A DNA stretch of 64,000 bases from Cyanobacterium aponinum PCC 10605 (GTDB lineage: Bacteria > Cyanobacteriota > Cyanobacteriia > Cyanobacteriales > Cyanobacteriaceae), in the NCBI RefSeq assembly GCF_000317675.1, contig NC_019776.1, positions 3,906,001 through 3,970,000 of the forward strand. The letters are read 5' to 3'. Positions 1 through 64,000 of this stretch are shown here, piece after piece. Every line of letters begins with the position of its first letter. Within the stretch, counting starts at the first letter, position 1. The translations under genes were made by a program, and so were the position numbers. The notes under the pieces are model-generated. The model did not search any database. It saw only the letters and a list, made by a program, of their open reading frames with translations, and had not been told where the DNA came from.

Positions 1-112
1 CTTTGGGGTAAATGTCACAACGAGATTGAATACTATCTGCTTTAGCTATGGTGGAAAAAGAAAAAGTGGAACACACGGTAACTAAGAATAACAGTATAGA
101 ATTTATTTTCAT
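1..112 (-). CDS. Secreted hypothetical protein, N-terminal fragment
   Basis: The gene starts at an ATG at 112 and runs off the left edge after 37 codons. The visible N-terminus begins MKINSILLFL, continues as a hydrophobic stretch to about residue 20, and has an AKA-D site that looks like a signal peptidase I cleavage site. This suggests an exported protein. After the predicted cleavage comes a short Cys-containing segment (SRCDIYPK). It lies downstream of the iron permease gene on the same strand, but the visible part is too short to assign a family. Confidence 0.55.
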   Translation of the reverse strand, partial: MKINSILLFLVTVCSTFSFSTIAKADSIQSRCDIYPK

Positions 113-392
113 TTTATTTTGAGTTGATGATCATTTTTTGAGATTAATCATAACTTTCTAGTTTGAGATCAAGATTATGTTGTGATATGAAAATTCATAT
201 AGTTTTTACCATATTTTTAGTATTCTTTAAATCGTATGAAATTGTTTTTATCTTTATTACATAGATATAGAAGAAATTTTAAATAAAGATTAATTCTTAG
301 CAATAAACCATCCATAATCAATATTAGATTAATTTTTCTTTACTGCCTGACTTCCAAGAAAAAATATATTTTATCTAAATTCATATACTGAA
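113..392. other. AT-rich intergenic region
   Basis: About 280 bp of AT-rich DNA between the permease stop codon and the secreted-protein start. I see no ORF, RNA gene or clear palindromic Fur/Zur-type operator. The sequence near 125-155 is only loosely symmetrical and was not called an operator. Confidence 0.5.
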
Positions 393-1409
393 TTATTTTT
401 TGATTTTTCCCTGAATGAGATAGATAAAAAAGGGAGCACCTAAAATTGGTAAAATTAAGCCCACAGGTACTTCTTGGGGTTTAAGAATCAAGCGACTAAC
501 AATATCTGCATTAAGCAACAAAATTGCCCCTCCTAACATTGAAAAAGGTAAAATCCAACGGTAATCATTTCCTACCAATAAACGCACTAAATGAGGCATA
601 ATTAAGCCAATAAAGCCAATAGGACCTGCTAAAGAAACACTAGCACCTGCTAAGAGTATCACAGCAATCATTGCTCCTATTTTTATTAGTAAGGTATTTT
701 GTCCTAAGCCTTTGGCGGTTTCTTCTCCTAAACTGAGAATGGTTATTTGTCGGGCTAAAATCAACGCTAATATTAAGCCAATGACAAAATAAGGTAATAT
801 TTGTTTAATTAATTCTATATCTCTACCTGCGATCGAACCTGCTAACCAAAAACGAATTTCATCGAGGGTGCGTTGATTTAATATTAGAATACCACTGGTA
901 AGAGAAGAACAAAAAACAGTAATGGCTGAACCAGCTAAAGTTAAACTGAGGGGTGATAAACCATTCTTACTTAAAGAAGCAAAAAAGTAAACTGCGATCG
1001 AACTTATGGTTGCTCCCAGAAAGGCAAAAATAGCTAAGATATTTAAACTAGGTTCATTAAGGACAAAAGTAGTAACAACAACCGCCAAAACTGCTCCACT
1101 ATTAATCCCTAAAATGCTAGGATCAGCTAAAGGATTACGGGTGATACCCTGCATCAAACTTCCCGCCATTCCTAAACCTGCTCCCACTAACAAAGCGATA
1201 ATTGCCCTTGGTAATCTAATAGTAGTAATAATCAGATGAGATGTTGAACCATCAAAAGCAGTAAAGGCTTTCGGTAAATCTTGCCAATGAATATCTGCAA
1301 CCCCAAAAGTTAAACTTGCTAAAAAACTAAGACATAAAATTACTGTAACTACTATTAAAAGGATAATTAAAGGAATTGACGAATTTGTACTCTTGAGACT
1401 AACTCTCAT
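393..1409 (-). CDS. Iron-siderophore ABC transporter permease, FecCD family
   Basis: A 338-residue integral membrane protein of the FecCD/BtuC family, which imports ferric siderophores, haem or cobalamin across the inner membrane. Family marks visible are RLPRAIIALLVGAGLGMAG near residues 64-82, the QGITRNPLADPSILGINSG region (roughly 87-105), and the C-terminal GPIGFIGLIMPHLVRLLVG segment (roughly 263-281) that contacts the ATPase. Many hydrophobic helices fill the rest, and the length is typical. The ATPase gene lies divergently 256 bp away. No periplasmic binding protein is visible, so the substrate (most likely a ferric siderophore) is inferred. Confidence 0.9.
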   Translation of the reverse strand: MRVSLKSTNSSIPLIILLIVVTVILCLSFLASLTFGVADIHWQDLPKAFTAFDGSTSHLIITTIRLPRAIIALLVGAGLGMAGSLMQGITRNPLADPSILGINSGAVLAVVVTTFVLNEPSLNILAIFAFLGATISSIAVYFFASLSKNGLSPLSLTLAGSAITVFCSSLTSGILILNQRTLDEIRFWLAGSIAGRDIELIKQILPYFVIGLILALILARQITILSLGEETAKGLGQNTLLIKIGAMIAVILLAGASVSLAGPIGFIGLIMPHLVRLLVGNDYRWILPFSMLGGAILLLNADIVSRLILKPQEVPVGLILPILGAPFFIYLIQGKIKK

Positions 1410-1557
1410 TTTGACCTTTCATAAAATAGGAAATTATTGCTAAAATATATCATTAAGTTTTAGCCAAAACAAGCCCTGCAAAAGTTCTTTGATGGAATCA
1501 GAAGATGAAAAGAAAGAGAGCGAAGTTCGGAAAGAGGTGTCAGGTTTTAAGTGGTAG

Positions 1558-1577
1558 GGGTTGAATATATTCAACCC
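1558..1577. repeat. 20-bp perfect palindrome, copy 1
   Basis: GGGTTGAATATATTCAACCC is its own reverse complement. It sits in a conserved block of about 36 bp that also occurs at 35289-35308 and, inverted, at 55030-55049. This copy lies between the divergent permease and ATPase genes, about 90 bp before the ATPase start. Confidence 0.9.
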
Positions 1578-1665
1578 TTACGGTGATGAGGAGGAAATTA
1601 ATTAAACACTGTTGCTTATTGCCTATTACCTATTGCCTTGTCTTAAATTTATTAAAAATATTTCT

Positions 1666-2478
1666 ATGAAACAAATATCCGCCCGAAAACTAAGTCTTGG
1701 TTATCAAAATATAGACATTATCAATAATCTTAATTTAGATATTCCCCAAGGAAAAATAACTATTCTTATTGGTGCAAATGGTTGCGGAAAGTCAACCCTA
1801 CTTAAAGGCATTGGGCGTATTCTAAAACCTCGTCAAGGGGCGGTTTATCTTGATGGAAAAGCGATTCATCAGCAAAAAAGCGTTACAGTCGCTCAAAGTT
1901 TGGGTATTCTTCCTCAAAATCCCACTGCACCTGAAGGCTTAACCGTTAAAGATTTAGTCATTCAAGGGCGGTATCCTCATCAAAAGTGGTGGCAACAATG
2001 GACTTTAGAGGATGAAGCTCAAGTCAATAAAGCTCTTGCGATGACAGGTATTCAAGAATTTTCCCACCGAGAATTAGATACTCTTTCAGGAGGGCAAAGA
2101 CAACGGGCATGGATAGCTATGACATTGGCACAAAATACGGAAATTCTTTTATTAGATGAACCTACTACATTTTTAGATTTAGCTCACCAAATTGAGGTTT
2201 TAGATTTATTAAAGGAATTAAACCATAAACTTGAACGCACCATCATTATTGTTTTGCATGAGTTGAATCAAGCCGCCCGTTATGCTGACTATTTAGTCGC
2301 TATGAAAGAAGGTTATATATATGCAAAGGGAAAACCAGAAGAAGTTATGACCTCAGAGATTATCAAAGAAGTGTTTGGTTTAGAATCTCACATCATTTCA
2401 GATCCTATCACGAATACTCCTCTGTGTATTCCTATTAGTGGCTATTTGCCCACTCAGATAAACCTTAGTTCGGCTTAA
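1666..2478 (+). CDS. Iron-siderophore ABC transporter ATP-binding protein, FecE/FepC type
   Basis: Cytoplasmic ATPase that powers siderophore import with a FecCD-type permease; 270 residues. Visible motifs are Walker [10 protein letters not shown] (36-44), the Q-loop (near 84), signature LSGGQ (140-144), Walker B ILLLDEP (160-166) and a switch histidine in VLHELNQ (near 198). The ATG at 1666 is preferred over a TTG at 1612, because the 18 residues before it come from the kind of repeat DNA found in other gaps and because family members begin just before the first beta strand ([12 protein letters not shown]). It is divergent from the permease gene, so the two would need separate or bidirectional promoters. 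Confidence 0.9.
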
Positions 2479-2589
2479 GAATGTCGGATAAGAGTAGTCA
2501 GGTTTCAGGTATCAGGTTGCAGGTGTCAGGTTTAAGGGAGTAACGAGCAATTATCAACTATTCACTATTTACTATTTACCTTTGCCCTT
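2479..2589. repeat. Heptameric CAGGTNN and TATTCAC repeats
   Basis: The gap holds several consecutive CAGGTNN heptamers (about 2500-2532) followed by TATTCAC-type units (about 2556-2580). The same two repeat types recur in most gaps of this window. They fit the cyanobacterial STRR class of short tandem repeats. Confidence 0.75.
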
Positions 2590-4122
2590 TTAAATATTTA
2601 ACCATTGTGCTAACGTGGGGGGTAAAGGTAAGAGAATGGCAACTAAAAGTGCGATCGCAACTAATCCCAGAAAATCTCTACCATTATCCAATTCTGTCAC
2701 ATCATTCAATGCAGGTTGATCGGCAATGGGCATAAACATAAGAATAATTGCCCAAATTAAAAATTCTCCTCGCACAAAGGCTAAAAGTATCATTAATAAA
2801 CGAGTTATTTGTCCGATAACAAGTGCTTTTCCTTGTCCAAACATAGCATGAACAATATGACCACCATCTAATTGTCCTACAGGAACAAGATTTAAAGCAG
2901 TAACAATAATACCGATATATCCGGCTACGGCGGCGGGATGAAGGGCGATAGCTTTCTCTGCTACTAATTTACTACCTAAAACTAATTTACTGATAGTGGC
3001 AAGAAGGAGAGAAAAACGGGGGTCTAATGCTTGAAAACTAAGCATACTAGAGTCATCAGCTAAAGGAACAATATCTGAGTAAGCTAAACCCCATACGAGT
3101 ACAGGTAATGCTACTAAAAAGCCTCCAATGGGACCTGCGATCGCAACATCAAAAACGGCTTTACGATTAGGCATAGGTGATCTAATGGAGATAAAAGCTC
3201 CAAATGTACCTAAAAAGAAAGGAATTGGAATAAAATAGGGTAAAGTAGTTTTTATTTGATAATAAACGGCAAATAAATAATGACTTAACTCGTGAACTCC
3301 CAAAATGGCAATTAAAGATAAACTATAAGGTAAGCCTTGTAAAACTAATTCGGGATGAGTTTCTAATTCTGTAGTGGTGACACCGCTAATTTCCGCTCCA
3401 ATAATAGTCGTAGTGACGAAGGTTAATAAGAGTAAACCTAATGCCATTAAAGGACGAGTTAATTTTTCTTCTTCTTTTTGTTTCTCTTTTTCCGCTTGAG
3501 AATTAGGATTCGGAATTAAAGCAAAAAATGGTTGTCCTTGTAAGGTTTCTTGAAAAATAATTAAAAAGCGATCATGAAATACTTTTTCTAAATTAGCCTT
3601 AATAGTAGTATAAGCCTTTTCTGGGGCAGTCATTAACTTTCCAAGACACAAAACCCCTTGAGGTAAATAATCAACTTTTTGTAAATAATAAACACCCCAA
3701 GGAAAACAATCTCTTAAAGCCTTTTCTTCTTCTGAGTTAATGGGTTTTACTTTTACCGTTGACTTTTCCAGAGCCTGTTGATGATTTTCGTCAGTGTTGA
3801 GAATAATTGGAGTAGTGGAATTATTATCTTCCGAAGACTCGGGGGTTGATAATTCTTGCTCAATTTTATGATTTTTGGGTCTGCCAATTTCTATTAACCA
3901 CAGATACACTAAAGGTGATAAAATGAGGGGCATTAAAATTAAACTGCGGGGCATGGAACTTTGATTCCCATTAGCTAGATACCATCCCACCCAAATAAAA
4001 GGGGGACTCATCAAAGCTAACCAAAGTAGCCAAATCGGTGTCTTGGTGAGTTTTCCTACGCTTTTTTTGATGGCGACATAACCGATGGCACTGAGGATGA
4101 GAAAAAGAATTACTAATTCCAT
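2590..4122 (-). CDS. Site-2 protease family membrane metalloprotease (M50, EGY-like)
   Basis: A 510-residue polytopic membrane protein of peptidase family M50, which cleaves substrates within the membrane. The zinc motif HExxH appears as VHELSH (near 276-281), and the third metal ligand lies in the LDGG motif of VGQLDGGHIVHA (near 420). Two hydrophobic helices lead the protein, followed by a soluble acidic region (about 85-215) before the protease core. This layout resembles cyanobacterial and plastid EGY proteins. The substrate is unknown. It stands alone, convergent with the ATPase gene and divergent from the gene at 4212. Confidence 0.88.
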   Translation of the reverse strand: MELVILFLILSAIGYVAIKKSVGKLTKTPIWLLWLALMSPPFIWVGWYLANGNQSSMPRSLILMPLILSPLVYLWLIEIGRPKNHKIEQELSTPESSEDNNSTTPIILNTDENHQQALEKSTVKVKPINSEEEKALRDCFPWGVYYLQKVDYLPQGVLCLGKLMTAPEKAYTTIKANLEKVFHDRFLIIFQETLQGQPFFALIPNPNSQAEKEKQKEEEKLTRPLMALGLLLLTFVTTTIIGAEISGVTTTELETHPELVLQGLPYSLSLIAILGVHELSHYLFAVYYQIKTTLPYFIPIPFFLGTFGAFISIRSPMPNRKAVFDVAIAGPIGGFLVALPVLVWGLAYSDIVPLADDSSMLSFQALDPRFSLLLATISKLVLGSKLVAEKAIALHPAAVAGYIGIIVTALNLVPVGQLDGGHIVHAMFGQGKALVIGQITRLLMILLAFVRGEFLIWAIILMFMPIADQPALNDVTELDNGRDFLGLVAIALLVAILLPLPPTLAQWLNI

Positions 4123-4211
4123 GTTTTATTTATAATAACGCTGTTTTTTATTGTAGAATTTTTATTTCCTCAAGACTAATTCAAGCTGAAAAAATAATTA
4201 CTGTTTTAATA

Positions 4212-4922
4212 ATGGACTCTGATCTCAATTTTACAGAAAAAGTTAATCAAGAAAAAACGAAAGTCCCCACCCGTGCTAAATATCCTAAATTAATTTTAGA
4301 AAATCTTTTTGCTTTTGCCCCTAATCGTGATACTTTAGGGGGAACATCCTATCTTTTAATTCATCCTCTGGGTAACATTTTAGTCGATTGTCCTTTTTGG
4401 TCTGAAGAAAATAAAAATTTTTGTTTGTCTCATGGTGTTAAATATTTATTTGTGACTAATCGTGACGGTATTAGTAAACATATTAGCCATATAAAAAAAG
4501 AACTTCATTGCGAGTTAGTTATTCAAGAACAAGAGGCTTATTTATTACCTAATTTAAGTCCCATTACATTCTCAGAAGAATATCGTCTTTATGATGACTG
4601 TTTTGGTTTATGGACTTGTGGTTATAGCCCCGCTTCTGCTTGTTTATATTATGGTAATTATGGAGGAGTTTTATTTTCTGGTCGTCATTTATTACCTGTT
4701 GGCAATGATAAAATTTCTGCTCTCAAATTGAAAAAAACTTTCCACTGGTTAAGACAATTACGTAGTGTTCAAAAATTGTGCGATCGCTTTTCTGAAAAGA
4801 CTTTAGAATATATTTGTCCGGGGGCAAACACTGGTTATTTAAGAGGTCAAGGCTTTATGAATAAAGGTTATCAAAAATTAATTGAATCAAATCAAAACTA
4901 TGTTGCGTCAGACAATAACTAA
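4212..4922 (+). CDS. Metallo-beta-lactamase-fold protein lacking the canonical metal motif
   Basis: A 236-residue soluble protein with the opening of the MBL fold: a GGTSYLL turn near residue 45, then PLGNILVDCPFWSEENKNF, then LFVTNRDGISKHI. The last segment sits where active family members have HxHxDH, but here only Asp and a later His remain. A C-terminal VLFSGRHLLPV strand also fits the fold. The fold assignment is fairly secure. Loss of the di-metal ligands suggests either no hydrolase activity or different chemistry. The function is not known. Confidence 0.7.
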   Translation: MDSDLNFTEKVNQEKTKVPTRAKYPKLILENLFAFAPNRDTLGGTSYLLIHPLGNILVDCPFWSEENKNFCLSHGVKYLFVTNRDGISKHISHIKKELHCELVIQEQEAYLLPNLSPITFSEEYRLYDDCFGLWTCGYSPASACLYYGNYGGVLFSGRHLLPVGNDKISALKLKKTFHWLRQLRSVQKLCDRFSEKTLEYICPGANTGYLRGQGFMNKGYQKLIESNQNYVASDNN

Positions 4923-4991
4923 TAAGAAGAGGGGAAAGCAGAGTTAGTAGTTCGGGATTAAAATTTGATATATATTATTGATAAAAAAACT

Positions 4992-6056
4992 ATGGGGAAA
5001 AGAAATCTTTTAGTCACTGGGGGAGCAGGTTTTATTGGCTCTAATTTTGTTAGCTATTGGCACGATAAACATTCAGAAGATAATATCGTTGTCCTCGATG
5101 CTTTAACTTATGCAGGAAATCTTAATAATCTTAGTTCTTTAAAAGATAGTCCCTGTTTTACTTTTGTTCATGGTAACATATGCGATCGCACTCTGGTTGA
5201 AAAGATTTTAGAAGACTACAGTATTAATACCGTTGCTCACTTTGCCGCCGAATCCCATGTAGATAGATCAATTTATAGCCCTGAAACCTTTATAAACACT
5301 AATGTTATCGGCACATTCACCCTTTTGGAAACTTTCCGTATCCATTGGCTAAAACATAATCAATCCTCGGATTATCGCTTTCTTCATGTATCGACAGATG
5401 AAGTATATGGAAGTCTTAGTCCAGAAGACCCCGCTTTTACAGAAAATACCCCCTATGCACCAAATAGCCCTTATTCTGCCTCAAAAGCAGGAAGCGATCA
5501 CTTAGCGAGGGCATATTATCATACCTACAAGCTACCAACAATTATTACGAACTGTTCTAATAATTATGGGGCATTTCATTTTCCCGAAAAATTAATTCCT
5601 CTAATGTGTATTAATATTCTTTTAGGTAAACCCCTACCTGTTTATGGAGATGGACAAAATATCAGAGATTGGTTGTATGTGGGTGATCATTGTAGTGCTT
5701 TAGATACTGTTATTAATTACGGAGTAGCGGGAGAAACTTACAACATTGGCGGTAATAACGAGGTTAAAAATATAGACTTAGTTAATATTATCTGTCAAAT
5801 CATGGATGAAATCGCCCCCAGTTTACCAGTGAAACCCTCGCAAGAATTAATTACTTTTGTCAAAGATAGACCGGGACACGATCGACGCTATGCTATAGAT
5901 AGTAGTAAAATTCAAAGAGAATTAGGCTGGAAACCCCAAGCGACTCTTGAATCAGGTTTAAGAACAACCCTACAATGGTATGTTGACAACCCTCAATGGT
6001 GGCAACCTCTTTTATCCGAAGATTATCAAAAGTATTATGCTCAAGTTTATGGGTAA
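4992..6056 (+). CDS. rfbB: dTDP-glucose 4,6-dehydratase
   Basis: An extended short-chain dehydrogenase that converts dTDP-glucose to dTDP-4-keto-6-deoxyglucose, the second step toward dTDP-rhamnose and related deoxysugars of surface polysaccharides. The NAD-binding GGAGFIGS lies at about 9-16, the family HVSTDEVYGS segment near 136-145, and the catalytic Tyr/Lys pair in YSASKAGSDH near 165-174. RPGHDRRYAID near 294-304 is typical of RmlB. The ATG at 4992 is chosen over a TTG at 4965 because it directly precedes the Rossmann strand. No other rml genes are adjacent. Confidence 0.93.
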   Translation: MGKRNLLVTGGAGFIGSNFVSYWHDKHSEDNIVVLDALTYAGNLNNLSSLKDSPCFTFVHGNICDRTLVEKILEDYSINTVAHFAAESHVDRSIYSPETFINTNVIGTFTLLETFRIHWLKHNQSSDYRFLHVSTDEVYGSLSPEDPAFTENTPYAPNSPYSASKAGSDHLARAYYHTYKLPTIITNCSNNYGAFHFPEKLIPLMCINILLGKPLPVYGDGQNIRDWLYVGDHCSALDTVINYGVAGETYNIGGNNEVKNIDLVNIICQIMDEIAPSLPVKPSQELITFVKDRPGHDRRYAIDSSKIQRELGWKPQATLESGLRTTLQWYVDNPQWWQPLLSEDYQKYYAQVYG

Positions 6057-6184
6057 GGGGGAATGGGCAATTAGTGAATAGTGAATAGTGAATAGTGAAT
6101 AATGAATAGTTGATAGTAAAAAACTAACTTCTGAAACCTGTCACCTGCAACCTGACACCTGACACCTCTTTCCTCACTCCGAAT
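6057..6184. repeat. GTGAATA and CAGGTNN-type heptamer repeats
   Basis: Four consecutive GTGAATA units plus variants lie at about 6074-6115, followed by inverted CAGGTNN heptamers (read as ACCTGNN) at about 6135-6170. The same repeat pair is found at 2.5, 18.0, 27.6 and 61.7 kb. Confidence 0.8.
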
Positions 6185-7033
6185 TCAAATGTCAGTGGGT
6201 TTATAGACATCAGGTAAAGATTTTTTGAGTCCATATAACCAAATTAATCCAAAAATACCAAATGCGATCGCACCCAAACTAACTAATTGGGCAACCCTTA
6301 AATAACCAAACATAAGACTGTCAGTCCGAAAACCCTCAATCCATACCCTACCACAACTATAGGCAATTAAATAAACAAAAGAAATAGTACCGACTTTTAA
6401 TTTATTGCTATGTTTAATTCCCCAAAAAAACAGAGATATTAATAACATAAAAACCAATATATTCCAGATAGATTCATACAAAAAAGTTGGGTGAAAATAA
6501 TCAAAATTAATATACTGTAAAGGACGGTTATTGGGTGGAATATATAACTTCCATGGCAAATCGGTAGGAGTACCAAAAGCCTCTGAATTAAAAAAGTTTC
6601 CCCAACGTCCGATTGCCTGTCCTAAAATCAAAGAAGGAGCAATAATATCCGTCAATTGCCAAAAAGATTGTCGATGAGTCTTGGCAAAAATCAAACCTGC
6701 GATCGCACCTCCAATTATTGCCCCATGAATAGCAATTCCCCCTTGCCAAATAGCAATAATATCTTGGGGATGTTGAGCATAATTTTGCCATTCAAATAAA
6801 ACATAGTAAATTCTTGCCGCAGGGATTGCCCCTATAACCAACCATATTACCAAATCCCCGATAAGTTCAGGGTCAACCCGACGATATGTAGCCAATTTTT
6901 GAGAAAGTATCACACCAATTAAAACGGCGGAGGCAATCAAAAAACCATACCAACGCAAGGAAATAGGCCCTAACTCAAATAAGATAGGTCCAGGAGATTG
7001 AAATTTTAATAAAAATAAAGAGTCAACTAGCAT
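6185..7033 (-). CDS. lgt: Phosphatidylglycerol-prolipoprotein diacylglyceryl transferase
   Basis: Inner-membrane enzyme that transfers diacylglycerol from phosphatidylglycerol to the lipobox cysteine of prolipoproteins; 282 residues, normal length. The N-terminal SLRWYGFLI motif, the [11 protein letters not shown] helix near 102-112, and the signature [17 protein letters not shown] near 137-153 (with the essential Arg and the Asn/Glu set) are present. About seven hydrophobic helices can be seen. It is monocistronic in context, with repeat-rich gaps on both sides. Confidence 0.95.
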
Positions 7034-7203
7034 TTAAGAATTAGTAAATTAGTAATTAGTAATTAAGACAAGGCAATAGGGAAACCCCTCTGTATCTCCC
7101 CTTAAAAAGGGAGAAGGGCAATATTAATAGTTAATAGCTTTTAACTCCAAACCTCGAACTAATCTCCCCCTCCCCTAATTCCCCTAACACCCTAGTCTCC
7201 TAA

Positions 7204-10200
7204 TTAATCATTACCTCCTCCGACACTTGATTCCTGAGTTTTACCAGTATTCTGTCCATTTCCTCCCGAAGGATTACGAGGTTCTTTCTCTCCCAACAAC
7301 ACATATTTCTCAAAATTCTTGATTACAATGTAGAGATTGGGTACAAGTAACAGACTCAACACGGTAGAAATAATCATTCCTCCAAATACTGCTGTACCTA
7401 GCGACCAACGACTCATACTACCAGCACCACTAGCTACTAACAAAGGTAAAAAGCCAAAAACCGTTGCTAAAGCTGTCATTAAAATAGGCCGAAAACGCTC
7501 TTCCGCCGCATAAATTGCCGCTTTAGTGATACTCATTCCCAAGTCACGGGCTTGATTTGCAAATTCCACAATTAAAATGGCGTTTTTACTTGCCATCCCA
7601 ATCAACATTACTAGCCCAACTTGCACATAAATATTATTATCAAGAATGGGAAAGATACTTTGTGGACCTTGAAGAAAAGTTGCTCTTAACCAAATTGCAC
7701 CCAACGCCCCTAAAATTGCTAAGGGTACAGTTAACATAATAATTGTGGGGTCAATATAGCTTTCATACTGAGCGGCTAAGACAAGGAATACCATCACAAA
7801 ACCCAAACCAAAAACAATAGGAGCGGCACCTCCTGCGGTTTTCTCCTCGGCGGCTGTACTCGTCCATTCAAAACCGAAACCCGGTTGTAAGGCTTGTGCT
7901 GTAACTCTCTCCATTACTTCAATTACTTGCCCTGAACTATATCCCTGAGCCGGAGACACATTGACTTTTATGGCAGGATAAACATTATAGTTTGTAATGA
8001 TGGGAGGGGCAGTATTTGGTTTTATGCTTAGAAGGTTATCTAGTCTCACCATCTCTCCAGTAGCATTGCGAACATAGAGACGTTCAATATCATCGGGATT
8101 TTTCCTCGCATTGACATCGGCTTGGGCAAAAACTTGATACAATCGTCCGTCTAATACGTATTGGTTAACGTAATTTCCCCCTAAATAAATTTGCAAAGTA
8201 CGCATTATATCGTCAATTCTGACCCCTTGAGCCTTAGCTTTTTCTCTGTCGATTTCTGCCTCAAAAATTGGACTATCGAAAGTAAAGGTTGTAAATGCCA
8301 TACCAATTTCTGGTTGTTTGTTGGCTTCTGCAATAACTTTTTGAGTATTATCAATTAAAGCCTCCATTCCTTTTAAGCCTCTATCTTGAACATAAAGCTC
8401 CAAACCGCTAAAGTTACTTAAACCGTCCACTGGAGGAGCATTGGCGGCAAATGCTTGACCATCCGTGATTTTTTGTCTTAAGATTCCATTTAAACGTCTT
8501 ACAATTCCAAAAACCGAACTTTCTGCCCCCGGGCGTTGATCCCATGGATGTAGTTTGACAAAGAAAATGGCGGAGTTACTGGTTAAACCATCAAAAGAGA
8601 AACCTGTTAGTCCCATAGCGTGTTCTACTTCTTCAAAGGTCATTACCTCATCCATTACCTGTTGAGTAACTTTAGATGTTTGATTGAGGGATGAACCGGG
8701 GGGGGTTGAAATAATGACAAAACAGTAGCCTTGATCTTCGTCAGGGATAAAACCTTGGGGTAGAGTTTGATAAATCCATCCTGTTAACACTAAACCACTG
8801 ATAAAGATAATCATAATCAGGGTTTTGATTTTTGTTAAAAACTCGATAAGTTTGGCATAAGCACTTTTAGTGGCTTCAAAACCAATGTTAAAAGCATCAA
8901 AAAGTAATCCTAGGGGTTTTTTAGTTTTATAAGGCGCTTTAAGGATTACCGCCGACATGGTGGGAGAAAAAGACAGGGCGTTAAAGGTGGAAAATATAAT
9001 TGCAAAGGCAATAGTTAGGGCAAATTGTTTATAAACAATACCTGTAGTGCCGGGGAAGAAGGAAACGGGAATAAATACAGCTAATAAAACCACAGACGTG
9101 GCAATTACCGCCCCTGATAATTCTTCCATGGCATCAAGGGAGGCTTGAAGAGGGCGCATCCCTTGAGCTAATTTATTCGATACTGCTTCTACTACCACAA
9201 TCCCGTCATCTACTACTAACCCTGTTGCTAACACGCAAGCAAAAAGTGTCAACTGATTAAGAGTAAAGCCCATTCCTTGTAAGGCAATCATTGCCCCAAT
9301 CAAGGCTACAGGAATCGCAACGGAGGGAATAATCGTGGTACGCCAATCTTGTAAAAATATAAAAATAATTAAAACTACAAGTGCGATCGCCTGTAAAAGA
9401 GTAATAAACAAGTCTCTTAAAGCCGCATCAATAAAAAGAGTATTGTCTAATACCACCACATCTTTATATCCGGGAGGAAAAGACTCTCTTAACTCCGCCA
9501 TTTTGGCTTTAACGGCATTGGCAGTATCCACCGCATTGGTACCGGGTAATTGATAAACAATTAAAGCAATTGCTGGGGTTTCCCCGTCAAGGGTAGCTAA
9601 AGTTAGATAGTTTTGAGCCCCTAATTCGGTTCTACCGATGTCTTTTACTCTAATTAAAGTACCATCATTTCCCACTTGTACGACTATATTAGCGGCTTCT
9701 TCTGGGGTGATAAAACGTCCTTGCACTTTGAGGGGAATTTCAAACATTTGTATGCTATTATTGGGACGAGTTCCAATACCGCCAGTACCGATGTCGAAAT
9801 TTTGTTCTTGAATGGCAGAAACCACGTCCATTGCTGTTAGATTACGGGCGGCTAATTTGTCAGGATCAAGCCAGAATCGCATAGAATAGGTGGAAGAGCC
9901 TAACGCATTTAAACTTCCTACCCCCGGAATACGTCTTATTTCATTCCAAATATAACGATCCATGTAATTAAATAAAAACACTGGATCATATAAATAATTG
10001 CCTTCGGAGTCTTTTTCTGAGAAGAAACTATAGGCTAGGGTAACACTGGGAGATTGTTTTTCTGTAGTAATACCGTTTTGATTAACTACTGTGGGGAGGC
10101 TGGATTGGGCTTGAGCGACTCTATTTTGTACTAACACTTGGGCAATATTAGTATCCATTTCTACGGGAAAACTTACGTTAATGGTTGCTTGTCCAGTATT

Positions 10201-10455
10201 TCCTGTATTAGAGTTAATCCAACGAACATTTTCTGTACCGTTAATTTCTCTTTCTAGTACGGTAGTTACATTATCTACTGCGGTTTGTGCGTCCGCACCT
10301 ACATAGTTTGCACTTACACTAATTTGTTTTGGGGCAATTTGTGGTAATTTATCTAAGGGTAGCAATGCCATACAGATAGTACCCACTAAGATAATAATTA
10401 CAGAACAAACCGTTGTTAAAACAGGGCGCTTAATAAACGGGGTTGAGAGAGACAT
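7204..10455 (-). CDS. RND-family efflux transporter, HAE1/AcrB type
   Basis: A 1083-residue inner-membrane proton-driven exporter of the hydrophobe/amphiphile efflux RND family. It shows the FIKRPVLTTV N-terminal helix, the DQNxxA-type replacement GLVVDDGIVVVEAV in TM4 carrying the paired Asp residues of the proton relay (near 410-420), two large periplasmic loops, and the conserved GMASKNAILIVEFA in TM10 (near 970). Pumps of this class normally work with a periplasmic adaptor and a TolC-like channel. Neither is adjacent, so partners must be encoded elsewhere. The substrate cannot be read from the sequence. Confidence 0.93.
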   Translation of the reverse strand: MSLSTPFIKRPVLTTVCSVIIILVGTICMALLPLDKLPQIAPKQISVSANYVGADAQTAVDNVTTVLEREINGTENVRWINSNTGNTGQATINVSFPVEMDTNIAQVLVQNRVAQAQSSLPTVVNQNGITTEKQSPSVTLAYSFFSEKDSEGNYLYDPVFLFNYMDRYIWNEIRRIPGVGSLNALGSSTYSMRFWLDPDKLAARNLTAMDVVSAIQEQNFDIGTGGIGTRPNNSIQMFEIPLKVQGRFITPEEAANIVVQVGNDGTLIRVKDIGRTELGAQNYLTLATLDGETPAIALIVYQLPGTNAVDTANAVKAKMAELRESFPPGYKDVVVLDNTLFIDAALRDLFITLLQAIALVVLIIFIFLQDWRTTIIPSVAIPVALIGAMIALQGMGFTLNQLTLFACVLATGLVVDDGIVVVEAVSNKLAQGMRPLQASLDAMEELSGAVIATSVVLLAVFIPVSFFPGTTGIVYKQFALTIAFAIIFSTFNALSFSPTMSAVILKAPYKTKKPLGLLFDAFNIGFEATKSAYAKLIEFLTKIKTLIMIIFISGLVLTGWIYQTLPQGFIPDEDQGYCFVIISTPPGSSLNQTSKVTQQVMDEVMTFEEVEHAMGLTGFSFDGLTSNSAIFFVKLHPWDQRPGAESSVFGIVRRLNGILRQKITDGQAFAANAPPVDGLSNFSGLELYVQDRGLKGMEALIDNTQKVIAEANKQPEIGMAFTTFTFDSPIFEAEIDREKAKAQGVRIDDIMRTLQIYLGGNYVNQYVLDGRLYQVFAQADVNARKNPDDIERLYVRNATGEMVRLDNLLSIKPNTAPPIITNYNVYPAIKVNVSPAQGYSSGQVIEVMERVTAQALQPGFGFEWTSTAAEEKTAGGAAPIVFGLGFVMVFLVLAAQYESYIDPTIIMLTVPLAILGALGAIWLRATFLQGPQSIFPILDNNIYVQVGLVMLIGMASKNAILIVEFANQARDLGMSITKAAIYAAEERFRPILMTALATVFGFLPLLVASGAGSMSRWSLGTAVFGGMIISTVLSLLLVPNLYIVIKNFEKYVLLGEKEPRNPSGGNGQNTGKTQESSVGGGND

Positions 10456-10711
10456 AATTGACTGTTAAATTTCCTTTTTGAATTATGAATTGCTAAAAAT
10501 AAGGAGCGATTGATTGTATCTTTAAAATTAAGAATATTTATTATTCCACTAAGTTTATCCCAAATTTTATAATTATTATCTTTAAATATCTTTATCTAAC
10601 CAAAAAAATCATAGCTAAAATCAGCAACGCTATCATTATTAATTGTTAATTGCACTGTAGGGTAAACTTGATTAAGTTATATTAAATATCAAATTTAAGA
10701 TCAAGAATATT

Positions 10712-11872
10712 ATGAAAGCAATGATTCTGGCGGCGGGTAAAGGAACTCGTGTTCGCCCTATTACCCATACTATCCCTAAGCCTTTAATTCCCATTTTACA
10801 AAAGCCAGTAATGGAGTTTTTAGTGGAGTTGCTCCGTCAACATGGTTTTAAACAAATAATGGTGAATGTTAGTCATCTAGCCGAAGAAATCGAAAACTAT
10901 TTTCGAGATGGCCAACGTTTTGGAGTGGAAATTGGTTATTCTTTTGAAGGACGTATCATTGATGGAGAATTGGTGGGAGAGGCTCTAGGCTCTGCTGGTG
11001 GTTTGAAAAAGATTCAAGAGTTTAACCCTTTTTTTGATGATACTTTTGTTGTTTTGTGTGGTGATGCCTTAATTGATTTAGATTTAACTGAAGTTGTGAG
11101 ACAACATAAAGCCAAGGGAGCGATCGCAACAGTGGTAACAAAAAGTGTTCCCAAAGACGCAGTATCAAGCTATGGTGTGGTAGTAAGCGATGAAAATGGT
11201 AAAATTCTCACTTTCCAAGAAAAACCTTCTGTAGAGGATGCTTTGAGCACAGAAATCAATACAGGGATTTATGTTTTTGAACCGGAAGTAATTAACTATA
11301 TTCCCCCTAATCAAGAATATGATATTGGTAGTGAGTTATTTCCTAAATTAGTACAATTAAATCTACCTTTTTATGCGGTTAATATGGATTTTGAGTGGGT
11401 GGACATTGGAAAAGTACCTGATTATTGGGAGGCTATTAGGGCGGTGTTAAGGGGAGATGTGAAAAATGTACAGATACCGGGAAAAGAGGTAAGGCCGGGG
11501 GTTTATACGGGTTTAAATGTGTCAGTTAATTGGGATAAAGTTGATATAACTGGTCCTGTTTATATTGGTGCAATGACTCACATTGAAGATGGTGCGAAAA
11601 TAGTTGGTCCTTCGATGATTGGCCCTAATTGTTGGATCTGTGAGGGGGCAACGGTGGATAATAGTGTTATTTTTGAATATTCTCGTCTTGGTTCGGGGGT
11701 TTATTTACAAGATAAATTAGTATTTGGTAGGTATTGTGTGGACAAAACTGGTACTGCTATTGATGTTCAAGCGGCTGCAATTGACTGGTTAATTACAGAT
11801 ACACGTCAAGAAACAGTTAGTCATCATAATAAGGGACAGGTTATTTCTAATTTTGTTACAAATCAATCTTAA
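10712..11872 (+). CDS. NDP-sugar pyrophosphorylase (mannose-1-phosphate guanylyltransferase-like)
   Basis: A 386-residue nucleotidyltransferase with an N-terminal Rossmann-like domain (about 1-235) and a C-terminal left-handed beta-helix with hexapeptide-like repeats (about 260-360). The nucleotide-binding signature MILAAGKGTRVRP is at 4-16, followed by IPKPLIPI at 21-28; the catalytic Asp is in LCGDALIDLDL near 115. It activates a sugar phosphate with an NTP for polysaccharide or glycan synthesis. The mannose-1-phosphate/GTP preference is inferred from resemblance to cyanobacterial GMPPs of this length. The fused phosphomannomutase domain found in the long cyanobacterial paralogue is absent. 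Confidence 0.82.
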   Translation: MKAMILAAGKGTRVRPITHTIPKPLIPILQKPVMEFLVELLRQHGFKQIMVNVSHLAEEIENYFRDGQRFGVEIGYSFEGRIIDGELVGEALGSAGGLKKIQEFNPFFDDTFVVLCGDALIDLDLTEVVRQHKAKGAIATVVTKSVPKDAVSSYGVVVSDENGKILTFQEKPSVEDALSTEINTGIYVFEPEVINYIPPNQEYDIGSELFPKLVQLNLPFYAVNMDFEWVDIGKVPDYWEAIRAVLRGDVKNVQIPGKEVRPGVYTGLNVSVNWDKVDITGPVYIGAMTHIEDGAKIVGPSMIGPNCWICEGATVDNSVIFEYSRLGSGVYLQDKLVFGRYCVDKTGTAIDVQAAAIDWLITDTRQETVSHHNKGQVISNFVTNQS

Positions 11873-11897
11873 GAAACCACCTGAGTTAAATATAAAA

Positions 11898-12085
11898 GGC
11901 TCTCTTACTGCTCGTCGTGTAAATTATTAGTTAGGGTAGGCAAGAGGCAAGAGGCAAGAGGAAATAGGGGATTATTAAATAATAATTTATAAACTATTAG
12001 TTTTTATTTTACTATAAACACTATTCGATAAAGGTTATAGAAGTCCTGTTCCTCTTAATTTGTCATAACCACACTCTGAAGAGCC
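11898..12085 (+). mobile_element. 188-bp MITE-like element, copy A
   Basis: A non-coding element beginning GGCTCTCTTACTGCTCGTCG and ending ACTCTGAAGAGCC, so its ends form a short inverted repeat (GGCTCT/AGAGCC). The same interior recurs at 19785-19935 and, inverted, at 24260-24433. Left-end fragments occur at about 16797, 19510, 27530, 30866, 36440 and 59052. The interior is AT-rich with no ORF. Target-site duplications are not obvious. The mobile nature is inferred from multiple copies at unrelated sites. Confidence 0.65.
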
Positions 12086-12420
12086 ACTTTGACAACTCCC
12101 ACCGTTACACCGCAAGGTTAACGGGGGATTCTTGGGAACCGATACTGCCTCCACCAACAAGAATTGATTTTGGTCTTACACATTCATGCTAGTCCGACAC
12201 AAATATCGCTACTTATGCCACTTAACGGAGCTACTCCCCAAGCGTGAATTTCGATGTGCCCCACCGTATTTAATTGCTGTAACGCTCTGACTGTGTGGAC
12301 TCTACCATTGACAGCTAGAGATTTAGGGATTACGGAGTGTCTCTTGTTTCCTGCGTTCCCAAAGTCAACGACTTAATTTTGATTATATCATAACGTTGGC
12401 TCTACTCAAACTCGTTATTT
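12086..12420 (-). pseudogene. Decayed IS200/IS605 TnpB (OrfB) transposase remnant
   Basis: Reading the minus strand from about 12375, an open stretch of about 60 codons contains QQLNTVGHIEIHAWG, which resembles the conserved tail of IS605-family OrfB/TnpB proteins, and then hits a TGA. Sequence further downstream stays protein-like only if the frame is shifted. The zinc finger and catalytic parts are missing, so this is a fragment of a dead element. It abuts the 188-bp element. The family call rests on a short tail motif and is moderate. Confidence 0.5.
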
Positions 12421-12476
12421 AATGGGAGTCTTACGTCAACAAGATAATTTTTGGTTTTAAGGAGAAATACGGGGGA

Positions 12477-13259
12477 TTAATCAAAAATCCCTTTCAAAGC
12501 CTTATAGGCTGGATGATTGTGATCATAGTCAATCACTTTTTCTCCGTTTATTATCTTATGAAAAGGAATTATTTCTATCACACTGTTACTATAGGCTATA
12601 GCTTCTAAGTCATTGATAAAATCTGGAGTCCACTGGTTAATTTCAATGGGGAATTGTGCTTTGTCAATAATAGTTTGTCTAGCAATTCCGGGCAAAATAC
12701 CTTGAGCTAAATTAGGGGTAAACCAAATACCCTGTTTATATCCCCACAAATTACCGGTGCTGGTTTCTAGCCAATTGTGTTCAATATTTGTCAAAATTGC
12801 TTCTTGATAACCCTGTTTTTGTGCCTGTTGTAACGCCAACCACGGAGCAAGATAATTACCTGTTTTATGTTCAGGAATGGAGCGTTGTATTGAAGGATTT
12901 AAACATACTAATCCTTTTATTCCTTCTTGTTGCTTTTGAAATAAATTTGTTGGTAATTGTCGCCCAATGATTAACTCTCTACCATCAGGAAAAACAGTAA
13001 TTCTAATCACAGGAAAATATATCAGTAATTGCTCAACTTCTTGTTTTATTAATTGCCAATCAGGAAAAGTCCAGTTTAATTCTTCTATACTCTTTAAGAG
13101 GCGATCGCAGTGTTTTTGCCAATTAGTGAGAGGATGATTTAATGATTGTTTATAGACTCTCATGGTAGTAAAAACTGTTGCTCCATAAAGCCATGTAGAA
13201 TCATTTATATTAAGAGAAATACTATTACCTTCGTAAAATTGACCTTCATAATAAAACAT
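12477..13259 (-). CDS. Aminotransferase class IV (probable 4-amino-4-deoxychorismate lyase)
   Basis: A 260-residue PLP enzyme of fold type IV. MFYYEGQFYEG and STWLYGATVFTTMRVY at the N-terminus, HCDRLLKS near 50, HKTGNYLAPWLALQQA with the likely PLP lysine near 136, NIEHNWLETSTGNLWG near 158-173, and GILPGIARQTII near 188-199 follow the PabC/IlvE pattern. The short length and the single-gene context favour PabC, which releases pyruvate from aminodeoxychorismate to make p-aminobenzoate for folate. Branched-chain or D-amino-acid aminotransferase cannot be excluded by sequence alone. Confidence 0.75.
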   Translation of the reverse strand: MFYYEGQFYEGNSISLNINDSTWLYGATVFTTMRVYKQSLNHPLTNWQKHCDRLLKSIEELNWTFPDWQLIKQEVEQLLIYFPVIRITVFPDGRELIIGRQLPTNLFQKQQEGIKGLVCLNPSIQRSIPEHKTGNYLAPWLALQQAQKQGYQEAILTNIEHNWLETSTGNLWGYKQGIWFTPNLAQGILPGIARQTIIDKAQFPIEINQWTPDFINDLEAIAYSNSVIEIIPFHKIINGEKVIDYDHNHPAYKALKGIFD

Positions 13260-13291
13260 AAATCGATATTTTTATAAATTAACTATTGATA

Positions 13292-13492
13292 CTATTTGTA
13301 CAGGTTTTCTTTCATAGAATAAGCAACACCGATGGAAACAAGACGAGAAAGACGCTCACCATTTTCCCACTGATTACTAATTTGAAAACTTTGATAAAAT
13401 TCAGCAATTAAAGAAGAGGAAAAACCAACGATAATATAAGCTATTATACAGTTACGCCAAAAGACAGAAGAAAGGGTAATTTGTTTTAACAT
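13292..13492 (-). CDS. Small putative membrane protein
   Basis: A 66-residue ORF starting MLKQITLSSVFW with one hydrophobic helix (about 14-30, IIAYIIVGFSSSLIAEF) and a polar C-terminal half. It lies 32 bp upstream of the aminotransferase gene on the same strand and could be co-transcribed. I do not recognise the family. Codon use looks like that of its neighbours, and the helix plus proximity support a real gene. Confidence 0.45.
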   Translation of the reverse strand: MLKQITLSSVFWRNCIIAYIIVGFSSSLIAEFYQSFQISNQWENGERLSRLVSIGVAYSMKENLYK

Positions 13493-13924
13493 AATGGAGA
13501 ATCATTGAGAATATGATAATGTATTTGTTATTATTTTTGACTTTAATAATAAATAAAAAGTTTCCATCGATCTAAAATTTAATTAATTTTCCGTCAATAC
13601 ATAAGATCTCACGCCAGTATATTAATATTCAAAAATAAATCTTTCAAATCAATTTTAATAAGTTTTTTGTCAATTATTATTGTTATTTTCTATTAAATAT
13701 CTTCATTACTCCATTTTTTTGCCAGACGCAAGATCCAATCTGAGTCAACAGAGCAAATTAGACTTAATCAGTTCATAAGTTTTAGTATTTTAAGAACTCC
13801 TTTGCTCCCTGTCCCTTGCCTTTTTTATCTTAATGTTACTGTTTATTAATCAGAAGATTCCTATGCAAGCAAAAAAACTTAAGATGATCAATAGAGATTA
13901 ATTGTTATATTTCTGAATTAAACT
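13493..13924. other. 432-bp AT-rich intergenic region
   Basis: Separates divergent genes. I see no RNA gene, no conserved repeat and no strong terminator. It probably holds the promoters for the small membrane protein on one side and the ABM-like gene on the other. Confidence 0.5.
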
Positions 13925-14245
13925 ATGCAAGAATTTAGTGACTTTTTACGTCATAAATGTGCCTACGTGGCAACAGCAACCTTTAAACCGGGTAAATTTC
14001 CCGAAGCCCAGAAACTTTTTGAAGAGGCGATCGCATCTTATTCTCAAGGATTTAAAGGGGCGTACCTATTCCAAAAACCAAACACAGAGGAGGGAATAGC
14101 CTTTATTATTTGGGAAAAAATAGAAGATATGGAAGAAAACAAAAACGAAGTCCATAACCAAATTATGAAACAAATGAAGCATTTATTTGCCACTCCTCCT
14201 CAAACCAACTTTTATGATGTTTTAACAGAATTTTCTCCTTCATAA
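13925..14245 (+). CDS. Small dimeric alpha/beta-barrel (ABM-like) protein
   Basis: A 106-residue protein. The pattern YVATATFKPGKFPEAQKLFEEAIASY, then GAYLFQKPNTEEGIAFIIWEKIEDMEENKN, is typical of the ferredoxin-like fold of antibiotic-biosynthesis-monooxygenase and stress-responsive barrel proteins: strand, helix, two strands, helix. Such proteins act as small oxygenases or as non-catalytic dimers. No catalytic residues can be picked out. It sits about 130 bp upstream of psaD on the same strand, with room for a separate psaD promoter. Confidence 0.6.
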   Translation: MQEFSDFLRHKCAYVATATFKPGKFPEAQKLFEEAIASYSQGFKGAYLFQKPNTEEGIAFIIWEKIEDMEENKNEVHNQIMKQMKHLFATPPQTNFYDVLTEFSPS

Positions 14246-14371
14246 GAATTTACACTTGAAGGGTTAAAGAAATAAACTGTTACAGTTCATAACAAAGATG
14301 CACAATAATAGGGATCTCAGTGGTAGCATTGCCTAGATAGTAAATATAATTTGTACAAAAGCAATATCTCT

Positions 14372-14806
14372 ATGAGCGAAACAATTCAACTTACAGGAAC
14401 AATGCCTAAATTTGGCGGTAGCACCGGCGGTTTACTTTCTGCGGCTGACAGAGAAGAAAAATATGCCATCACTTGGACTAGCAAAACAGAGCAAGTTTTT
14501 GAAATGCCTACCGGCGGAGCGGCAATTATGAATGAGGGTGAAAATTTATTATATTTTGCCCGTAAAGAACAGTGTTTAGCATTAGGTACTCAATTACGCA
14601 CTAAATTCAAGCCCAAAATTGAAGACTATAAAATTTACCGTATTTACCCCACTGGTGAAACTCAATATCTTCATCCTGCTGACGGCGTTTTCCCTGAAAA
14701 AGTGAATGAAGGCAGAGAGTTTCATGGCAAAAAAGACAGAAATATCGGCAAAAATCCTGAACCTGTTACTCTCAAATTCTCTGGTAAAACACCTTACGAC
14801 GTATAG
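14372..14806 (+). CDS. psaD: Photosystem I reaction center subunit II
   Basis: Stromal/cytoplasmic subunit of photosystem I that forms the ferredoxin docking site and stabilises PsaC; 144 residues, as in other cyanobacteria. [14 protein letters not shown] (about 8-21), [44 protein letters not shown] (about 44-77) and the basic [34 protein letters not shown] region are highly conserved. The ATG at 14372 is preferred to an upstream in-frame TTG because PsaD begins MSET. The strong conservation makes this one of the safest calls here. Confidence 0.98.
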
Positions 14807-14854
14807 TTTGAATTGTTAATCCCAGACTTAGGGGGATGGTAAGTAAAAGAAAAA

Positions 14855-14899
14855 GGAATTTTAATCCGCACATCTTTTACAATTCCATCTCCTTTTTTT
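14855..14899 (+). terminator. Probable rho-independent terminator after psaD
   Basis: An inverted pair GGAATT (14855-14860) and AATTCC (14881-14886), extended by A/T pairs, is followed by a run of seven T at 14893-14899. It lies about 50 bp after the psaD stop codon. The stem is short and the loop large, so the call is moderate. Confidence 0.4.
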
Positions 14900-15070
14900 A
14901 TGATTAACTATTTATTTAAACTTCTTGCAGAAGTCACCTGATTTCTATATAAAATGTTCGATTAAGGTAGGGAAAAGGGGAACAGGGAAAAGTGACAAGA
15001 ATTTATAGAGAACATTCTTTACTACATAATCTTTGTTCTTATAACTTTGCTTCTTTCTTTGGCTGACTAA

Positions 15071-16555
15071 TCATAACTTCAGAGGAGTTAAATCTAAATG
15101 CTCATCAATTAAATCTGCAAGAGAATCAAGAATTTTTTCCCTTTGTTGGCGATAATTAGCAATTCCAGTGGGTAAAGATGGCAAACCTCGCTTAAGTCGT
15201 AAAGTGTTTAACCATGCTCGTCTCCATGCACCATTGTCAAAAATTCCATGTAGATAACAACCCCATACAGACTGATTATCATTAACTAAACCAAGGGTTG
15301 GATCATCAAAAAGATTGTTATAACCAATTTTTCTTTGTCTGCTCAAAGCAGGTATTACTTCTGTATAACCTTGATGAATTTCATAGCCATCCACAGGTAA
15401 TCCTTTTTGAGGATAGTTAGCCGTGACTTCCCTTTGACGAGTAATTTTTTCTACTTTTAATGTGGTTTGAATGGGTAATAAATCCAGTCCCTGACAAGAT
15501 TCATTTAAGTTTTCTAAGTGATCTGGATCTAAGACTTGATGTCCTAACATTTGGAAGCCTCCACAAATACCAAATACTGTTCCTCCCGATTCCACATACT
15601 CTTGAATTTGAGCTTTCATTCCTGTGTTTTCTAAAACTATTAAATCGGGAATTGTGGTTTTTGTACCGGGTATAATTACAGCATCAGGATAACCAAGAGG
15701 TTGATCTGGTTCAATATATTCGATTAAAATGCTCTCTTCTGCTTCAAGGGGGTCAAAGTCTGTGAAATTAGAGATGCGAGGTAGCTTGATAACGGCTATT
15801 TTTAGTTGATAATTAATTTTACGGCTAGGGCGTTCTATTAATCCTAAAGAATCTTCTGCCGGTAAGTGAGAGTCAAACCAAGGAATAACACCTAAAACTG
15901 GTATTTTGGTATATTCTTCTAGCCATTTTAACCCCGGATCTAAGATGGATTTATCCCCTCTAAATTTATTAATAACAATACCTTTAACTAGCGATCGCTC
16001 TTCTGGTTCTAATAATTCTAATGTACCAACAATATGAGCAAAAACCCCACCCTTTTCAATATCTGCAATTAAAATAGTATCTGCTTTAAGATGCTTGGCA
16101 ATACGCATATTAGTTAAATCTCTATGTTTAAGATTTACTTCTACTGGACTACCAGCTCCTTCACAAATGATTAAATCAAATTCTCGGCTTAGGATGTCTA
16201 AACTTTCGATTATCGCTTGCCAACCTTTTTCAAAATAGTTTTCATAATATTCTTTAGCGTTGGTAACTCCGACAGATTCACCTTTGATAATAACCTGAGA
16301 AGTCATATTACCTTGAGGTTTTAAGAGAATCGGATTCATCTCCACCCTTGGTATTGTTTTCGCCGCCCATGCTTGTAAGGCTTGAGCGTAGCCAATTTCC
16401 CCTGTGGTAGCGGTAACATAGGCATTTAAAGCCATATTCTGACCCTTAAAGGGAGTAACTAACCATCCTTTACGCAACATTAAGCGACATAGGGCGGTTA
16501 CTAAAGATGATTTACCCGTGTGAGATGCGGTTCCCACTACCATTATTGCTTTCAT
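15071..16555 (-). CDS. cobQ: Cobyric acid synthase
   Basis: Glutamine-dependent amidase that adds four amide groups (b, d, e, g) to adenosylcobyrinic acid a,c-diamide in cobalamin synthesis; 494 residues. The N-terminal ATP-binding dethiobiotin-synthetase-like domain carries GTASHTGKSSLVTALCR (near 8-24), with FKGQNMALNAYVT at 37-49 and ICEGAGSPVEVNL near 130. The C-terminal class I amidotransferase-like domain has the nucleophile in GGTVFGICGGFQMLGHQV (near 328-345) and a His in GCYLHGIFDNG near 440. A directly repeated 33-bp unit lies 24 bp upstream of the start. Confidence 0.95.
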   Translation of the reverse strand: MKAIMVVGTASHTGKSSLVTALCRLMLRKGWLVTPFKGQNMALNAYVTATTGEIGYAQALQAWAAKTIPRVEMNPILLKPQGNMTSQVIIKGESVGVTNAKEYYENYFEKGWQAIIESLDILSREFDLIICEGAGSPVEVNLKHRDLTNMRIAKHLKADTILIADIEKGGVFAHIVGTLELLEPEERSLVKGIVINKFRGDKSILDPGLKWLEEYTKIPVLGVIPWFDSHLPAEDSLGLIERPSRKINYQLKIAVIKLPRISNFTDFDPLEAEESILIEYIEPDQPLGYPDAVIIPGTKTTIPDLIVLENTGMKAQIQEYVESGGTVFGICGGFQMLGHQVLDPDHLENLNESCQGLDLLPIQTTLKVEKITRQREVTANYPQKGLPVDGYEIHQGYTEVIPALSRQRKIGYNNLFDDPTLGLVNDNQSVWGCYLHGIFDNGAWRRAWLNTLRLKRGLPSLPTGIANYRQQREKILDSLADLIDEHLDLTPLKL

Positions 16556-16579
16556 CGGATTATTCTATTTAGTTGGATG

Positions 16580-16645
16580 TTAGACTGTATTAATACTTAG
16601 AAGGAATTGAAATAAGACTAACTTAATACCTATAAGGGATTGAAA
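16580..16645. repeat. Two abutting 33-bp degenerate direct repeats upstream of cobQ
   Basis: On the minus strand the units 16645-16613 and 16612-16580 both begin TTTCAAT and share CCTT, TA, GTATTAA and AGTCT at matching positions, about three quarters identical. The period is 33 bp, with no spacer. They lie 24-90 bp upstream of the cobQ start. A tandem operator is possible, and a CRISPR array is not supported. Confidence 0.6.
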
Positions 16646-17029
16646 ATGATTCTCTATTCCTTTTCCTCTTAAGTATCGTGAAAAAGTCTGAAAAAATCAA
16701 TAGAATTCTCGAAACATTAGGGTAGTAGAGGGCGGTTAAGTATGAAGGATGAAGATAAAATTAATTCTTAACTCTTAAATTATAATTGGTAATTACGGCT
16801 CTCTTACTTTGGATATGATGAATTATTCCTAAAAAAGGTGTCAGGTTTCAGGTAGCAGGTTTTAGATTGGATTAAAATTGTTAATCTATAGCAATTCTCA
16901 TTATGATGAGGCATCTCACATGATGGGGAATAGGCACTCTTGCAATGATGTTAAAAAAACTGTACCTCACATTTTTGAAAAACGCTATATAACAATTGCA
17001 TTTTTTCTTCGATCTTAATGATTGAAACG
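16646..17029. repeat. Repeat-filled intergenic region
   Basis: Contains a GGCTCTCTTACTTT left-end fragment of the MITE-like family (about 16797), CAGGTNN heptamers (about 16838-16862), and a stretch GGGGAATAGGCACTCTTGCAATG (split here at about 16924-16946) shared in part with the repeat at 25665-25745. No ORF is credible. Confidence 0.55.
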
Positions 17030-17785
17030 TTATTTTTTCCCTTCTGGGAAACGATCAATTTCCACTGTGCCATAAAAGACGAATTCTTTATCTTTTACTC
17101 TAGCTCGATCGACTCTTAACCTACTGCCATCAAGTTTAAATTTGTCTAAATCAAGTAAGTTATTAACATGATCTAATATAGCTTGGCTTAATTGAATTGA
17201 GTTTTCTTCCCCTTCAAATTTAGGATTAATGAACTGGATTTTGGTTCTACTTTCAGTATGTAATTCTGTTTGCATATTAATGGGAATATACTCAGTATTA
17301 TCCCCTACTTTAATTTCTGATTGAATATTAATGGATTTGTCTGGATTAACGGTTATTTGGGTATTTTGAAAATGAAGGGATTGCCCTTGATATTGTAGTC
17401 TTTGCAGTTTTTCGATAATAAAAGGAGTATTAAAGGAGCGAGTTAAATCCTCTTCTGTTAAGACGATTCTCATGGTGGCTTGAGTTGGTTGTCTCAATTT
17501 GACCTTACCGCTAAAAATAGCACTAAAGTCGATGGAAATAGCTTGTAAGTACAACTCCATTGCTTCTAAACGCAATCCGTTATACATCACCATTCCTTTG
17601 CCGACGAAATCAAAACCATCAATACTTCCTTGTAATATTTTAGCGATAGGTTCAGCTCTCACATTGGCTTCTAGTTTGCCTGTTTTTTTAAATAAGGCTG
17701 CGATCGCTGTTGTAACTACTTTACTGACGATTTGATCGCCACTTTGTCCTGGAAAAGGTAAACTACCAAACACGATTGCTGACAT
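17030..17785 (-). CDS. DUF2993 domain protein
   Basis: A 251-residue protein matching the pattern of the cyanobacterial DUF2993 family: an N-terminal SLPFPGQSGDQIVSKVVTTAIAALFKKTGKLEANVRAEPIAKILQGSIDGFDFVGKGMVMYNGLRLEAMEL region (shown only as the family landmark, residues about 8-77), followed by alternating polar/nonpolar beta strands. The fold is expected to be a lipid-binding-like beta/alpha structure, but function is unknown. No transmembrane helix or signal peptide is clear. It is monocistronic between repeat-rich gaps. Confidence 0.7.
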   Translation of the reverse strand: MSAIVFGSLPFPGQSGDQIVSKVVTTAIAALFKKTGKLEANVRAEPIAKILQGSIDGFDFVGKGMVMYNGLRLEAMELYLQAISIDFSAIFSGKVKLRQPTQATMRIVLTEEDLTRSFNTPFIIEKLQRLQYQGQSLHFQNTQITVNPDKSINIQSEIKVGDNTEYIPINMQTELHTESRTKIQFINPKFEGEENSIQLSQAILDHVNNLLDLDKFKLDGSRLRVDRARVKDKEFVFYGTVEIDRFPEGKK

Positions 17786-18029
17786 TGTTTTATTTATCTT
17801 TACAGTAACCTATCTTAACATTAAGAAATATTAAAATCTGTTAATTAATATTAACTTATCTTCAGGGCAATCATTGAAAGTAATTAGTAATGGGTCTTAT
17901 AAGCTAAGTTGATGATAGAGTAAAAGTAAGGGGATGAGGGGAGAGGGAGATTAGTTCGGGGTTAGGAGTTAGGAAAGAGGTTTCAGATTTCAGGTTTAGG
18001 GGAGTAATGAGTAACGAGTAATTATCAAC
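17786..18029. repeat. Intergenic repeats upstream of the tandem heptamer tract
   Basis: AT-rich DNA with scattered CAGGTNN heptamers near 17980-18000 and ATGAGTAACGAGTAATTATCAAC, a unit also present in inverted form at about 27625-27655 and 61710-61745. No coding potential. Confidence 0.5.
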
Positions 18030-18113
18030 TATTCACTATTCACTATTCACTATTCACTATTCACTATTCACTATTCACTATTCACTATTCACTATTCACT
18101 ATTCACTATTTAC
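18030..18113. repeat. Tandem heptamer array (TATTCAC)x11
   Basis: Eleven perfect TATTCAC units run from 18030 to 18106, followed by one variant TATTTAC. It is the longest perfect tandem array in the window. GTGAATA, the reverse complement, is the unit at 6074-6100, 27603-27620 and 61694-61707. The array lies 35 bp beyond the stop codon of the thioredoxin-like gene. Confidence 0.95.
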
Positions 18114-18148
18114 CTTTGCTCATTGCTCTTTTTATATTAACTTGTCAA

Positions 18149-18697
18149 TTATCTATGGTCTCTGGGATTGTCTTGATTTCCTGTTTGTAATTTATTTGCT
18201 GGGTTAAAGGCGGAAATATTGCCCCTAGAGTTGGCATAAGGTAAGGGTTGATGGTTTAATAATGCTTGTAAATTTTCTTCAAAGATGGTTAAAGGTTGTT
18301 CTCCAATGGTATCTGCGATCGCATCTCCGTTTTCATTAAAAAATACAAAGTGAGGAATACCGTCAACGCCATAGTTAAGAATTTCGGGTAGCCATTTGCT
18401 ATTATCCACATTGAGCATGACAAAATTGATTTTATCCTCAAAATTTTCTTTGAGTTGGGCTAAGTCTCCAGCCATCGCCTGACAACTGGTACACCAATTG
18501 GCATAAAATTCCACTAAGCTAGGTTTACCGTTATTTAAGGCAATATCTAAGTTGGTTGCTTTTTGAGCTTGGGCTTCAAGGGATTGACTACTTACTTTTG
18601 TTTGTGATGCAAAGACTAAAGTAATGGCGAGTGCGATCGCAACTAAAGCAATTACAAGATTACGAATTTTGTTAACAGTATTAGGGCTATCAGTCAT
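18149..18697 (-). CDS. Membrane-anchored thioredoxin-like protein (TxlA/HCF164 type)
   Basis: A 182-residue protein with one N-terminal transmembrane helix (about 12-30) and a thioredoxin domain. The redox motif is WCTSC (near 67-71) within LVEFYANWCTSCQAMAGDL, followed by NFVMLNVDNSKW and the cis-Pro loop VDGIPHFVFF. Cyanobacterial TxlA and plastid HCF164 share this layout and move reducing power across the thylakoid membrane for cytochrome assembly. That role is inferred from the family. The gene stands alone. Confidence 0.85.
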   Translation of the reverse strand: MTDSPNTVNKIRNLVIALVAIALAITLVFASQTKVSSQSLEAQAQKATNLDIALNNGKPSLVEFYANWCTSCQAMAGDLAQLKENFEDKINFVMLNVDNSKWLPEILNYGVDGIPHFVFFNENGDAIADTIGEQPLTIFEENLQALLNHQPLPYANSRGNISAFNPANKLQTGNQDNPRDHR

Positions 18698-18870
18698 GGT
18701 TTTAGTTTAATCAATTCATTTATTTAGTTTTCATCTATTATCCGTTAGTAGATTAGATCCAACAACCAAAGATAAAAATTACTCGGGCGGAGTTTGAGCT
18801 AAAATAAAACTCGCAATTAATTTTGTTCATCAAAGGCAAATATCAATTTTATTGGTGACATTGAGGAGTA

Positions 18871-19503
18871 ATGTTAGATTTCCCCCCTCTGGGCAAACAA
18901 AAGCCCCCCAAAATTTTCCATAAACCCTATTTGACATTTTCTTTTTTTTTGATTATTGGGTTAACTTTCGGATTGGTTAATCCTCTGGGATTGTCAAAAA
19001 ATCAGTCTTTACAAGCTCAAACTATTCCCGTAAGAGCATCTTGGCGACAAGCATCTTTTCCCGTCGAAAATTTTCAGGCTTATACTTCTGGTTTTGGCTA
19101 TCGTATTCACCCTGTCACTGGACAAAGACAATTTCACGGTGGTTTAGATTTAGCCGCTCCTCTAGGAAGTTATGTTCGTAGTTGGTGGGGAGGGCAAATT
19201 ATTCACTTATCCGATCATACTGCTTGTGGTACGATGATTAAAATTCGCTCCGGTAATTGGACTCATGTTTATTGTCACTTAATGGGCAGTGTGGAAAAAA
19301 CTTCTCAAGGATTAGTCTTGCTTGATCGTTCTGGAGGTATTATTCTTCGACAAGGGCAAAATGTCCCTTCTGGGGCAAGAATTGGTAGAGTTGGCATGAC
19401 AGGAAGAACCACAGGCCCTCATTTACATTGGGAATTAAGATATAAGGGCGATCGCATTGATCCCGCCGATATTCTTAGACAAATGTTTGCTCAAAGAACC
19501 TAA
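18871..19503 (+). CDS. M23 family peptidase (LytM-type endopeptidase)
   Basis: A 210-residue exported zinc peptidase. A hydrophobic N-terminal segment (about 25-45) ends before LQAQT, consistent with a signal peptide or membrane anchor. The catalytic domain has GFGYRIHPVTGQRQFHGGLDLAAPLG, giving the first His and Asp ligands near 90-97, and TGPHLHWELR, giving the HxH motif near 188-190. These enzymes cleave peptidoglycan cross-bridges or activate amidases. All expected zinc ligands are present, so it should be active. Confidence 0.9.
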   Translation: MLDFPPLGKQKPPKIFHKPYLTFSFFLIIGLTFGLVNPLGLSKNQSLQAQTIPVRASWRQASFPVENFQAYTSGFGYRIHPVTGQRQFHGGLDLAAPLGSYVRSWWGGQIIHLSDHTACGTMIKIRSGNWTHVYCHLMGSVEKTSQGLVLLDRSGGIILRQGQNVPSGARIGRVGMTGRTTGPHLHWELRYKGDRIDPADILRQMFAQRT

Positions 19504-19658
19504 AATATACGGCTCTATTACTTTGAGTATGTAAATTATTTGTTAACCTCAGTTTGGTTCAAGAATATCTGATAAGGTTAGGTGTGAGGTGTCAGGTTGC
19601 AGGTTGCAGGTGTTAGGGTGATGAGGAGAGAGGGTTTTGGGGTGGTAGGGGTTTTTAG
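19504..19658. repeat. Repeat cluster downstream of the M23 peptidase
   Basis: Holds a GGCTCTATTACTTTGAGTAT left-end fragment of the MITE-like family (about 19510), an inverted copy of the unit ending CGATATTCTTAAACCGAACTG (about 19545-19582; see 27712, 55074, 61853), and CAGGTNN heptamers (about 19588-19612). No gene. Confidence 0.65.
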
Positions 19659-19678
19659 CAAGGGGCTTAAGCCCCTTG
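19659..19678. repeat. 20-bp perfect palindrome
   Basis: CAAGGGGCTTAAGCCCCTTG is its own reverse complement. It could form a GC-rich hairpin but lacks a following T-run on the plus strand, so it is not called a terminator. A single copy was seen in this window. Confidence 0.85.
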
Positions 19679-19686
19679 TTTAAGTC

Positions 19687-19783
19687 AGTTCGGGTTAAGG
19701 CAATTTTATCGTTATTTCTAAGAAGAAGCTATAAGGTTTTCTGACTACGAGTTGGGATGCTTTCAGCTTATCCAAAACTCAGG
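19687..19783 (+). repeat. About 97-bp dispersed repeat, copy 1
   Basis: Starts AGTTCGGGTTAAGGCAATTT and ends TTTCAGCTTATCCAAAACTC. A closely similar copy in the same orientation lies at 57877-57971, with small differences around a central short hairpin (CTCCGACTAGGAG in that copy). No ORF. The MITE-like element copy B begins within 2 bp of its end. Confidence 0.75.
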
Positions 19784-19784
19784 C

Positions 19785-19935
19785 TAGTTAGGGTAGGCAA
19801 GAGTCAAGAGTCAATAGGGGATTATTAAATAATAATTTATAAACTTTTAGTTTTTATTTTACTATAAAACACTATTCAATAAAAGTTATAGAAGTCCTGT
19901 TTCTCTTAATCTATCATAACCACACTCTGAAGAGC
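19785..19935 (+). mobile_element. MITE-like element, copy B (left end truncated)
   Basis: Matches copy A from TAGTTAGGGTAGGCAAGAG through CACACTCTGAAGAGC but lacks the first 30-35 bp including the GGCTCT end. The truncated end joins the 97-bp repeat directly. This suggests nested insertion or recombination between repeat families. Confidence 0.65.
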
Positions 19936-19988
19936 TAAATATACTAATTTACTTATTCTAAATAAATCTAAAAAGAACAAAAAAACTA

Positions 19989-20017
19989 TTGACATAAAAA
20001 TAGAATTTTGTTATAAT
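19989..20017 (+). promoter_or_regulatory. Perfect sigma-70-type promoter
   Basis: TTGACA at 19989-19994 and TATAAT at 20012-20017 are separated by exactly 17 bp. Both hexamers match the consensus without a mismatch, which is rare. Transcription would start near 20024, about 15 nt before a hairpin, and no start codon follows. Confidence 0.7.
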
Positions 20018-20023
20018 TTACTT

Positions 20024-20090
20024 ATAAAAAGATAGCCACCCTTTTCTTGACCCGTAGCGGTCGGGGAGGGGTGGCTCTTGTCTTTTTTTT
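20024..20090 (+). ncRNA. Candidate small RNA (about 67 nt) ending in a strong terminator hairpin
   Basis: From the predicted start near 20024 the sequence reaches AGCCACCC (20034-20041), which pairs with GGGTGGCT (20069-20076), with an internal GACC/GGTC stem-loop between them, then eight T at 20083-20090. There is no ATG. The consensus promoter and terminator only about 70 bp apart suggest a short structured transcript. Alternatively the hairpin is simply a bidirectional terminator for the convergent crr6-like gene at 20101, since a T-run also follows it on the minus strand (complement of the AAAAA at 20026-20030). I could not match it to a named RNA family. Confidence 0.45.
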
Positions 20091-20100
20091 GATCGGTTAT

Positions 20101-20574
20101 TTATAGTAATTCAAACAAATAATCATCTAAGTCATAACCAAAAATTTGCGTCATCGCTTTGAGGCGAGAATTGGTTTTGATACCTTGTTGTTTTAACCAA
20201 CGATGTAGGACAAAAGTTTTTTGCATTATCCAAATATCAAGGGCTTCCTGATTATATTGTATTCCCTCACTACGATTAAACTGGTGAGGTACTAACATCG
20301 CTACATAACGAGCTAATTCTCCCTCTCTCCAATTAAGACAAAAAGGCAACCATGGATAAAGACTATCTAAAGCAATAAACCACAATCTTATTTCTGAAAT
20401 TTCTGATAATTCACGAGGATCAGTTTCCTCACGGGCATAATCAATTTGAAATGTGATTTCTTGTTCTAAATTAAGAATTTCAGAAGATTTATCAAATTTT
20501 TCAATCACATTAATAACGGGGGATAAATCTAATTGGTGAATTTGAGTTTGATTAATTTTAATAACAGTAGTCAT
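20101..20574 (-). CDS. CRR6-like NDH-1 assembly factor (DUF1817)
   Basis: A 157-residue soluble protein matching cyanobacterial CRR6 proteins, including IDYAREETDPRELSEISEIRLWFI (residues about 48-71), PWLPFCLNWREGELARYVAMLVPHQF (about 77-103) and a C-terminal GYDLDDYLFELL. In plants CRR6 helps mature NdhI during assembly of the NDH complex. A similar role in the cyanobacterial NDH-1 complex is inferred. It is convergent with the small transcript at 20024 and divergent from the HAD gene. Confidence 0.8.
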   Translation of the reverse strand: MTTVIKINQTQIHQLDLSPVINVIEKFDKSSEILNLEQEITFQIDYAREETDPRELSEISEIRLWFIALDSLYPWLPFCLNWREGELARYVAMLVPHQFNRSEGIQYNQEALDIWIMQKTFVLHRWLKQQGIKTNSRLKAMTQIFGYDLDDYLFELL

Positions 20575-20648
20575 AAAAAATTGACAGATTTTTAATTAAT
20601 AATTATCGTATAAATAATAAAACTTATAGTTTTTTTGAACAGAATGAA

Positions 20649-21416
20649 ATGAAAGTATTAGTAAGTGATTTTGATGGTGTGATTTGTAATGGATTATTAG
20701 AATATTTTTATTCTAGTAAATTAGTTTATCAGAAAATTTGGCAAACAAGAGAAATTAATTGGCAATTATTACAGGAAAAATTTAATATTTTACGTCCTGT
20801 AGTAGAAACAGGCTGGGAAATGCCTTTACTTTTAAGAGTTTTAATTGACGATAGAAAAACTGTCGATAATATTTTAAATCATTGGCAAACAGTTAGAGAA
20901 AAAGCTATAAAAACCATAGAAAAAGAAGGAATAACTATTAAAAATCTGACAAAAACCTTGGATGAAGTGCGACAAAAACAAATTGAAGAAAATTTGCAAA
21001 ATTGGCTTAATCTACATAGTTTTTATGAGGGCATCATTCCACATATAAAGAAGTTAATCAACGAGGGTATCAAAATATATATTGTTACTACTAAATCTGA
21101 AAAATTTACCAGACAATTATTAGAAAAGCAGGAAATATTTTTACCGTCAGTAGCGATTATTGGTAAAGAAGCAAAATGTCCTAAATATGAAACTATACGC
21201 TCTATTATTGATACTGAAAAAGTTAATCCTCAAGAAGTTTGTTTTATTGAAGATAGACTAGAAGCCCTAGAATTAGTTTATCAACAATCTGATTTACAAG
21301 GTGTAAAATTATTTTTAGCCAGTTGGGGTTATAACACCGATTATGTTAGAAATAAAGCCAAAAATTTATCTCATATTCAGTTATTATCTTTAGATAATTG
21401 GCGTAATCTAAGATAA
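20649..21416 (+). CDS. HAD-superfamily hydrolase
   Basis: A 255-residue haloacid-dehalogenase-fold protein. Motif I is VSDFDGVICNG (residues 5-15, nucleophile Asp7), motif II is IYIVTTKSEKFTRQLLEKQ near 138-156 with the Thr, and motif III/IV is the acidic VCFIEDRLEALELV near 197-210. A helical cap of about 100 residues sits between motif I and II. It is a phosphatase or phosphohydrolase of unknown substrate. It is divergent from crr6 and alone in its transcription unit. Confidence 0.82.
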   Translation: MKVLVSDFDGVICNGLLEYFYSSKLVYQKIWQTREINWQLLQEKFNILRPVVETGWEMPLLLRVLIDDRKTVDNILNHWQTVREKAIKTIEKEGITIKNLTKTLDEVRQKQIEENLQNWLNLHSFYEGIIPHIKKLINEGIKIYIVTTKSEKFTRQLLEKQEIFLPSVAIIGKEAKCPKYETIRSIIDTEKVNPQEVCFIEDRLEALELVYQQSDLQGVKLFLASWGYNTDYVRNKAKNLSHIQLLSLDNWRNLR

Positions 21417-21554
21417 TTTAATTTATATAGCACTCCTAAATTATTTGTATTAATCATAAAAAAATATAAAAAATACTATCCTCTTTACTTTTTTTGACAA
21501 GATAATTAAGACCAATCAAGTAGAATTTTCATAAATAATAATTCTCAGTTTTTA

Positions 21555-23921
21555 TTAAAATTTTATCGAGTTTGGTGATAGGCTAAACAATATTTGTCCC
21601 AATGCTAAACCTCCATCATTAGTAGGCACTTTTTTTGAGTAGTAAACTTGAAAATTATTTTTTCTTAAACTATGAATGGTATTCTCTAAGAGATATTTAT
21701 TTTGAAAACAACCTCCTGCTAAAACAATATTTTTGAGTCTAACTTTTTCCGCAACAGTTGATATAACTTTAACTAAAGTTTGATGAAATTTTACGGAAAT
21801 ATTATTGATTGATTGATTCTCAAGATATTCTTTAACAATATTTTTAACGATACTTTCCCAATAAATATAATTACATTGATCTGCATTATATTGCCAACTA
21901 AAAGGATAAGTTTCTGTGGTTATGATGTCATTAGTTAAATATTCTAATGCCATTGCGGCTTGTCCTTCAAATGTTATTATTTCTTTCGGTTTTAATAAGC
22001 AGGAAATGCCATCAAATAAACGTCCTACACTAGATGTTAACGGGCTATTTATTTGCTTTGCTAACATTTTTTTTAATATGGCTAATTCTTGAGAGCAAAA
22101 ATATTGATTGATTTTTAATTTATTAATTATAGTGTCTAAGTTATTTTCTGCTTTAAATGTTTGAGATAATAAGGCTAGTGTAATTCTTTTTGGCTCAATT
22201 ATTGCTCTTTCTCCTCCTAATAATGGAAAGGGTGAAAATGTTGCAATCCTTTGAATTTTTTCTTCTGTAATTAAAAAAAACTCTCCTCCCCAAATAGTTT
22301 TATCTAAGCCATATCCCGTGCCATCCCATGCTATTGCTAATAAGGGTAAATTTAAGTTATGTTCAGCAATAACACTATAAATATGGGCAATATGATGTTG
22401 TACTTTTACTAGAGAAATTGAGTTTTTTCTATCTTCATTTTTACTGAGTTTTCCTTCTTTATGGAATTTGTCAATAATTGTTTCTGCGTATTTAGTTGAG
22501 TAATAATCTGGATGCAAATCACACGTTATTAAGTCTGGTTTAATTTGATAAATATTGTTTAACTTTTTGGTAGTATTATCTAATAATTCTTCATTTTCTA
22601 GGTTATCTAAATTACCTAAATATTGGCTGAGAAAAACTTTATTATCTATTTTAAGTGCGATCGCACTTTTTAAGTGACCTCCTAATGCTAAAATATTTTT
22701 ATCACGGGCTATATTTTGATTTTTGAGAGTAATAGATAAGGGAGCATAACCTCTGGCACAACGAAGAATAATGACTTGATTGTCAATAACTCTGACAATA
22801 GAATCATCTATGGGAGAAAAAATAGGGCGATTGTGAACTAAAAAATAATCGGTAATAGAATTTAATTTAACTAAAGCCTCTGTTTCGTCAATACAAATAG
22901 GCTCACTGTGACGATTTCCGCTAGTAGCAACAATAGGAAAATTTAATTCTGCTAGTAATAAATGATGCAAAGGCGTATAGGGCAACATTATACCTAAATA
23001 AGGGTTATTAGGGGCAATTTCTGAACAAATCAAACTAAGACTATTTTCTTTTTTTCTTCTTAGTAAAACAATGGGAGAAGCCGAAGATAATAATATTTTT
23101 TTTTCTAGGGAAGAAACATAACAATCTTGAGTAATTTTATCCAAATTAGGATACATTAAAGCAAAGGGTTTATCAGGTCTATTTTTTAATTGTCTTAATT
23201 TATTTACCGCTAATTTATTCCTAGAATCAATGACTAAATGAAATCCTCCTAAGCCCTTAATTGCTAAAATTTTACCTTGTTTTATTAACTCACAAGTTGT
23301 CTGCAAGGCTTGATCAAATTTAGCTAGTATTTCTCCTTTTTGATTCCATAATTCTAAATGGGGACCACACTTTTCACAAGCATTGGGTTGAGCATGAAAA
23401 CGTCTATCAAGGGGATTTTTATACTCTTTCTCACATTCTTCACACATCTCAAATTTACTCATCGTTGTAAAGATGCGATCATATGGTATTTTTTTTATTA
23501 TAGAGTAGCGACAACCACAATTAGTACAGTTAATAAAAGGATAGCGATAACGACGATTTTGACAATCAAATAACTCTTTTATGCAATCATTACAAGTACT
23601 TAAATCTGGTAAAATACTTGCAGAAATAGGTTTATTTTCTTTTTGAGAATCTCTAATGATAAATGACTTATAGCCAACAAAATTTAAAGAACTAATGACT
23701 AAGTTTTCAATATAGGATTGTTGAGGTTTTTCTTGTTTAATTTTAGCAATAAATAAATTAAGTGTTTCGGGGCTACACTCTATTTGAATTGTCACTCCTT
23801 CAGAGGAATTATTTATCCAGCCGTTAATATTTAATTTATGTGCCAACTGATAAATAAAAGGGCGAAATCCTATTCCTTGCACTAAACCGTTTATTTTGAT
23901 TTCATATCTACTTAAACTCAT
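21555..23921 (-). CDS. hypF: Hydrogenase maturation carbamoyltransferase
   Basis: Makes the carbamoyl group used for the CN ligands of the [NiFe] hydrogenase active site and delivers it to HypE; 788 residues. Domains: acylphosphatase-like (about 4-88, with LVQGIGFRPFIYQLA), two zinc fingers (CNDC..CTNCGC and CEEC..CEKCG, about 105-190), a YrdC-like domain with KGLGGFHLV and ATSGNRHSEPI (about 195-380), and a Kae1-like C-terminal domain with VQHHIAHIYSV, AWDGTGYG and LAGGCFQNKYLLE (near 745). The ATG at 23921 is preferred over a TTG at 23942. It is separated from hypB by about 520 bp of repeat DNA. Confidence 0.95.
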   Translation of the reverse strand: MSLSRYEIKINGLVQGIGFRPFIYQLAHKLNINGWINNSSEGVTIQIECSPETLNLFIAKIKQEKPQQSYIENLVISSLNFVGYKSFIIRDSQKENKPISASILPDLSTCNDCIKELFDCQNRRYRYPFINCTNCGCRYSIIKKIPYDRIFTTMSKFEMCEECEKEYKNPLDRRFHAQPNACEKCGPHLELWNQKGEILAKFDQALQTTCELIKQGKILAIKGLGGFHLVIDSRNKLAVNKLRQLKNRPDKPFALMYPNLDKITQDCYVSSLEKKILLSSASPIVLLRRKKENSLSLICSEIAPNNPYLGIMLPYTPLHHLLLAELNFPIVATSGNRHSEPICIDETEALVKLNSITDYFLVHNRPIFSPIDDSIVRVIDNQVIILRCARGYAPLSITLKNQNIARDKNILALGGHLKSAIALKIDNKVFLSQYLGNLDNLENEELLDNTTKKLNNIYQIKPDLITCDLHPDYYSTKYAETIIDKFHKEGKLSKNEDRKNSISLVKVQHHIAHIYSVIAEHNLNLPLLAIAWDGTGYGLDKTIWGGEFFLITEEKIQRIATFSPFPLLGGERAIIEPKRITLALLSQTFKAENNLDTIINKLKINQYFCSQELAILKKMLAKQINSPLTSSVGRLFDGISCLLKPKEIITFEGQAAMALEYLTNDIITTETYPFSWQYNADQCNYIYWESIVKNIVKEYLENQSINNISVKFHQTLVKVISTVAEKVRLKNIVLAGGCFQNKYLLENTIHSLRKNNFQVYYSKKVPTNDGGLALGQILFSLSPNSIKF

Positions 23922-24259
23922 ACATAAAAGATTTAATCTCAAGTTGGGGCTAGTTTCAGGGGCGTTGGTAAATTAAGCTATGATTTTTAGTTTAGATTGG
24001 GAATAGATAAGGGCAATGGTATTGGATTAATTTTAAAATATATAATCTATTTTGCCTAAGCATTTAATAATATTTTCACTGTAGATATTTGTATTAATTT
24101 AAGAATGTTTCCCATGTTTCATGTCACAATTAAGCAACCACAGATTTTGATACATATTTTATTCTAAATTTTTGATGAAAATAGCCATCAATTTAATTTC
24201 TCGAATATTTTTCTAATTAAATAAATCTACTCACAAATTAAACATTTATCTAAATTTAT
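23922..24259. repeat. Intergenic region with a GCTATGATTTTTAGTTTA-type repeat
   Basis: Contains GGCGTTGGTAAATTAAGCTATGATTTTTAG (split across about 23960-23990), a unit also found at about 25662-25695 and 31373-31405, followed by AT-rich DNA without an ORF. Two of the three copies flank hyp genes. Confidence 0.55.
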
Positions 24260-24433
24260 GGTTCTTCAGAGTGTGATTATGATAAATTAAGAAAAACAGG
24301 ACTTCCATAACCTTTATTGAATAGTGTTTATAGTAAAATAAAAAATAAAAGTTTATAAATTATTATTTAATAATCCCCTATTGCGTGTTGCCTACCCTAA
24401 TTAATAATTTACACAACGAGAAGTGATAGAGCC
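24260..24433 (-). mobile_element. MITE-like element, copy C (inverted)
   Basis: On the minus strand it runs from GGCTCTATCACTTCTCG to CACACTCTGAAGAACC and matches copy A along almost its full length, with a shorter central part (the GGCAAGAG repeats are reduced). It lies 8 bp beyond the hypB stop codon and separates hypB from hypF. Confidence 0.65.
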
Positions 24434-24440
24434 AAATTTA

Positions 24441-25181
24441 TTAAATAAACGTAGTTTTTATTGTGCTTATTTGATGTAAATAATGATACCAATTATTCAT
24501 TCCATTACCCTTGCGGGAAGATACCATAAAAATTTTAGCTTGAGGGGCGATTTGATGAATATTTTTAAGGGCTAATTTTTGGTTAAATTCTACAGCTTCT
24601 GCTATATCTATTTTGTTAATAATTACCACGTCAGCACTTTTAAATAAGGTGGGATATTTTAAGGGTTTATCTTCTCCTTCTGTTACAGATAATAAGGCAA
24701 TTCTTTTATTTTCTCCTAAATCATAAGCGGAAGGGCAAACTAAGTTACCTACATTTTCAATCATCAATAATTGACAATTATCTAAATTAATTTCTTTTAA
24801 GGCTTGACGAATCATTTCTGCTTCTAAATGACATATATTACCTGTGGTAATTTGCACAACTTGGGCAGAAGTTTGTTTTAATCTTTGGGCATCATTATCG
24901 GTTGCTAAATCTCCCACTATAACGGCACTTTTATAAATATCTTTTAAATCGGTTAAAGTTTTTTGAATAAAAGTTGTTTTTCCTGAACCCGGGGAGGACA
25001 AAATATTTAAAGTATAGATATTTTTCTGTTTAAATAAATCTCGACAATGGTTAGCGATATGATTATTTTTTGAAAGAATATCTTGATGAATATTTAAGGT
25101 TTTTAATTGATGTTGATATTCAATTTTATGATTAATTTTAACTATATCAGGAGTGACACTACATCCGCAATCAGTACACAT
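24441..25181 (-). CDS. hypB: Hydrogenase/urease nickel incorporation GTPase HypB
   Basis: GTPase that inserts nickel into the hydrogenase large subunit with HypA; 246 residues. The N-terminal high-affinity metal motif MCTDCGCS is at 1-8. The P-loop SSPGSGKTT lies near 62-70, Switch and ENVGNLVCPS metal-site region near 143-152, and the guanine-specificity motif NKID near 190. There is no His-rich linker, so nickel storage is unlikely. The ATG at 25181 is chosen over a TTG at 25190 because family members begin MCxxCGC. It follows hypA by about 90 bp. Confidence 0.95.
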   Translation of the reverse strand: MCTDCGCSVTPDIVKINHKIEYQHQLKTLNIHQDILSKNNHIANHCRDLFKQKNIYTLNILSSPGSGKTTFIQKTLTDLKDIYKSAVIVGDLATDNDAQRLKQTSAQVVQITTGNICHLEAEMIRQALKEINLDNCQLLMIENVGNLVCPSAYDLGENKRIALLSVTEGEDKPLKYPTLFKSADVVIINKIDIAEAVEFNQKLALKNIHQIAPQAKIFMVSSRKGNGMNNWYHYLHQISTIKTTFI

Positions 25182-25268
25182 ATTAGTCAAAATTTATTTA
25201 GGTTAACTATAATTTTATTCTATCTATAAAATTAGATATTTGATGTTAAAAAATATTGAGTATTTAAT

Positions 25269-25616
25269 TTAATTTTCTATTTCTAATGAACTTAATTGTA
25301 TTTCTTTACCTTGTAAAATGTGATGGCTTAATTGATGACAGAAAGGACATTCAAAAATATATTGAATAGGAGGATAAAATTTGTCTTCGCAAGATTGACA
25401 ATAACAACAAACAGGGATATTTTCGATTTTTAAAATTGCATTTTCAGCAATGGTATTTTTAGTAATCACATCAAAAGCAAATTCTAGTGCCGAAGGAATC
25501 ACCCCAGATAATTCTCCTATTTTCAGGGAAATCTGTTTAATACTTTTTGCCTTTTCTCGCTTTGCGTAATTAATTGCGATTTCGAGGGTAGATTCCATAA
25601 TACTTAATTCGTGCAT
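25269..25616 (-). CDS. hypA: Hydrogenase nickel insertion protein HypA
   Basis: A 115-residue nickel metallochaperone. The N-terminal MHELSIM supplies the nickel site (His2). Two pairs of cysteines in CCYCQSCEDKF (about 70-80) and ECPFCHQLS form the structural zinc site. It delivers nickel to HypB during [NiFe] hydrogenase maturation. First gene of the hypA-hypB-(repeat)-hypF row on the minus strand; hypC, D and E are not in the window. Confidence 0.95.
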   Translation of the reverse strand: MHELSIMESTLEIAINYAKREKAKSIKQISLKIGELSGVIPSALEFAFDVITKNTIAENAILKIENIPVCCYCQSCEDKFYPPIQYIFECPFCHQLSHHILQGKEIQLSSLEIEN

Positions 25617-25661
25617 AGTTTTAGTATGGCAGTGAATAACTAATTTCGTTGAAAATTTCGG

Positions 25662-25745
25662 CGTTGGTGAATCAAGCTATGATTTTTCGTTTAATTTGGG
25701 AATGGGGAATAAGCACTCTGGCAGTGGTAATAATATATTGCATTA
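25662..25745. repeat. Dispersed repeat upstream of hypA
   Basis: Begins GGCGTTGGTGAATCAAGCTA and continues through GGGGAATAAGCACTCTGGCA. Its first half matches 23960-23990 and 31373-31405, and its second half resembles about 16924-16946. It lies just upstream of the hypA start and may carry or disturb promoter elements. Confidence 0.55.
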
Positions 25746-25841
25746 CCGAAATAGTTTAACCATATTTTATATCATAATTGCGCAACCTCAACGTTTCTTG
25801 CTCTTACCTCCAACATATCGCCTATTCTGAGGGGAAAGATT

Positions 25842-26216
25842 TTAAGATTTATCATAATTTTTCCATGTCTGAAAACCTGTTTTTAAGCCAATCCAAAAAC
25901 TTTTACTTTTTGTTTGCGCACTTTCTACTTGTTTTTTGGCATTAATGAGGGTGCGATCGACCTTTTGTACTGCTCCAGAAGCACTTTTTACCCCTCCCTT
26001 CATTTCTTCGCTTAATTCTGTGATTTCTATATTGGTTACTCTAATGGCTTCTAAGGTATCGGGAAATTCTCTATTTAAAGTATCAAATAGTTTTTCTGCA
26101 CTACGAGCCGCTCTGCTTAATTCTTGTACTACTGGTATGAGTGCAATTAAGACGGCAGTTAAGCTAGTGGCTACAAGACAAAGGGATAAGCCAAGCCAGA
26201 ATAAGGGTTCATTCAT
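25842..26216 (-). CDS. DUF948-like membrane protein
   Basis: A 124-residue protein with one N-terminal transmembrane helix (about 6-30, GLSLCLVATSLTAVLIALIPVVQEL) followed by a predicted amphipathic helical region containing IRVTNIEITELSEEMKGGVKSASGAVQKVDRTL (about 59-91, heptad-like). That layout matches DUF948 proteins, which tether a coiled coil to the membrane; function is unknown. It is the third gene in a row with the thioesterase and YtxH-like genes. Confidence 0.65.
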   Translation of the reverse strand: MNEPLFWLGLSLCLVATSLTAVLIALIPVVQELSRAARSAEKLFDTLNREFPDTLEAIRVTNIEITELSEEMKGGVKSASGAVQKVDRTLINAKKQVESAQTKSKSFWIGLKTGFQTWKNYDKS

Positions 26217-26282
26217 GGGGTATTTTTTATTTGAGATGGAATGGTCGTATATTTGTTATACATTTTTGATGTCTTTATAGTT

Positions 26283-26576
26283 TTAATCATCTTTAAGGCG
26301 ACTTGCTTCAATACCAGCAGCGATCGCAACTTGTAGTCTTTCTAATGTGTTATGCCATTTTGTCATGACGGAAGAAGATAAGCGGAGAGTATTATTTTGC
26401 ATAGTGGATGATATATCCTCTGTCATTTCAGGTAAGGCTTGAGCCGTTTTAGCAATAATTTTACGATTTTCCTTGCCGGTTCGAGGAGTTAGTAATAGAG
26501 TGGCAATGGTACCGATACTGCTACCGAGTAGTAATCCGATTATAAAAGTCATGTTTTTTTCTTCTTGACTCATCAT
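26283..26576 (-). CDS. YtxH-like small membrane protein
   Basis: A 97-residue protein with an N-terminal glycine-rich transmembrane helix (FIIGLLLGSSIGTIATLLLTPRTGKENRK, about 11-39). The TPRTGKENR turn is a YtxH-family mark. The remainder is a predicted helix. It lies between the thioesterase and DUF948 genes, all on the minus strand with gaps of 30 and 66 bp, which suggests one operon. YtxH proteins are often stress-associated, but the function here is not known. Confidence 0.65.
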   Translation of the reverse strand: MMSQEEKNMTFIIGLLLGSSIGTIATLLLTPRTGKENRKIIAKTAQALPEMTEDISSTMQNNTLRLSSSVMTKWHNTLERLQVAIAAGIEASRLKDD

Positions 26577-26606
26577 TAACCCCTTTTGATAAATTAGACT
26601 GTATTT

Positions 26607-27089
26607 TTATAATTTTATAAGTGCATCCTTTAACACTGGCGGTAACTGTCGCATAATTTTACCTTTTTCCCGATCAATTCCCACTAAAGTAACTTTACCC
26701 GTAACATAAGTTATGTTTCCCCGCCACGCTGTAATTTCATAATCCCAGTGGATTCTTACCCCTTCTAAATCATTAACTCTAGTTTTTACAATAGCGCGAT
26801 CGCCCATTTTCAGAGAACGATGATAGCGAATGTTTACTTCTACCACTGGCAACTCATATCCTAATTCAACTAAATGGGCATAATCAATGCCAATAGACTG
26901 TAAACACTCAACCCTAGCCTCTTCCATCCAAGCAATATAGTTACCATGCCACACAATTCCACCATAATCAGTATGATGAGGATGCACAACAATAGGATAC
27001 TCGAACCATTTTTCTGTATTTGCCCGATAACTATGATCTAATTCAATATCTGTACTAGGGGGTAACTGTGGTTTTTTTCCTTGAGACAA
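26607..27089 (-). CDS. Hotdog-fold acyl-CoA thioesterase (4HBT family)
   Basis: A 160-residue single-hotdog thioesterase. The active-site pattern HHTDYGGIVWHGNYIAWMEEAR (residues about 38-59) contains the catalytic Asp and the helix-start motif of 4-hydroxybenzoyl-CoA thioesterases. IRYHRSLKMGDRAIVKT follows. In cyanobacteria a member of this family hydrolyses 1,4-dihydroxy-2-naphthoyl-CoA in phylloquinone synthesis, so that role is possible. A YbgC-like general acyl-CoA thioesterase is equally compatible. Confidence 0.8.
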   Translation of the reverse strand: MSQGKKPQLPPSTDIELDHSYRANTEKWFEYPIVVHPHHTDYGGIVWHGNYIAWMEEARVECLQSIGIDYAHLVELGYELPVVEVNIRYHRSLKMGDRAIVKTRVNDLEGVRIHWDYEITAWRGNITYVTGKVTLVGIDREKGKIMRQLPPVLKDALIKL

Positions 27090-27223
27090 TTTTTTACTCC
27101 CAAAACAAACACGCTCAGAATTTTCTTGTCTCTATTTTTGACGATCAACTTATCATTGTCAATCAGGACTCGTAGAAATATGATTTAATATTTTTTTAAT
27201 ATTTTGTGTGTGAGGAAAAATCA

Positions 27224-27457
27224 ATGGCAAGAATCAAATTTATAAAATCAAGAGGTGGTTTAACTACTACAGAAAGAATTTTACAAATTATTCAAGAAAA
27301 CCCTAAAGGATTAACTTTAAAGTCTTTAAAACGAGAAATTAATCGCCCAGTTTCTATGTTGAATATTTGCTTAAAAACTCTTATCCAAACAAAACAGATT
27401 AGAGTGACAGTAGAACTTAACGAAGACCAAATACAAAAAATATATTCGTGTCATTAA
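27224..27457 (+). CDS. Small helix-turn-helix-like protein
   Basis: A 77-residue basic protein. TERILQIIQENPKGLTLKSLKREINRPVSMLNICLKTLIQTKQIRVTVE (about 16-64) has the shape of a winged helix: three helices, then a strand pair. The ATG at 27224 is chosen because a GAGG ribosome-binding sequence (27212-27215) lies 8 bp before it; a GTG at 27206 would put that site inside the gene. It may be a small DNA-binding regulator. It is divergent from the thioesterase gene, which could be its target, but that is inference. Confidence 0.6.
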   Translation: MARIKFIKSRGGLTTTERILQIIQENPKGLTLKSLKREINRPVSMLNICLKTLIQTKQIRVTVELNEDQIQKIYSCH

Positions 27458-27753
27458 GCCATTTGTAATCATGAAAAATCATTATTGGAATGTAGTGTTT
27501 AACTTATAGTTAATGTTGCACAAAAATATAATGGCTCTATTACTTTGAGTATGTGAATTATTGGTTAGGGTAGGCTGAAAGGCACGGGGCAAGGGGCAAA
27601 GGTAAATAGTGAATAGTGAATAGTTGATAATTACTCGTTACTCGTTACTCATTACTTTCTTCTAAAACCTGAAACCTGACACCTGACACCTCTTTCATAA
27701 CTCCGAACTCTTACCCGATATTCTATTCTTAAACTGAACTGAGGTTAAATAAC
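27458..27753. repeat. Repeat cluster between the HTH gene and isiA
   Basis: Contains a GGCTCTATTACTTTGAGTAT fragment of the MITE-like family (about 27531), GTGAATA heptamers (27603-27620), a GATAATTACTCGTTACTCGT unit shared with 61710-61730, CAGGTNN-type heptamers (inverted, 27664-27690), and a CGATATTC...TTAAACTGAACTGAGG unit (27718-27745) shared with 19.5, 55.1 and 61.9 kb. No gene. Confidence 0.7.
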
Positions 27754-27798
27754 AAAAAAGGGAGCATCTCAGAAGTTGACAGTCTTGAGACGTTCCCT
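27754..27798 (-). terminator. Rho-independent terminator of isiA
   Basis: On the minus strand, AGGGAACGTCTCAAG pairs with a complementary arm (CTTCTGAGATGCTCCCT) around a short loop, followed at once by a run of six T (complement of 27754-27759). It lies about 140 bp after the isiA stop codon and is the clearest terminator in the window. Confidence 0.7.
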
Positions 27799-27934
27799 AT
27801 AACATTGGAAATAGAATATAAGCTATGGACTTTTCCCAAATTAGTCCTTGATGTTTGCTTTGTAGTAGTTAAGTACGATAGGGGATAGGCTTAAATATAT
27901 TGGCAGTATAGATAAATCCTTCCCTCATCGTCTT

Positions 27935-28963
27935 CTAAACTTGGATAGAATCCAAGGCTTTTTCCACACGACGGAAATCGAATCCTAAAGCCCGTAAGGC
28001 GTGCCATAAATGTCCTTGTAAGAAGAAAAAGGCAAGGAAGAAATGAGCATTTGCTAACCAACAACGAGAAGTATGTTCTCCAAAGGGTAGCTTGACGGTG
28101 TCTGCAAAATAGGGTGTAATTCCTAATTTGACTTCCAAGGCAGGACCATAAAATTCCACAGGATAAGCAAGGGTATTCACTGCACAAAAATAAGCGGCAA
28201 CAAATCCAGCCAAAGCAATTCCCCCTAAAGAGTAAGATAAAATTGCTTCCCCTGAAAACATTAAGACTTTTCTTGCCCACTTTAGAGGAGGAACGAGAAT
28301 ATGCCAAATGCCACCAGCAATTAACATAAAACCAACATAAATGTGTCCTCCCACTAGGTCTTCTAAACTACTAATACTAGCAAAATGAGTTTGATAGCCG
28401 TAGATAGTCGCAAAGTCGAGGGTGGGATGTTCAACAAGACGTACTGTTTGGGTAGTTGCATCATAAAGTCCCCCCCAATACATAGCCTTACCCACAAGAA
28501 GTAAAGCTCCCATGCCTAAAAAGAGAAGGTGATGACCAAGAATTAAACCTAATTTAGCAGGGTCTTCCCAAGAAAAATCGAACATTTTGGCTCTTCCTTG
28601 AGCAGATTTCAAATTTTCTGGTGCTTTAAAAGTGTGGAATAATGCTCCAGCACCCAAGAAAGCAGAAGAAATTAAGTGGATCGCACCGACAACAAAATAG
28701 GGGTAAGTATCTACTATTTGACCTCCTTCACCGACTCCCCAACCGAGGGTTGCAAGGTGTGGTAAAAGAATTAAGCCTTGCTCTCCCATGGGTAAGGAAG
28801 CATCAAAGCGAGACAGTTCAAACAGAGTGAAACCTCCAGCCCAAAAAGTTGTTAGGGCGGCTTGTCCCACATGAGCGGCGATAAATAAGCCACTTTTATC
28901 AGCAAATCGGGCATTTCCTGCCCACCATTCGTATTTAACTTCAGGATTATCGTAAGTTTGCAT
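27935..28963 (-). CDS. isiA: Iron-stress-induced chlorophyll-binding protein (CP43')
   Basis: A 342-residue six-helix chlorophyll protein that forms rings around photosystem I under iron limitation and acts as antenna and quencher. It has the IsiA/Pcb start [22 protein letters not shown] (shown for residues 1-22, landmark only), chlorophyll-ligand histidines in [44 protein letters not shown] and [19 protein letters not shown], and it lacks the large loop E of CP43. Family transcription is usually Fur-controlled. No convincing Fur box is visible in the 115-bp gap upstream. Confidence 0.97.
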
Positions 28964-29078
28964 ACTATTGTCTATTCCTTTCTTTGCTTATTAATACTTA
29001 TTTGTAATAAGCCTAATGTAAATTTATCTTAGTTGCTAGTATTTTGCAACAATTTTAGGTAAAGTTTTGTTACAAATT

Positions 29079-29591
29079 TTAGATGCCGAATTCATTTTTG
29101 ATTTGAGCAACCCAAGAAGAAATCCTTTCCTCTGTTAATTCGGATTGATTATCTTCGTCTAGGGCTAAACCGACAAATTTGCCATTTTTCACCGCTTGAG
29201 ATTCATTAAAGTCATAACCTTCCGTTGACCAATAACCAACGGTTTGACCTCCTAAACTAGAGATTTTCTCTTCTAAAATGCCCATGGCATCCTGAAAATT
29301 GTCCGCATATCCAATTTGGTCTCCAGCACCGAAATAAGCAATTTTCTTACCATTAAAGTCGATTTCATCGAGATCTTCGTATAATCCTTCCCAATCACTC
29401 TGTAATTCTCCCACATTCCATGTTGGACACCCTATTATTAAATATTGATATTCGCCCAAAGTATTTATATCCACATCAGCGACATCATATAAATCGACAA
29501 TACTATCACCTCCTAAGGCTTCAAAGATGCTTTCTGCAATGGTTTCTGTATTTCCTGTTTGTGTACCAAAAAATAAGCCAATTTTTGCCAT
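29079..29591 (-). CDS. isiB: Flavodoxin
   Basis: A 170-residue long-chain flavodoxin that replaces ferredoxin as electron carrier under iron limitation. The FMN phosphate loop FFGTQTGNTETIAES lies at about 8-22, GCPTWNVGELQSDWEGLYEDLDEIDF near 54-79 holds the first FMN-stacking Trp, and GAGDQIGYADNFQDAMG near 88-104 the Tyr. It precedes isiA on the same strand with a 115-bp gap, so transcription order is isiB then isiA, the reverse of the usual isiAB operon. Confidence 0.97.
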   Translation of the reverse strand: MAKIGLFFGTQTGNTETIAESIFEALGGDSIVDLYDVADVDINTLGEYQYLIIGCPTWNVGELQSDWEGLYEDLDEIDFNGKKIAYFGAGDQIGYADNFQDAMGILEEKISSLGGQTVGYWSTEGYDFNESQAVKNGKFVGLALDEDNQSELTEERISSWVAQIKNEFGI

Positions 29592-29708
29592 TTTGTTTTT
29601 TCCAGTATGTAAACACTATTAGTTAAGACTTATTGCTAGTAAGTTTTAATAAGTCTATGACTAGATTAGCTTAATTGATTATATTTAGCAATAAAAGAGG
29701 TTGGTAGT

Positions 29709-30845
29709 TTAATTATTTTGCTGAAACAAAGAATGATAGGATGAACTGGTTTTTTCCCATGACCAATAATTTTGAGCAAATTCTGAGACTGCTTCCCTTA
29801 AACTTGCGAGATATTCGCCTTGGGATACAATTTCCTCTAATTTTCTTGACCATTCATCTTCACTGTGGGAATAATTAACGGAAGCAGAAAAAATTAATCC
29901 CTCTAATTGGGGGTATTGGTTAGCACTCTCATCGCTAACAAAAGCAGGTGTACCACAAGCCATCGCTTCTTGAATAACAAGAGGAAATGCTTCTCCTACA
30001 CTGGGCAAAATAAGTAAGTCTGCACATTGATATAGGGGAGTTAGTTGGGATTTTTGTAAATTTTCCCAGACATGAACATTATTTAAGTTCCATTGTTTTG
30101 GATTTAAACTTCCCCATCCTGCAAATAACCATTCTATTTCTTGATAATTTCTCGCCAATTTTTCAAGGAGTTTTAAGCCTTTTTTTTCAACAAATCTTCC
30201 CACAAACAAAATTGTTAGTTTATTTGAATCTAAGTTTAATTCTTTTTTAATGTGTAGTCTTTTTTCTAATTTCACAGGATAAAAGATATTTGTGTCCACA
30301 CCATTAGGAATAAAGGCTGGTTTTTTTTTATATTTTGTTTTTAAACTGTCCCAGTAATCTTCTATAACTTTACTACAAAATACAGTGCGATCGCATCTGC
30401 TTAAAATATATTTACCGAGAGTATTATTAACCAATTTAAGCAAAAAAGAAAATAACTTATTACTAAAGGGAATAAAGCCAATATGCTGAGTAATAATTAC
30501 AGGTTTACCCTGTTTTTTTGCGATGTAAAAAGCTATTAAATTGCCGATGTAAATATATTCATGAAGGTGAACTAAATCAACCTGCTTAATTTGTCGCCAT
30601 AGTTGACGATAAATAGTCAAACTCCATAGAGGATAAGCAAAACCAAATTTTTTTTCAATGATATTTGAAGTGGGAATAGATATACATTCTAAAAACTGAT
30701 TATTTTGGGGCGGCGAGTCAGTATTACTAGCAAACCATTTGATTTCTACTCGATTTTTGGATAACTGATTAATAATTTCTCCAGCAACTACTTCTACCCC
30801 TCCTTTATGTTCGGGAAAATAATGAGTAACTACTAATATTTTCAT
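29709..30845 (-). CDS. Glycosyltransferase family 4
   Basis: A 378-residue GT-B-fold glycosyltransferase. The N-terminal domain has HYFPEHKGGVEVVAGEI (near 7-23). The C-terminal donor-binding domain has FVGRFVEKKGLKLLEKLA (near 214-231) and the GT4 nucleotide-sugar motif SVGEAFPLVIQEAMACGTPAFVSD (near 283-306) with the E-x7-E acid pair. The acceptor is unknown. The gene directly downstream of a GtrA-family gene (29-bp gap) suggests a shared role in building a lipid-linked or cell-surface glycan. Confidence 0.88.
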   Translation of the reverse strand: MKILVVTHYFPEHKGGVEVVAGEIINQLSKNRVEIKWFASNTDSPPQNNQFLECISIPTSNIIEKKFGFAYPLWSLTIYRQLWRQIKQVDLVHLHEYIYIGNLIAFYIAKKQGKPVIITQHIGFIPFSNKLFSFLLKLVNNTLGKYILSRCDRTVFCSKVIEDYWDSLKTKYKKKPAFIPNGVDTNIFYPVKLEKRLHIKKELNLDSNKLTILFVGRFVEKKGLKLLEKLARNYQEIEWLFAGWGSLNPKQWNLNNVHVWENLQKSQLTPLYQCADLLILPSVGEAFPLVIQEAMACGTPAFVSDESANQYPQLEGLIFSASVNYSHSEDEWSRKLEEIVSQGEYLASLREAVSEFAQNYWSWEKTSSSYHSLFQQNN

Positions 30846-30873
30846 ATAATTAAATTAAAAATAAATGGCTCTA

Positions 30874-31287
30874 TCACTTTGAGGATGGTTTCTTTTTATT
30901 AAAACTCCATTTTTTATGGAAAAAATAATTAAAAGGGGTTAAAATTGCCATAAGCAAAATGTTAGCGTAAAGATACCATATATTCACTAAATCAACAAGG
31001 ACATACATGGCAAAAACGTTAAGGATATAACTAGATAACATAACGCTATAGTATTTCCATAACTCACGCCAAAATAACTTTTTTTTAGTTTGAAATGTAT
31101 AATATTTATTGAGATAAAAGCCGATAAAATTTGTAACAATGATAGTGATAACAGTGGAAATTAAATAATTAATATGAATGATAGAAGTCAATACATACAT
31201 TATTATTAAACTTAACCCAGCACAAAATCCGCCCACCCCTAAAAATCGAAAAATTCTCAAATTTAATAAATCCCTAATTTTTTCCAT
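30874..31287 (-). CDS. GtrA family membrane protein
   Basis: A 137-residue protein with four hydrophobic helices and the GtrA pattern: RFLGVGGFCAGLSLIIMYVL near 14-33, NFIGFYLNKYYTF near 53-65, and a C-terminal FNYFFHKKWSFN. GtrA proteins are thought to flip polyprenyl-linked sugars across the membrane for glycosyltransferases. The adjacent GT4 gene supports this. A MITE-family fragment (GGCTCTATCACTTTG) lies across its 3' end and the gap. Confidence 0.82.
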   Translation of the reverse strand: MEKIRDLLNLRIFRFLGVGGFCAGLSLIIMYVLTSIIHINYLISTVITIIVTNFIGFYLNKYYTFQTKKKLFWRELWKYYSVMLSSYILNVFAMYVLVDLVNIWYLYANILLMAILTPFNYFFHKKWSFNKKKPSSK

Positions 31288-31428
31288 GTTAAAACTAATT
31301 TGTATCCCATTTATTTGTTAAAATCCGTAAATTACTAATATATCAATCCTATCTATGGGTTAGGTGAAATTTGAGGCATGGGTGAATTAAGCTATGATTT
31401 TTAGTTTACTAAGAAAATTAATATTCTC

Positions 31429-31926
31429 ATGACTGAAGAAAAAAAACAAGATTTAGATCAAGATTTAGAATTACAAAAAGATATTTATCAGGGGCGCGAA
31501 TTTACTCTGGCGGATTTCATCGCAAAGGAAGGAGGAGATTTTTTGAAAGGGGAATCCCCCGTACCTAAAATTGTACAACTAAAAACAGAAATCAACTTTT
31601 TCATCAAAAATAATTTAAAAGATTTATCAGGTTCGTTACAAGCAGTTTTACAGGATTGGGTGAATATTAGCGACGACAAAATTAGTTCAAATCGAGAAAA
31701 TCCTTTAAATGCTCTAAGTTTAATAATTGAGGAAATAATTAGTAATGATAATTTATATTATGAATTTGTCAGACAGGTGGACTTAAAGTGGGGTCAAATG
31801 TACCAAGAACGACCTTACTTTCAAAAACCGGGGCAAATTCCTCATCCCGAAGATGAATATACCCATGATTCTGTCAAAATTCAATTATTAGACTTGCTCA
31901 CTAGGGTAAAATCACAATTAACCTGA
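31429..31926 (+). CDS. Conserved-looking hypothetical protein
   Basis: A 165-residue acidic, hydrophilic protein with no signal peptide or transmembrane helix. It opens with a Lys/Asp-rich segment and has a predicted mostly helical body (FTLADFIAKEGGDFLKGESPVP near 24-45, DLKWGQMYQERPYFQKPGQIPHPEDEYTHDS near 120-150). I do not recognise a family. Its stop codon lies inside a repeat unit that also occurs at 61645-61692, so its last residue or two may have been set by that repeat. Confidence 0.6.
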   Translation: MTEEKKQDLDQDLELQKDIYQGREFTLADFIAKEGGDFLKGESPVPKIVQLKTEINFFIKNNLKDLSGSLQAVLQDWVNISDDKISSNRENPLNALSLIIEEIISNDNLYYEFVRQVDLKWGQMYQERPYFQKPGQIPHPEDEYTHDSVKIQLLDLLTRVKSQLT

Positions 31927-31970
31927 GTTTAGGATAAATTTTCATCTATAAGTGATGACGAAAAGGGCAA
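31921..31970 (+). repeat. About 48-bp dispersed repeat, copy 1
   Basis: ACCTGAGTTTAGGATAAATT followed by CATCTATAAGTGATGACGAAAAGGGCAA (continues the unit). A near-identical copy in the same orientation is at 61645-61692. Here it overlaps the stop codon of the upstream gene. Confidence 0.75.
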
Positions 31971-32056
31971 TGTGCAAAGTAAAAGGGCAGAGGGCAATGG
32001 GCAAGGGGCAAAGGAAAAATTAAGAATTAAGAATTAAAAACTCCGAACTCCTGTAC

Positions 32057-32076
32057 GGGCGAATGGCCATTCGCCC
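32057..32076. repeat. 20-bp perfect palindrome GGGCGAATGGCCATTCGCCC, copy 1
   Basis: Self-complementary over all 20 bp, preceded by CTGTAC. The same palindrome with the same CTGTAC flank is at 61772-61791. It lies between the hypothetical gene and kaiC, both of which end here. Heptamer repeats follow (32122-32150). Confidence 0.9.
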
Positions 32077-32178
32077 CTACTTTCCCCTCTCACCCTCTCC
32101 CCTCATCTCCTCATCCCCCTACCACCTGCAACCTGAAACTTGAAACCTACCCTAATACTTTAACTGGGCAACATCTCT

Positions 32179-33723
32179 TTATTCATTAGCACTCTTATCC
32201 TTTACATTTTTGACAATGCGGGATAACTCACTTTTTTCATCCACTGCAATGCGAGTAGGAGAACCGCTAATAATACGCTCATAGTTGCGGAAAGAGTCTT
32301 TGATGTCTGGACCTTCACGACTGATAGTATATTCTCTAATACCTTTATCATGCCATGAGCCACGCATTTTGAAGACGTTTAACGCCCGTGACATTTCCCC
32401 TCTAATTTCGACATACTGTAACATTAAAATGGTGTCGGTAATAGTGGAAATATGAGATTCAGTAATGGAGTGAGCCCCCATAAATTGATCGGTGGTATTG
32501 GTGAAAAAACCTGTAATTTCTTCCTGTTTAGCGTAGCCTGTTACCCCAATAACGAATTGACGAAAAGCATTATTGGTAACACCTCTAGCTAAAGCTGACA
32601 AAGAATCGATCGCAATTCTACTGGGTTTAAATTCTGCGATTTCGGATTTTATCATCTGTAAATGATCTTCTAATCCTGCCGATTCTGGATAGGAACATAA
32701 TAGCTTAAGTAAGCCCTTTTTCTCCATTTCTTCAAAGTCTATACCCCATGAAAAAGCATTACGGGATAATTGCGCCCTTGATTCTTCATAGGCAAAGAGT
32801 ATCGCCCTTTCACCCTGTCGGCAACCTTCTTCAAGAAATTTACTAACTAAAAGGGTTTTTCCTGTACCTGTTGCCCCTGTAGCAAGAATGATAGAATCTT
32901 TAAAGAAACCTCCTCCGCACATCTGGTCAAGGGTTTTAATCCCAGAGGAAATACGGGCATTAGATGAGCGCTGTGTAAGTTGCATTGCACCAAGGGGAAA
33001 GATATTAATACCATCAATGGTAATGGTAAAAGGATATTCTCCTTTCATGTGAGTAGTACCCCGTAACTTTAAAATTTCAATAGTTCTTCTTCTTCTCTCT
33101 CCCTCCAAAACGTTGCGTACAATTACCACGTTATCAGAAACAAATTCTTCCACCCCAAAACGCGCGATCGGACCATATTCATCCAATCTTTCAGTTGTCA
33201 TTACGGAAGTCACATCAAGGCTTTTTAGTCTTGCCACTAGGCGAAAAATTTCCCGTCTCACCACTGCGGCAGCATCATATTGTTGAAAAATAGCTGTAAC
33301 AGAATCGATGGAGACTAATTTTGCCTTATACTTTTTAACAGCATATTGGATTCTTTCAATCAAAGCAGATAGATCAAAGTTACCAACTACTTCTTGCCCT
33401 TCAGGATCTGGAGAAGCATCTAAAATAAAGAGTTTGCCCTGTTCAACCAGACTTTCTAAATCCCACCCAAAACTGTAGGCATTTTTGATTATATCATTAG
33501 GAGATTCTTCAAAGGTGATAAATAATCCGGGATAGTCGAAGTATTTAATACCATGATAAAGAAATTGAATCGCAAAAAGGGTTTTTCCTGTACCTGAAGT
33601 ACCACTGACAAGAGTTGTCCTACCCATTGGTAAACCGCCATGACTGATTTCATCAAATCCTTCAATCATAGTGCGAATTTTTTTTACTCCTTTTGCTTTT
33701 AATTCTTCCTTATTTATATTCAT
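32179..33723 (-). CDS. kaiC: Circadian clock protein kinase KaiC
   Basis: Hexameric autokinase/phosphatase/ATPase at the core of the clock; 514 residues. Two RecA-like domains are visible: CI with Walker A GTSGTGKT (41-48) and the paired catalytic Glu in FITFEESPNDI, and CII with Walker A GATGTGKT and FAYEESRAQL. The phosphorylated Ser-Thr pair is conserved in ITESHISTITD, together with the upstream Thr. A C-terminal tail for KaiA binding is present (ISGSPTRIAVDEKSEL). Last gene of kaiA-kaiB-kaiC, 105 bp after kaiB. Confidence 0.98.
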   Translation of the reverse strand: MNINKEELKAKGVKKIRTMIEGFDEISHGGLPMGRTTLVSGTSGTGKTLFAIQFLYHGIKYFDYPGLFITFEESPNDIIKNAYSFGWDLESLVEQGKLFILDASPDPEGQEVVGNFDLSALIERIQYAVKKYKAKLVSIDSVTAIFQQYDAAAVVRREIFRLVARLKSLDVTSVMTTERLDEYGPIARFGVEEFVSDNVVIVRNVLEGERRRRTIEILKLRGTTHMKGEYPFTITIDGINIFPLGAMQLTQRSSNARISSGIKTLDQMCGGGFFKDSIILATGATGTGKTLLVSKFLEEGCRQGERAILFAYEESRAQLSRNAFSWGIDFEEMEKKGLLKLLCSYPESAGLEDHLQMIKSEIAEFKPSRIAIDSLSALARGVTNNAFRQFVIGVTGYAKQEEITGFFTNTTDQFMGAHSITESHISTITDTILMLQYVEIRGEMSRALNVFKMRGSWHDKGIREYTISREGPDIKDSFRNYERIISGSPTRIAVDEKSELSRIVKNVKDKSANE

Positions 33724-33828
33724 TTTTTATAATTTGAGTATTAATTTGAATTGTCTAAAAGTTAAATTTTGTTTTTTAAAAATGGTTTTATTGGCTGTTA
33801 GTAATTTATCAGAAATTACTATTTTTAA

Positions 33829-34134
33829 CTATTCTCTCTCTCTTATTTCTTCATACAATAAATCAAGACCAATTAAAACTTTTTCTCGATCAGATAAATC
33901 TCCAATGATTTTTCTCACTGGAGGAGGTAAAACTTTCGATAAAGTAGGAGTGGCTAAAATTTTATCTTCTTCTGCCAATTGAGGATTTTTCAAAACATCA
34001 ATTACTTTCAAGGCATATACCCCCTTAAATTCCTCTTCAAGGATATTTTTTAGAGTTTTTAAGGCCCTAACGGAATTAGGAGTATTTCCCGCTACATATA
34101 ATTTGAGGACATAGGTTTTTTTTATAGGACTCAT
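33829..34134 (-). CDS. kaiB: Circadian clock protein KaiB
   Basis: A 101-residue fold-switching protein that binds KaiC CI and sequesters KaiA. The sequence [29 protein letters not shown] (about 8-36) and [35 protein letters not shown] (about 59-93) match KaiB closely. Length is standard. It lies between kaiA (66-bp gap) and kaiC on the same strand. Confidence 0.98.
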
Positions 34135-34200
34135 GGATGTGATTTAAAAAATTATTAACGGTTATTTATTATTATTTATATTCTATAATTACTTATACAC

Positions 34201-35163
34201 TTAATCTACCGTAAAAAGAACATCAAAAGGTAAATCTTCTTTAGGAATTGAACGACGATACATTTCGCAAAGATGAGCAATTATGTCAATTAATGCGAGA
34301 CGATAATCTAATAAAATATCTTCATTTCTTCCTTCTAATTTTAATTGTTGAGCAAATTCATCCATTAATTCCATGTGGATTTCTAATATTTGAGAAACAG
34401 ATAAGTCTGCAAAAAATGCCTGATTAACAAATTGATCTATCGCTTGATTAACTTCATTTTCCTGATTAAAATAGTCAAGAATAATCTGGCGATATTGTTC
34501 GCTCATTTGTGTGATAAATTCTTCCTTTTCCGTCTGGGAAAGATGACGATAAAAATAACTAGGATTACGCTTGTAATAAACCCCTAAATAACCTAGTCTT
34601 TCTTTCAGTTTTTCCGCTAGTCTTCTCTGTTGTAACAGCAAAAAATTTTGCTTTTCTTCTATTTTCTTATGAGTATTTTGATTCCCCGGATTTTCCGTAA
34701 TTGAGCAACTGGGGGCGAGATGTAAAAACTGAGTAATTGCCTTATCTATATAGTGATTAATATGATTTAATCTATTTAGTGTCAGCTTAACTTCTGCGGT
34801 ATGAAAAGTGTGATTACCTATAGGCGTATCAGTGGTTAATTCAAGAGGGATAGGATTAGAATTATGTTCTATTAAAGAAGGAGTTTCAAGGTTATCTGGT
34901 TCAAGAATAATCACAGGTAAAATTAATCCCTGTTCATAAAACTCGTTGATAATGGGAATACTTAAATCGTTTTTGAGGATAATAAGACAATCGAGGTTTT
35001 CTTTATTGTTTACGACAAAGCCTCCCAATTCACTGGCAGAATTAAGAATATGCAAATCATAGCGATCGCCACTCAATAATTCTGTTAAGGAGTGTACAAT
35101 TTTGGTTTCGGGGGCAAAAATACAGATTGATAATCTTGAAGACAAGGGATTTTCACTAATCAC
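34201..35163 (-). CDS. kaiA: Circadian clock protein KaiA
   Basis: Stimulates KaiC autophosphorylation. At 320 residues it is full length, somewhat longer than the 284-residue Synechococcus elongatus protein. The N-terminal pseudo-receiver domain (about 1-130, starting SRLSICIFAPETKIVHSLTELLSG) is followed by a linker and the C-terminal four-helix KaiC-binding domain (RLAEKLKERLGYLGVYYKRNPSYF near 190-213; QLKLEGRNEDILLDYRLALIDIIAHLCEMYRRSIP near the end). First gene of the kai operon. Confidence 0.93.
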   Translation of the reverse strand: MISENPLSSRLSICIFAPETKIVHSLTELLSGDRYDLHILNSASELGGFVVNNKENLDCLIILKNDLSIPIINEFYEQGLILPVIILEPDNLETPSLIEHNSNPIPLELTTDTPIGNHTFHTAEVKLTLNRLNHINHYIDKAITQFLHLAPSCSITENPGNQNTHKKIEEKQNFLLLQQRRLAEKLKERLGYLGVYYKRNPSYFYRHLSQTEKEEFITQMSEQYRQIILDYFNQENEVNQAIDQFVNQAFFADLSVSQILEIHMELMDEFAQQLKLEGRNEDILLDYRLALIDIIAHLCEMYRRSIPKEDLPFDVLFTVD

Positions 35164-35288
35164 TATATATTACTTTAACTAAGCTATATATTAACTTGAG
35201 TTTTTACTAATAATCAACTTTATGTCTTGGATATTTTAAGGATTAAGATAGGCTATTGGGGAGTTTAGGGAGAGGTTGCGGGTGGTAG

Positions 35289-35308
35289 GGGTTGAATATA
35301 TTCAACCC
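35289..35308. repeat. 20-bp perfect palindrome, copy 2
   Basis: GGGTTGAATATATTCAACCC with the same flanks (GGTAGG before, TTACG after) as copy 1 at 1558. It lies between the yebC stop codon and the kaiA start, so it is upstream of the clock operon. Confidence 0.9.
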
Positions 35309-35410
35309 TTACGATGATGAGGGGATGAGGAGAGAGGGGGAAACAAACTCTTAACTCTCAATTTTTAACTGAAATTTATTCACTATTCGCTATTAACTAT
35401 TTACTCATTC

Positions 35411-36154
35411 CTAGTCGAGAATATCAAAATTAGCGGTTACATTCTGCACATCATCCAAAGATTCTAAAGCATCCATCAAACGCAGTAAAAATTTAGTTTG
35501 TTCTGGATCATTAATCTCTATATAATTATTTGGTATCCAACGTAATTCGGTTTCTTTGACATTAAATCCTTGATTTTGAAAAAAAGAGTTAACTTGTTCT
35601 AAAGTTTCCACTGAAGTAAAAATTTCTGCCCCTTGGTAGTCTTCCTCGTCAATGATTTCATAGCTTTGGGCATCAGCATTTAAACAGACTTCTAATAAAC
35701 TATCCTCCTCTAACTCCCCCTCAATAACAATTACTCCTTTTTGTTCAAACATCCAACTAACGCAACCAGTTTCCCCTAAATTGCCACCATTTTTACTAAA
35801 AGCGGCACGAATATCCGCCGCCGTGCGATTCCGATTATCTGTTAAGGCTTCAATTAATACTGCTACCCCACCAATACCATAACCCTCATATCTAATTTCT
35901 TCTAAGATACTATCATCATCATTATATGTCCCTGCTCCTTTTGCGATCGCTCTTTCAATATTTTCATTGGGAATCCCCGCCGATTTTGCCTTCTCTATGG
36001 CCGTGCGCAACTGAAAATTACCATCAGGGTCAGGAAGACCATTACGAGCCGCTACAATTATAGCTCTTGAAAGTTGAGTGAAAGTCTTACCTTTTTTGGC
36101 GTCAACTCTGGCTTTTTGTCGTTTAATATTTGCCCATTTACTATGTCCTGCCAT
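35411..36154 (-). CDS. YebC/PmpR family transcriptional or translational regulator
   Basis: A 247-residue protein with the invariant family start MAGHSKWANIKRQKARVDAKKGKTFTQLSRAI (residues 1-32), IPNENIERAIAKGAG near 75, YEGYGIGGVAVLIEALTDNRNRTAADIRAAFSKNGGNLGETGCVSWMFEQKGVI (about 91-140), and a C-terminal domain. YebC proteins were described as DNA-binding regulators and more recently as ribosome-associated factors that relieve stalling. Which applies here is not decided by sequence. Its start is divergent from the oligopeptidase gene. Confidence 0.93.
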   Translation of the reverse strand: MAGHSKWANIKRQKARVDAKKGKTFTQLSRAIIVAARNGLPDPDGNFQLRTAIEKAKSAGIPNENIERAIAKGAGTYNDDDSILEEIRYEGYGIGGVAVLIEALTDNRNRTAADIRAAFSKNGGNLGETGCVSWMFEQKGVIVIEGELEEDSLLEVCLNADAQSYEIIDEEDYQGAEIFTSVETLEQVNSFFQNQGFNVKETELRWIPNNYIEINDPEQTKFLLRLMDALESLDDVQNVTANFDILD

Positions 36155-36535
36155 AAATAATTAATTAGTGGAAAAGTCTATTTAAAATTCGATTTACAAC
36201 TCTGGTACATTCTACATCACCCATGTACTAAAGAGCAAAAGCCAAAGACATCAGCGAAACACACCTAATATTTGTGGCTCTTCTACAGTAGCGATGATAA
36301 ATTAATAAAAAATAATTGCTATAAGCTATGTAAAACAAGAGATTAACGATTAAAAAAATTAATTGTTATAAATTGTTATAAGTTAATATTTATTATTTAA
36401 CCGTCAAACCTGCCACCTGCCACCCGAAACCTTTTCCTAACCAATAATTTACACGACGAGCAGTAAGAGAGCCATATTTGTTAATAATAGAAATAATAAT
36501 CTTAGTTAGCAAAAAATTAGACATCATATAATTTC
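36155..36535. repeat. Intergenic region with MITE left-end fragment
   Basis: Between divergent yebC and the oligopeptidase gene. CAGGTNN-type heptamers lie at 36405-36430, and the inverted left end of the MITE-like family (complement reads GGCTCTCTTACTGCTCGTCG) lies at about 36432-36471. The rest is AT-rich with no ORF. Confidence 0.6.
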
Positions 36536-38605
36536 ATGAGCAATCATAACCCCTTACTCAAAGGCGAAGGATTACCTTCTTTTCCTGAAATTAAACCTGA
36601 GCATATTGTACCCGCAGTTAAGGAACTTTTACCCACTTTAGAAACCCAAGTGCAGGAGTTAGAAAATAACCTTCAACCTACATGGGAAGGTTTAGTGATT
36701 CCCCTTAATTTAATTGAAGAAAGATTGCGTTGGACTTGGGGTATAATTGGGCATTTAATGGGAGTGAAAAATAGTCCCCAATTGCGAGAGGCTTATGAAG
36801 CAGTACAACCAGAATTAGTACAATTTGCCAATCGAGTCGCCCAAAGTCAACCTTTATACAAGGGATTCGTTGCTCTCAGAGATTCTCAACAATGGGATAA
36901 TTTAGACTTTGCTCAAAAAAGAATTGTCGAATCAGCCATTAAAGAAGCAGAATTGTCAGGAGTTGCCTTAGAAGGAGAGAAAAAAGAGCGTTTTAATCAA
37001 ATTCAACTTGAATTAGCACAGTTATCTACTAATTTCTCTAATAATGTCCTCGATGCTACTAAAGCCTTTAAGTTAAAGCTAACTACATCCGAAGAAGTGG
37101 CGGGATTGCCTCCTAGTTTACTCAGCCTAGCCGCTCAAACCGCCAAAAATGAAGGGGATGAAAATGCCACTGCGGAAAACGGTCCTTGGGTGATAACCTT
37201 AGATTATCCGAGTTACGTGCCTTTTCTCAAATTCAGTGAAAGAAGAGATTTAAGAGAAAAAGTCTATCGGGCTTTTATCAGTCGAGCAGGAGGAGGAGAA
37301 TATGATAATAATCCTCTTATTGATAAAATTTTAAGTTTGCGTCTTGAATTAGCTAATCTTTTGGGTTACGATAATTATGCTGAAGTAAGCCTTGCTAAAA
37401 AGATGGCTGACGATGTGGAGTCCGTGGAAAAACTCTTGGAAGAATTGAGAGTTGTTAGTTTTGAAAGTGCAAAACAGGAATTAGCCCAATTAAAAGAATT
37501 TGCCAATTCTGATGATTTGCAACCTTGGGATGTGAGCTATTGGGCAGAAAAACAAAGAGAAAAGTTATTTAATTTCACTGAGGAAGAATTACGCCCCTAT
37601 TTCCCTTTAAATCAAGTGTTAGACGGTTTATTTGGGTTAGCAAAACGGATTTTCGGTGTCACTATCACCCCTGCTAATGGAGAAGCCCCTGTCTGGCATG
37701 AGGATGTCCAATATTTTCAAGTCAGCAATAATGATAATGAGGTTATCGCCCATTTCTATTTAGATGCTTATTCTCGCCCCTCGGAAAAACGGGGAGGTGC
37801 TTGGATGGATGACTGTTTAGGTAGGGCAAAATTTGAGGTTAATGGCGAGGTGGTTAATCGTTTACCGGTGGCTTATTTAACCTGTAATCAAACTCCTCCA
37901 GTGGATGGTAAACCTAGTTTGATGACTTTTGCGGATGTGGAAACCCTTTTCCATGAGTTTGGCCATGGTTTACAACATATGTTAACGGTTATTGACTACC
38001 CGGGAGCGGCGGGTATTAATAACGTGGAATGGGATGCAGTGGAGTTACCTAGTCAGTTTATGGAAAATTGGTGTTTGGAAAAAAATACTCTCTTTGGTAT
38101 GGCTAAACACTATGAAACGGGGGAAATTTTGCCTTCTCACTATTACGATAAGTTAGTGGCGTCTAAAAATTATATGAGTGGCTCTTCTATGTTACGTCAA
38201 TTACATTTCAGTATTATTGATTTAGAGTTACATTCCCGTTATCAACCCCATAGTGGCGAAACTCCCCATCAATTGCGCGATCGCATCTCTGAGACAACTA
38301 CAGTAATGAAACCTTTACCTGAAGACAGATTCTTGTGTAGCTTTGGGCATATCTTCGCTGGAGGTTACGCCGCAGGATACTATAGCTATAAATGGGCGGA
38401 AGTTTTGAGTGCGGATGCGTTTTCTGCTTTTGAAGAAGTAGGTTTAGACAATGAGGAAGAAGTGAAAACCGTTGGGCAACGTTTCCGTGATACGGTTTTA
38501 GCTTTGGGAGGTAGTCTATCACCGATGGAAATATTCAAAAAATTCCGAGGTAGAGAGCCTAAAACTGAGGCATTATTAAGACATAGTGGGTTGTTAGCCA
38601 GTTAG
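36536..38605 (+). CDS. prlC: Oligopeptidase A, M3 family metallopeptidase
   Basis: A 689-residue cytoplasmic zinc peptidase that degrades short peptides, including signal peptide fragments. The zinc motif HEFGHGLQHML (near 481) with the third ligand Glu in NVEWDAVELPSQFMENW (about 500-516) is intact. AYLTCNQTPP and the C-terminal FGHIFAGGYAAGYYSYKWAEVLSADAF (about 603-629) are M3 marks. Length matches the family. It is followed by a weak hairpin (GGGTTG/CAACCC, 38620-38639). Confidence 0.95.
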   Translation: MSNHNPLLKGEGLPSFPEIKPEHIVPAVKELLPTLETQVQELENNLQPTWEGLVIPLNLIEERLRWTWGIIGHLMGVKNSPQLREAYEAVQPELVQFANRVAQSQPLYKGFVALRDSQQWDNLDFAQKRIVESAIKEAELSGVALEGEKKERFNQIQLELAQLSTNFSNNVLDATKAFKLKLTTSEEVAGLPPSLLSLAAQTAKNEGDENATAENGPWVITLDYPSYVPFLKFSERRDLREKVYRAFISRAGGGEYDNNPLIDKILSLRLELANLLGYDNYAEVSLAKKMADDVESVEKLLEELRVVSFESAKQELAQLKEFANSDDLQPWDVSYWAEKQREKLFNFTEEELRPYFPLNQVLDGLFGLAKRIFGVTITPANGEAPVWHEDVQYFQVSNNDNEVIAHFYLDAYSRPSEKRGGAWMDDCLGRAKFEVNGEVVNRLPVAYLTCNQTPPVDGKPSLMTFADVETLFHEFGHGLQHMLTVIDYPGAAGINNVEWDAVELPSQFMENWCLEKNTLFGMAKHYETGEILPSHYYDKLVASKNYMSGSSMLRQLHFSIIDLELHSRYQPHSGETPHQLRDRISETTTVMKPLPEDRFLCSFGHIFAGGYAAGYYSYKWAEVLSADAFSAFEEVGLDNEEEVKTVGQRFRDTVLALGGSLSPMEIFKKFRGREPKTEALLRHSGLLAS

Positions 38606-38716
38606 ATTAAGTTAACAAAGGGTTGGACATTATTCAACCCAAACTATAGTAAAATTCTTGTCAATAAAAGATAAAGATAGGGATTATTTTAGGTTTTTTG
38701 AAAAACAAAATATTTT

Positions 38717-38941
38717 ATGAGATATAAATACACTGCTAAATATACAAAAATTCCTTCGGGGTATATGGGGCAAATAATTGAATGGCAAGAAGTCATTACA
38801 GAAGGAAAAAGTCTTAGAGAATGTCGTTTTCTGCTAGAAGATGCTTTAAATGAGATGATATTGGCATATCAACAACAAGGCAAAACAATTCCTCTCAATG
38901 ATGAGGATATTATTGAAACCTTATCGATTGAGGTTGCCTAA
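38717..38941 (+). CDS. hicB: HicB-type antitoxin
   Basis: A 74-residue protein with the HicB partial RNase-H-like fold: YKYTAKYTKIPSGYMGQIIEWQEVITEGKSLRECRFLLEDALNEMI (about 3-48). The C-terminal IPLNDEDIIETLSIEVA ends the domain; no extra DNA-binding domain is present. Its stop codon overlaps the hicA start by one base (TAATG), so the pair is translationally coupled. The antitoxin-first order is common for this class. Confidence 0.82.
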   Translation: MRYKYTAKYTKIPSGYMGQIIEWQEVITEGKSLRECRFLLEDALNEMILAYQQQGKTIPLNDEDIIETLSIEVA

Positions 38942-39129
38942 TGTCAGTCAAGAGAAAAGATTTAATCAAATATTTAGAGGGTAATGGTTTTTATCTTTTA
39001 AGAGAAGGTGGTAATCATTCAATCTATACTAACGATAATATAACAATTCCTGTCAAACGTCATAATTTGTTCGATCGAATAACTGCCAATCAAATTTGTA
39101 AACAGGCTGGATTAGATAAAAAGTTTTAA
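38941..39129 (+). CDS. hicA: HicA-type mRNA interferase toxin
   Basis: A 62-residue double-stranded-RNA-binding-fold toxin that degrades mRNA. KRKDLIKYLEGNGFYLLREGGNHSIYTN (about 4-31) contains the Gly-x-His catalytic region, with the His in GGNHSIY at about 26. IPVKRHNLFDRITANQICKQAGL is the typical tail. The key residues are intact, so the module looks functional. Confidence 0.85.
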   Translation: MSVKRKDLIKYLEGNGFYLLREGGNHSIYTNDNITIPVKRHNLFDRITANQICKQAGLDKKF

Positions 39130-39136
39130 ACCTTAG

Positions 39137-40136
39137 TTAAGATGCGATCAAATTAGTATAACATTTTATCTCAAACTGAGGTGAACTCAGATTTATGTTA
39201 GAATTTCCATCGACCATCTTTACTTCTATTCCTGTACTTTCAATTATTTTATTTTGTATTCGTTTATTTTTGATTAGAATTCTAAAATAGGGACATTTCC
39301 CATTTGTTGATAAATCTTTTTCATTATTGCCTTTTCTGAATTTAATTATTTCAAATTGAGCGGGATTAAATTTATGTAAAAATGTTATTGGCACACCCAT
39401 AACCCCTTGATAATCTAAAGGTATATCTTGTGTTCTATTAACATTGATTCCATCATAATTGTCATATTTTGGATATTCAACTTCGTTCCCAAAATATCTT
39501 TTTGTGAGTGCAATATCTTCGTGCCGTTTAAAATTATCTAAATTAGTTAACCATAGGCAATTATTTGGAGAAACGATCCTATTTCCTAAGCTATCAATCC
39601 GAGCCTCAGTTCCATAAAGTTTATAGTGTTCGGGGACAATAAAACCAGAAATACCTCTACCAAGATTTATTCCTAACCACGCTTTGTTTTCTTTAATTAG
39701 TTTAAAAATTTCTTTATAGGTTATTGCATTAATATTGCCAATTATCAAGAACTTTTTATCATATTTAACTAATTGAGCTACATACTCTCTAAATAATGAA
39801 AATGGGGGGTTAGTAACAACAATATCGGACTGCTTTAATAGTTCAATACTTTCAGCACTACGAAAATCCCCATCCCCTTTAAAGTAAACAATGTCTGTTG
39901 AACTTGGTTTGTTTTTTTCTCCTTCTGTACCTGTATATTCAAAGAAAAAACCATTTTCATTTTCTTCTGTATTAAATAAATCTCTTACTTGTTCTCTATA
40001 ACAAGCAGTTATTAATTTTTTAAGGCCTAACTCTTTGAAGTTTGAAGCAAAATAATTAAAGAAATTGCTAATTCGAGGGTCGTCGCAATTGCAATATACA
40101 ACCTTGTCCTTAATTTGATTGATTCTTTTTAGACAT
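39137..40136 (-). pseudogene. EcoRI-type adenine-specific DNA methyltransferase, internally deleted near the N-terminus
   Basis: The minus strand is open without a stop from about 40127 to 39137 and encodes an M.EcoRI-like protein: DKVVYCNCDDPRISNFFNYF, GDGDFRSAESIELLKQSDIV, the catalytic NPPF in VTNPPFSLFREYVAQL, and IIGNINAITYKEIF. A good start (AAGGA then ATG at 40136) gives MSKKNQSN and then TAA in a different frame, immediately before IKDKVV. About 25 residues, including the family DEFYTQ-like region, appear to have been lost with a frameshift. In the main frame there is no ATG, GTG or TTG before a TTG at 39748. No restriction endonuclease gene is adjacent. Likely inactive. Confidence 0.75.
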
Positions 40137-40173
40137 ATTTTGTCTTTTCCTTACTTAAATTTTCCACTTTCTT

Positions 40174-40299
40174 CTACAGGTAATATCCATATAAATTAAA
40201 TTCTATAGTAATTGCGGTTTTCGTTAGTCTAAGTTCATGGAGAATTCTAATAATATTAACTAGACGTGGTGATAAATTATGGTCAAAAAGCAATTTCAT
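40174..40299 (-). pseudogene. Truncated DUF5615 PIN-like toxin
   Basis: ATG at 40299 opens MKLLFDHNLSPRLVNI, the standard start of DUF5615 PIN-like proteins, which are normally about 110 residues. After about 16 residues the match ends and a stop comes at residue 42. It lies directly after the DUF433 gene (21-bp gap between stop and start), its usual antitoxin partner. Most of the nuclease domain is missing, so the toxin is dead. Confidence 0.65.
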
Positions 40300-40316
40300 T
40301 AATTCACCAAAAGAGT

Positions 40317-40520
40317 TTAACGTTCACGATCGGCTGCATAACTTAAACAAGCCAAAATATCTTCTTTGGTTAAATAAGGAAAATAGTTTAATATTTCTTC
40401 ATAAGTCATTCCCGAAGCGAGATAGGAAAGAACATCATAAACGGTAATTCTCATTCCTCTAATACAAGGTTTTCCACTTCTTTTTCCTGATTGTATAGTA
40501 ATAATATCTTTATATGACAT
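40317..40520 (-). CDS. DUF433 antitoxin-like protein
   Basis: A 67-residue protein of the DUF433 family, a small helix-turn-helix antitoxin usually paired with a DUF5615 PIN-like toxin. SGKRSGKPCIRGMRITVYDVLSYLASGMTYEEILNYFPYLTKEDILACLSYAADR (about 11-65) is the diagnostic stretch. The partner gene downstream is truncated, so this is an orphan antitoxin. Confidence 0.85.
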   Translation of the reverse strand: MSYKDIITIQSGKRSGKPCIRGMRITVYDVLSYLASGMTYEEILNYFPYLTKEDILACLSYAADRER

Positions 40521-40712
40521 GAAATTCTTATAGATTAAATTCCCATTATTTTATCAAAAATTAAACCTAACCTAAAGATCATAAAAGTTGGGTTTCGTTT
40601 CCTCTACCCAACCTACAGCCCCAATCAAGAGAAAATATGACAATTCTTAATTCATCCGAGTTTGAGCCTAGAGTTTGGTAAAATTCGTGGCGTGGGACAT
40701 AGGTTAAGATAA

Positions 40713-41960
40713 ATGATAAAAAAATCGCAAATAGTAGTCATTGGAGGGGGTGCAGCGGGGTTTTTTGGTGCAATAAATTGCGCATCTGTTTATCCTCATG
40801 TAACGGTGAGTATCCTAGAAGCAGGAAAACAACCCCTAACAAAAGTTAAAATTTCCGGGGGAGGTAGATGTAACGTTACCCATCATTGCTTTAATCCCTC
40901 AGAATTAGTCAATAATTATCCCCGTGGTGGCAGGGAATTAAGAGGTGCTTTTTCTCGTTTTCAACCCCAAGATACCATTAACTGGTTTGAGAAACGAGGA
41001 GTTAAGTTAAAAACTGAAAGCGATGGGCGTATGTTTCCCATCACCGATAACTCTCAAACAGTTATTGACTGTTTAACCGACACTGCTACTCAATTGGGGA
41101 TAAAAATTTATACTCAAACTCCCGTTAAGGATATTGATAAATCAGAATTAGGCTTTAATATTACTCTTAAATCAGGGGAAATAATTAAAGCTGAAAAAAT
41201 CCTAATTGCCACTGGAAGTAATCCTAATGGTTATCAATGGGCGAAAAAATTGGGGCATACGATACAAACTCCTATTCCCTCTTTATTTACCTTTAAAATA
41301 AAAGACCCACGTCTAGCAGATTTAGCAGGAATTACTTGTGATGATGTCCAGTTGAAATTATCTCTTAAAAAAGGGAAAAAATTAGAGCAAAATGGTGCTT
41401 TATTAGTCACCCATTGGGGTATAAGTGGACCTGCTACTCTAAAATTGTCGGCATGGGGAGCAAGGATTTTACATGATAATAAGTATAATATACCGTTGAT
41501 TATTAATTGGCTTCCTCAAAGGAATTATGAATCAGTCAAGGAAGAGTTAATTAATTGTAAAAACACCGTAGCTAAACAAAAAGTTATTAATTATCATGGC
41601 TTTGATTTACCAAAAAGACTATGGCAAAGTTTAGTTACCTATAGCCTAACTAATCGGGATAAAACTTGGGCTGAAATTACAAAAAAAGAGATAGATAAAT
41701 TGACAGAAGAATTAATAAGGGGTGTATATCAAATTCAAGGGAAAGGAGTATTTAAAGATGAATTTGTTACTTGTGGAGGAGTGAGTTTAAAGGAGATAGA
41801 TTTTAAAACAATGATGAGTAAAAAATGCCCCGATTTATATTTTGCAGGAGAAATTTTAGACGTTGATGGAGTGACGGGGGGATTCAACTTTCAGAATGCT
41901 TGGACTACAGGATGGTTAGCAGGACTAGCTATGTCTGCAAACGGAGAGAGAGGGATTTGA
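40713..41960 (+). CDS. FAD-dependent oxidoreductase, HI0933/YhiN family
   Basis: A 415-residue flavoprotein of unknown reaction. The dinucleotide-binding motif VIGGGAAGFFGAINCA is at about 9-24, the family signature KVKISGGGRCNVTH near 44-57, ATGSNPNGYQWAKKLGH near 166-182, and the C-terminal FAGEILDVDGVTGGFNFQNAWTTGWLAG (near 377-404) closes the FAD site. The last six codons overlap the 3' end of a tRNA-Ser gene on the opposite strand. Confidence 0.9.
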   Translation: MIKKSQIVVIGGGAAGFFGAINCASVYPHVTVSILEAGKQPLTKVKISGGGRCNVTHHCFNPSELVNNYPRGGRELRGAFSRFQPQDTINWFEKRGVKLKTESDGRMFPITDNSQTVIDCLTDTATQLGIKIYTQTPVKDIDKSELGFNITLKSGEIIKAEKILIATGSNPNGYQWAKKLGHTIQTPIPSLFTFKIKDPRLADLAGITCDDVQLKLSLKKGKKLEQNGALLVTHWGISGPATLKLSAWGARILHDNKYNIPLIINWLPQRNYESVKEELINCKNTVAKQKVINYHGFDLPKRLWQSLVTYSLTNRDKTWAEITKKEIDKLTEELIRGVYQIQGKGVFKDEFVTCGGVSLKEIDFKTMMSKKCPDLYFAGEILDVDGVTGGFNFQNAWTTGWLAGLAMSANGERGI

Positions 41961-42028
41961 ACCCTCGAAGGGTGTTACCCCTTAGCAATTTTCGAGACTG
42001 CCGCATTCAACCACTCTGCCATCTCTCC
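41942..42028 (-). tRNA. tRNA-Ser(CGA)
   Basis: An 87-nt class II tRNA. The acceptor stem GGAGAGA pairs with TCTCTCC, and a G discriminator follows. The anticodon arm is GCAGT-CTCGAAA-ATTGC with anticodon CGA (reads UCG). A long variable arm (AAGGGGTAACACCCTT) and the T arm GAGGGTTCAAATCCCTC complete the cloverleaf. The 3' CCA is not encoded. It overlaps the end of the FAD oxidoreductase gene by 19 bp in convergent orientation. Confidence 0.95.
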
Positions 42029-42199
42029 ACTTAGGTATATTATAACCAATAATAATGAGTAGGGATAAAGGGGGTTTTAGGGTGAAGTTTAAAAATGACT
42101 TAAGCACTTAACTTCTTCCCTTAAAAGGAAAAACAGGGGGGGTTTCCCTTTTCCCTACCCTAACCAGTAAACTTAGATACAAACTAGCTTCATTATTGA

Positions 42200-42604
42200 T
42201 TAACTGGCGGCTTGTAATCTAGCTTTGGCTTTTTTCAATTGTTGAGTAGCCTTCATTTGCTCACGGCGATCGCCTTTTGCTGTGGCTTGATCTAAAGCTG
42301 TTTGAGCCTCATTGACTGCAATTTGAGCTTGTTCTTTATCAATAGTTTCTCCCAATTGAGCTCCATTAACTAAAACCTTAATCTCATTGTTTTCAACTTC
42401 TGCAAAACCACCCATAACAGCAATGGATTTCCATTCTTTATTATCAGGGCGTACACGCATAACACCTACATCAAGGCTAGTTAACAGGGGAGCGTGATCT
42501 GTTAAAATACCCAACTGTCCAGTACTGCTAGGAAGAATTACCTCTTGAGCAGTTTGATCCCAGACAATTTTATCGGGAGTAATTACTCTTACCGTTAAAG
42601 TCAT
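42200..42604 (-). CDS. atpC: ATP synthase epsilon subunit
   Basis: Central-stalk subunit of the F1 ATP synthase that also restrains hydrolysis; 134 residues. The beta-sandwich domain begins [49 protein letters not shown] (landmark region 1-50), followed by a two-helix C-terminal domain rich in Ala/Lys/Gln. It follows atpB on the same strand after a gap of 314 bp, which is filled with repeats and unusually long for this pair. Confidence 0.97.
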
Positions 42605-42918
42605 AATTCAAAGATAAATTTAAGATTTAATAGCCTTATGTTTATAGATAACCTGAATTCGATATAAAATTTCTAATGGTGTAAAGGTGTCAGGTGTCAG
42701 GTGTTAGGTGTCAGGTTAAAAAATTCACAAAAAGTATATTTATTTTAATTGATTCTTTTTCAATTCTTTGATTGAATAATCAAGATTTCTGAAAATCTTT
42801 ACCTGAAACCTGCTACCCGATACCTGAAACCTGCCTAAATACCATATATTTGTATCGAAATGAGGTAAATAAATAGGGTAGAGATGCGATAACACACCTC
42901 TACAGATTCTTAAGGGTT
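42605..42918. repeat. Repeat-filled atpB-atpC spacer
   Basis: Two blocks of CAGGTNN heptamers, one direct (42683-42717) and one inverted (42800-42835), are separated by AT-rich DNA and could pair as a very large hairpin. A further imperfect hairpin, GTAGAGATG/CACCTCTAC, lies at about 42880-42904, just after the atpB stop codon. No ORF. Confidence 0.65.
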
Positions 42919-44379
<1,461 letters not shown>

Positions 44380-44526
44380 TTAATTTACCTTAAGTAAATG
44401 TTAATTTATAATAAAATTTGCCACTTTCAAGATTATCATGGACTGGATCAAATTTGACAAGGGATTCCTAATTAACCGTTCATGAAAAAATGGGTTTGTG
44501 AACCTCGGATTGAAGAATATTATCCT

Positions 44527-44940
44527 TTAAGTTGCGATCGCTTTTTGATATATCTTTTTAATAGACTGTAAAATTTGTTTTGGAATAGACTTATTATCTC
44601 CATTAGGTTCTAAATCTTGCAGACGACTCAAGAGTTTTGCTTCCTGAATGTCAATATCACCATCACTGTAAACCAAAGCACTAATTGCCTCAAGTAACTT
44701 TTGATAATCTTCTGTTTTGGGACTGTTACCGAGATAATCTTCTAGCCATTGATAACATTCTTGGGCATTTATCGGTTTAATTTCCGAGAGGAGAGACTTT
44801 ATTTCTGGATCATTTTCTAGGTGATTTTCAGTGACAACTTTTTTTAAATATTCTCTTTCTTCTGCCTGAATTACCCCATCAATCCAAGCCGCACCCACTA
44901 GAATCTTAATTAATAACTTAGTTTTATTCTCCTTACTCAT
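44527..44940 (-). CDS. TerB-family protein
   Basis: A 137-residue acidic, all-helical protein resembling TerB/tellurite-resistance-like domains: LLIKILVGAAWIDGVIQAEEREYLKKVV (about 9-36) with the conserved DG and E positions, repeated near 90-105 as ALVYSDGDIDIQEAKLLSRL. TerB domains bind metal through such acidic loops; the cellular role is unknown. Its ATG follows the rsmB stop codon with no gap, so the two are very likely co-transcribed. Confidence 0.75.
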   Translation of the reverse strand: MSKENKTKLLIKILVGAAWIDGVIQAEEREYLKKVVTENHLENDPEIKSLLSEIKPINAQECYQWLEDYLGNSPKTEDYQKLLEAISALVYSDGDIDIQEAKLLSRLQDLEPNGDNKSIPKQILQSIKKIYQKAIAT

Positions 44941-46308
44941 TTAAACTTCTCCTTTAATTAATTTTGCTATGAAAAATCCATCCATATTGTCATCAGGAGG
45001 AAATATTTTGATCATTCCCTTTGATGGTAGCGAATAATTATCAAGGAAATTATTATTTTTTGTGTCTAACTGCCATTGAGGATGGTTTGCCAAAAATTCG
45101 GTGACTATATTTTCATTTTCTTTTTGATTAAGGGTACAAGTTGCATAAACTAAAATACCGCCATTTTTCACCCATTTACTGGCATTGGTTAATATTTTCT
45201 GCTGTAATCTAGTTAATTTTTCTATCTCTTCTGGTTTTTTACGCCAACGAATATCTGGATTTGTGTGTAATGTGCCTAAACCTGAGCAGGGTACATCTAC
45301 TAAAACTCTATCCGCTTGATTTTCCCACTCTGTTAACTCACTACTATCTCCCTCTTTTACTTCAATACAAGTTAAACCCAATCTCGTGGCATTTTCCTTG
45401 ATTTTTTCGAGACGTTTAGCGTAGGTGTCTATAGCAATAACTTTGCCCTTATCTCCCATTAACTCAGCTATATGAGTCGTTTTCCCCCCCGGTGCGGCAC
45501 AGGCATCAATAATTGTCTCTCCTGCTTGGGGATTGAGTAAATGAGTTACTAACTGCGCACTTGCGTCTTGAATAGTGAACAATCCCTGTTTAAATTCTTC
45601 TAAATTACCTATATTTCCCACGGCTTTGCTTAACCTTAAACCTTGAGCTTCTTTCAATAAAAATGTCTCTATATTATTTTCTAATAGCTTATTTTGCAGA
45701 TTTTCTCTATTTATTTTGATAATATTTGTTCTTAAATCGATATGGTGAGTATTATTAAACCAGTCTAAAAGAGCCTCTGTTTTTTGATAACTAAATTGAT
45801 CAATAAAGAGTTTAACAATCCAATCAGGAAAACTGTATTTTACTCCTAGATAAGCAATTTTATCAGAAGGTAGAATCAAAGGATCACCATCGGCACTTTG
45901 ACGCAAGTATGATCTCAAAATACCATTAACCACTCCCGATATTTTACTTAAACCGTTTTTTTTCGCCAATTCCACACTGGTATTGACTGCCGCCGAGGCT
46001 GGAATTTTATCGAGATAGCGTATTTGATATAACCCTAATTGCAGAATAATTCTCAGTTTTAACGGTTGTTGAGAGGCTTTTTTACTGGCAAATTGATTGA
46101 TAATACTATCTAAAGTTCTTTTTCTCCTCACTATACCATATACTAACTCAGATACTAAGGCGCGATCTTGAAAGGATTTACTATGCAACCCACTTCTTGA
46201 AAGGGAATTATTTTTTAAGGCTCTATCTAAAGCAATATCGGTATAAGCATGATTTTGGTAAATATCTTCTAAAGCCTGAAACGCTACTTGACGGGGATTA
46301 TTTGACAT
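44941..46308 (-). CDS. rsmB: 16S rRNA (cytosine-967-C5)-methyltransferase
   Basis: Modifies C967 of 16S rRNA; 455 residues. An N-terminal NusB-like RNA-binding domain (RQVAFQALEDIYQNHAYTDIALD, about 6-28; FQDRALVSELVYGIVRRKRTLDSIINQF) precedes a Rossmann-fold SAM domain with DACAAPGGKTTHIAELM (near 263-279), VDVPCSGLGTLHTNPDIRW (near 330-348) and the second catalytic Cys in VYATCTLNQKENE. The ATG at 46308 is used instead of a TTG at 46314. It directly precedes the TerB-like gene. Confidence 0.94.
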   Translation of the reverse strand: MSNNPRQVAFQALEDIYQNHAYTDIALDRALKNNSLSRSGLHSKSFQDRALVSELVYGIVRRKRTLDSIINQFASKKASQQPLKLRIILQLGLYQIRYLDKIPASAAVNTSVELAKKNGLSKISGVVNGILRSYLRQSADGDPLILPSDKIAYLGVKYSFPDWIVKLFIDQFSYQKTEALLDWFNNTHHIDLRTNIIKINRENLQNKLLENNIETFLLKEAQGLRLSKAVGNIGNLEEFKQGLFTIQDASAQLVTHLLNPQAGETIIDACAAPGGKTTHIAELMGDKGKVIAIDTYAKRLEKIKENATRLGLTCIEVKEGDSSELTEWENQADRVLVDVPCSGLGTLHTNPDIRWRKKPEEIEKLTRLQQKILTNASKWVKNGGILVYATCTLNQKENENIVTEFLANHPQWQLDTKNNNFLDNYSLPSKGMIKIFPPDDNMDGFFIAKLIKGEV

Positions 46309-46483
46309 ATTCAAAAAATTAAAAATTAAAAATGAAGAATGAAGAAAAGAGAATAGAGAAGAATGTAAAATTCAGAATTTAGAATTTAGAGGTTTCAGGT
46401 GTCGGATAAATGAAGATTTTTTCTCCATCTTCCCCATCCTCCCATGCTTCCCTATCTCCCTACTCCTCACTTCCTACTCAAAA

Positions 46484-47668
46484 CTAGCGATCGACAGAAC
46501 CCATAATGACATCAATACTACCGAGAATTGCCATAATATCAGCAACTTTTACACCTCTAAGCAGTTCAGGTAGAATCTGTAAATTATTGAAATCAGGAGC
46601 TCTAATTTTGAAACGCCAGGGGAAAACATCATCGTTACCGACAATAAACACCCCTAACTCACCCTTACCGCTTTCCATGCGTACATAATGCTCTCCAGCA
46701 GGTATTTTAAAGGTAGGAGGTACTTTTTTGGCGATGTATTGATATTCAAAATCATTCCATTTTGATTTTTTGCCTTCCTGTAATCTTTTTGCTTCTAAAT
46801 TCTCGTAAGGGCCACCGGGTAAACCTTTTAAGGCTTGGCGAATAATTTTCACGGATTCGCGCATTTCACGGATTCGCACGATATAACGGGCAAAACAATC
46901 TCCGGCAGTTTCCCACTGTACATCCCAATCAAAGTCATCATAGCATTCATAGCGATCGACCTTGCGTAAATCCCATTTTACTCCGGAGCCGCGCAACATA
47001 GGACCAGATAAACTCCAGTTGATAGCTTGTTCACGGGTAATCACTCCTACTCCTTCCACCCGTTTACGGAAAATAGGGTTATTGGTGATTAACTTCTCAT
47101 ACTCGTCCACTTTGGGCAAGAAATAATCGCAAAAATCTTCGCATTTGTCAACCCAACCATAGGGCAAATCTACGGCAACCCCACCAATACGAAAATAGTT
47201 ATTGTTGATTAAGCGCATCCCTGTGGCCGCTTCCCAGAGATCATAAATCATCTCTCTTTCACGGAAAATATAGAAAAAGGGAGTTTGTGCGCCAACATCT
47301 GCTAGAAAAGGCCCAAGCCAAAGAAGGTGATTTGCAATGCGATTCAACTCTAGCATAATCACTCGGATATATTGCGCCCGTTTGGGTACTTCTATGTCTG
47401 CCAATTTTTCAGGTGCGTTAACGGTAATGGCTTCGTTAAACATCCCCGCCGCATAATCCCAACGGCTCACATAAGGCACAAACATAACATTAGTGCGATT
47501 TTCGGCAATTTTTTCCATGCCTCGGTGTAAGTAACCGATTACAGGTTCACAGTCGATTACATCTTCTCCATCTAAGGTGACAATGAGTCTCAAAACCCCG
47601 TGCATTGAGGGATGATGAGGACCCATGTTCAACACCATAGGTTCAGTTCTAGTTTCTATTTTTGCCAT
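46484..47668 (-). CDS. ndhH: NAD(P)H-quinone oxidoreductase subunit H
   Basis: A 394-residue peripheral-arm subunit of the thylakoid NDH-1 complex that forms part of the quinone site; homologous to the hydrogenase large subunit. [23 protein letters not shown] (about 13-35), [16 protein letters not shown] near 41-56, and the C-terminal [13 protein letters not shown] are diagnostic. Length is standard. Together with the crr6-like gene it shows a photosynthetic NDH-1. Monocistronic here. Confidence 0.98.
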
Positions 47669-47743
47669 GAGAACTATAATTTCTAGTTTATTCTATATAA
47701 TAACTTTTATGGTGAAAGAAGTCTTTGGTTGGTTAATTTTAAG

Positions 47744-48110
47744 CTATGAATAGCTAATATGCCTAAATTCTAATTGATTATTGTAGGGATTATATATAGT
47801 GTAAGTACCTTGATGAGAATTTTTATTTACTCTGCCAATACCCACTAGATTTTTATTTTTGGTTTCTTGAGTTTGAGTCGTGGAAATACCCTCTAGTGTC
47901 GTTACCGTTGATTTTATTAAACCTGTTTGTAGTTGGTAATTAAAAGTGAGATGCGATCGCGCACTAAATATAGTAATTAACATTAACTCGATTAATGCGA
48001 TCCAAAATAGTTAAAGTGGAAGTTTCAGGAGTTAATTTTTCGCTAACACTGACACTACTGCCATGAATCAAAAGACAATCAAATTCTACAAACAAAAATC
48101 TAGTCCTTTT
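47744..48110 (-). pseudogene. Possible frameshifted small gene of unknown function
   Basis: Two protein-like open stretches lie end to end in different frames. The upstream one, from about 48110 to about 47970, reads FVEFDCLLIHGSSVSVSEKL and ends DRINRVNVNYYI then TAG. The second starts ATG at 47983 and gives 79 residues (LTFNYQLQTGLIKSTVTTLE in its middle). A single frameshift near 47970 would join them into one protein of about 120-130 residues. I do not recognise a family. It could instead be one short real gene (47744-47983) plus chance ORF. Confidence 0.35.
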
Positions 48111-48153
48111 AAAGTATTGCAGAAACTATAAAATAACACTGAAGTTTTTTAAT

Positions 48154-49542
48154 ATGACCATTCCTAATAATGAAAAATTAAGTATTCGTACTGAAGCACA
48201 GGAATTTTTAAAACTAGCTGTTCCCCTAGCTGGAGCTCAAGTAGCACAATTAACTACAGGATTTGCTGATACCGTGATGATGGGACACTTGGGAAACGAG
48301 ATTTTAGCCGCTGGTGGCTTAGCTTCGATTACTTTTTTCTCCATTATGATAGCTACCAGTGGAATCGTTATGGGCGTTACTCCTTTAGTGGCAACTGCCT
48401 ATGGTGCAGAGAATAAAACAGACATCGAACAATTTACTCGACAAGGATTATGGCTATCATTACTCCTATCTATTCCCATTATGGTCGCAACAGCCCATTT
48501 TGATAGCTTAGTGAGTGGATTAGGATTAGATGAAACTATGTTAAAATCAGTCAAAACATATCTTGATATTATGTTATGGGGGTTATTTCCAGCCTTGGGC
48601 TTCGCTATGTTGCGAGGTGTTGTTTCTGCATTATCCCAAGCACGTCCCATTTTTTTGATTGTAACCATAGGAACAGGGCTTAATATTTTAGGGAACTATG
48701 TGTTGGGGTTTGGTGCATTGGGATTTCCTCGGTTAGAATTAGCAGGATTGGCTTTAGCTTCTACCGTTACATTATGGGGGATGTTTGTCGCTTTAATTAT
48801 CTATCTTTCTGTTAGTCATCATTTTGAAAGTTATAAGTTCTTTTCAAGTCTATATCAGTTAAAACCTAAAAAACTCTGGAAATTGTTTAAAATAGGGCTA
48901 CCTATAGGGGTGTTTTCTACCCTTGAAATTGGAACTTATACAGTTGTAAGCTATCTTGTAGCAGAATTTGGTGCTAATGGATTAGCCGCCCATCAAATTG
49001 TTTTTCAAACCATCAATATCATTTATATGGTGCCATTGGGTATGTCATTTGCCGCAACTGCCAGAGTTGGTAAATGGTTTGGACAAAATAATATGGTGGG
49101 AATTCGCCAAGCGGGGTTGGTGGGTATTGTACTTGGTACTTTATGGACTACTGTTATTGTAGTTGTGCTGTTAGTATTCCCTCAACAAATTGTGGGGCTT
49201 TATATTGACGTTCTCAAACCAGAAAGCGAACCCATTGTCTCTCTAGCTGTTTCTATTCTGAGGGTTGGAGCGATCGCACATATCTTTGATGGAGTTCAGA
49301 AAATTGCCTATGGAGCGTTGCAGGGCTTACAGGATACCCGTGTGCCAATGATTTTGAGTTTTCTATTCTACTGGTGCATTGGCTTAATCTGTGGTTATTG
49401 GTTGGCATTTAGTTGGAATTTGGATGTTATTGGCTTATGGTTAGGACTATTAATTGCGGTAGCGATCGCTTCTGTGGTTTTTGTTTGGCGATTTCAAGCC
49501 CTAGGGATGAATAATATTCGCATAAAATTAAACGGAAATTAA
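48154..49542 (+). CDS. MATE-family multidrug/metabolite efflux transporter
   Basis: A 462-residue, 12-helix exporter driven by Na+ or H+. The N-terminal half has LAVPLAGAQVAQLTTGFADTVMMGHLG (about 16-42), a NorM/DinF-type pattern. The C-terminal half repeats the bundle with MVPLGMSFAATARVGKWFGQNN near 299-320. Length is standard. The substrate is unknown. It is transcribed alone. Confidence 0.92.
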   Translation: MTIPNNEKLSIRTEAQEFLKLAVPLAGAQVAQLTTGFADTVMMGHLGNEILAAGGLASITFFSIMIATSGIVMGVTPLVATAYGAENKTDIEQFTRQGLWLSLLLSIPIMVATAHFDSLVSGLGLDETMLKSVKTYLDIMLWGLFPALGFAMLRGVVSALSQARPIFLIVTIGTGLNILGNYVLGFGALGFPRLELAGLALASTVTLWGMFVALIIYLSVSHHFESYKFFSSLYQLKPKKLWKLFKIGLPIGVFSTLEIGTYTVVSYLVAEFGANGLAAHQIVFQTINIIYMVPLGMSFAATARVGKWFGQNNMVGIRQAGLVGIVLGTLWTTVIVVVLLVFPQQIVGLYIDVLKPESEPIVSLAVSILRVGAIAHIFDGVQKIAYGALQGLQDTRVPMILSFLFYWCIGLICGYWLAFSWNLDVIGLWLGLLIAVAIASVVFVWRFQALGMNNIRIKLNGN

Positions 49543-49607
49543 CTGTATGGTACTTTATTAATGTTATTTTAAAAAGTTGTCCGATCAAATTTTTCTGGTA
49601 AAACAAT

Positions 49608-49755
49608 TCAGTTACTCAAAGACTCCTTAATTTGTTGTTGATAAAAATAAACAGCAGAATCTTCCAGACAAAAATCTCCCAAAGTATCAGCAATAGATTG
49701 TTTGTCTAAATTACAATCAACATAATGCCAACAAATGAATTTGATGGCTTAAAGC
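49608..49755 (-). pseudogene. C-terminal remnant of an unidentified gene
   Basis: The minus strand is open for about 45 codons ending in TGA at 49610-49608 and has protein-like composition (DKQSIADTLGDFCLEDSAVY). A plausible start is absent. It may be the tail of a decayed gene; the family is not recognised. Confidence 0.25.
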
Positions 49756-49821
49756 TAAAGTTATTCAAATATGATTCAAAATTAATGAGCAGTTATTATA
49801 TCAACTATTTATTATTAACTA

Positions 49822-50823
49822 TTAACTAACAAGGCATTCTTTTAGTTTAGTTTTTAATTGATTTTCGTCAATATTTCTACCTATCATTACTAACTGATTT
49901 TTAGGATTTGTTTGCCATTCCTCTGTATCAATATCGTATCTTTTACCGCTTAATTGAAAAATATGTTTTAGTTGACTTTCAGCAAACCATAAAATTCCTT
50001 TTGCTCTATATACCTGACTCATGATATTATCGGTAATAAAGTTCTGAAATTTATCTACATTAAAAGGGCGATCGCACTCAAAAGAAATAGAAATAAAACC
50101 ATCAATTTCTAAATGATGGGAATGGTGATGATCATGATCATGATCGTGATTATGATGGTGATGATGTTGTTTTTGTTTTGATTTTTCAAGACTATAATTA
50201 TTAGAGTTATGACTATTAATATCTAAGATAAGAGGTAAAGGTACTTTTCCATATTGAGAACATAAAATATTTGCTCTATTTTTAATACATAAAATGTCCT
50301 CTTCTAATTGTTTAATTTTGGTTTCTGAAACTAAATCAACCTTATTTAAAATAATAATATCGCCGTAAATAATTTGTTTTAAAGCCGCATCACTATCAAA
50401 ATGTTCAGAAGTAAAATTATCCGCATCAATTAAAGTTAATACAGAGTCAAGACGAATTAAATCTCTTAATTCTGGACTTAAAAAAGTTAAAATAATAGGA
50501 AGAGGATCGGCAACTCCTGTTGTTTCTACTATTAAGTAATCAATTTTTTTATCACTTTCTAAAATTTGAAAAACTGTATCCAGTAAATCATCATTTATAG
50601 TGCAACAAATACAGCCATTACTAAGACTTACCATATTTTCTTCTACAGATATTAGTAACTGACTGTCGATGTCAATATCTCCGAATTCATTAACTAAAAT
50701 AGCAACTTTTAAATCCTGATTATTGGTCAAAATATGATTTAATAAAGTAGTTTTACCACTACCTAAAAACCCGGTAATAATAGTAACTGGTAAACCTCTT
50801 TTAGGTAAAATTAAACTATCCAT
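49822..50823 (-). CDS. COG0523 GTPase, histidine-rich (zinc metallochaperone type)
   Basis: A 333-residue G3E-family GTPase. Walker A GFLGSGKTT at 18-26, the metal-binding CxCC in SNGCICCTIND (near 69-79), VETTGVADP near 100-108 and the guanine motif NKVD near 159 are all present. A long His/Asp run lies near 218-242 in the linker, followed by a C-terminal CobW_C domain. Such proteins deliver or buffer zinc during zinc shortage. It is 133 bp downstream of folE on the same strand, and folE carries a Zur-type box, which supports zinc control. Confidence 0.9.
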   Translation of the reverse strand: MDSLILPKRGLPVTIITGFLGSGKTTLLNHILTNNQDLKVAILVNEFGDIDIDSQLLISVEENMVSLSNGCICCTINDDLLDTVFQILESDKKIDYLIVETTGVADPLPIILTFLSPELRDLIRLDSVLTLIDADNFTSEHFDSDAALKQIIYGDIIILNKVDLVSETKIKQLEEDILCIKNRANILCSQYGKVPLPLILDINSHNSNNYSLEKSKQKQHHHHHNHDHDHDHHHSHHLEIDGFISISFECDRPFNVDKFQNFITDNIMSQVYRAKGILWFAESQLKHIFQLSGKRYDIDTEEWQTNPKNQLVMIGRNIDENQLKTKLKECLVS

Positions 50824-50956
50824 AAATTAAGAATTAAAAATTAAGAATTAAGAATTTAAGAAAGACAAGGCAAGAGGCATAATAAAAATTATTTTTATCA
50901 CAGGCAAGATGCCTGTTTTACTTTTCTTTATCCGCCAATACTTTAGCCTACCAATA

Positions 50957-51616
50957 TTAACTGTTAAAAGTGGGACGATGTTGAATTAAATTCATAAACT
51001 CCTGACGAGTTTTGGCATCATCATTAAATACGCCTCGTAATGCACTGGTAGAAGTCCAAGAGCCGGGTTTTTGCACTCCTCGCATCACCATACACATATG
51101 AGTTGCTTCGATAACCACTGCTACACCCTGAGGTTGCAATAAACCTTGTAAAGCATCGGCAATTTGAGCGGTTAAGCGTTCTTGCACTTGCAATCTTCTT
51201 GCATACATTTCGCAAATACGGGCAATTTTCGATAAACCAATCACTTTACCATTCGGAATATAAGCAACGTGCGCTCTACCTAAAATTGGTAGTATATGAT
51301 GCTCACAGGAGCTAAATAAATCGATGTCTCTCACTAATACCATTTCATTGGCGTTTTCATGGAATACTGCACCATTTAACAATTCATCGAGGGATTGACC
51401 ATAACCAGAGGTGAGAAATTTTAAGGCTTTTACTACTCTTTTGGGAGTGTCTTTTAATCCTTCTCTGTCAGGATTTTCCCCTAACCCTAGTAATAATGTT
51501 CTAACTGCTTGAATCATATCCGCTTCTGTTACGGGAGGTTGTGATTCTGTGATGAGGTTAGGCAAAGAATTATTCTGGTTAGCAGACTTGATGATAGAAG
51601 ATTCTGTGTATGTCAT
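50957..51616 (-). CDS. folE: GTP cyclohydrolase I
   Basis: Converts GTP to 7,8-dihydroneopterin triphosphate, the first step of folate and pterin synthesis; 219 residues. The core has [18 protein letters not shown] (near 53-70), the zinc-binding [32 protein letters not shown] (about 102-134) with Cys and two His, and [12 protein letters not shown] with the third zinc ligand Cys. It is therefore the zinc-dependent type IA enzyme. A Zur-type palindrome is 28 bp upstream of its start, suggesting derepression under zinc shortage. Confidence 0.95.
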
Positions 51617-51640
51617 ATTTTTGGTTGATGAGACTGTTTA

Positions 51641-51661
51641 AAATGATAATCGTTATCATTT
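51641..51661. promoter_or_regulatory. Zur-type operator upstream of folE
   Basis: AAATGATAATCGTTATCATTT has 9-bp perfect inverted arms (AAATGATAA/TTATCATTT) around TCG. Its core TGATAATCGTTATCA differs at one base from the core before hemB at 53863. It lies 25 bp before the folE ATG. Zur and Fur boxes are similar; the zinc-related neighbours favour Zur. Confidence 0.75.
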
Positions 51662-51874
51662 ATTTTGACAAGAGGTTGAGATTCAATCTTTTTCGCTAAA
51701 ATTATTAATACGTTCAGGACAATAGAATATAATTTAAAAGCTAATAACACTCATAACCTTGTAAAGTTCGATCGTCTTTTAAGCTAATAACAACTTGATT
51801 TTATCTCTACCATATCGATTAAATAAAGCGATTATGTTTTTTATAATCTTACAAAAGCATAGAATAAATGTTAT

Positions 51875-52321
51875 TTATTCATAATCAAAAAAAAGATTGG
51901 TAAAAGGATATGTCTGCTTCCAACGATAAGCATTAAAATCTCGATTATCTACAGATAAAATTCGCCCATCTCCTAAATCTTCCGCTAAAACAATCAAAGA
52001 AGCATCAGCCAAATCTATTGGTAAATTTGCATATTTTTTCATTAGTTCTTTCATTTTCGGAAAATGATGTTCTCTAATGTTGAATATTTTAAACATTTCT
52101 GGATATTGGTCAAAAAGATTAATTAATTGTACTTGTTTTTCTACCCCTTTCTGTTTTGTAATCGAACGCTGTAACAATAAATGACAATTCTCTGTCAAAA
52201 CACTCCAAGTAATAACTAAAGGTTCAGATGAATATTTTGCTAAAGTTTTTTTTGCCCTTTGATGGTATTGATCTTTATCATTAAATAAAGAAATCCAAAA
52301 ACCAGTATCAACAATGATCAT
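51875..52321 (-). CDS. PIN-domain ribonuclease toxin (VapC-like)
   Basis: A 148-residue PIN-fold protein. The first acidic residue lies in IIVDTGFWISLFNDKDQYHQRA (Asp4), a Glu in SVLTENCHLLLQRS near 41-54, and late Asp residues in LPIDLADASLIVLAEDLGDGRILSVDNRDFNAY (about 96-128). The catalytic set looks complete. It overlaps the upstream antitoxin gene by 14 bp, as in translationally coupled toxin-antitoxin pairs. Confidence 0.82.
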   Translation of the reverse strand: MIIVDTGFWISLFNDKDQYHQRAKKTLAKYSSEPLVITWSVLTENCHLLLQRSITKQKGVEKQVQLINLFDQYPEMFKIFNIREHHFPKMKELMKKYANLPIDLADASLIVLAEDLGDGRILSVDNRDFNAYRWKQTYPFTNLFFDYE

Positions 52322-52571
52322 ATTTAGACTCTAATCCTTCACCAATAACAGATTTATAATTAGTTGATAAATAAGGTTCAGCAGAAATACAACCAATTAA
52401 TCCCGATTCTTCTAATAATTCTAAAGATGTTTTTTGCTTACCTTTTATTTTTTGGTAATAATTATCAATGGCTAATTCCAAAATCTGATTTATTTCCTCT
52501 TGGGTTTGAGTTTGAATATACGCTAATTTATCTGCTGTTTTTTCCGTTAGTTTCGTGTTAATTTCCAACAT
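52308..52571 (-). CDS. Antitoxin of a VapBC-like pair
   Basis: An 87-residue protein. The first half (KLTEKTADKLAYIQTQTQEEINQILELAIDNYYQKI, about 7-42) looks like a ribbon-helix-helix DNA-binding domain. The second half (LLEESGLIGCISAEPYLSTNYKSVI, about 51-75) is a toxin-binding tail seen in cyanobacterial partners of PIN toxins. Its 3' end overlaps the toxin gene. The exact antitoxin family is inferred from context. Confidence 0.72.
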   Translation of the reverse strand: MLEINTKLTEKTADKLAYIQTQTQEEINQILELAIDNYYQKIKGKQKTSLELLEESGLIGCISAEPYLSTNYKSVIGEGLESKYDHC

Positions 52572-52877
52572 TATTTTTCTCCTTTAAAATATAAGATAAA
52601 CATCGTTTTCAGTAGAAGACAAAGTACGAAACAAGGGATTGTAATAGTAGTAAAAGAGGTATGATAGAAATTGATAAAAAATCATATAAATCCTCCTATA
52701 AATCAGATTAACTTAATTCATGATACTTCAAGAATATGAGGTTGAATTTTTTTTAAGATAAATTTAAATTATTTTACAAAAAAATATAAAAAAGATAATA
52801 AGCATGATACTATTCACCAGTTTGATAACCCCTAAAGGGGTTACTACGAGCCAGCACAAAATTATAATTTATGATGA
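52572..52877. other. Intergenic region with hairpin TAACCCCT/AGGGGTTA
   Basis: A perfect 8-bp inverted repeat (TAACCCCT, 2-bp loop, AGGGGTTA) lies at 52826-52843, about 35 bp beyond the hemB stop codon. No T-run follows on the minus strand, so a terminator role is unproven. The rest is AT-rich without an ORF. Confidence 0.5.
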
Positions 52878-53936
<1,059 letters not shown>

Positions 53937-54014
53937 TCAAGAATGATAAAGTATTAAAAGTATTTAAAATTATCTAAAATATATTATTTAGCGATTAAAA
54001 TAATAAACAAAAAA

Positions 54015-54422
54015 ATGCTTATTAAACTTACTAAAAATCAACAAAAAATATTGCAAATACTAAAATCTATTAATCAAGAAATTACAGCACAAGAATTATA
54101 TATAAAATTAAGAGAAAGTAAGTTAAAAATAGGTTTAGCAACGGTTTACAGAACTCTCAATACTTTGCACCTTAAGGGATTTGTTCAAGAAAGAAATAGT
54201 TTAAACGGTGAATCTTTATATTCTTTAATTAGTGATAATCACCATCACACACACCATTTTAATTGTATTAATTGTGGAGAATCTTTTCTTTTAAAACAGA
54301 AATTATGTCCCGTTGATGATATGTTCAATCAGTGGTGTTCTTCTCAAAACTTTAAGCTGTACTACCACACTTTGGAGTTTTTTGGAATTTGTGAAGCCTG
54401 TCAGGAAAAAGAATTTTCTTAA
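54015..54422 (+). CDS. zur: Fur-family regulator, probable zinc uptake regulator
   Basis: A 135-residue Fur superfamily repressor. The N-terminal winged helix (LTKNQQKILQILKSINQEITAQELYIKLRES, about 4-34; IGLATVYRTLNTLHLKGFVQE, about 38-58) binds DNA. The C-terminal domain has the His-rich NHHHTHHFNC and two CxxC pairs (CINC and CEAC) for structural zinc. Assignment to Zur rather than Fur rests on short length, the neighbourhood (folE, His-rich COG0523 GTPase, hemB) and the two matching operators; Fur or PerR cannot be fully excluded. Confidence 0.82.
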   Translation: MLIKLTKNQQKILQILKSINQEITAQELYIKLRESKLKIGLATVYRTLNTLHLKGFVQERNSLNGESLYSLISDNHHHTHHFNCINCGESFLLKQKLCPVDDMFNQWCSSQNFKLYYHTLEFFGICEACQEKEFS

Positions 54423-54423
54423 A

Positions 54424-54810
54424 TTACTCGTTATTGTTTCCAGAAACATCCACATCTACTGCTTTCACGTCAATTGTACCAGGTGGAGTTTCTCTTGTAA
54501 ATTTTCCAGACTCTACTCGGAGAGATTCGCCACAATTAGGACAACGACAATCAGTATTATTAAAGCCAGTAAAAGTATAGTTACAGACAGGGCATGAATC
54601 CTCTACTAAATTTCTTTTTAACCACCAACGAAAACCCCAAAAAGCAATAACAGGACTAATAATTAAAAAAGCGATGAGAATTAAAACGCTGTTAACAACC
54701 CATTGTAAACCCACTGCTCCCAATAATAGGCTAACTATTACTATGGTGAGTAAGCAACCCAGTCCAGAGTCATTAACATTAATTATTCTGTTGTTAAAGT
54801 TCGGTTTCAC
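54424..54810 (-). CDS. Small membrane protein with a zinc ribbon
   Basis: A 128-residue protein with two hydrophobic helices (about 17-35, GCLLTIVIVSLLLGAVGLQ; and about 40-60, VLILIAFLIISPVIAFWGF) followed by a zinc ribbon formed by SCPVC and RCPNCG (about 72-93) and an acidic tail. It is convergent with zur with one base between stop codons. I do not recognise a family; the zinc ribbon beside zur is suggestive but could be coincidence. Confidence 0.65.
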   Translation of the reverse strand: MKPNFNNRIINVNDSGLGCLLTIVIVSLLLGAVGLQWVVNSVLILIAFLIISPVIAFWGFRWWLKRNLVEDSCPVCNYTFTGFNNTDCRCPNCGESLRVESGKFTRETPPGTIDVKAVDVDVSGNNNE

Positions 54811-55029
54811 TAAAATTTATTCCCCGTACTTTAAAAAAATATACTCCCTCCACTTTAGCATTATCTGCTGAAATCGGAAACAAAAAGGAGCAAAGACAAT
54901 GAGTAATGGGTAACGATGCACAGGGTAAGAGGCAAACCCCCCTTATCCCCCCTCGAGAGAGGGGAGGGCAAAAGTTTTTAATTAATTTCTCCCTAATACC
55001 TCAATACCCTAACCCCCTCATCACCGTAA
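54811..55029. repeat. Repeat-rich gap before clpB, first part
   Basis: Holds a short inverted pair CCCCCTT.../...GGGG near 54935-54968 (CTCGAGAG core) and AT-rich DNA. No ORF. Confidence 0.4.
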
Positions 55030-55049
55030 GGGTTGAATATATTCAACCC
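55030..55049. repeat. 20-bp perfect palindrome, copy 3 (inverted flanks)
   Basis: GGGTTGAATATATTCAACCC again. The flanks CACCGTAA before and CCTACC after are the reverse complement of those at 1558, so this copy is inverted. A unit CCGATATTCTTAAACCGAAC follows at about 55081-55100. Confidence 0.9.
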
Positions 55050-55186
55050 CTACCTCCTGCAACCTGAAATCTACCCTTATCCGATATTCTTAAACCGAAC
55101 TGACATTGAGATACCTAAATAACCTTTGACACTTATGTTAAAAAAGATTAATAATTAAATTTGTGAAAACCGATAATTGACATAAA

Positions 55187-57820
55187 ATGCAGCCAACTGA
55201 TCCAAATAAGTTTACTGAAATTGCTTGGGATGCGATCGTGCGATCGCAAGAAATTTGTAAGGAGTTAAAAAACCAAAATTTAGAGGTAGAACATTTAATC
55301 CTTGCTTTATTAGCAGAAGATACCATTGCTGTACAAATATTCCAAAAGGCTAACGTTGAAATTAACAGGTTACAGAAACAACTACAAACCTTTGCTACCC
55401 GTCAACCGAGAATGTATAGTGTGGATCAGTTATACTTAGGACGTAGTTTAGATCAAATGCTCGATCGCGCCGAGAATTGTCGGGTTAGTTGGCAGGATGA
55501 ATATATCGGAGTTTCTCACTTATTGGTTGCCTTTGCGGATGATCAAAGAATCGGAAAAAAAACCTTACGCAGTTTTAACCTCGATCCCCAAGACTTTGAG
55601 CAGAAAGTAAGAGATTTCAAAGTTAAAATCGAGAAAATGGAAGCAGAAACCGAAGAAAAGACTGAAAAAACTGAATCTGAACCATCTTTAACTAAATTTG
55701 GACGGGATTTAACCGAAGAAGCCAGAGCCGGAAAACTTGATCCCGTTATCGGTAGGGATGAAGAAGTGCGTCGAGTAATTCAAGTATTGTCCAGACGTTC
55801 CAAAAATAACCCTGTGTTGATTGGTGAGCCGGGAGTAGGAAAAACTGCGATCGCAGAAGGATTGGCGCAGAGAATTGTTAATGGTGATGTACCGGATTCT
55901 CTTAAAGATAGACAACTGATTTCCCTTGATATGGGAAGTTTAATCGCAGGGGCGAAATATCGGGGGCAATTTGAAGAAAGATTGAGGGGTGTATTAAAAG
56001 AAGTCATCAACTCCGATGGACAGATTATTTTATTTATAGATGAATTACATACTGTAGTCGGTGCGGGTTCACGGGAAGGAGGAGCGATGGATGCAGGAAA
56101 CCTTCTCAAACCCATGTTAGCAAGGGGAGAATTGCGTTGTATTGGGGCGAGTACCCTTGATGAGTATCGGAAACACATTGAAAAAGATCCAGCCCTTGAA
56201 AGGCGTTTTCAGCAAGTCTATGTCAAACAACCTAGCGTTGAGGATACCATCTCCATTTTAAGAGGTTTAAAAGAGCGTTACGAAGTCCATCACGGGGTAA
56301 AAATCAACGACTCTGCTTTAGTGGCGGCGGCAACTTTATCCCATCGTTATATCACAGGGCGCTTTTTACCCGACAAAGCCATTGATTTAGTGGATGAGGC
56401 GGCGGCTAAATTAAAGATGGAAATTACCTCTAAACCCGTGGAGTTAGAAAACCTCGATCGCCGTTTGATGCAATTAGAGATGGAAAAACTATCTCTGTCT
56501 GGGGAAGGAAAAAACGATAAAATGACCCTTGAAAACCTCGATCGCATTTCCAAAGAAATAGAAGAATTGAAAAAGAAACAGAGGGAATTGTCATCCCAAT
56601 GGCAAATCGAGAAAGAATTTTTAGACGAAATTAACGCCCTCAAAGAAGAAGAAGAAGAACTGCGTTTGCAAGTAGAACAGGCAGAAAGGGCTTATGATCT
56701 AAATACTGCCGCTCAACTTAAATATGGCAAACTAGAAACCCTACAACAAGATATAGAGGCAAAAGAGGCGAAATTACTGGAAATTCAATCCCAAGAAAAC
56801 GCCATGTTGAGGGAAGATGTTACCGAAGCAGACATAGCCGAAATTGTGGCAGGATGGACAGGGATACCCCTCAATCGCCTTTTAGAAACCGAAAGACAAA
56901 AACTCCTCGAATTAGAATCCCATCTCCATGAAAGAGTAATCGGACAAACCGAGGCGGTATCTATCGTTTCAGCCGCCATTAGACGTGCGAGGGCGGGAAT
57001 GAAAGACCCTAATAGACCGATCGGGTCATTTTTGTTCATGGGACCTACAGGAGTCGGAAAAACAGAATTAGCTAGGGCTTTAGCAGGTTTCCTCTTTGAC
57101 TCCGAAGACGCAATGGTGAGGATTGATATGTCAGAGTACATGGAGAAACACGCAGTTTCCCGTCTTATTGGCGCACCACCGGGGTATGTAGGCTATGAAG
57201 AAGGAGGACAATTATCGGAAGCCATACGTCGTCGCCCTTACTCAGTGGTATTGTTAGATGAGGTGGAAAAGGCACATAGAGATGTCTTTAATATTCTTTT
57301 GCAGGTGTTAGACGATGGTAGAATTACCGACAGTCAGGGACGTTTAGTAGATTTCCGTAATACTATTATTGTTATGACATCAAATATCGGCAGTGAATAC
57401 ATCCTCCAATTAGCAGGGGATGATAACAATTATGAACCGATGAAAGATAAAGTATTAGTGGCATTAAGAAAGCACTTTCGTCCTGAATTTCTCAACCGTA
57501 TTGATGATTTAATCATTTTCCACGGCTTGAAAAAAGATGAGTTAAGGCACATTGTTACTTTACAACTCAAACGCCTTGAGAATCTGTTGAGTGAGCAAAG
57601 AATTGCCATTGAATTAACCCCAGAAGCACAGGATTATATCGTTAATGTGGGGTATGATCCTATCTATGGCGCCCGTCCCTTAAAACGAGCAATACAAAGA
57701 GAATTAGAAAATCCTCTTGCCACGAAAATCTTAGAAATGGCTTTTACAGAAGGGGATACAGTGTTAGTAAGTTTTGAAAAAGATCATCTAGTCTTTAGTA
57801 AGAAAGAGGAAGTCAATTAA
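55187..57820 (+). CDS. clpB: ATP-dependent chaperone ClpB
   Basis: Hexameric disaggregase that works with DnaK; 877 residues. Order: N-terminal Clp repeat domain (about 1-150), AAA1 with GEPGVGKT (near 213-220) and [12 protein letters not shown], a long coiled-coil M domain (about 410-530, rich in Glu/Lys/Leu), which distinguishes ClpB from ClpC, then AAA2 with GPTGVGKT (near 616) and [11 protein letters not shown]. There is no ClpP-binding tripeptide loop apparent. Cyanobacteria often have two ClpB proteins; which one this is cannot be told here. No heat-shock operator of CIRCE type is visible upstream. Confidence 0.95.
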
Positions 57821-57876
57821 AAATTGGGGCAGGAATAAGGACAAAGGGCAATTAGTCAATGATCTATAAGTACGTA

Positions 57877-57971
57877 AGTTCGGACTAAGGCAATTTTATT
57901 GTTATTTCTAGGAAGCTATAAGGTTCTCCGACTAGGAGAAAATAATGCTTTCAGCTTATGCAAAACTCAGG
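57877..57971 (+). repeat. About 97-bp dispersed repeat, copy 2
   Basis: Same orientation as copy 1 at 19687-19783. Contains a small perfect hairpin CTCCGACTAGGAG near 57925-57937. Ends GCTTATGCAAAACTCAGG. Confidence 0.75.
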
Positions 57972-58075
57972 TTACATAAAAATCAAACCTAAAACCTGGC
58001 ATCTAATACCTAAAACTTAGTCAAATCAGATATTCTTATATCGAATTGAGGTAAACTCCGAACTCAGATTGATTG

Positions 58076-58435
58076 CTAGTGGTTATGATTGTCTAAATTT
58101 AATTCTTTAATCTCTTTGGAGAGAAAATAGTTAAGAAATGTTCTAATAATAGCAATTATTGCCAACTTTCCTAAACTCTCATAAGTTGCACCTACCGTTG
58201 TGGCTAATATATCTGCTCCTAATTGAAATTCTAATGCTAAAGCTAAAGATCTAGCTACACGAGTTCTGACAATATTATAAATGTGATTATTGGGGTGATG
58301 ACAAAGATAAATTATATGATGAAGGTTGATAATAATGCCCATGGTTACGGTGATTATCCCTAATGCTTCGAGAAAGATTTTTGCCAATGTCGCAATATAG
58401 ACTAAACCTTCTTCTAAATGTTCGATGAATTCCAT
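58076..58435 (-). CDS. DUF1622 membrane protein
   Basis: A 119-residue protein with about three hydrophobic helices. VRTRVARSLALALEFQLGADILATTV (about 61-86) is the family signature. Function unknown. It follows the glutaredoxin-like gene on the same strand by 31 bp and may be co-transcribed. Confidence 0.8.
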   Translation of the reverse strand: MEFIEHLEEGLVYIATLAKIFLEALGIITVTMGIIINLHHIIYLCHHPNNHIYNIVRTRVARSLALALEFQLGADILATTVGATYESLGKLAIIAIIRTFLNYFLSKEIKELNLDNHNH

Positions 58436-58466
58436 ATCTTTAGCTTATTTGATATCTAGTTTTTAC

Positions 58467-58730
58467 TTACTGTTTATTGGCAAACTTTTGTAAAACTTTA
58501 CTTAATTGATTAACAGAAATGCGAGGAGAATTACGAGGAATTAATTTTTCTTGTCCGTCCATCACTAAGTATAAAACTGGAATTTCATATTGATATTTTT
58601 CCCACCATTCTTTATTTTTTGTAATATCTCTTATTTCTAAATTTATGTCAATATCATCAATTTCTCTTAATTTTTCCTCTAATCCTTCGCATAAGTGACA
58701 TCCAGTTTTGCTATATAAAATCAATTCCAT
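58467..58730 (-). CDS. Glutaredoxin-like protein (DUF836)
   Basis: An 87-residue thioredoxin-fold protein. The redox motif is CHLC in YSKTGCHLCEGLEEKL (about 6-21) and the cis-Pro lies in YEIPVLYL near 48-55. It likely acts in thiol redox transfer, with the partner unknown. It sits 31 bp upstream of the DUF1622 gene. Confidence 0.82.
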   Translation of the reverse strand: MELILYSKTGCHLCEGLEEKLREIDDIDINLEIRDITKNKEWWEKYQYEIPVLYLVMDGQEKLIPRNSPRISVNQLSKVLQKFANKQ

Positions 58731-59133
58731 TTTTATGATTAAATAATATTTTTTATAAATAACTATAGTTTATTAATTATAAATTAATCAGGATAGAAGA
58801 AAAGAATAAAAAACTCTGTTTAATGTAATAATGTTCGGTTTGATCCAGTAAACTAAGACGGATTTAACTTATCATTTTTATTAAATTTGAAAAACTAAAA
58901 ACTATTCAAACCCTTGACTTTTTCCTCTTTCTTAGCCTAATCAGTAAACTTAAATGCACTCCTAACTTATCAAGTAGTGAATAGCAGGTTTGGCAGTTTA
59001 ATTTTTCAAACATTTTAATGATTCCTTTAAAAAATGGGAAAAATGAAAATCAATGGCTCTATAGTGTGAGTATGTAATCCTTTCTCCCTAATACCCCAAT
59101 TCTTAACACCCTAATACTCAAATCTCTTACCCT
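58731..59133. repeat. 403-bp intergenic region
   Basis: AT-rich DNA. A GGCTCTATAGTGTGAGTATGT fragment related to the MITE-family left end lies at about 59052-59072. I see no ORF, tRNA or clear terminator. Confidence 0.5.
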
Positions 59134-59460
59134 TTAGTTTATATCATCTTCATTTAAGGGTGATTGAGTACGCTTAAATGTTTTAATGGGTAAATTGGCA
59201 CTTAAAGACGTTTTACGATCATTACTTTGGATGAAAAATTCAGTTTCTTCAACATCAATATCAAGGTAACGGCTAACGACTTCTAATATTTCCTGACGCA
59301 TTTTCGTGATGATTTCAGGATTAATACCGGCTCGATCATGAGACAATACTAATTGTAAACGACTTTTTGCTTGATTGCGAGTTTTATTTGAGCCAGTCCA
59401 TGAATTAATAGTATCAACAATTTCTTTAAACATATTCAGTTGGGGGATATTTTTTAGCAA
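59134..59460 (-). CDS. minE: Cell division topological specificity factor MinE
   Basis: A 108-residue protein that stimulates MinD ATPase and sets up its oscillation. The helical anti-MinCD region (RNQAKSRLQLVLSHDRAGINPEIITKMRQEILEVVSRYLDID, about 27-69) is clear, with the basic membrane-binding N-terminus before it. Length is normal. It follows minD by 24 bp. Confidence 0.95.
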   Translation of the reverse strand: MLKNIPQLNMFKEIVDTINSWTGSNKTRNQAKSRLQLVLSHDRAGINPEIITKMRQEILEVVSRYLDIDVEETEFFIQSNDRKTSLSANLPIKTFKRTQSPLNEDDIN

Positions 59461-59484
59461 GAAAATGGGTGTAAACAGAAAAAA

Positions 59485-60294
59485 TTACTTCTGTGAAGAA
59501 AAACCAAAAAAGCGACGGATTTTTGTAATGAAGTTATCTTGAGTTGTCATAAAATCCAAAAATGGAACATCAGAACCATTAATTCTTCTAGCAATATTTT
59601 TTATAGCCATAGCTGGGAGAGAATCTTGAGGACTTAAAACTAATGGTTCTCCTTTATTAGAAGATGTTATGATTTTTTTATCGTCAGGTACAATGCCAAT
59701 TAGGGGAACAACTAATAAATCAAGTATATCTTCTACACTTAACATTTCATCCATTTGTACCATTTCTGGACGCAATCGATTAACAATTAGACGAATATTA
59801 CTCATATTCTCGCTTTCGAGTAAGCCGACAACTCTATCGGCATCTCTAACGGCTGCAACTTCGGGTGTTGTGACAATTAGGGCTTCTTTTGCCGCCGAGA
59901 TAGCATTACGGAAGCCCATTTCAATCCCCGCAGGACAGTCAACAAAGATATAATCAAAATTAGGACTAAGTTGCTCAACTACTTCCTTCATTTGTTCGGG
60001 AGTAATGGCATCTTTGGTGCGATTCTGTGCCGCAGGTAACAGATGTAAGCCTTCTGTTCTTTTGTCTTTAACGATCGCCTTTTCTAAAGTACATTCACCA
60101 GATAAAGCATCAATAATAGTATAAACGACTCTTTGCTCTAGCCCCAATAATAAATCTAAATTTCTTAACCCAAAATCCGCATCAATCAGACAAACTTTTT
60201 TCCCCAATTGGGCAACGGCTGTACCAAGGTTTGCCGTAATGGTTGTTTTTCCAACTCCGCCTTTTCCAGAAGTAATAACAATAACTCTAGTCAT
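59485..60294 (-). CDS. minD: Septum site-determining ATPase MinD
   Basis: Membrane-associated ParA-type ATPase that positions the division site; 269 residues. Deviant Walker A SGKGGVGKTT (8-17), CLIDADFGLRNLDLLLG near 38-54, and the C-terminal amphipathic membrane helix region ITKIRRFFGF. The ATG at 60294 is chosen over an upstream one at 60336 because the protein then begins MTRVIVITSGKGG, as in the family. minE follows, but minC, which commonly precedes minD, is not in this position; the upstream gene is an MFS transporter. Confidence 0.97.
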   Translation of the reverse strand: MTRVIVITSGKGGVGKTTITANLGTAVAQLGKKVCLIDADFGLRNLDLLLGLEQRVVYTIIDALSGECTLEKAIVKDKRTEGLHLLPAAQNRTKDAITPEQMKEVVEQLSPNFDYIFVDCPAGIEMGFRNAISAAKEALIVTTPEVAAVRDADRVVGLLESENMSNIRLIVNRLRPEMVQMDEMLSVEDILDLLVVPLIGIVPDDKKIITSSNKGEPLVLSPQDSLPAMAIKNIARRINGSDVPFLDFMTTQDNFITKIRRFFGFSSQK

Positions 60295-60399
60295 ATAAAA
60301 ATAATAATAAAAGATAACAAAACCAATATAAATCAACTAGGCTAAATAATTTTAACTAAAATTAAAAATAACCTTCTACTTTTAAGTCGATAATTGTCC

Positions 60400-61605
60400 C
60401 TATTCTTTAGAGATTAAATATTGTAAAGCAAAAACTGCGATCGCAACACTTAGAGCTAAAATTAACCAGAAATTATGAGCATAAACTTCTCCTTGGTCTA
60501 AAACCCAACCTCCTAAAGGAGGACCAATTAAATAGCCAATGGCCCAACATTGAGAATTAATTGCGAAATAAATTCCCCGTAAAGATTCAGGAGATATATC
60601 CACCACAAAAGCGGAAGCGGCAGGATTATAAGTAGTAAGTGCGATCGCACCTAATAAAACCGCTAATATACCCCAATAAAAAGCATAATTGTTTACATTT
60701 CCCGTCAACCATACTAGAGCAAAACTAATGCCCCAAATTAAAGCTGAAAACATTAAACCACGAAGATGGCTAAGGCGATTAAGAATTTTCACCACAGGTA
60801 ATTGAAACAAAGCGGCAAAAGCAATATGTAAACTAAATAAACCACTAAGATTAGTAATAGAAAATTGATTACTGTTGGTAAAATTAGTCAAGTATAGAGG
60901 TAAAGTGGACTGAATTTGAGAAATATAAGTGGTAAACAAAATATTAATAAAACAAAAAACCCATAATCTTTTGTCCTTTAAAGCCTTCTGCCAATTTTGC
61001 CAATTATCTTCATCTCCCTCTTTTCCTCCGTGATAACTCTCCTTAATAGTAAACTTAATAACTAAATAAAATAAAATAAAAGAAAAACCATCAATAATAA
61101 ATAACAAGCGATAATTATTAGTAAGGGCAATTAACCACCCCCCCACGGCAACCCCCAAACCTAAACCAATATTATCTCCCAAACGGCTTAAGGCAAAAGC
61201 CGAGTTTCTCTGTTTTTCTGTCGTTAAATCCGCCACTGCCGCTTCTGCGGGAGGCCAATATAAACCGATTCCTAAACCCATTAACAAATTACCTAGTAAT
61301 AGGAAAAGATAGTTATGAGTGAGAATTAAAAATATGTCTGCTACTGCCGAAATTAACGCTGATAAAAGTAAGGTTTTCTTTCTTCCCCACTTCAGGGAGT
61401 CACTCCAACTACCTCCCCAGAAACGTCCAACAATTCCCGATACAGAAGAGCTACCAAGAGCAATACCCACCATTGTGGGCGAAAAATTCAATTCGTTAAC
61501 AAAAAATATCGGAGCATAAAATAAAGTAAATCCTGTACCAAATTGTAATAATAATCTTCCTCCTGCTAATATCCAAACTTGTGGGTTTAATGATAATTTA
61601 CTCAT
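60400..61605 (-). CDS. MFS transporter
   Basis: A 401-residue, 12-helix major facilitator. FYAPIFFVNELNFSPTMVGIALGSSSVSGIVGRFWGGSWSDSLKWGRKKTLL (about 28-79) contains the loop 2-3 G-x-x-x-D-x-x-G-R-K-like motif A (GSWSDSLKWGRKK), and the halves repeat. The substrate is unknown. It ends about 105 bp before the minD start on the same strand. Confidence 0.88.
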   Translation of the reverse strand: MSKLSLNPQVWILAGGRLLLQFGTGFTLFYAPIFFVNELNFSPTMVGIALGSSSVSGIVGRFWGGSWSDSLKWGRKKTLLLSALISAVADIFLILTHNYLFLLLGNLLMGLGIGLYWPPAEAAVADLTTEKQRNSAFALSRLGDNIGLGLGVAVGGWLIALTNNYRLLFIIDGFSFILFYLVIKFTIKESYHGGKEGDEDNWQNWQKALKDKRLWVFCFINILFTTYISQIQSTLPLYLTNFTNSNQFSITNLSGLFSLHIAFAALFQLPVVKILNRLSHLRGLMFSALIWGISFALVWLTGNVNNYAFYWGILAVLLGAIALTTYNPAASAFVVDISPESLRGIYFAINSQCWAIGYLIGPPLGGWVLDQGEVYAHNFWLILALSVAIAVFALQYLISKE

Positions 61606-61644
61606 GTTTAAGTATTTTAAAGTTATATATTAAAACCTAACATC

Positions 61645-61692
61645 ACCTGAGTTTGGGATAAATTTTTATCTATGAGTGATGGCGAAAAGGGC
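61645..61692 (+). repeat. About 48-bp dispersed repeat, copy 2
   Basis: Matches 31921-31970 with a few base changes (ACCTGAGTTTGGGATAAATT...). In both places it is followed by GGGCAA and by heptamer repeats and then the GGGCGAATGGCCATTCGCCC palindrome, so the two loci share a composite repeat block. Confidence 0.75.
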
Positions 61693-61771
61693 AATTAGTG
61701 AATAGTGAATAGTTGATAATTACTCGTTACTCGTTACTCATTACTTTCTTCTAAAACCTGAAACCCTGTAC

Positions 61772-61791
61772 GGGCGAATGGCCATTCGCCC
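61772..61791. repeat. 20-bp perfect palindrome GGGCGAATGGCCATTCGCCC, copy 2
   Basis: Identical to 32057-32076, including the preceding CTGTAC. Followed by heptamer repeats and a CCGATATTCTTAAACCGAAA unit (61857-61876). Confidence 0.9.
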
Positions 61792-61884
61792 CTCATCCCC
61801 TCTCCCCTCATCCCCCTATCCCCAACACCTGCAACTTGCAACCTGACACCTACCCTTATCCGATATTCTTAAACCGAAATGAGG

Positions 61885-62505
61885 TTAATTAATATTTGTT
61901 TTGCGGAAAATTAAAGAAAAATTATTAGCAGGCATAGCTATTTTTTGCTCCAATTCCAACTGATATTTATTGGCAACTTTTTCCACATCTTCTAAATTTC
62001 TCACCCCCCATGCCGGGTTTTGACTTCTTAAATAATAATCAAATTCTTCATTACTGGGAGCAGTATGCTGGTTGTTGAGTTTATAAGCCCCATACAGATA
62101 TAAAATACCATTGAGAGGTAACAGGTCTCCTGCACCTTCCATTAAGCCGAGACAAGCCTCCCAAGGGGCAATATGAATCATATTAATACAAATTATTGTG
62201 CTTATTTTTTCCGTTTTTAGAGACAAATACCAATCACTCTCCATAACATCAATCATTAAAGGTGATTGTAAATTAGCACAGGGATATTCTTCTCTCCATG
62301 CTTTGATACTAGCGATAGATTCTGGATTTTGATCAGAGGGAATCCATTTTTGTTGAGGAAAATGAGGTGCAAAAAATATAGAGTGTTCTCCTGTGCCACT
62401 AGCAACCTCTAAGATGTTACCCGTGTCATTATTTGCAATTATGCTTTTTAATACTTCTAGTATGGGCTTACGATTGTTAATTGTTGCAGGAGCGTGTTTT
62501 TTCAT
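61885..62505 (-). CDS. DUF938 SAM-dependent methyltransferase
   Basis: A 206-residue class I methyltransferase-fold protein of the DUF938 family. Motif I is ILEVASGTGEHSIFFAPHFP (about 37-56), the acidic end of strand 2 is WIPSDQNPESIASI, and IICINMIHIAPWEACLGLMEGAGDLL (about 104-129) is characteristic. Substrate unknown. It stands alone. Confidence 0.85.
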   Translation of the reverse strand: MKKHAPATINNRKPILEVLKSIIANNDTGNILEVASGTGEHSIFFAPHFPQQKWIPSDQNPESIASIKAWREEYPCANLQSPLMIDVMESDWYLSLKTEKISTIICINMIHIAPWEACLGLMEGAGDLLPLNGILYLYGAYKLNNQHTAPSNEEFDYYLRSQNPAWGVRNLEDVEKVANKYQLELEQKIAMPANNFSLIFRKTNIN

Positions 62506-62836
62506 AAAATTTCCATCGATTTTTTATTGTTATCTAATCAAAAATTTTGGGTTACAAATTTTTAACTCTTTCGGTGGATCTCAGATCTTTTTTTATCGGT
62601 TAAGATTAAAATGGGAATTACAATAATTACTATAGCAACCATTAACTACTTCTTTGTTGATAATTTAACTCAAAATCTTTTCTTCACTGTTAGAATATTG
62701 ATTGTTTAACTATTAAATTTTGCTATTTTAGTATTTGATATTATTGCTATTTTAGCTTTTCTTCGTATTTTGTTTTTTTAGAAGAAATAATTTTATTATT
62801 CATTTATTTTACTGCACTATTTTTATTTTTTCAGCT
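62506..62836. other. AT-rich intergenic region
   Basis: 331 bp between divergent genes. Very T-rich around 62690-62830. I see no ORF, RNA or repeat family member. Confidence 0.5.
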
Positions 62837-64000
62837 ATGAATACTTACTCTAAATCTAAGTCTATTATGCAAATTCGTCCTATTCAATATCGTGATTTAG
62901 GTGCGATCGCACGCTTATTACAAGAACGTTTATCTATCGAATTTAACAGTCGTCAAAACGCTTTATTAGAGAAAATTCAAAAATATCAAAGTTGTTATGG
63001 TTTATTACAATTAACAAAAATTTTACCTTGGACTGTTGATCAAGATTTTTATGTTTATGTAGCGGAAAAAGACCAACAAATTCAAGGGTTAATTCAAGTT
63101 TATCCCATTAACCATAATCGCAGTACTTGGAAAGTTGAACAAGTTTTAATCAATCACAATACTTCTTTAAGTCACTTATTAATCGGTAATTGCAGTATTG
63201 GTTCTCAACTATTACGTTATTGTTTTGAGAAAATTTGGGAAGCTAGAACTTGGGTACTAGAGGTTAATGTAAATGAAAAAAATACCATTGGTTTATATAG
63301 GGAAAATGGTTTTCAACCGATGGCACAGATTACCTATTGGCAATGTGATGGGGATACCTTAGAAAAACTGGCACAACAAGAACCTAATTTGCCGAATTTA
63401 CTACCTGTCAGTAATGCAGATGCCAAACTTATTTATCAGTTAGATTGTGTTTCCATGCCTCCGATGTTAAGACAAATTTTCGATCGCCATGTGGATGATT
63501 TTAAAACTAATTTATGGCAATATTTAACGGGCAAAATACAAGAATTATTTAATCATACAGAAGTAGTTAGCGCTTATGTCTTTGAACCTCAGAGAAAAGC
63601 TGCGATCGGTTATTTTGAAATTAGCTTATGTAAAAACGGAAATCATCCTCACAAAGCAAAACTAACAGTACATCCGGCTTATACATGGCTATATCCTAAA
63701 TTGTTATCGCAAATGGCAACCTTAATTAAGATTTATCCCTCTCAATCTTTAATATTGTCCTCGGCTGACTATCAAGCAGAAAGAGAAGAATTTTTAGAAC
63801 AATTAGGGGCAACCCGTCAAGATCACAATTTATTAATGTCTCGTTCTGTATGGCATAAGCTGAAAGAAAGCAAATCTCTCGATCTGAGTTTACCTGAAGT
63901 TTTAAACAGTTTAAAACCAGCTCATACCCCTATTCCCACTCCTTGGACAAAATCCCACTGGCAAGATAATCCCCATAATTCTCAGAATAAATCAGCAGAC
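62837..64000 (+). CDS. GNAT-family N-acetyltransferase, C-terminus cut by window end
   Basis: Open from ATG 62837 to the right edge, 388 codons without a stop. The N-terminal part (about 12-160) has a GNAT fold: MQIRPIQYRDLGAIARLLQER, then IGSQLLRYCFEKIWEARTWVLEVNVNEKNTIGLYRENGFQPMAQITYW, with the typical N-x-x-x-x-x-L-Y-x-x-x-G-F motif. A second region of about 200 residues follows, perhaps a second degenerate acetyltransferase-like domain, and the end becomes Pro/Ser-rich. The substrate is unknown. Confidence 0.8.
   Translation, partial: MNTYSKSKSIMQIRPIQYRDLGAIARLLQERLSIEFNSRQNALLEKIQKYQSCYGLLQLTKILPWTVDQDFYVYVAEKDQQIQGLIQVYPINHNRSTWKVEQVLINHNTSLSHLLIGNCSIGSQLLRYCFEKIWEARTWVLEVNVNEKNTIGLYRENGFQPMAQITYWQCDGDTLEKLAQQEPNLPNLLPVSNADAKLIYQLDCVSMPPMLRQIFDRHVDDFKTNLWQYLTGKIQELFNHTEVVSAYVFEPQRKAAIGYFEISLCKNGNHPHKAKLTVHPAYTWLYPKLLSQMATLIKIYPSQSLILSSADYQAEREEFLEQLGATRQDHNLLMSRSVWHKLKESKSLDLSLPEVLNSLKPAHTPIPTPWTKSHWQDNPHNSQNKSAD

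Follow-up and report, generated by a model that had tools for sequence, protein, structure and literature searches.

The question raised by this locus is whether the consensus promoter next to a convergent crr6-family gene, together with the hairpin that follows it, forms a small RNA gene of its own, or whether the hairpin is a terminator, the leader of a neighbouring gene or part of a mobile repeat. Positions below are those of the window, i.e. the whole stretch of 64,000 nucleotides that was analysed; copies outside it are named by genome or locus label (e.g. G036 or L044). The features of the locus are:

19511 to 19936, no strand: separate insertion of 426 bp, between 8-bp direct repeats AAATATAC
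19961 to 19988, plus strand: A-rich, UP-element-like tract ahead of the -35 box, in part common to the copies
19989 to 19994, plus strand: -35 box TTGACA, from sequence match and comparison of copies
20009 to 20017, plus strand: extended -10 box TGTTATAAT, with TATAAT at 20012 to 20017, from sequence match and comparison of copies
20024 to 20090, plus strand: predicted sRNA of about 65-67 nt, with its start placed from the -10 box
20034 to 20076, plus strand: hairpin of 18 pairs, from RNA folding and covariation
20083 to 20090, plus strand: T8 run that completes the intrinsic terminator, from sequence
20101 to 20574, minus strand: crr6-family gene, the convergent neighbour, from ORF and Pfam

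The locus and its predicted transcript

The original prediction described a mismatch-free TTGACA-17-TATAAT promoter followed by a hairpin and an eight-T run, with no start codon between promoter and hairpin, and each of these elements was found as described, the spacer being 17 bp and the extended -10 reading TGT. Within 6 kb, 32 sites were promoter-like, and this was the only one that matched 12/12; shuffled sequences contained 28.1 such sites on average, so the weaker sites in these 6 kb carry no information. Upstream of the -35 box, A was enriched at several columns (33 copies), and this stretch looked alike by eye in copies a, b and e of the same genome. Judging from the -10 box, RNA polymerase would start about 7 nt downstream of it, near 20024, and would be stopped by the hairpin and the U run.

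The predicted RNA (20024 to 20090) contains no ATG, its alternative start triplets being TTG at 20047, GTG at 20071 and TTG at 20078, and no ORF of at least 50 aa overlaps it; an ATG occurred in the corresponding region of 6 of the 36 copies compared below. Its predicted fold, of -34.3 kcal/mol compared with a mean of -17.45 (sd 2.79) in 200 shuffled sequences (z = -6.0, 0/200 as good), consists of a 5' arm (20034 to 20052) with one unpaired base, a CGTAGC loop (20053 to 20058) and a 3' arm (20059 to 20076), with conserved U.G wobbles. Apart from the 6-nt loop, the tail and some of the A-rich leader, nearly all of the RNA is paired, and in the window copy the leader is itself base-paired to the U tail. 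A covariance-model match spanned 20025 to 20091 (81.7 bits). The hairpin was missing from a simple terminator scan because the rule used there wants T at most 2 bases from the stem, and here the T run comes 7 bases after it. The neighbour, suspected beforehand to be crr6-like, was assigned to Pfam Crr6 (E = 9.6e-73), and it ends 10 bases beyond the T run.

Copies in related genomes

Membership of a family is invisible from the window sequence alone: a 113-base query retrieved five copies from the same genome, 75-100% identical over almost the entire unit. A 141-base query matched 14 of 60 genomes, including the source genome, with several of the matches in the promoter part only. A covariance search of relatives, as suggested in the original prediction, was performed with a model of the RNA without its promoter, built from 25 copies (R1), which yielded 38 matches in 12 of the 15 genomes of the host's taxonomic family, the source genome included, at 1-9 per genome. 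Four copies were detected in the sister genome and nine matches, the most per genome, in G012, whose copies are alike (mean identity 0.85); the genomes with matches include Geminocystis sp. GBBB08 and Cyanobacteria bacterium CG_2015-22_32_23. Of the three genomes of the taxonomic family that had no match, two are 63% and 67% complete and the third (G011) is 100% complete.

Two wide genome searches were run with stricter filters, which miss weak matches: R1, applied to a sample of 291 genomes from the order that includes the 15 of the taxonomic family, found one copy outside that family, in G036 (1/276), and a looser model (R2), applied to 386 genomes of the phylum, gave matches at E <= 0.001 in 48 (6 within the taxonomic family and 42 outside), the best outside match scoring 35.4 bits. 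Since seven of nine inspected R2 loci outside the taxonomic family were plain terminators without the apical stem, R2 is less specific than R1. The other two (L082 and L086, from family f41) resemble the g4 stem; they have hairpins GGCCGTCTCTTCC...GGGAGGGGCGGCC, similar upstream sequence and about 30 bits with R2, and perhaps represent another sRNA or a conserved terminator.

The set of 36 copies used for comparison consisted of 35 of the 38 matches from the taxonomic family plus the G036 copy. G009:C2:101979 (L064), judged to be a plain terminator, and two G012 matches (on C84 and C1) without a locus were left out, as were an additional G004 match from the R2 search (34.1 bits) and, by the E-value limit, six antisense rows.

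Conservation of the hairpin

In an alignment of the 36 sequences, all distinct (A4), 95.9% of the pair cells were standard pairs. Compensatory changes were found at 8 of the 18 stem pairs, with 28 cells changed on both sides, a level that 0/500 shuffles reached and that compares with 1-4 pairs when the partner was slid; this alignment was fitted to the structure model, and its copies are related by descent. The clearest covarying pair was an apical one that alternates between C-G, G-C and U-A (columns 27-41), and RNAalifold recovered 13 pairs of the same helix from the same alignment. In a plain MAFFT alignment of 25 copies the signal was weaker, with only two double-changed pairs, a number reached by 273/500 shuffles, and nine double-changed cells, reached by 0/500.

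The strand was indicated by the fold, with a mean of -30.4 in sense versus -18.7 in antisense and the sense strand better in 36/36 copies. Wobbles in the stems were 171 U.G versus 22 G.U, a bias that leaves about 30% of the 634 pair cells unable to pair on the antisense strand. The apical loop was CGUAGC in 16 copies. A run of at least five T followed the stem in 29 of the 36 copies, and the seven with shorter runs were L030, L035, L047, L055, L057, L062 and L063.

Conservation of the promoter

The promoter hexamers matched the consensus at 10/12 positions or more in 31 of the 36 copies, at 11 or more in 27 and at 12/12 in 15, as compared with 1.5%, 0.1% and none of 1,708 AT-matched positions from the same loci, coding sequence included; the 36 copies share descent and are therefore not 36 independent trials. 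The five copies below 10/12 were G010c (7), which has no recognisable promoter, G014b and G036 (8), and G006 and G004c (9). The -10 box was located 13-18 nt upstream of the stem in 34/36 copies, and the promoter is of the sigma-70 type, made up of TTGACA, a spacer of 16-18 bp and TGnTATAAT. Among the 33 copies that match the -10 consensus at 5/6 positions or more, 31 had the G of the extended -10, a base not used to select the sites, and 13 of the 15 spacer columns carried less than 0.9 bit. A hairpin that is kept while the promoter is lost, the pattern named in advance as that of a pure terminator, was not what the relatives presented.

Comparison of four g1 orthologue pairs gave identities of 92, 87, 79 and 95% for the promoter, 70, 73, 86 and 83% for the upstream DNA, 95, 91, 98 and 93% for the hairpin, and 90, 94, 48 and 86% for the downstream DNA, which is partly coding. 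The hairpin was the best conserved part in two pairs, and in the other two it was equalled or exceeded by the promoter or the downstream DNA. In the pair of copy c the promoter was less conserved than the upstream DNA (79 vs 86%).

Most copies thus seem to be independent units of transcription, about 66 nt long, in which a promoter stands ahead of a covarying hairpin (34/36) and a run of at least five T comes at the end (29/36). The architecture of a stand-alone sRNA, as first proposed, is supported by the promoter matches, the covarying stem and the many neighbourhoods in which the unit occurs. We consider it very probable, from sequence comparison, that the locus is a stand-alone sRNA gene, one of five paralogues in its own genome, and a member of an undescribed multicopy family of the Cyanobacterium/Geminocystis group; this judgement concerns the gene and excludes its mode of action.

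Gene neighbourhoods and alternative explanations

The 36 copies occupy about two dozen distinct gene neighbourhoods. A Pfam scan of 43 neighbour proteins, a subset of all neighbours and five of them without a family, detected no common function and mostly ordinary genes, including cobW, mutL, HAD, LRAT, squalene-hopene cyclase, tyrosyl-tRNA synthetase, ABC transporter parts, arginase, chlH-like, uvrA and one transposase; a neighbour of the tyrosyl-tRNA synthetase type was common to g3 and g5 copies. The five copies in the source genome have different neighbours and so lie at unconserved loci. For four of them the neighbours are identical in the sister genome; at the sister site of the fifth a relic of the -35 side is present and the -10 box and hairpin are absent, which reads as loss of the copy there. 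With neighbourhoods common to the sister genome, turnover seems slow, with loss and some expansion, as in G012.

The explanation that survives best beside an sRNA gene is a dispersed terminator or insulator hairpin placed after promoter-like AT-rich DNA, the RNA itself having no function. The hairpin and T run do make a good intrinsic terminator, the upstream gene is co-oriented in 25/36 copies, and promoter identity between the g1 orthologues is sometimes not above that of the upstream flank. The window copy could also act on the other strand, where the antisense sequence has a fold of -22 kcal/mol with the T-rich stretch ATCTTTTTAT behind it; the suggestion that it additionally terminates crr6 transcription is thus a possibility for this one copy. 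A terminator, however, has no need of its own promoter, yet 31 of the 36 copies keep one at a near-fixed distance. The stem sequence, the loop and the orientation of the wobbles are conserved beyond what termination needs, the hairpin is present in the seven copies whose T runs fall short of five, and the plain terminators among the inspected R2 matches outside the taxonomic family lacked the apical stem. We therefore regard a functionless terminator as improbable.

A mobile or selfish repeat of the MITE or REP type that carries a promoter is more improbable still. It would suit the many neighbourhoods, the range of 0-9 copies per genome, the likeness of the G012 copies and the transposase gene, which lies upstream of the G005 copy (L044). 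It would also suit the surroundings of the window copy, for which flanking repeats and a mobile context had been proposed. The repeats are real and belong to the separate insertion, bounded by AAATATAC at 19503 to 19510 and 19937 to 19944; the sister genome lacks it and has a single, uninterrupted AAATATAC site, and its core of about 240 bp is present in dozens of copies in the source genome (59 among the matches listed). A genuine high-copy insertion thus adjoins the gene, but it ends before the promoter, and the sRNA unit lies outside it. Against mobility of the unit itself stand the neighbours that four of the five copies share with the sister genome, the relic of the fifth, and the aligned copies, in which no terminal repeats beyond the promoter-terminator unit were visible by eye. 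The exact pattern had no match in viral contigs, and in plasmid (50) and phage (6) records the match was to the AT-rich promoter half only, among the matches listed (20/50 and 6/6). The one candidate empty site examined for the origin of a copy was rearranged.

That the unit is the leader or attenuator of the next downstream gene is scarcely credible, given that this gene lies on the same strand in 16 copies and on the opposite strand in 17 (three of the 36, two of them uvrA cases, being uncounted), that the window copy faces the convergent crr6, and that the scanned downstream genes have no common function, although some g4 copies stand directly before a same-strand start codon. In L045 and L046 (g4) this start codon is of the uvrA type, and by their position these two copies could double as a leader there.

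Possible mode of action

The preferred reading, a stand-alone sRNA gene, predicts an abundant RNA on account of its near-perfect promoters, and several strong promoters would jointly give a high dose. The RNA might then act in trans and stoichiometrically, through its hairpin. In one mode it would form a short duplex with a target, starting at the 6-nt apical loop and extending into the stem with its many wobbles; in the other the hairpin would hold an RNA-binding protein. On general grounds we slightly prefer pairing, for which the prospects are close to even, whereas protein holding is conceivable at a more tentative level and the lack of any trans role is rather unlikely.

With a perfectly complementary strand the 5' arm would pair at -32.0, slightly better than the wobble-rich hairpin (-29.5), which means that a target could, on energetic grounds, invade the hairpin. 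The exact 13-nt complement of the 5' arm occurred 23 times in 15 genomes, of which 19 were within copies and four elsewhere (G003:C1:1912342, G006:C86:26242, G011:C1:806117 and G008:C1:1299544); these four are possibly targets and possibly chance. For the loop and the 5' arm together, the 21-nt complement with up to three mismatches occurred at 29 places in the 15 genomes of the taxonomic family, all inside copies, so the loop and 5' arm have no long target in these genomes. A scan of gene starts over 44 mechanical ORFs in the window gave no signal, with a nearly flat control. The 3' arm as an anti-SD decoy was rejected as unconvincing (-15.2 kcal/mol vs -11.6, sd 2.5, with 94/1000 shuffles as good).

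An RNA that is almost fully paired, and whose loop and 5' arm have no long target, raises the question of how a hairpin-only sRNA acts in cyanobacteria. One doubtful answer is a regulatory RNA that consists of a hairpin only and would be produced in large amounts from several near-consensus promoters, lineage-specific and expanded in copy number in one cyanobacterial family. Its U.G-rich helix would be the working part, either holding an RNA-binding protein, as CsrB and 6S RNA do, or opening only for a matching target.

Comparison with known RNAs

At the gathering score, Rfam 15 had no family that matched here; the 16 matches obtained with E up to 10 were all far below gathering scores and none was relevant. 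Elsewhere in the window, 28393 to 28570 was identified as the IsrR antisense RNA (Rfam RF01419, 106.9 bits). A literature search, which covered its sources in part, yielded no description of this sRNA family or of its transcript. If the reading is right, a group to which culturable Cyanobacterium and Geminocystis strains belong has a multicopy sRNA family that is missing from Rfam 15.

The unit shares with ordinary intrinsic terminators a G+C-rich hairpin and, in 29/36 copies, the T run, but it differs from them in its dedicated promoter and in a sequence common across loci. IsaR1 is a single-copy sRNA. Compared by description, in the accessible part of its report, it is similar in length, a cyanobacterial sRNA of 68 nt, and is induced by iron starvation (PMC6202907). 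LhrC of Listeria, compared likewise through part of its description, resembles the present sRNA family in having five nearly redundant copies per genome and a pyrimidine-rich motif (PMC4132741). In LhrC the UCCC motifs are described in loops and in a single-stranded stretch, whereas here the pyrimidine tract lies in the stem.

The motifs that characterise Yfr2 are GTGTGAGG and GAAACA. Neither was found in any of the 36 copies from -60 to +80 of the stem start, and a pattern made of them matched in 55 of 60 relatives and at three places in the source genome. One sequence there, at G000:C1:210366-210404, appears Yfr2-like by eye; it is distinct from the five copies and lies about 15 kb from copy c. 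In the accessible text on Yfr2a, this RNA of Synechocystis, of about 80 nt and with a strong promoter, is located downstream of a thioredoxin gene (PMC2662882). L036 and L040 (g3) likewise follow a thioredoxin gene of the same orientation, with no Yfr2 motif there, and the common neighbourhood is possibly a coincidence. The same text gives Yfr2 a 12-nt loop and a bulge, unlike the present sRNA family (PMC2662882), and Yfr2 is described, in the parts of the literature covered, as almost universal in cyanobacteria, in contrast to an sRNA family nearly confined to one taxonomic family. The organisation is nevertheless similar: Yfr2 (Yfr2-5) is multicopy at unconserved loci, according to the available part of its description (PMC6778093), and its short RNA likewise has a long stem with an unpaired 5' end and, in the case of Yfr2a, a strong promoter of its own. 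Sequence comparison thus suggests that the locus most likely represents a new multicopy sRNA family with an organisation like that of Yfr2.
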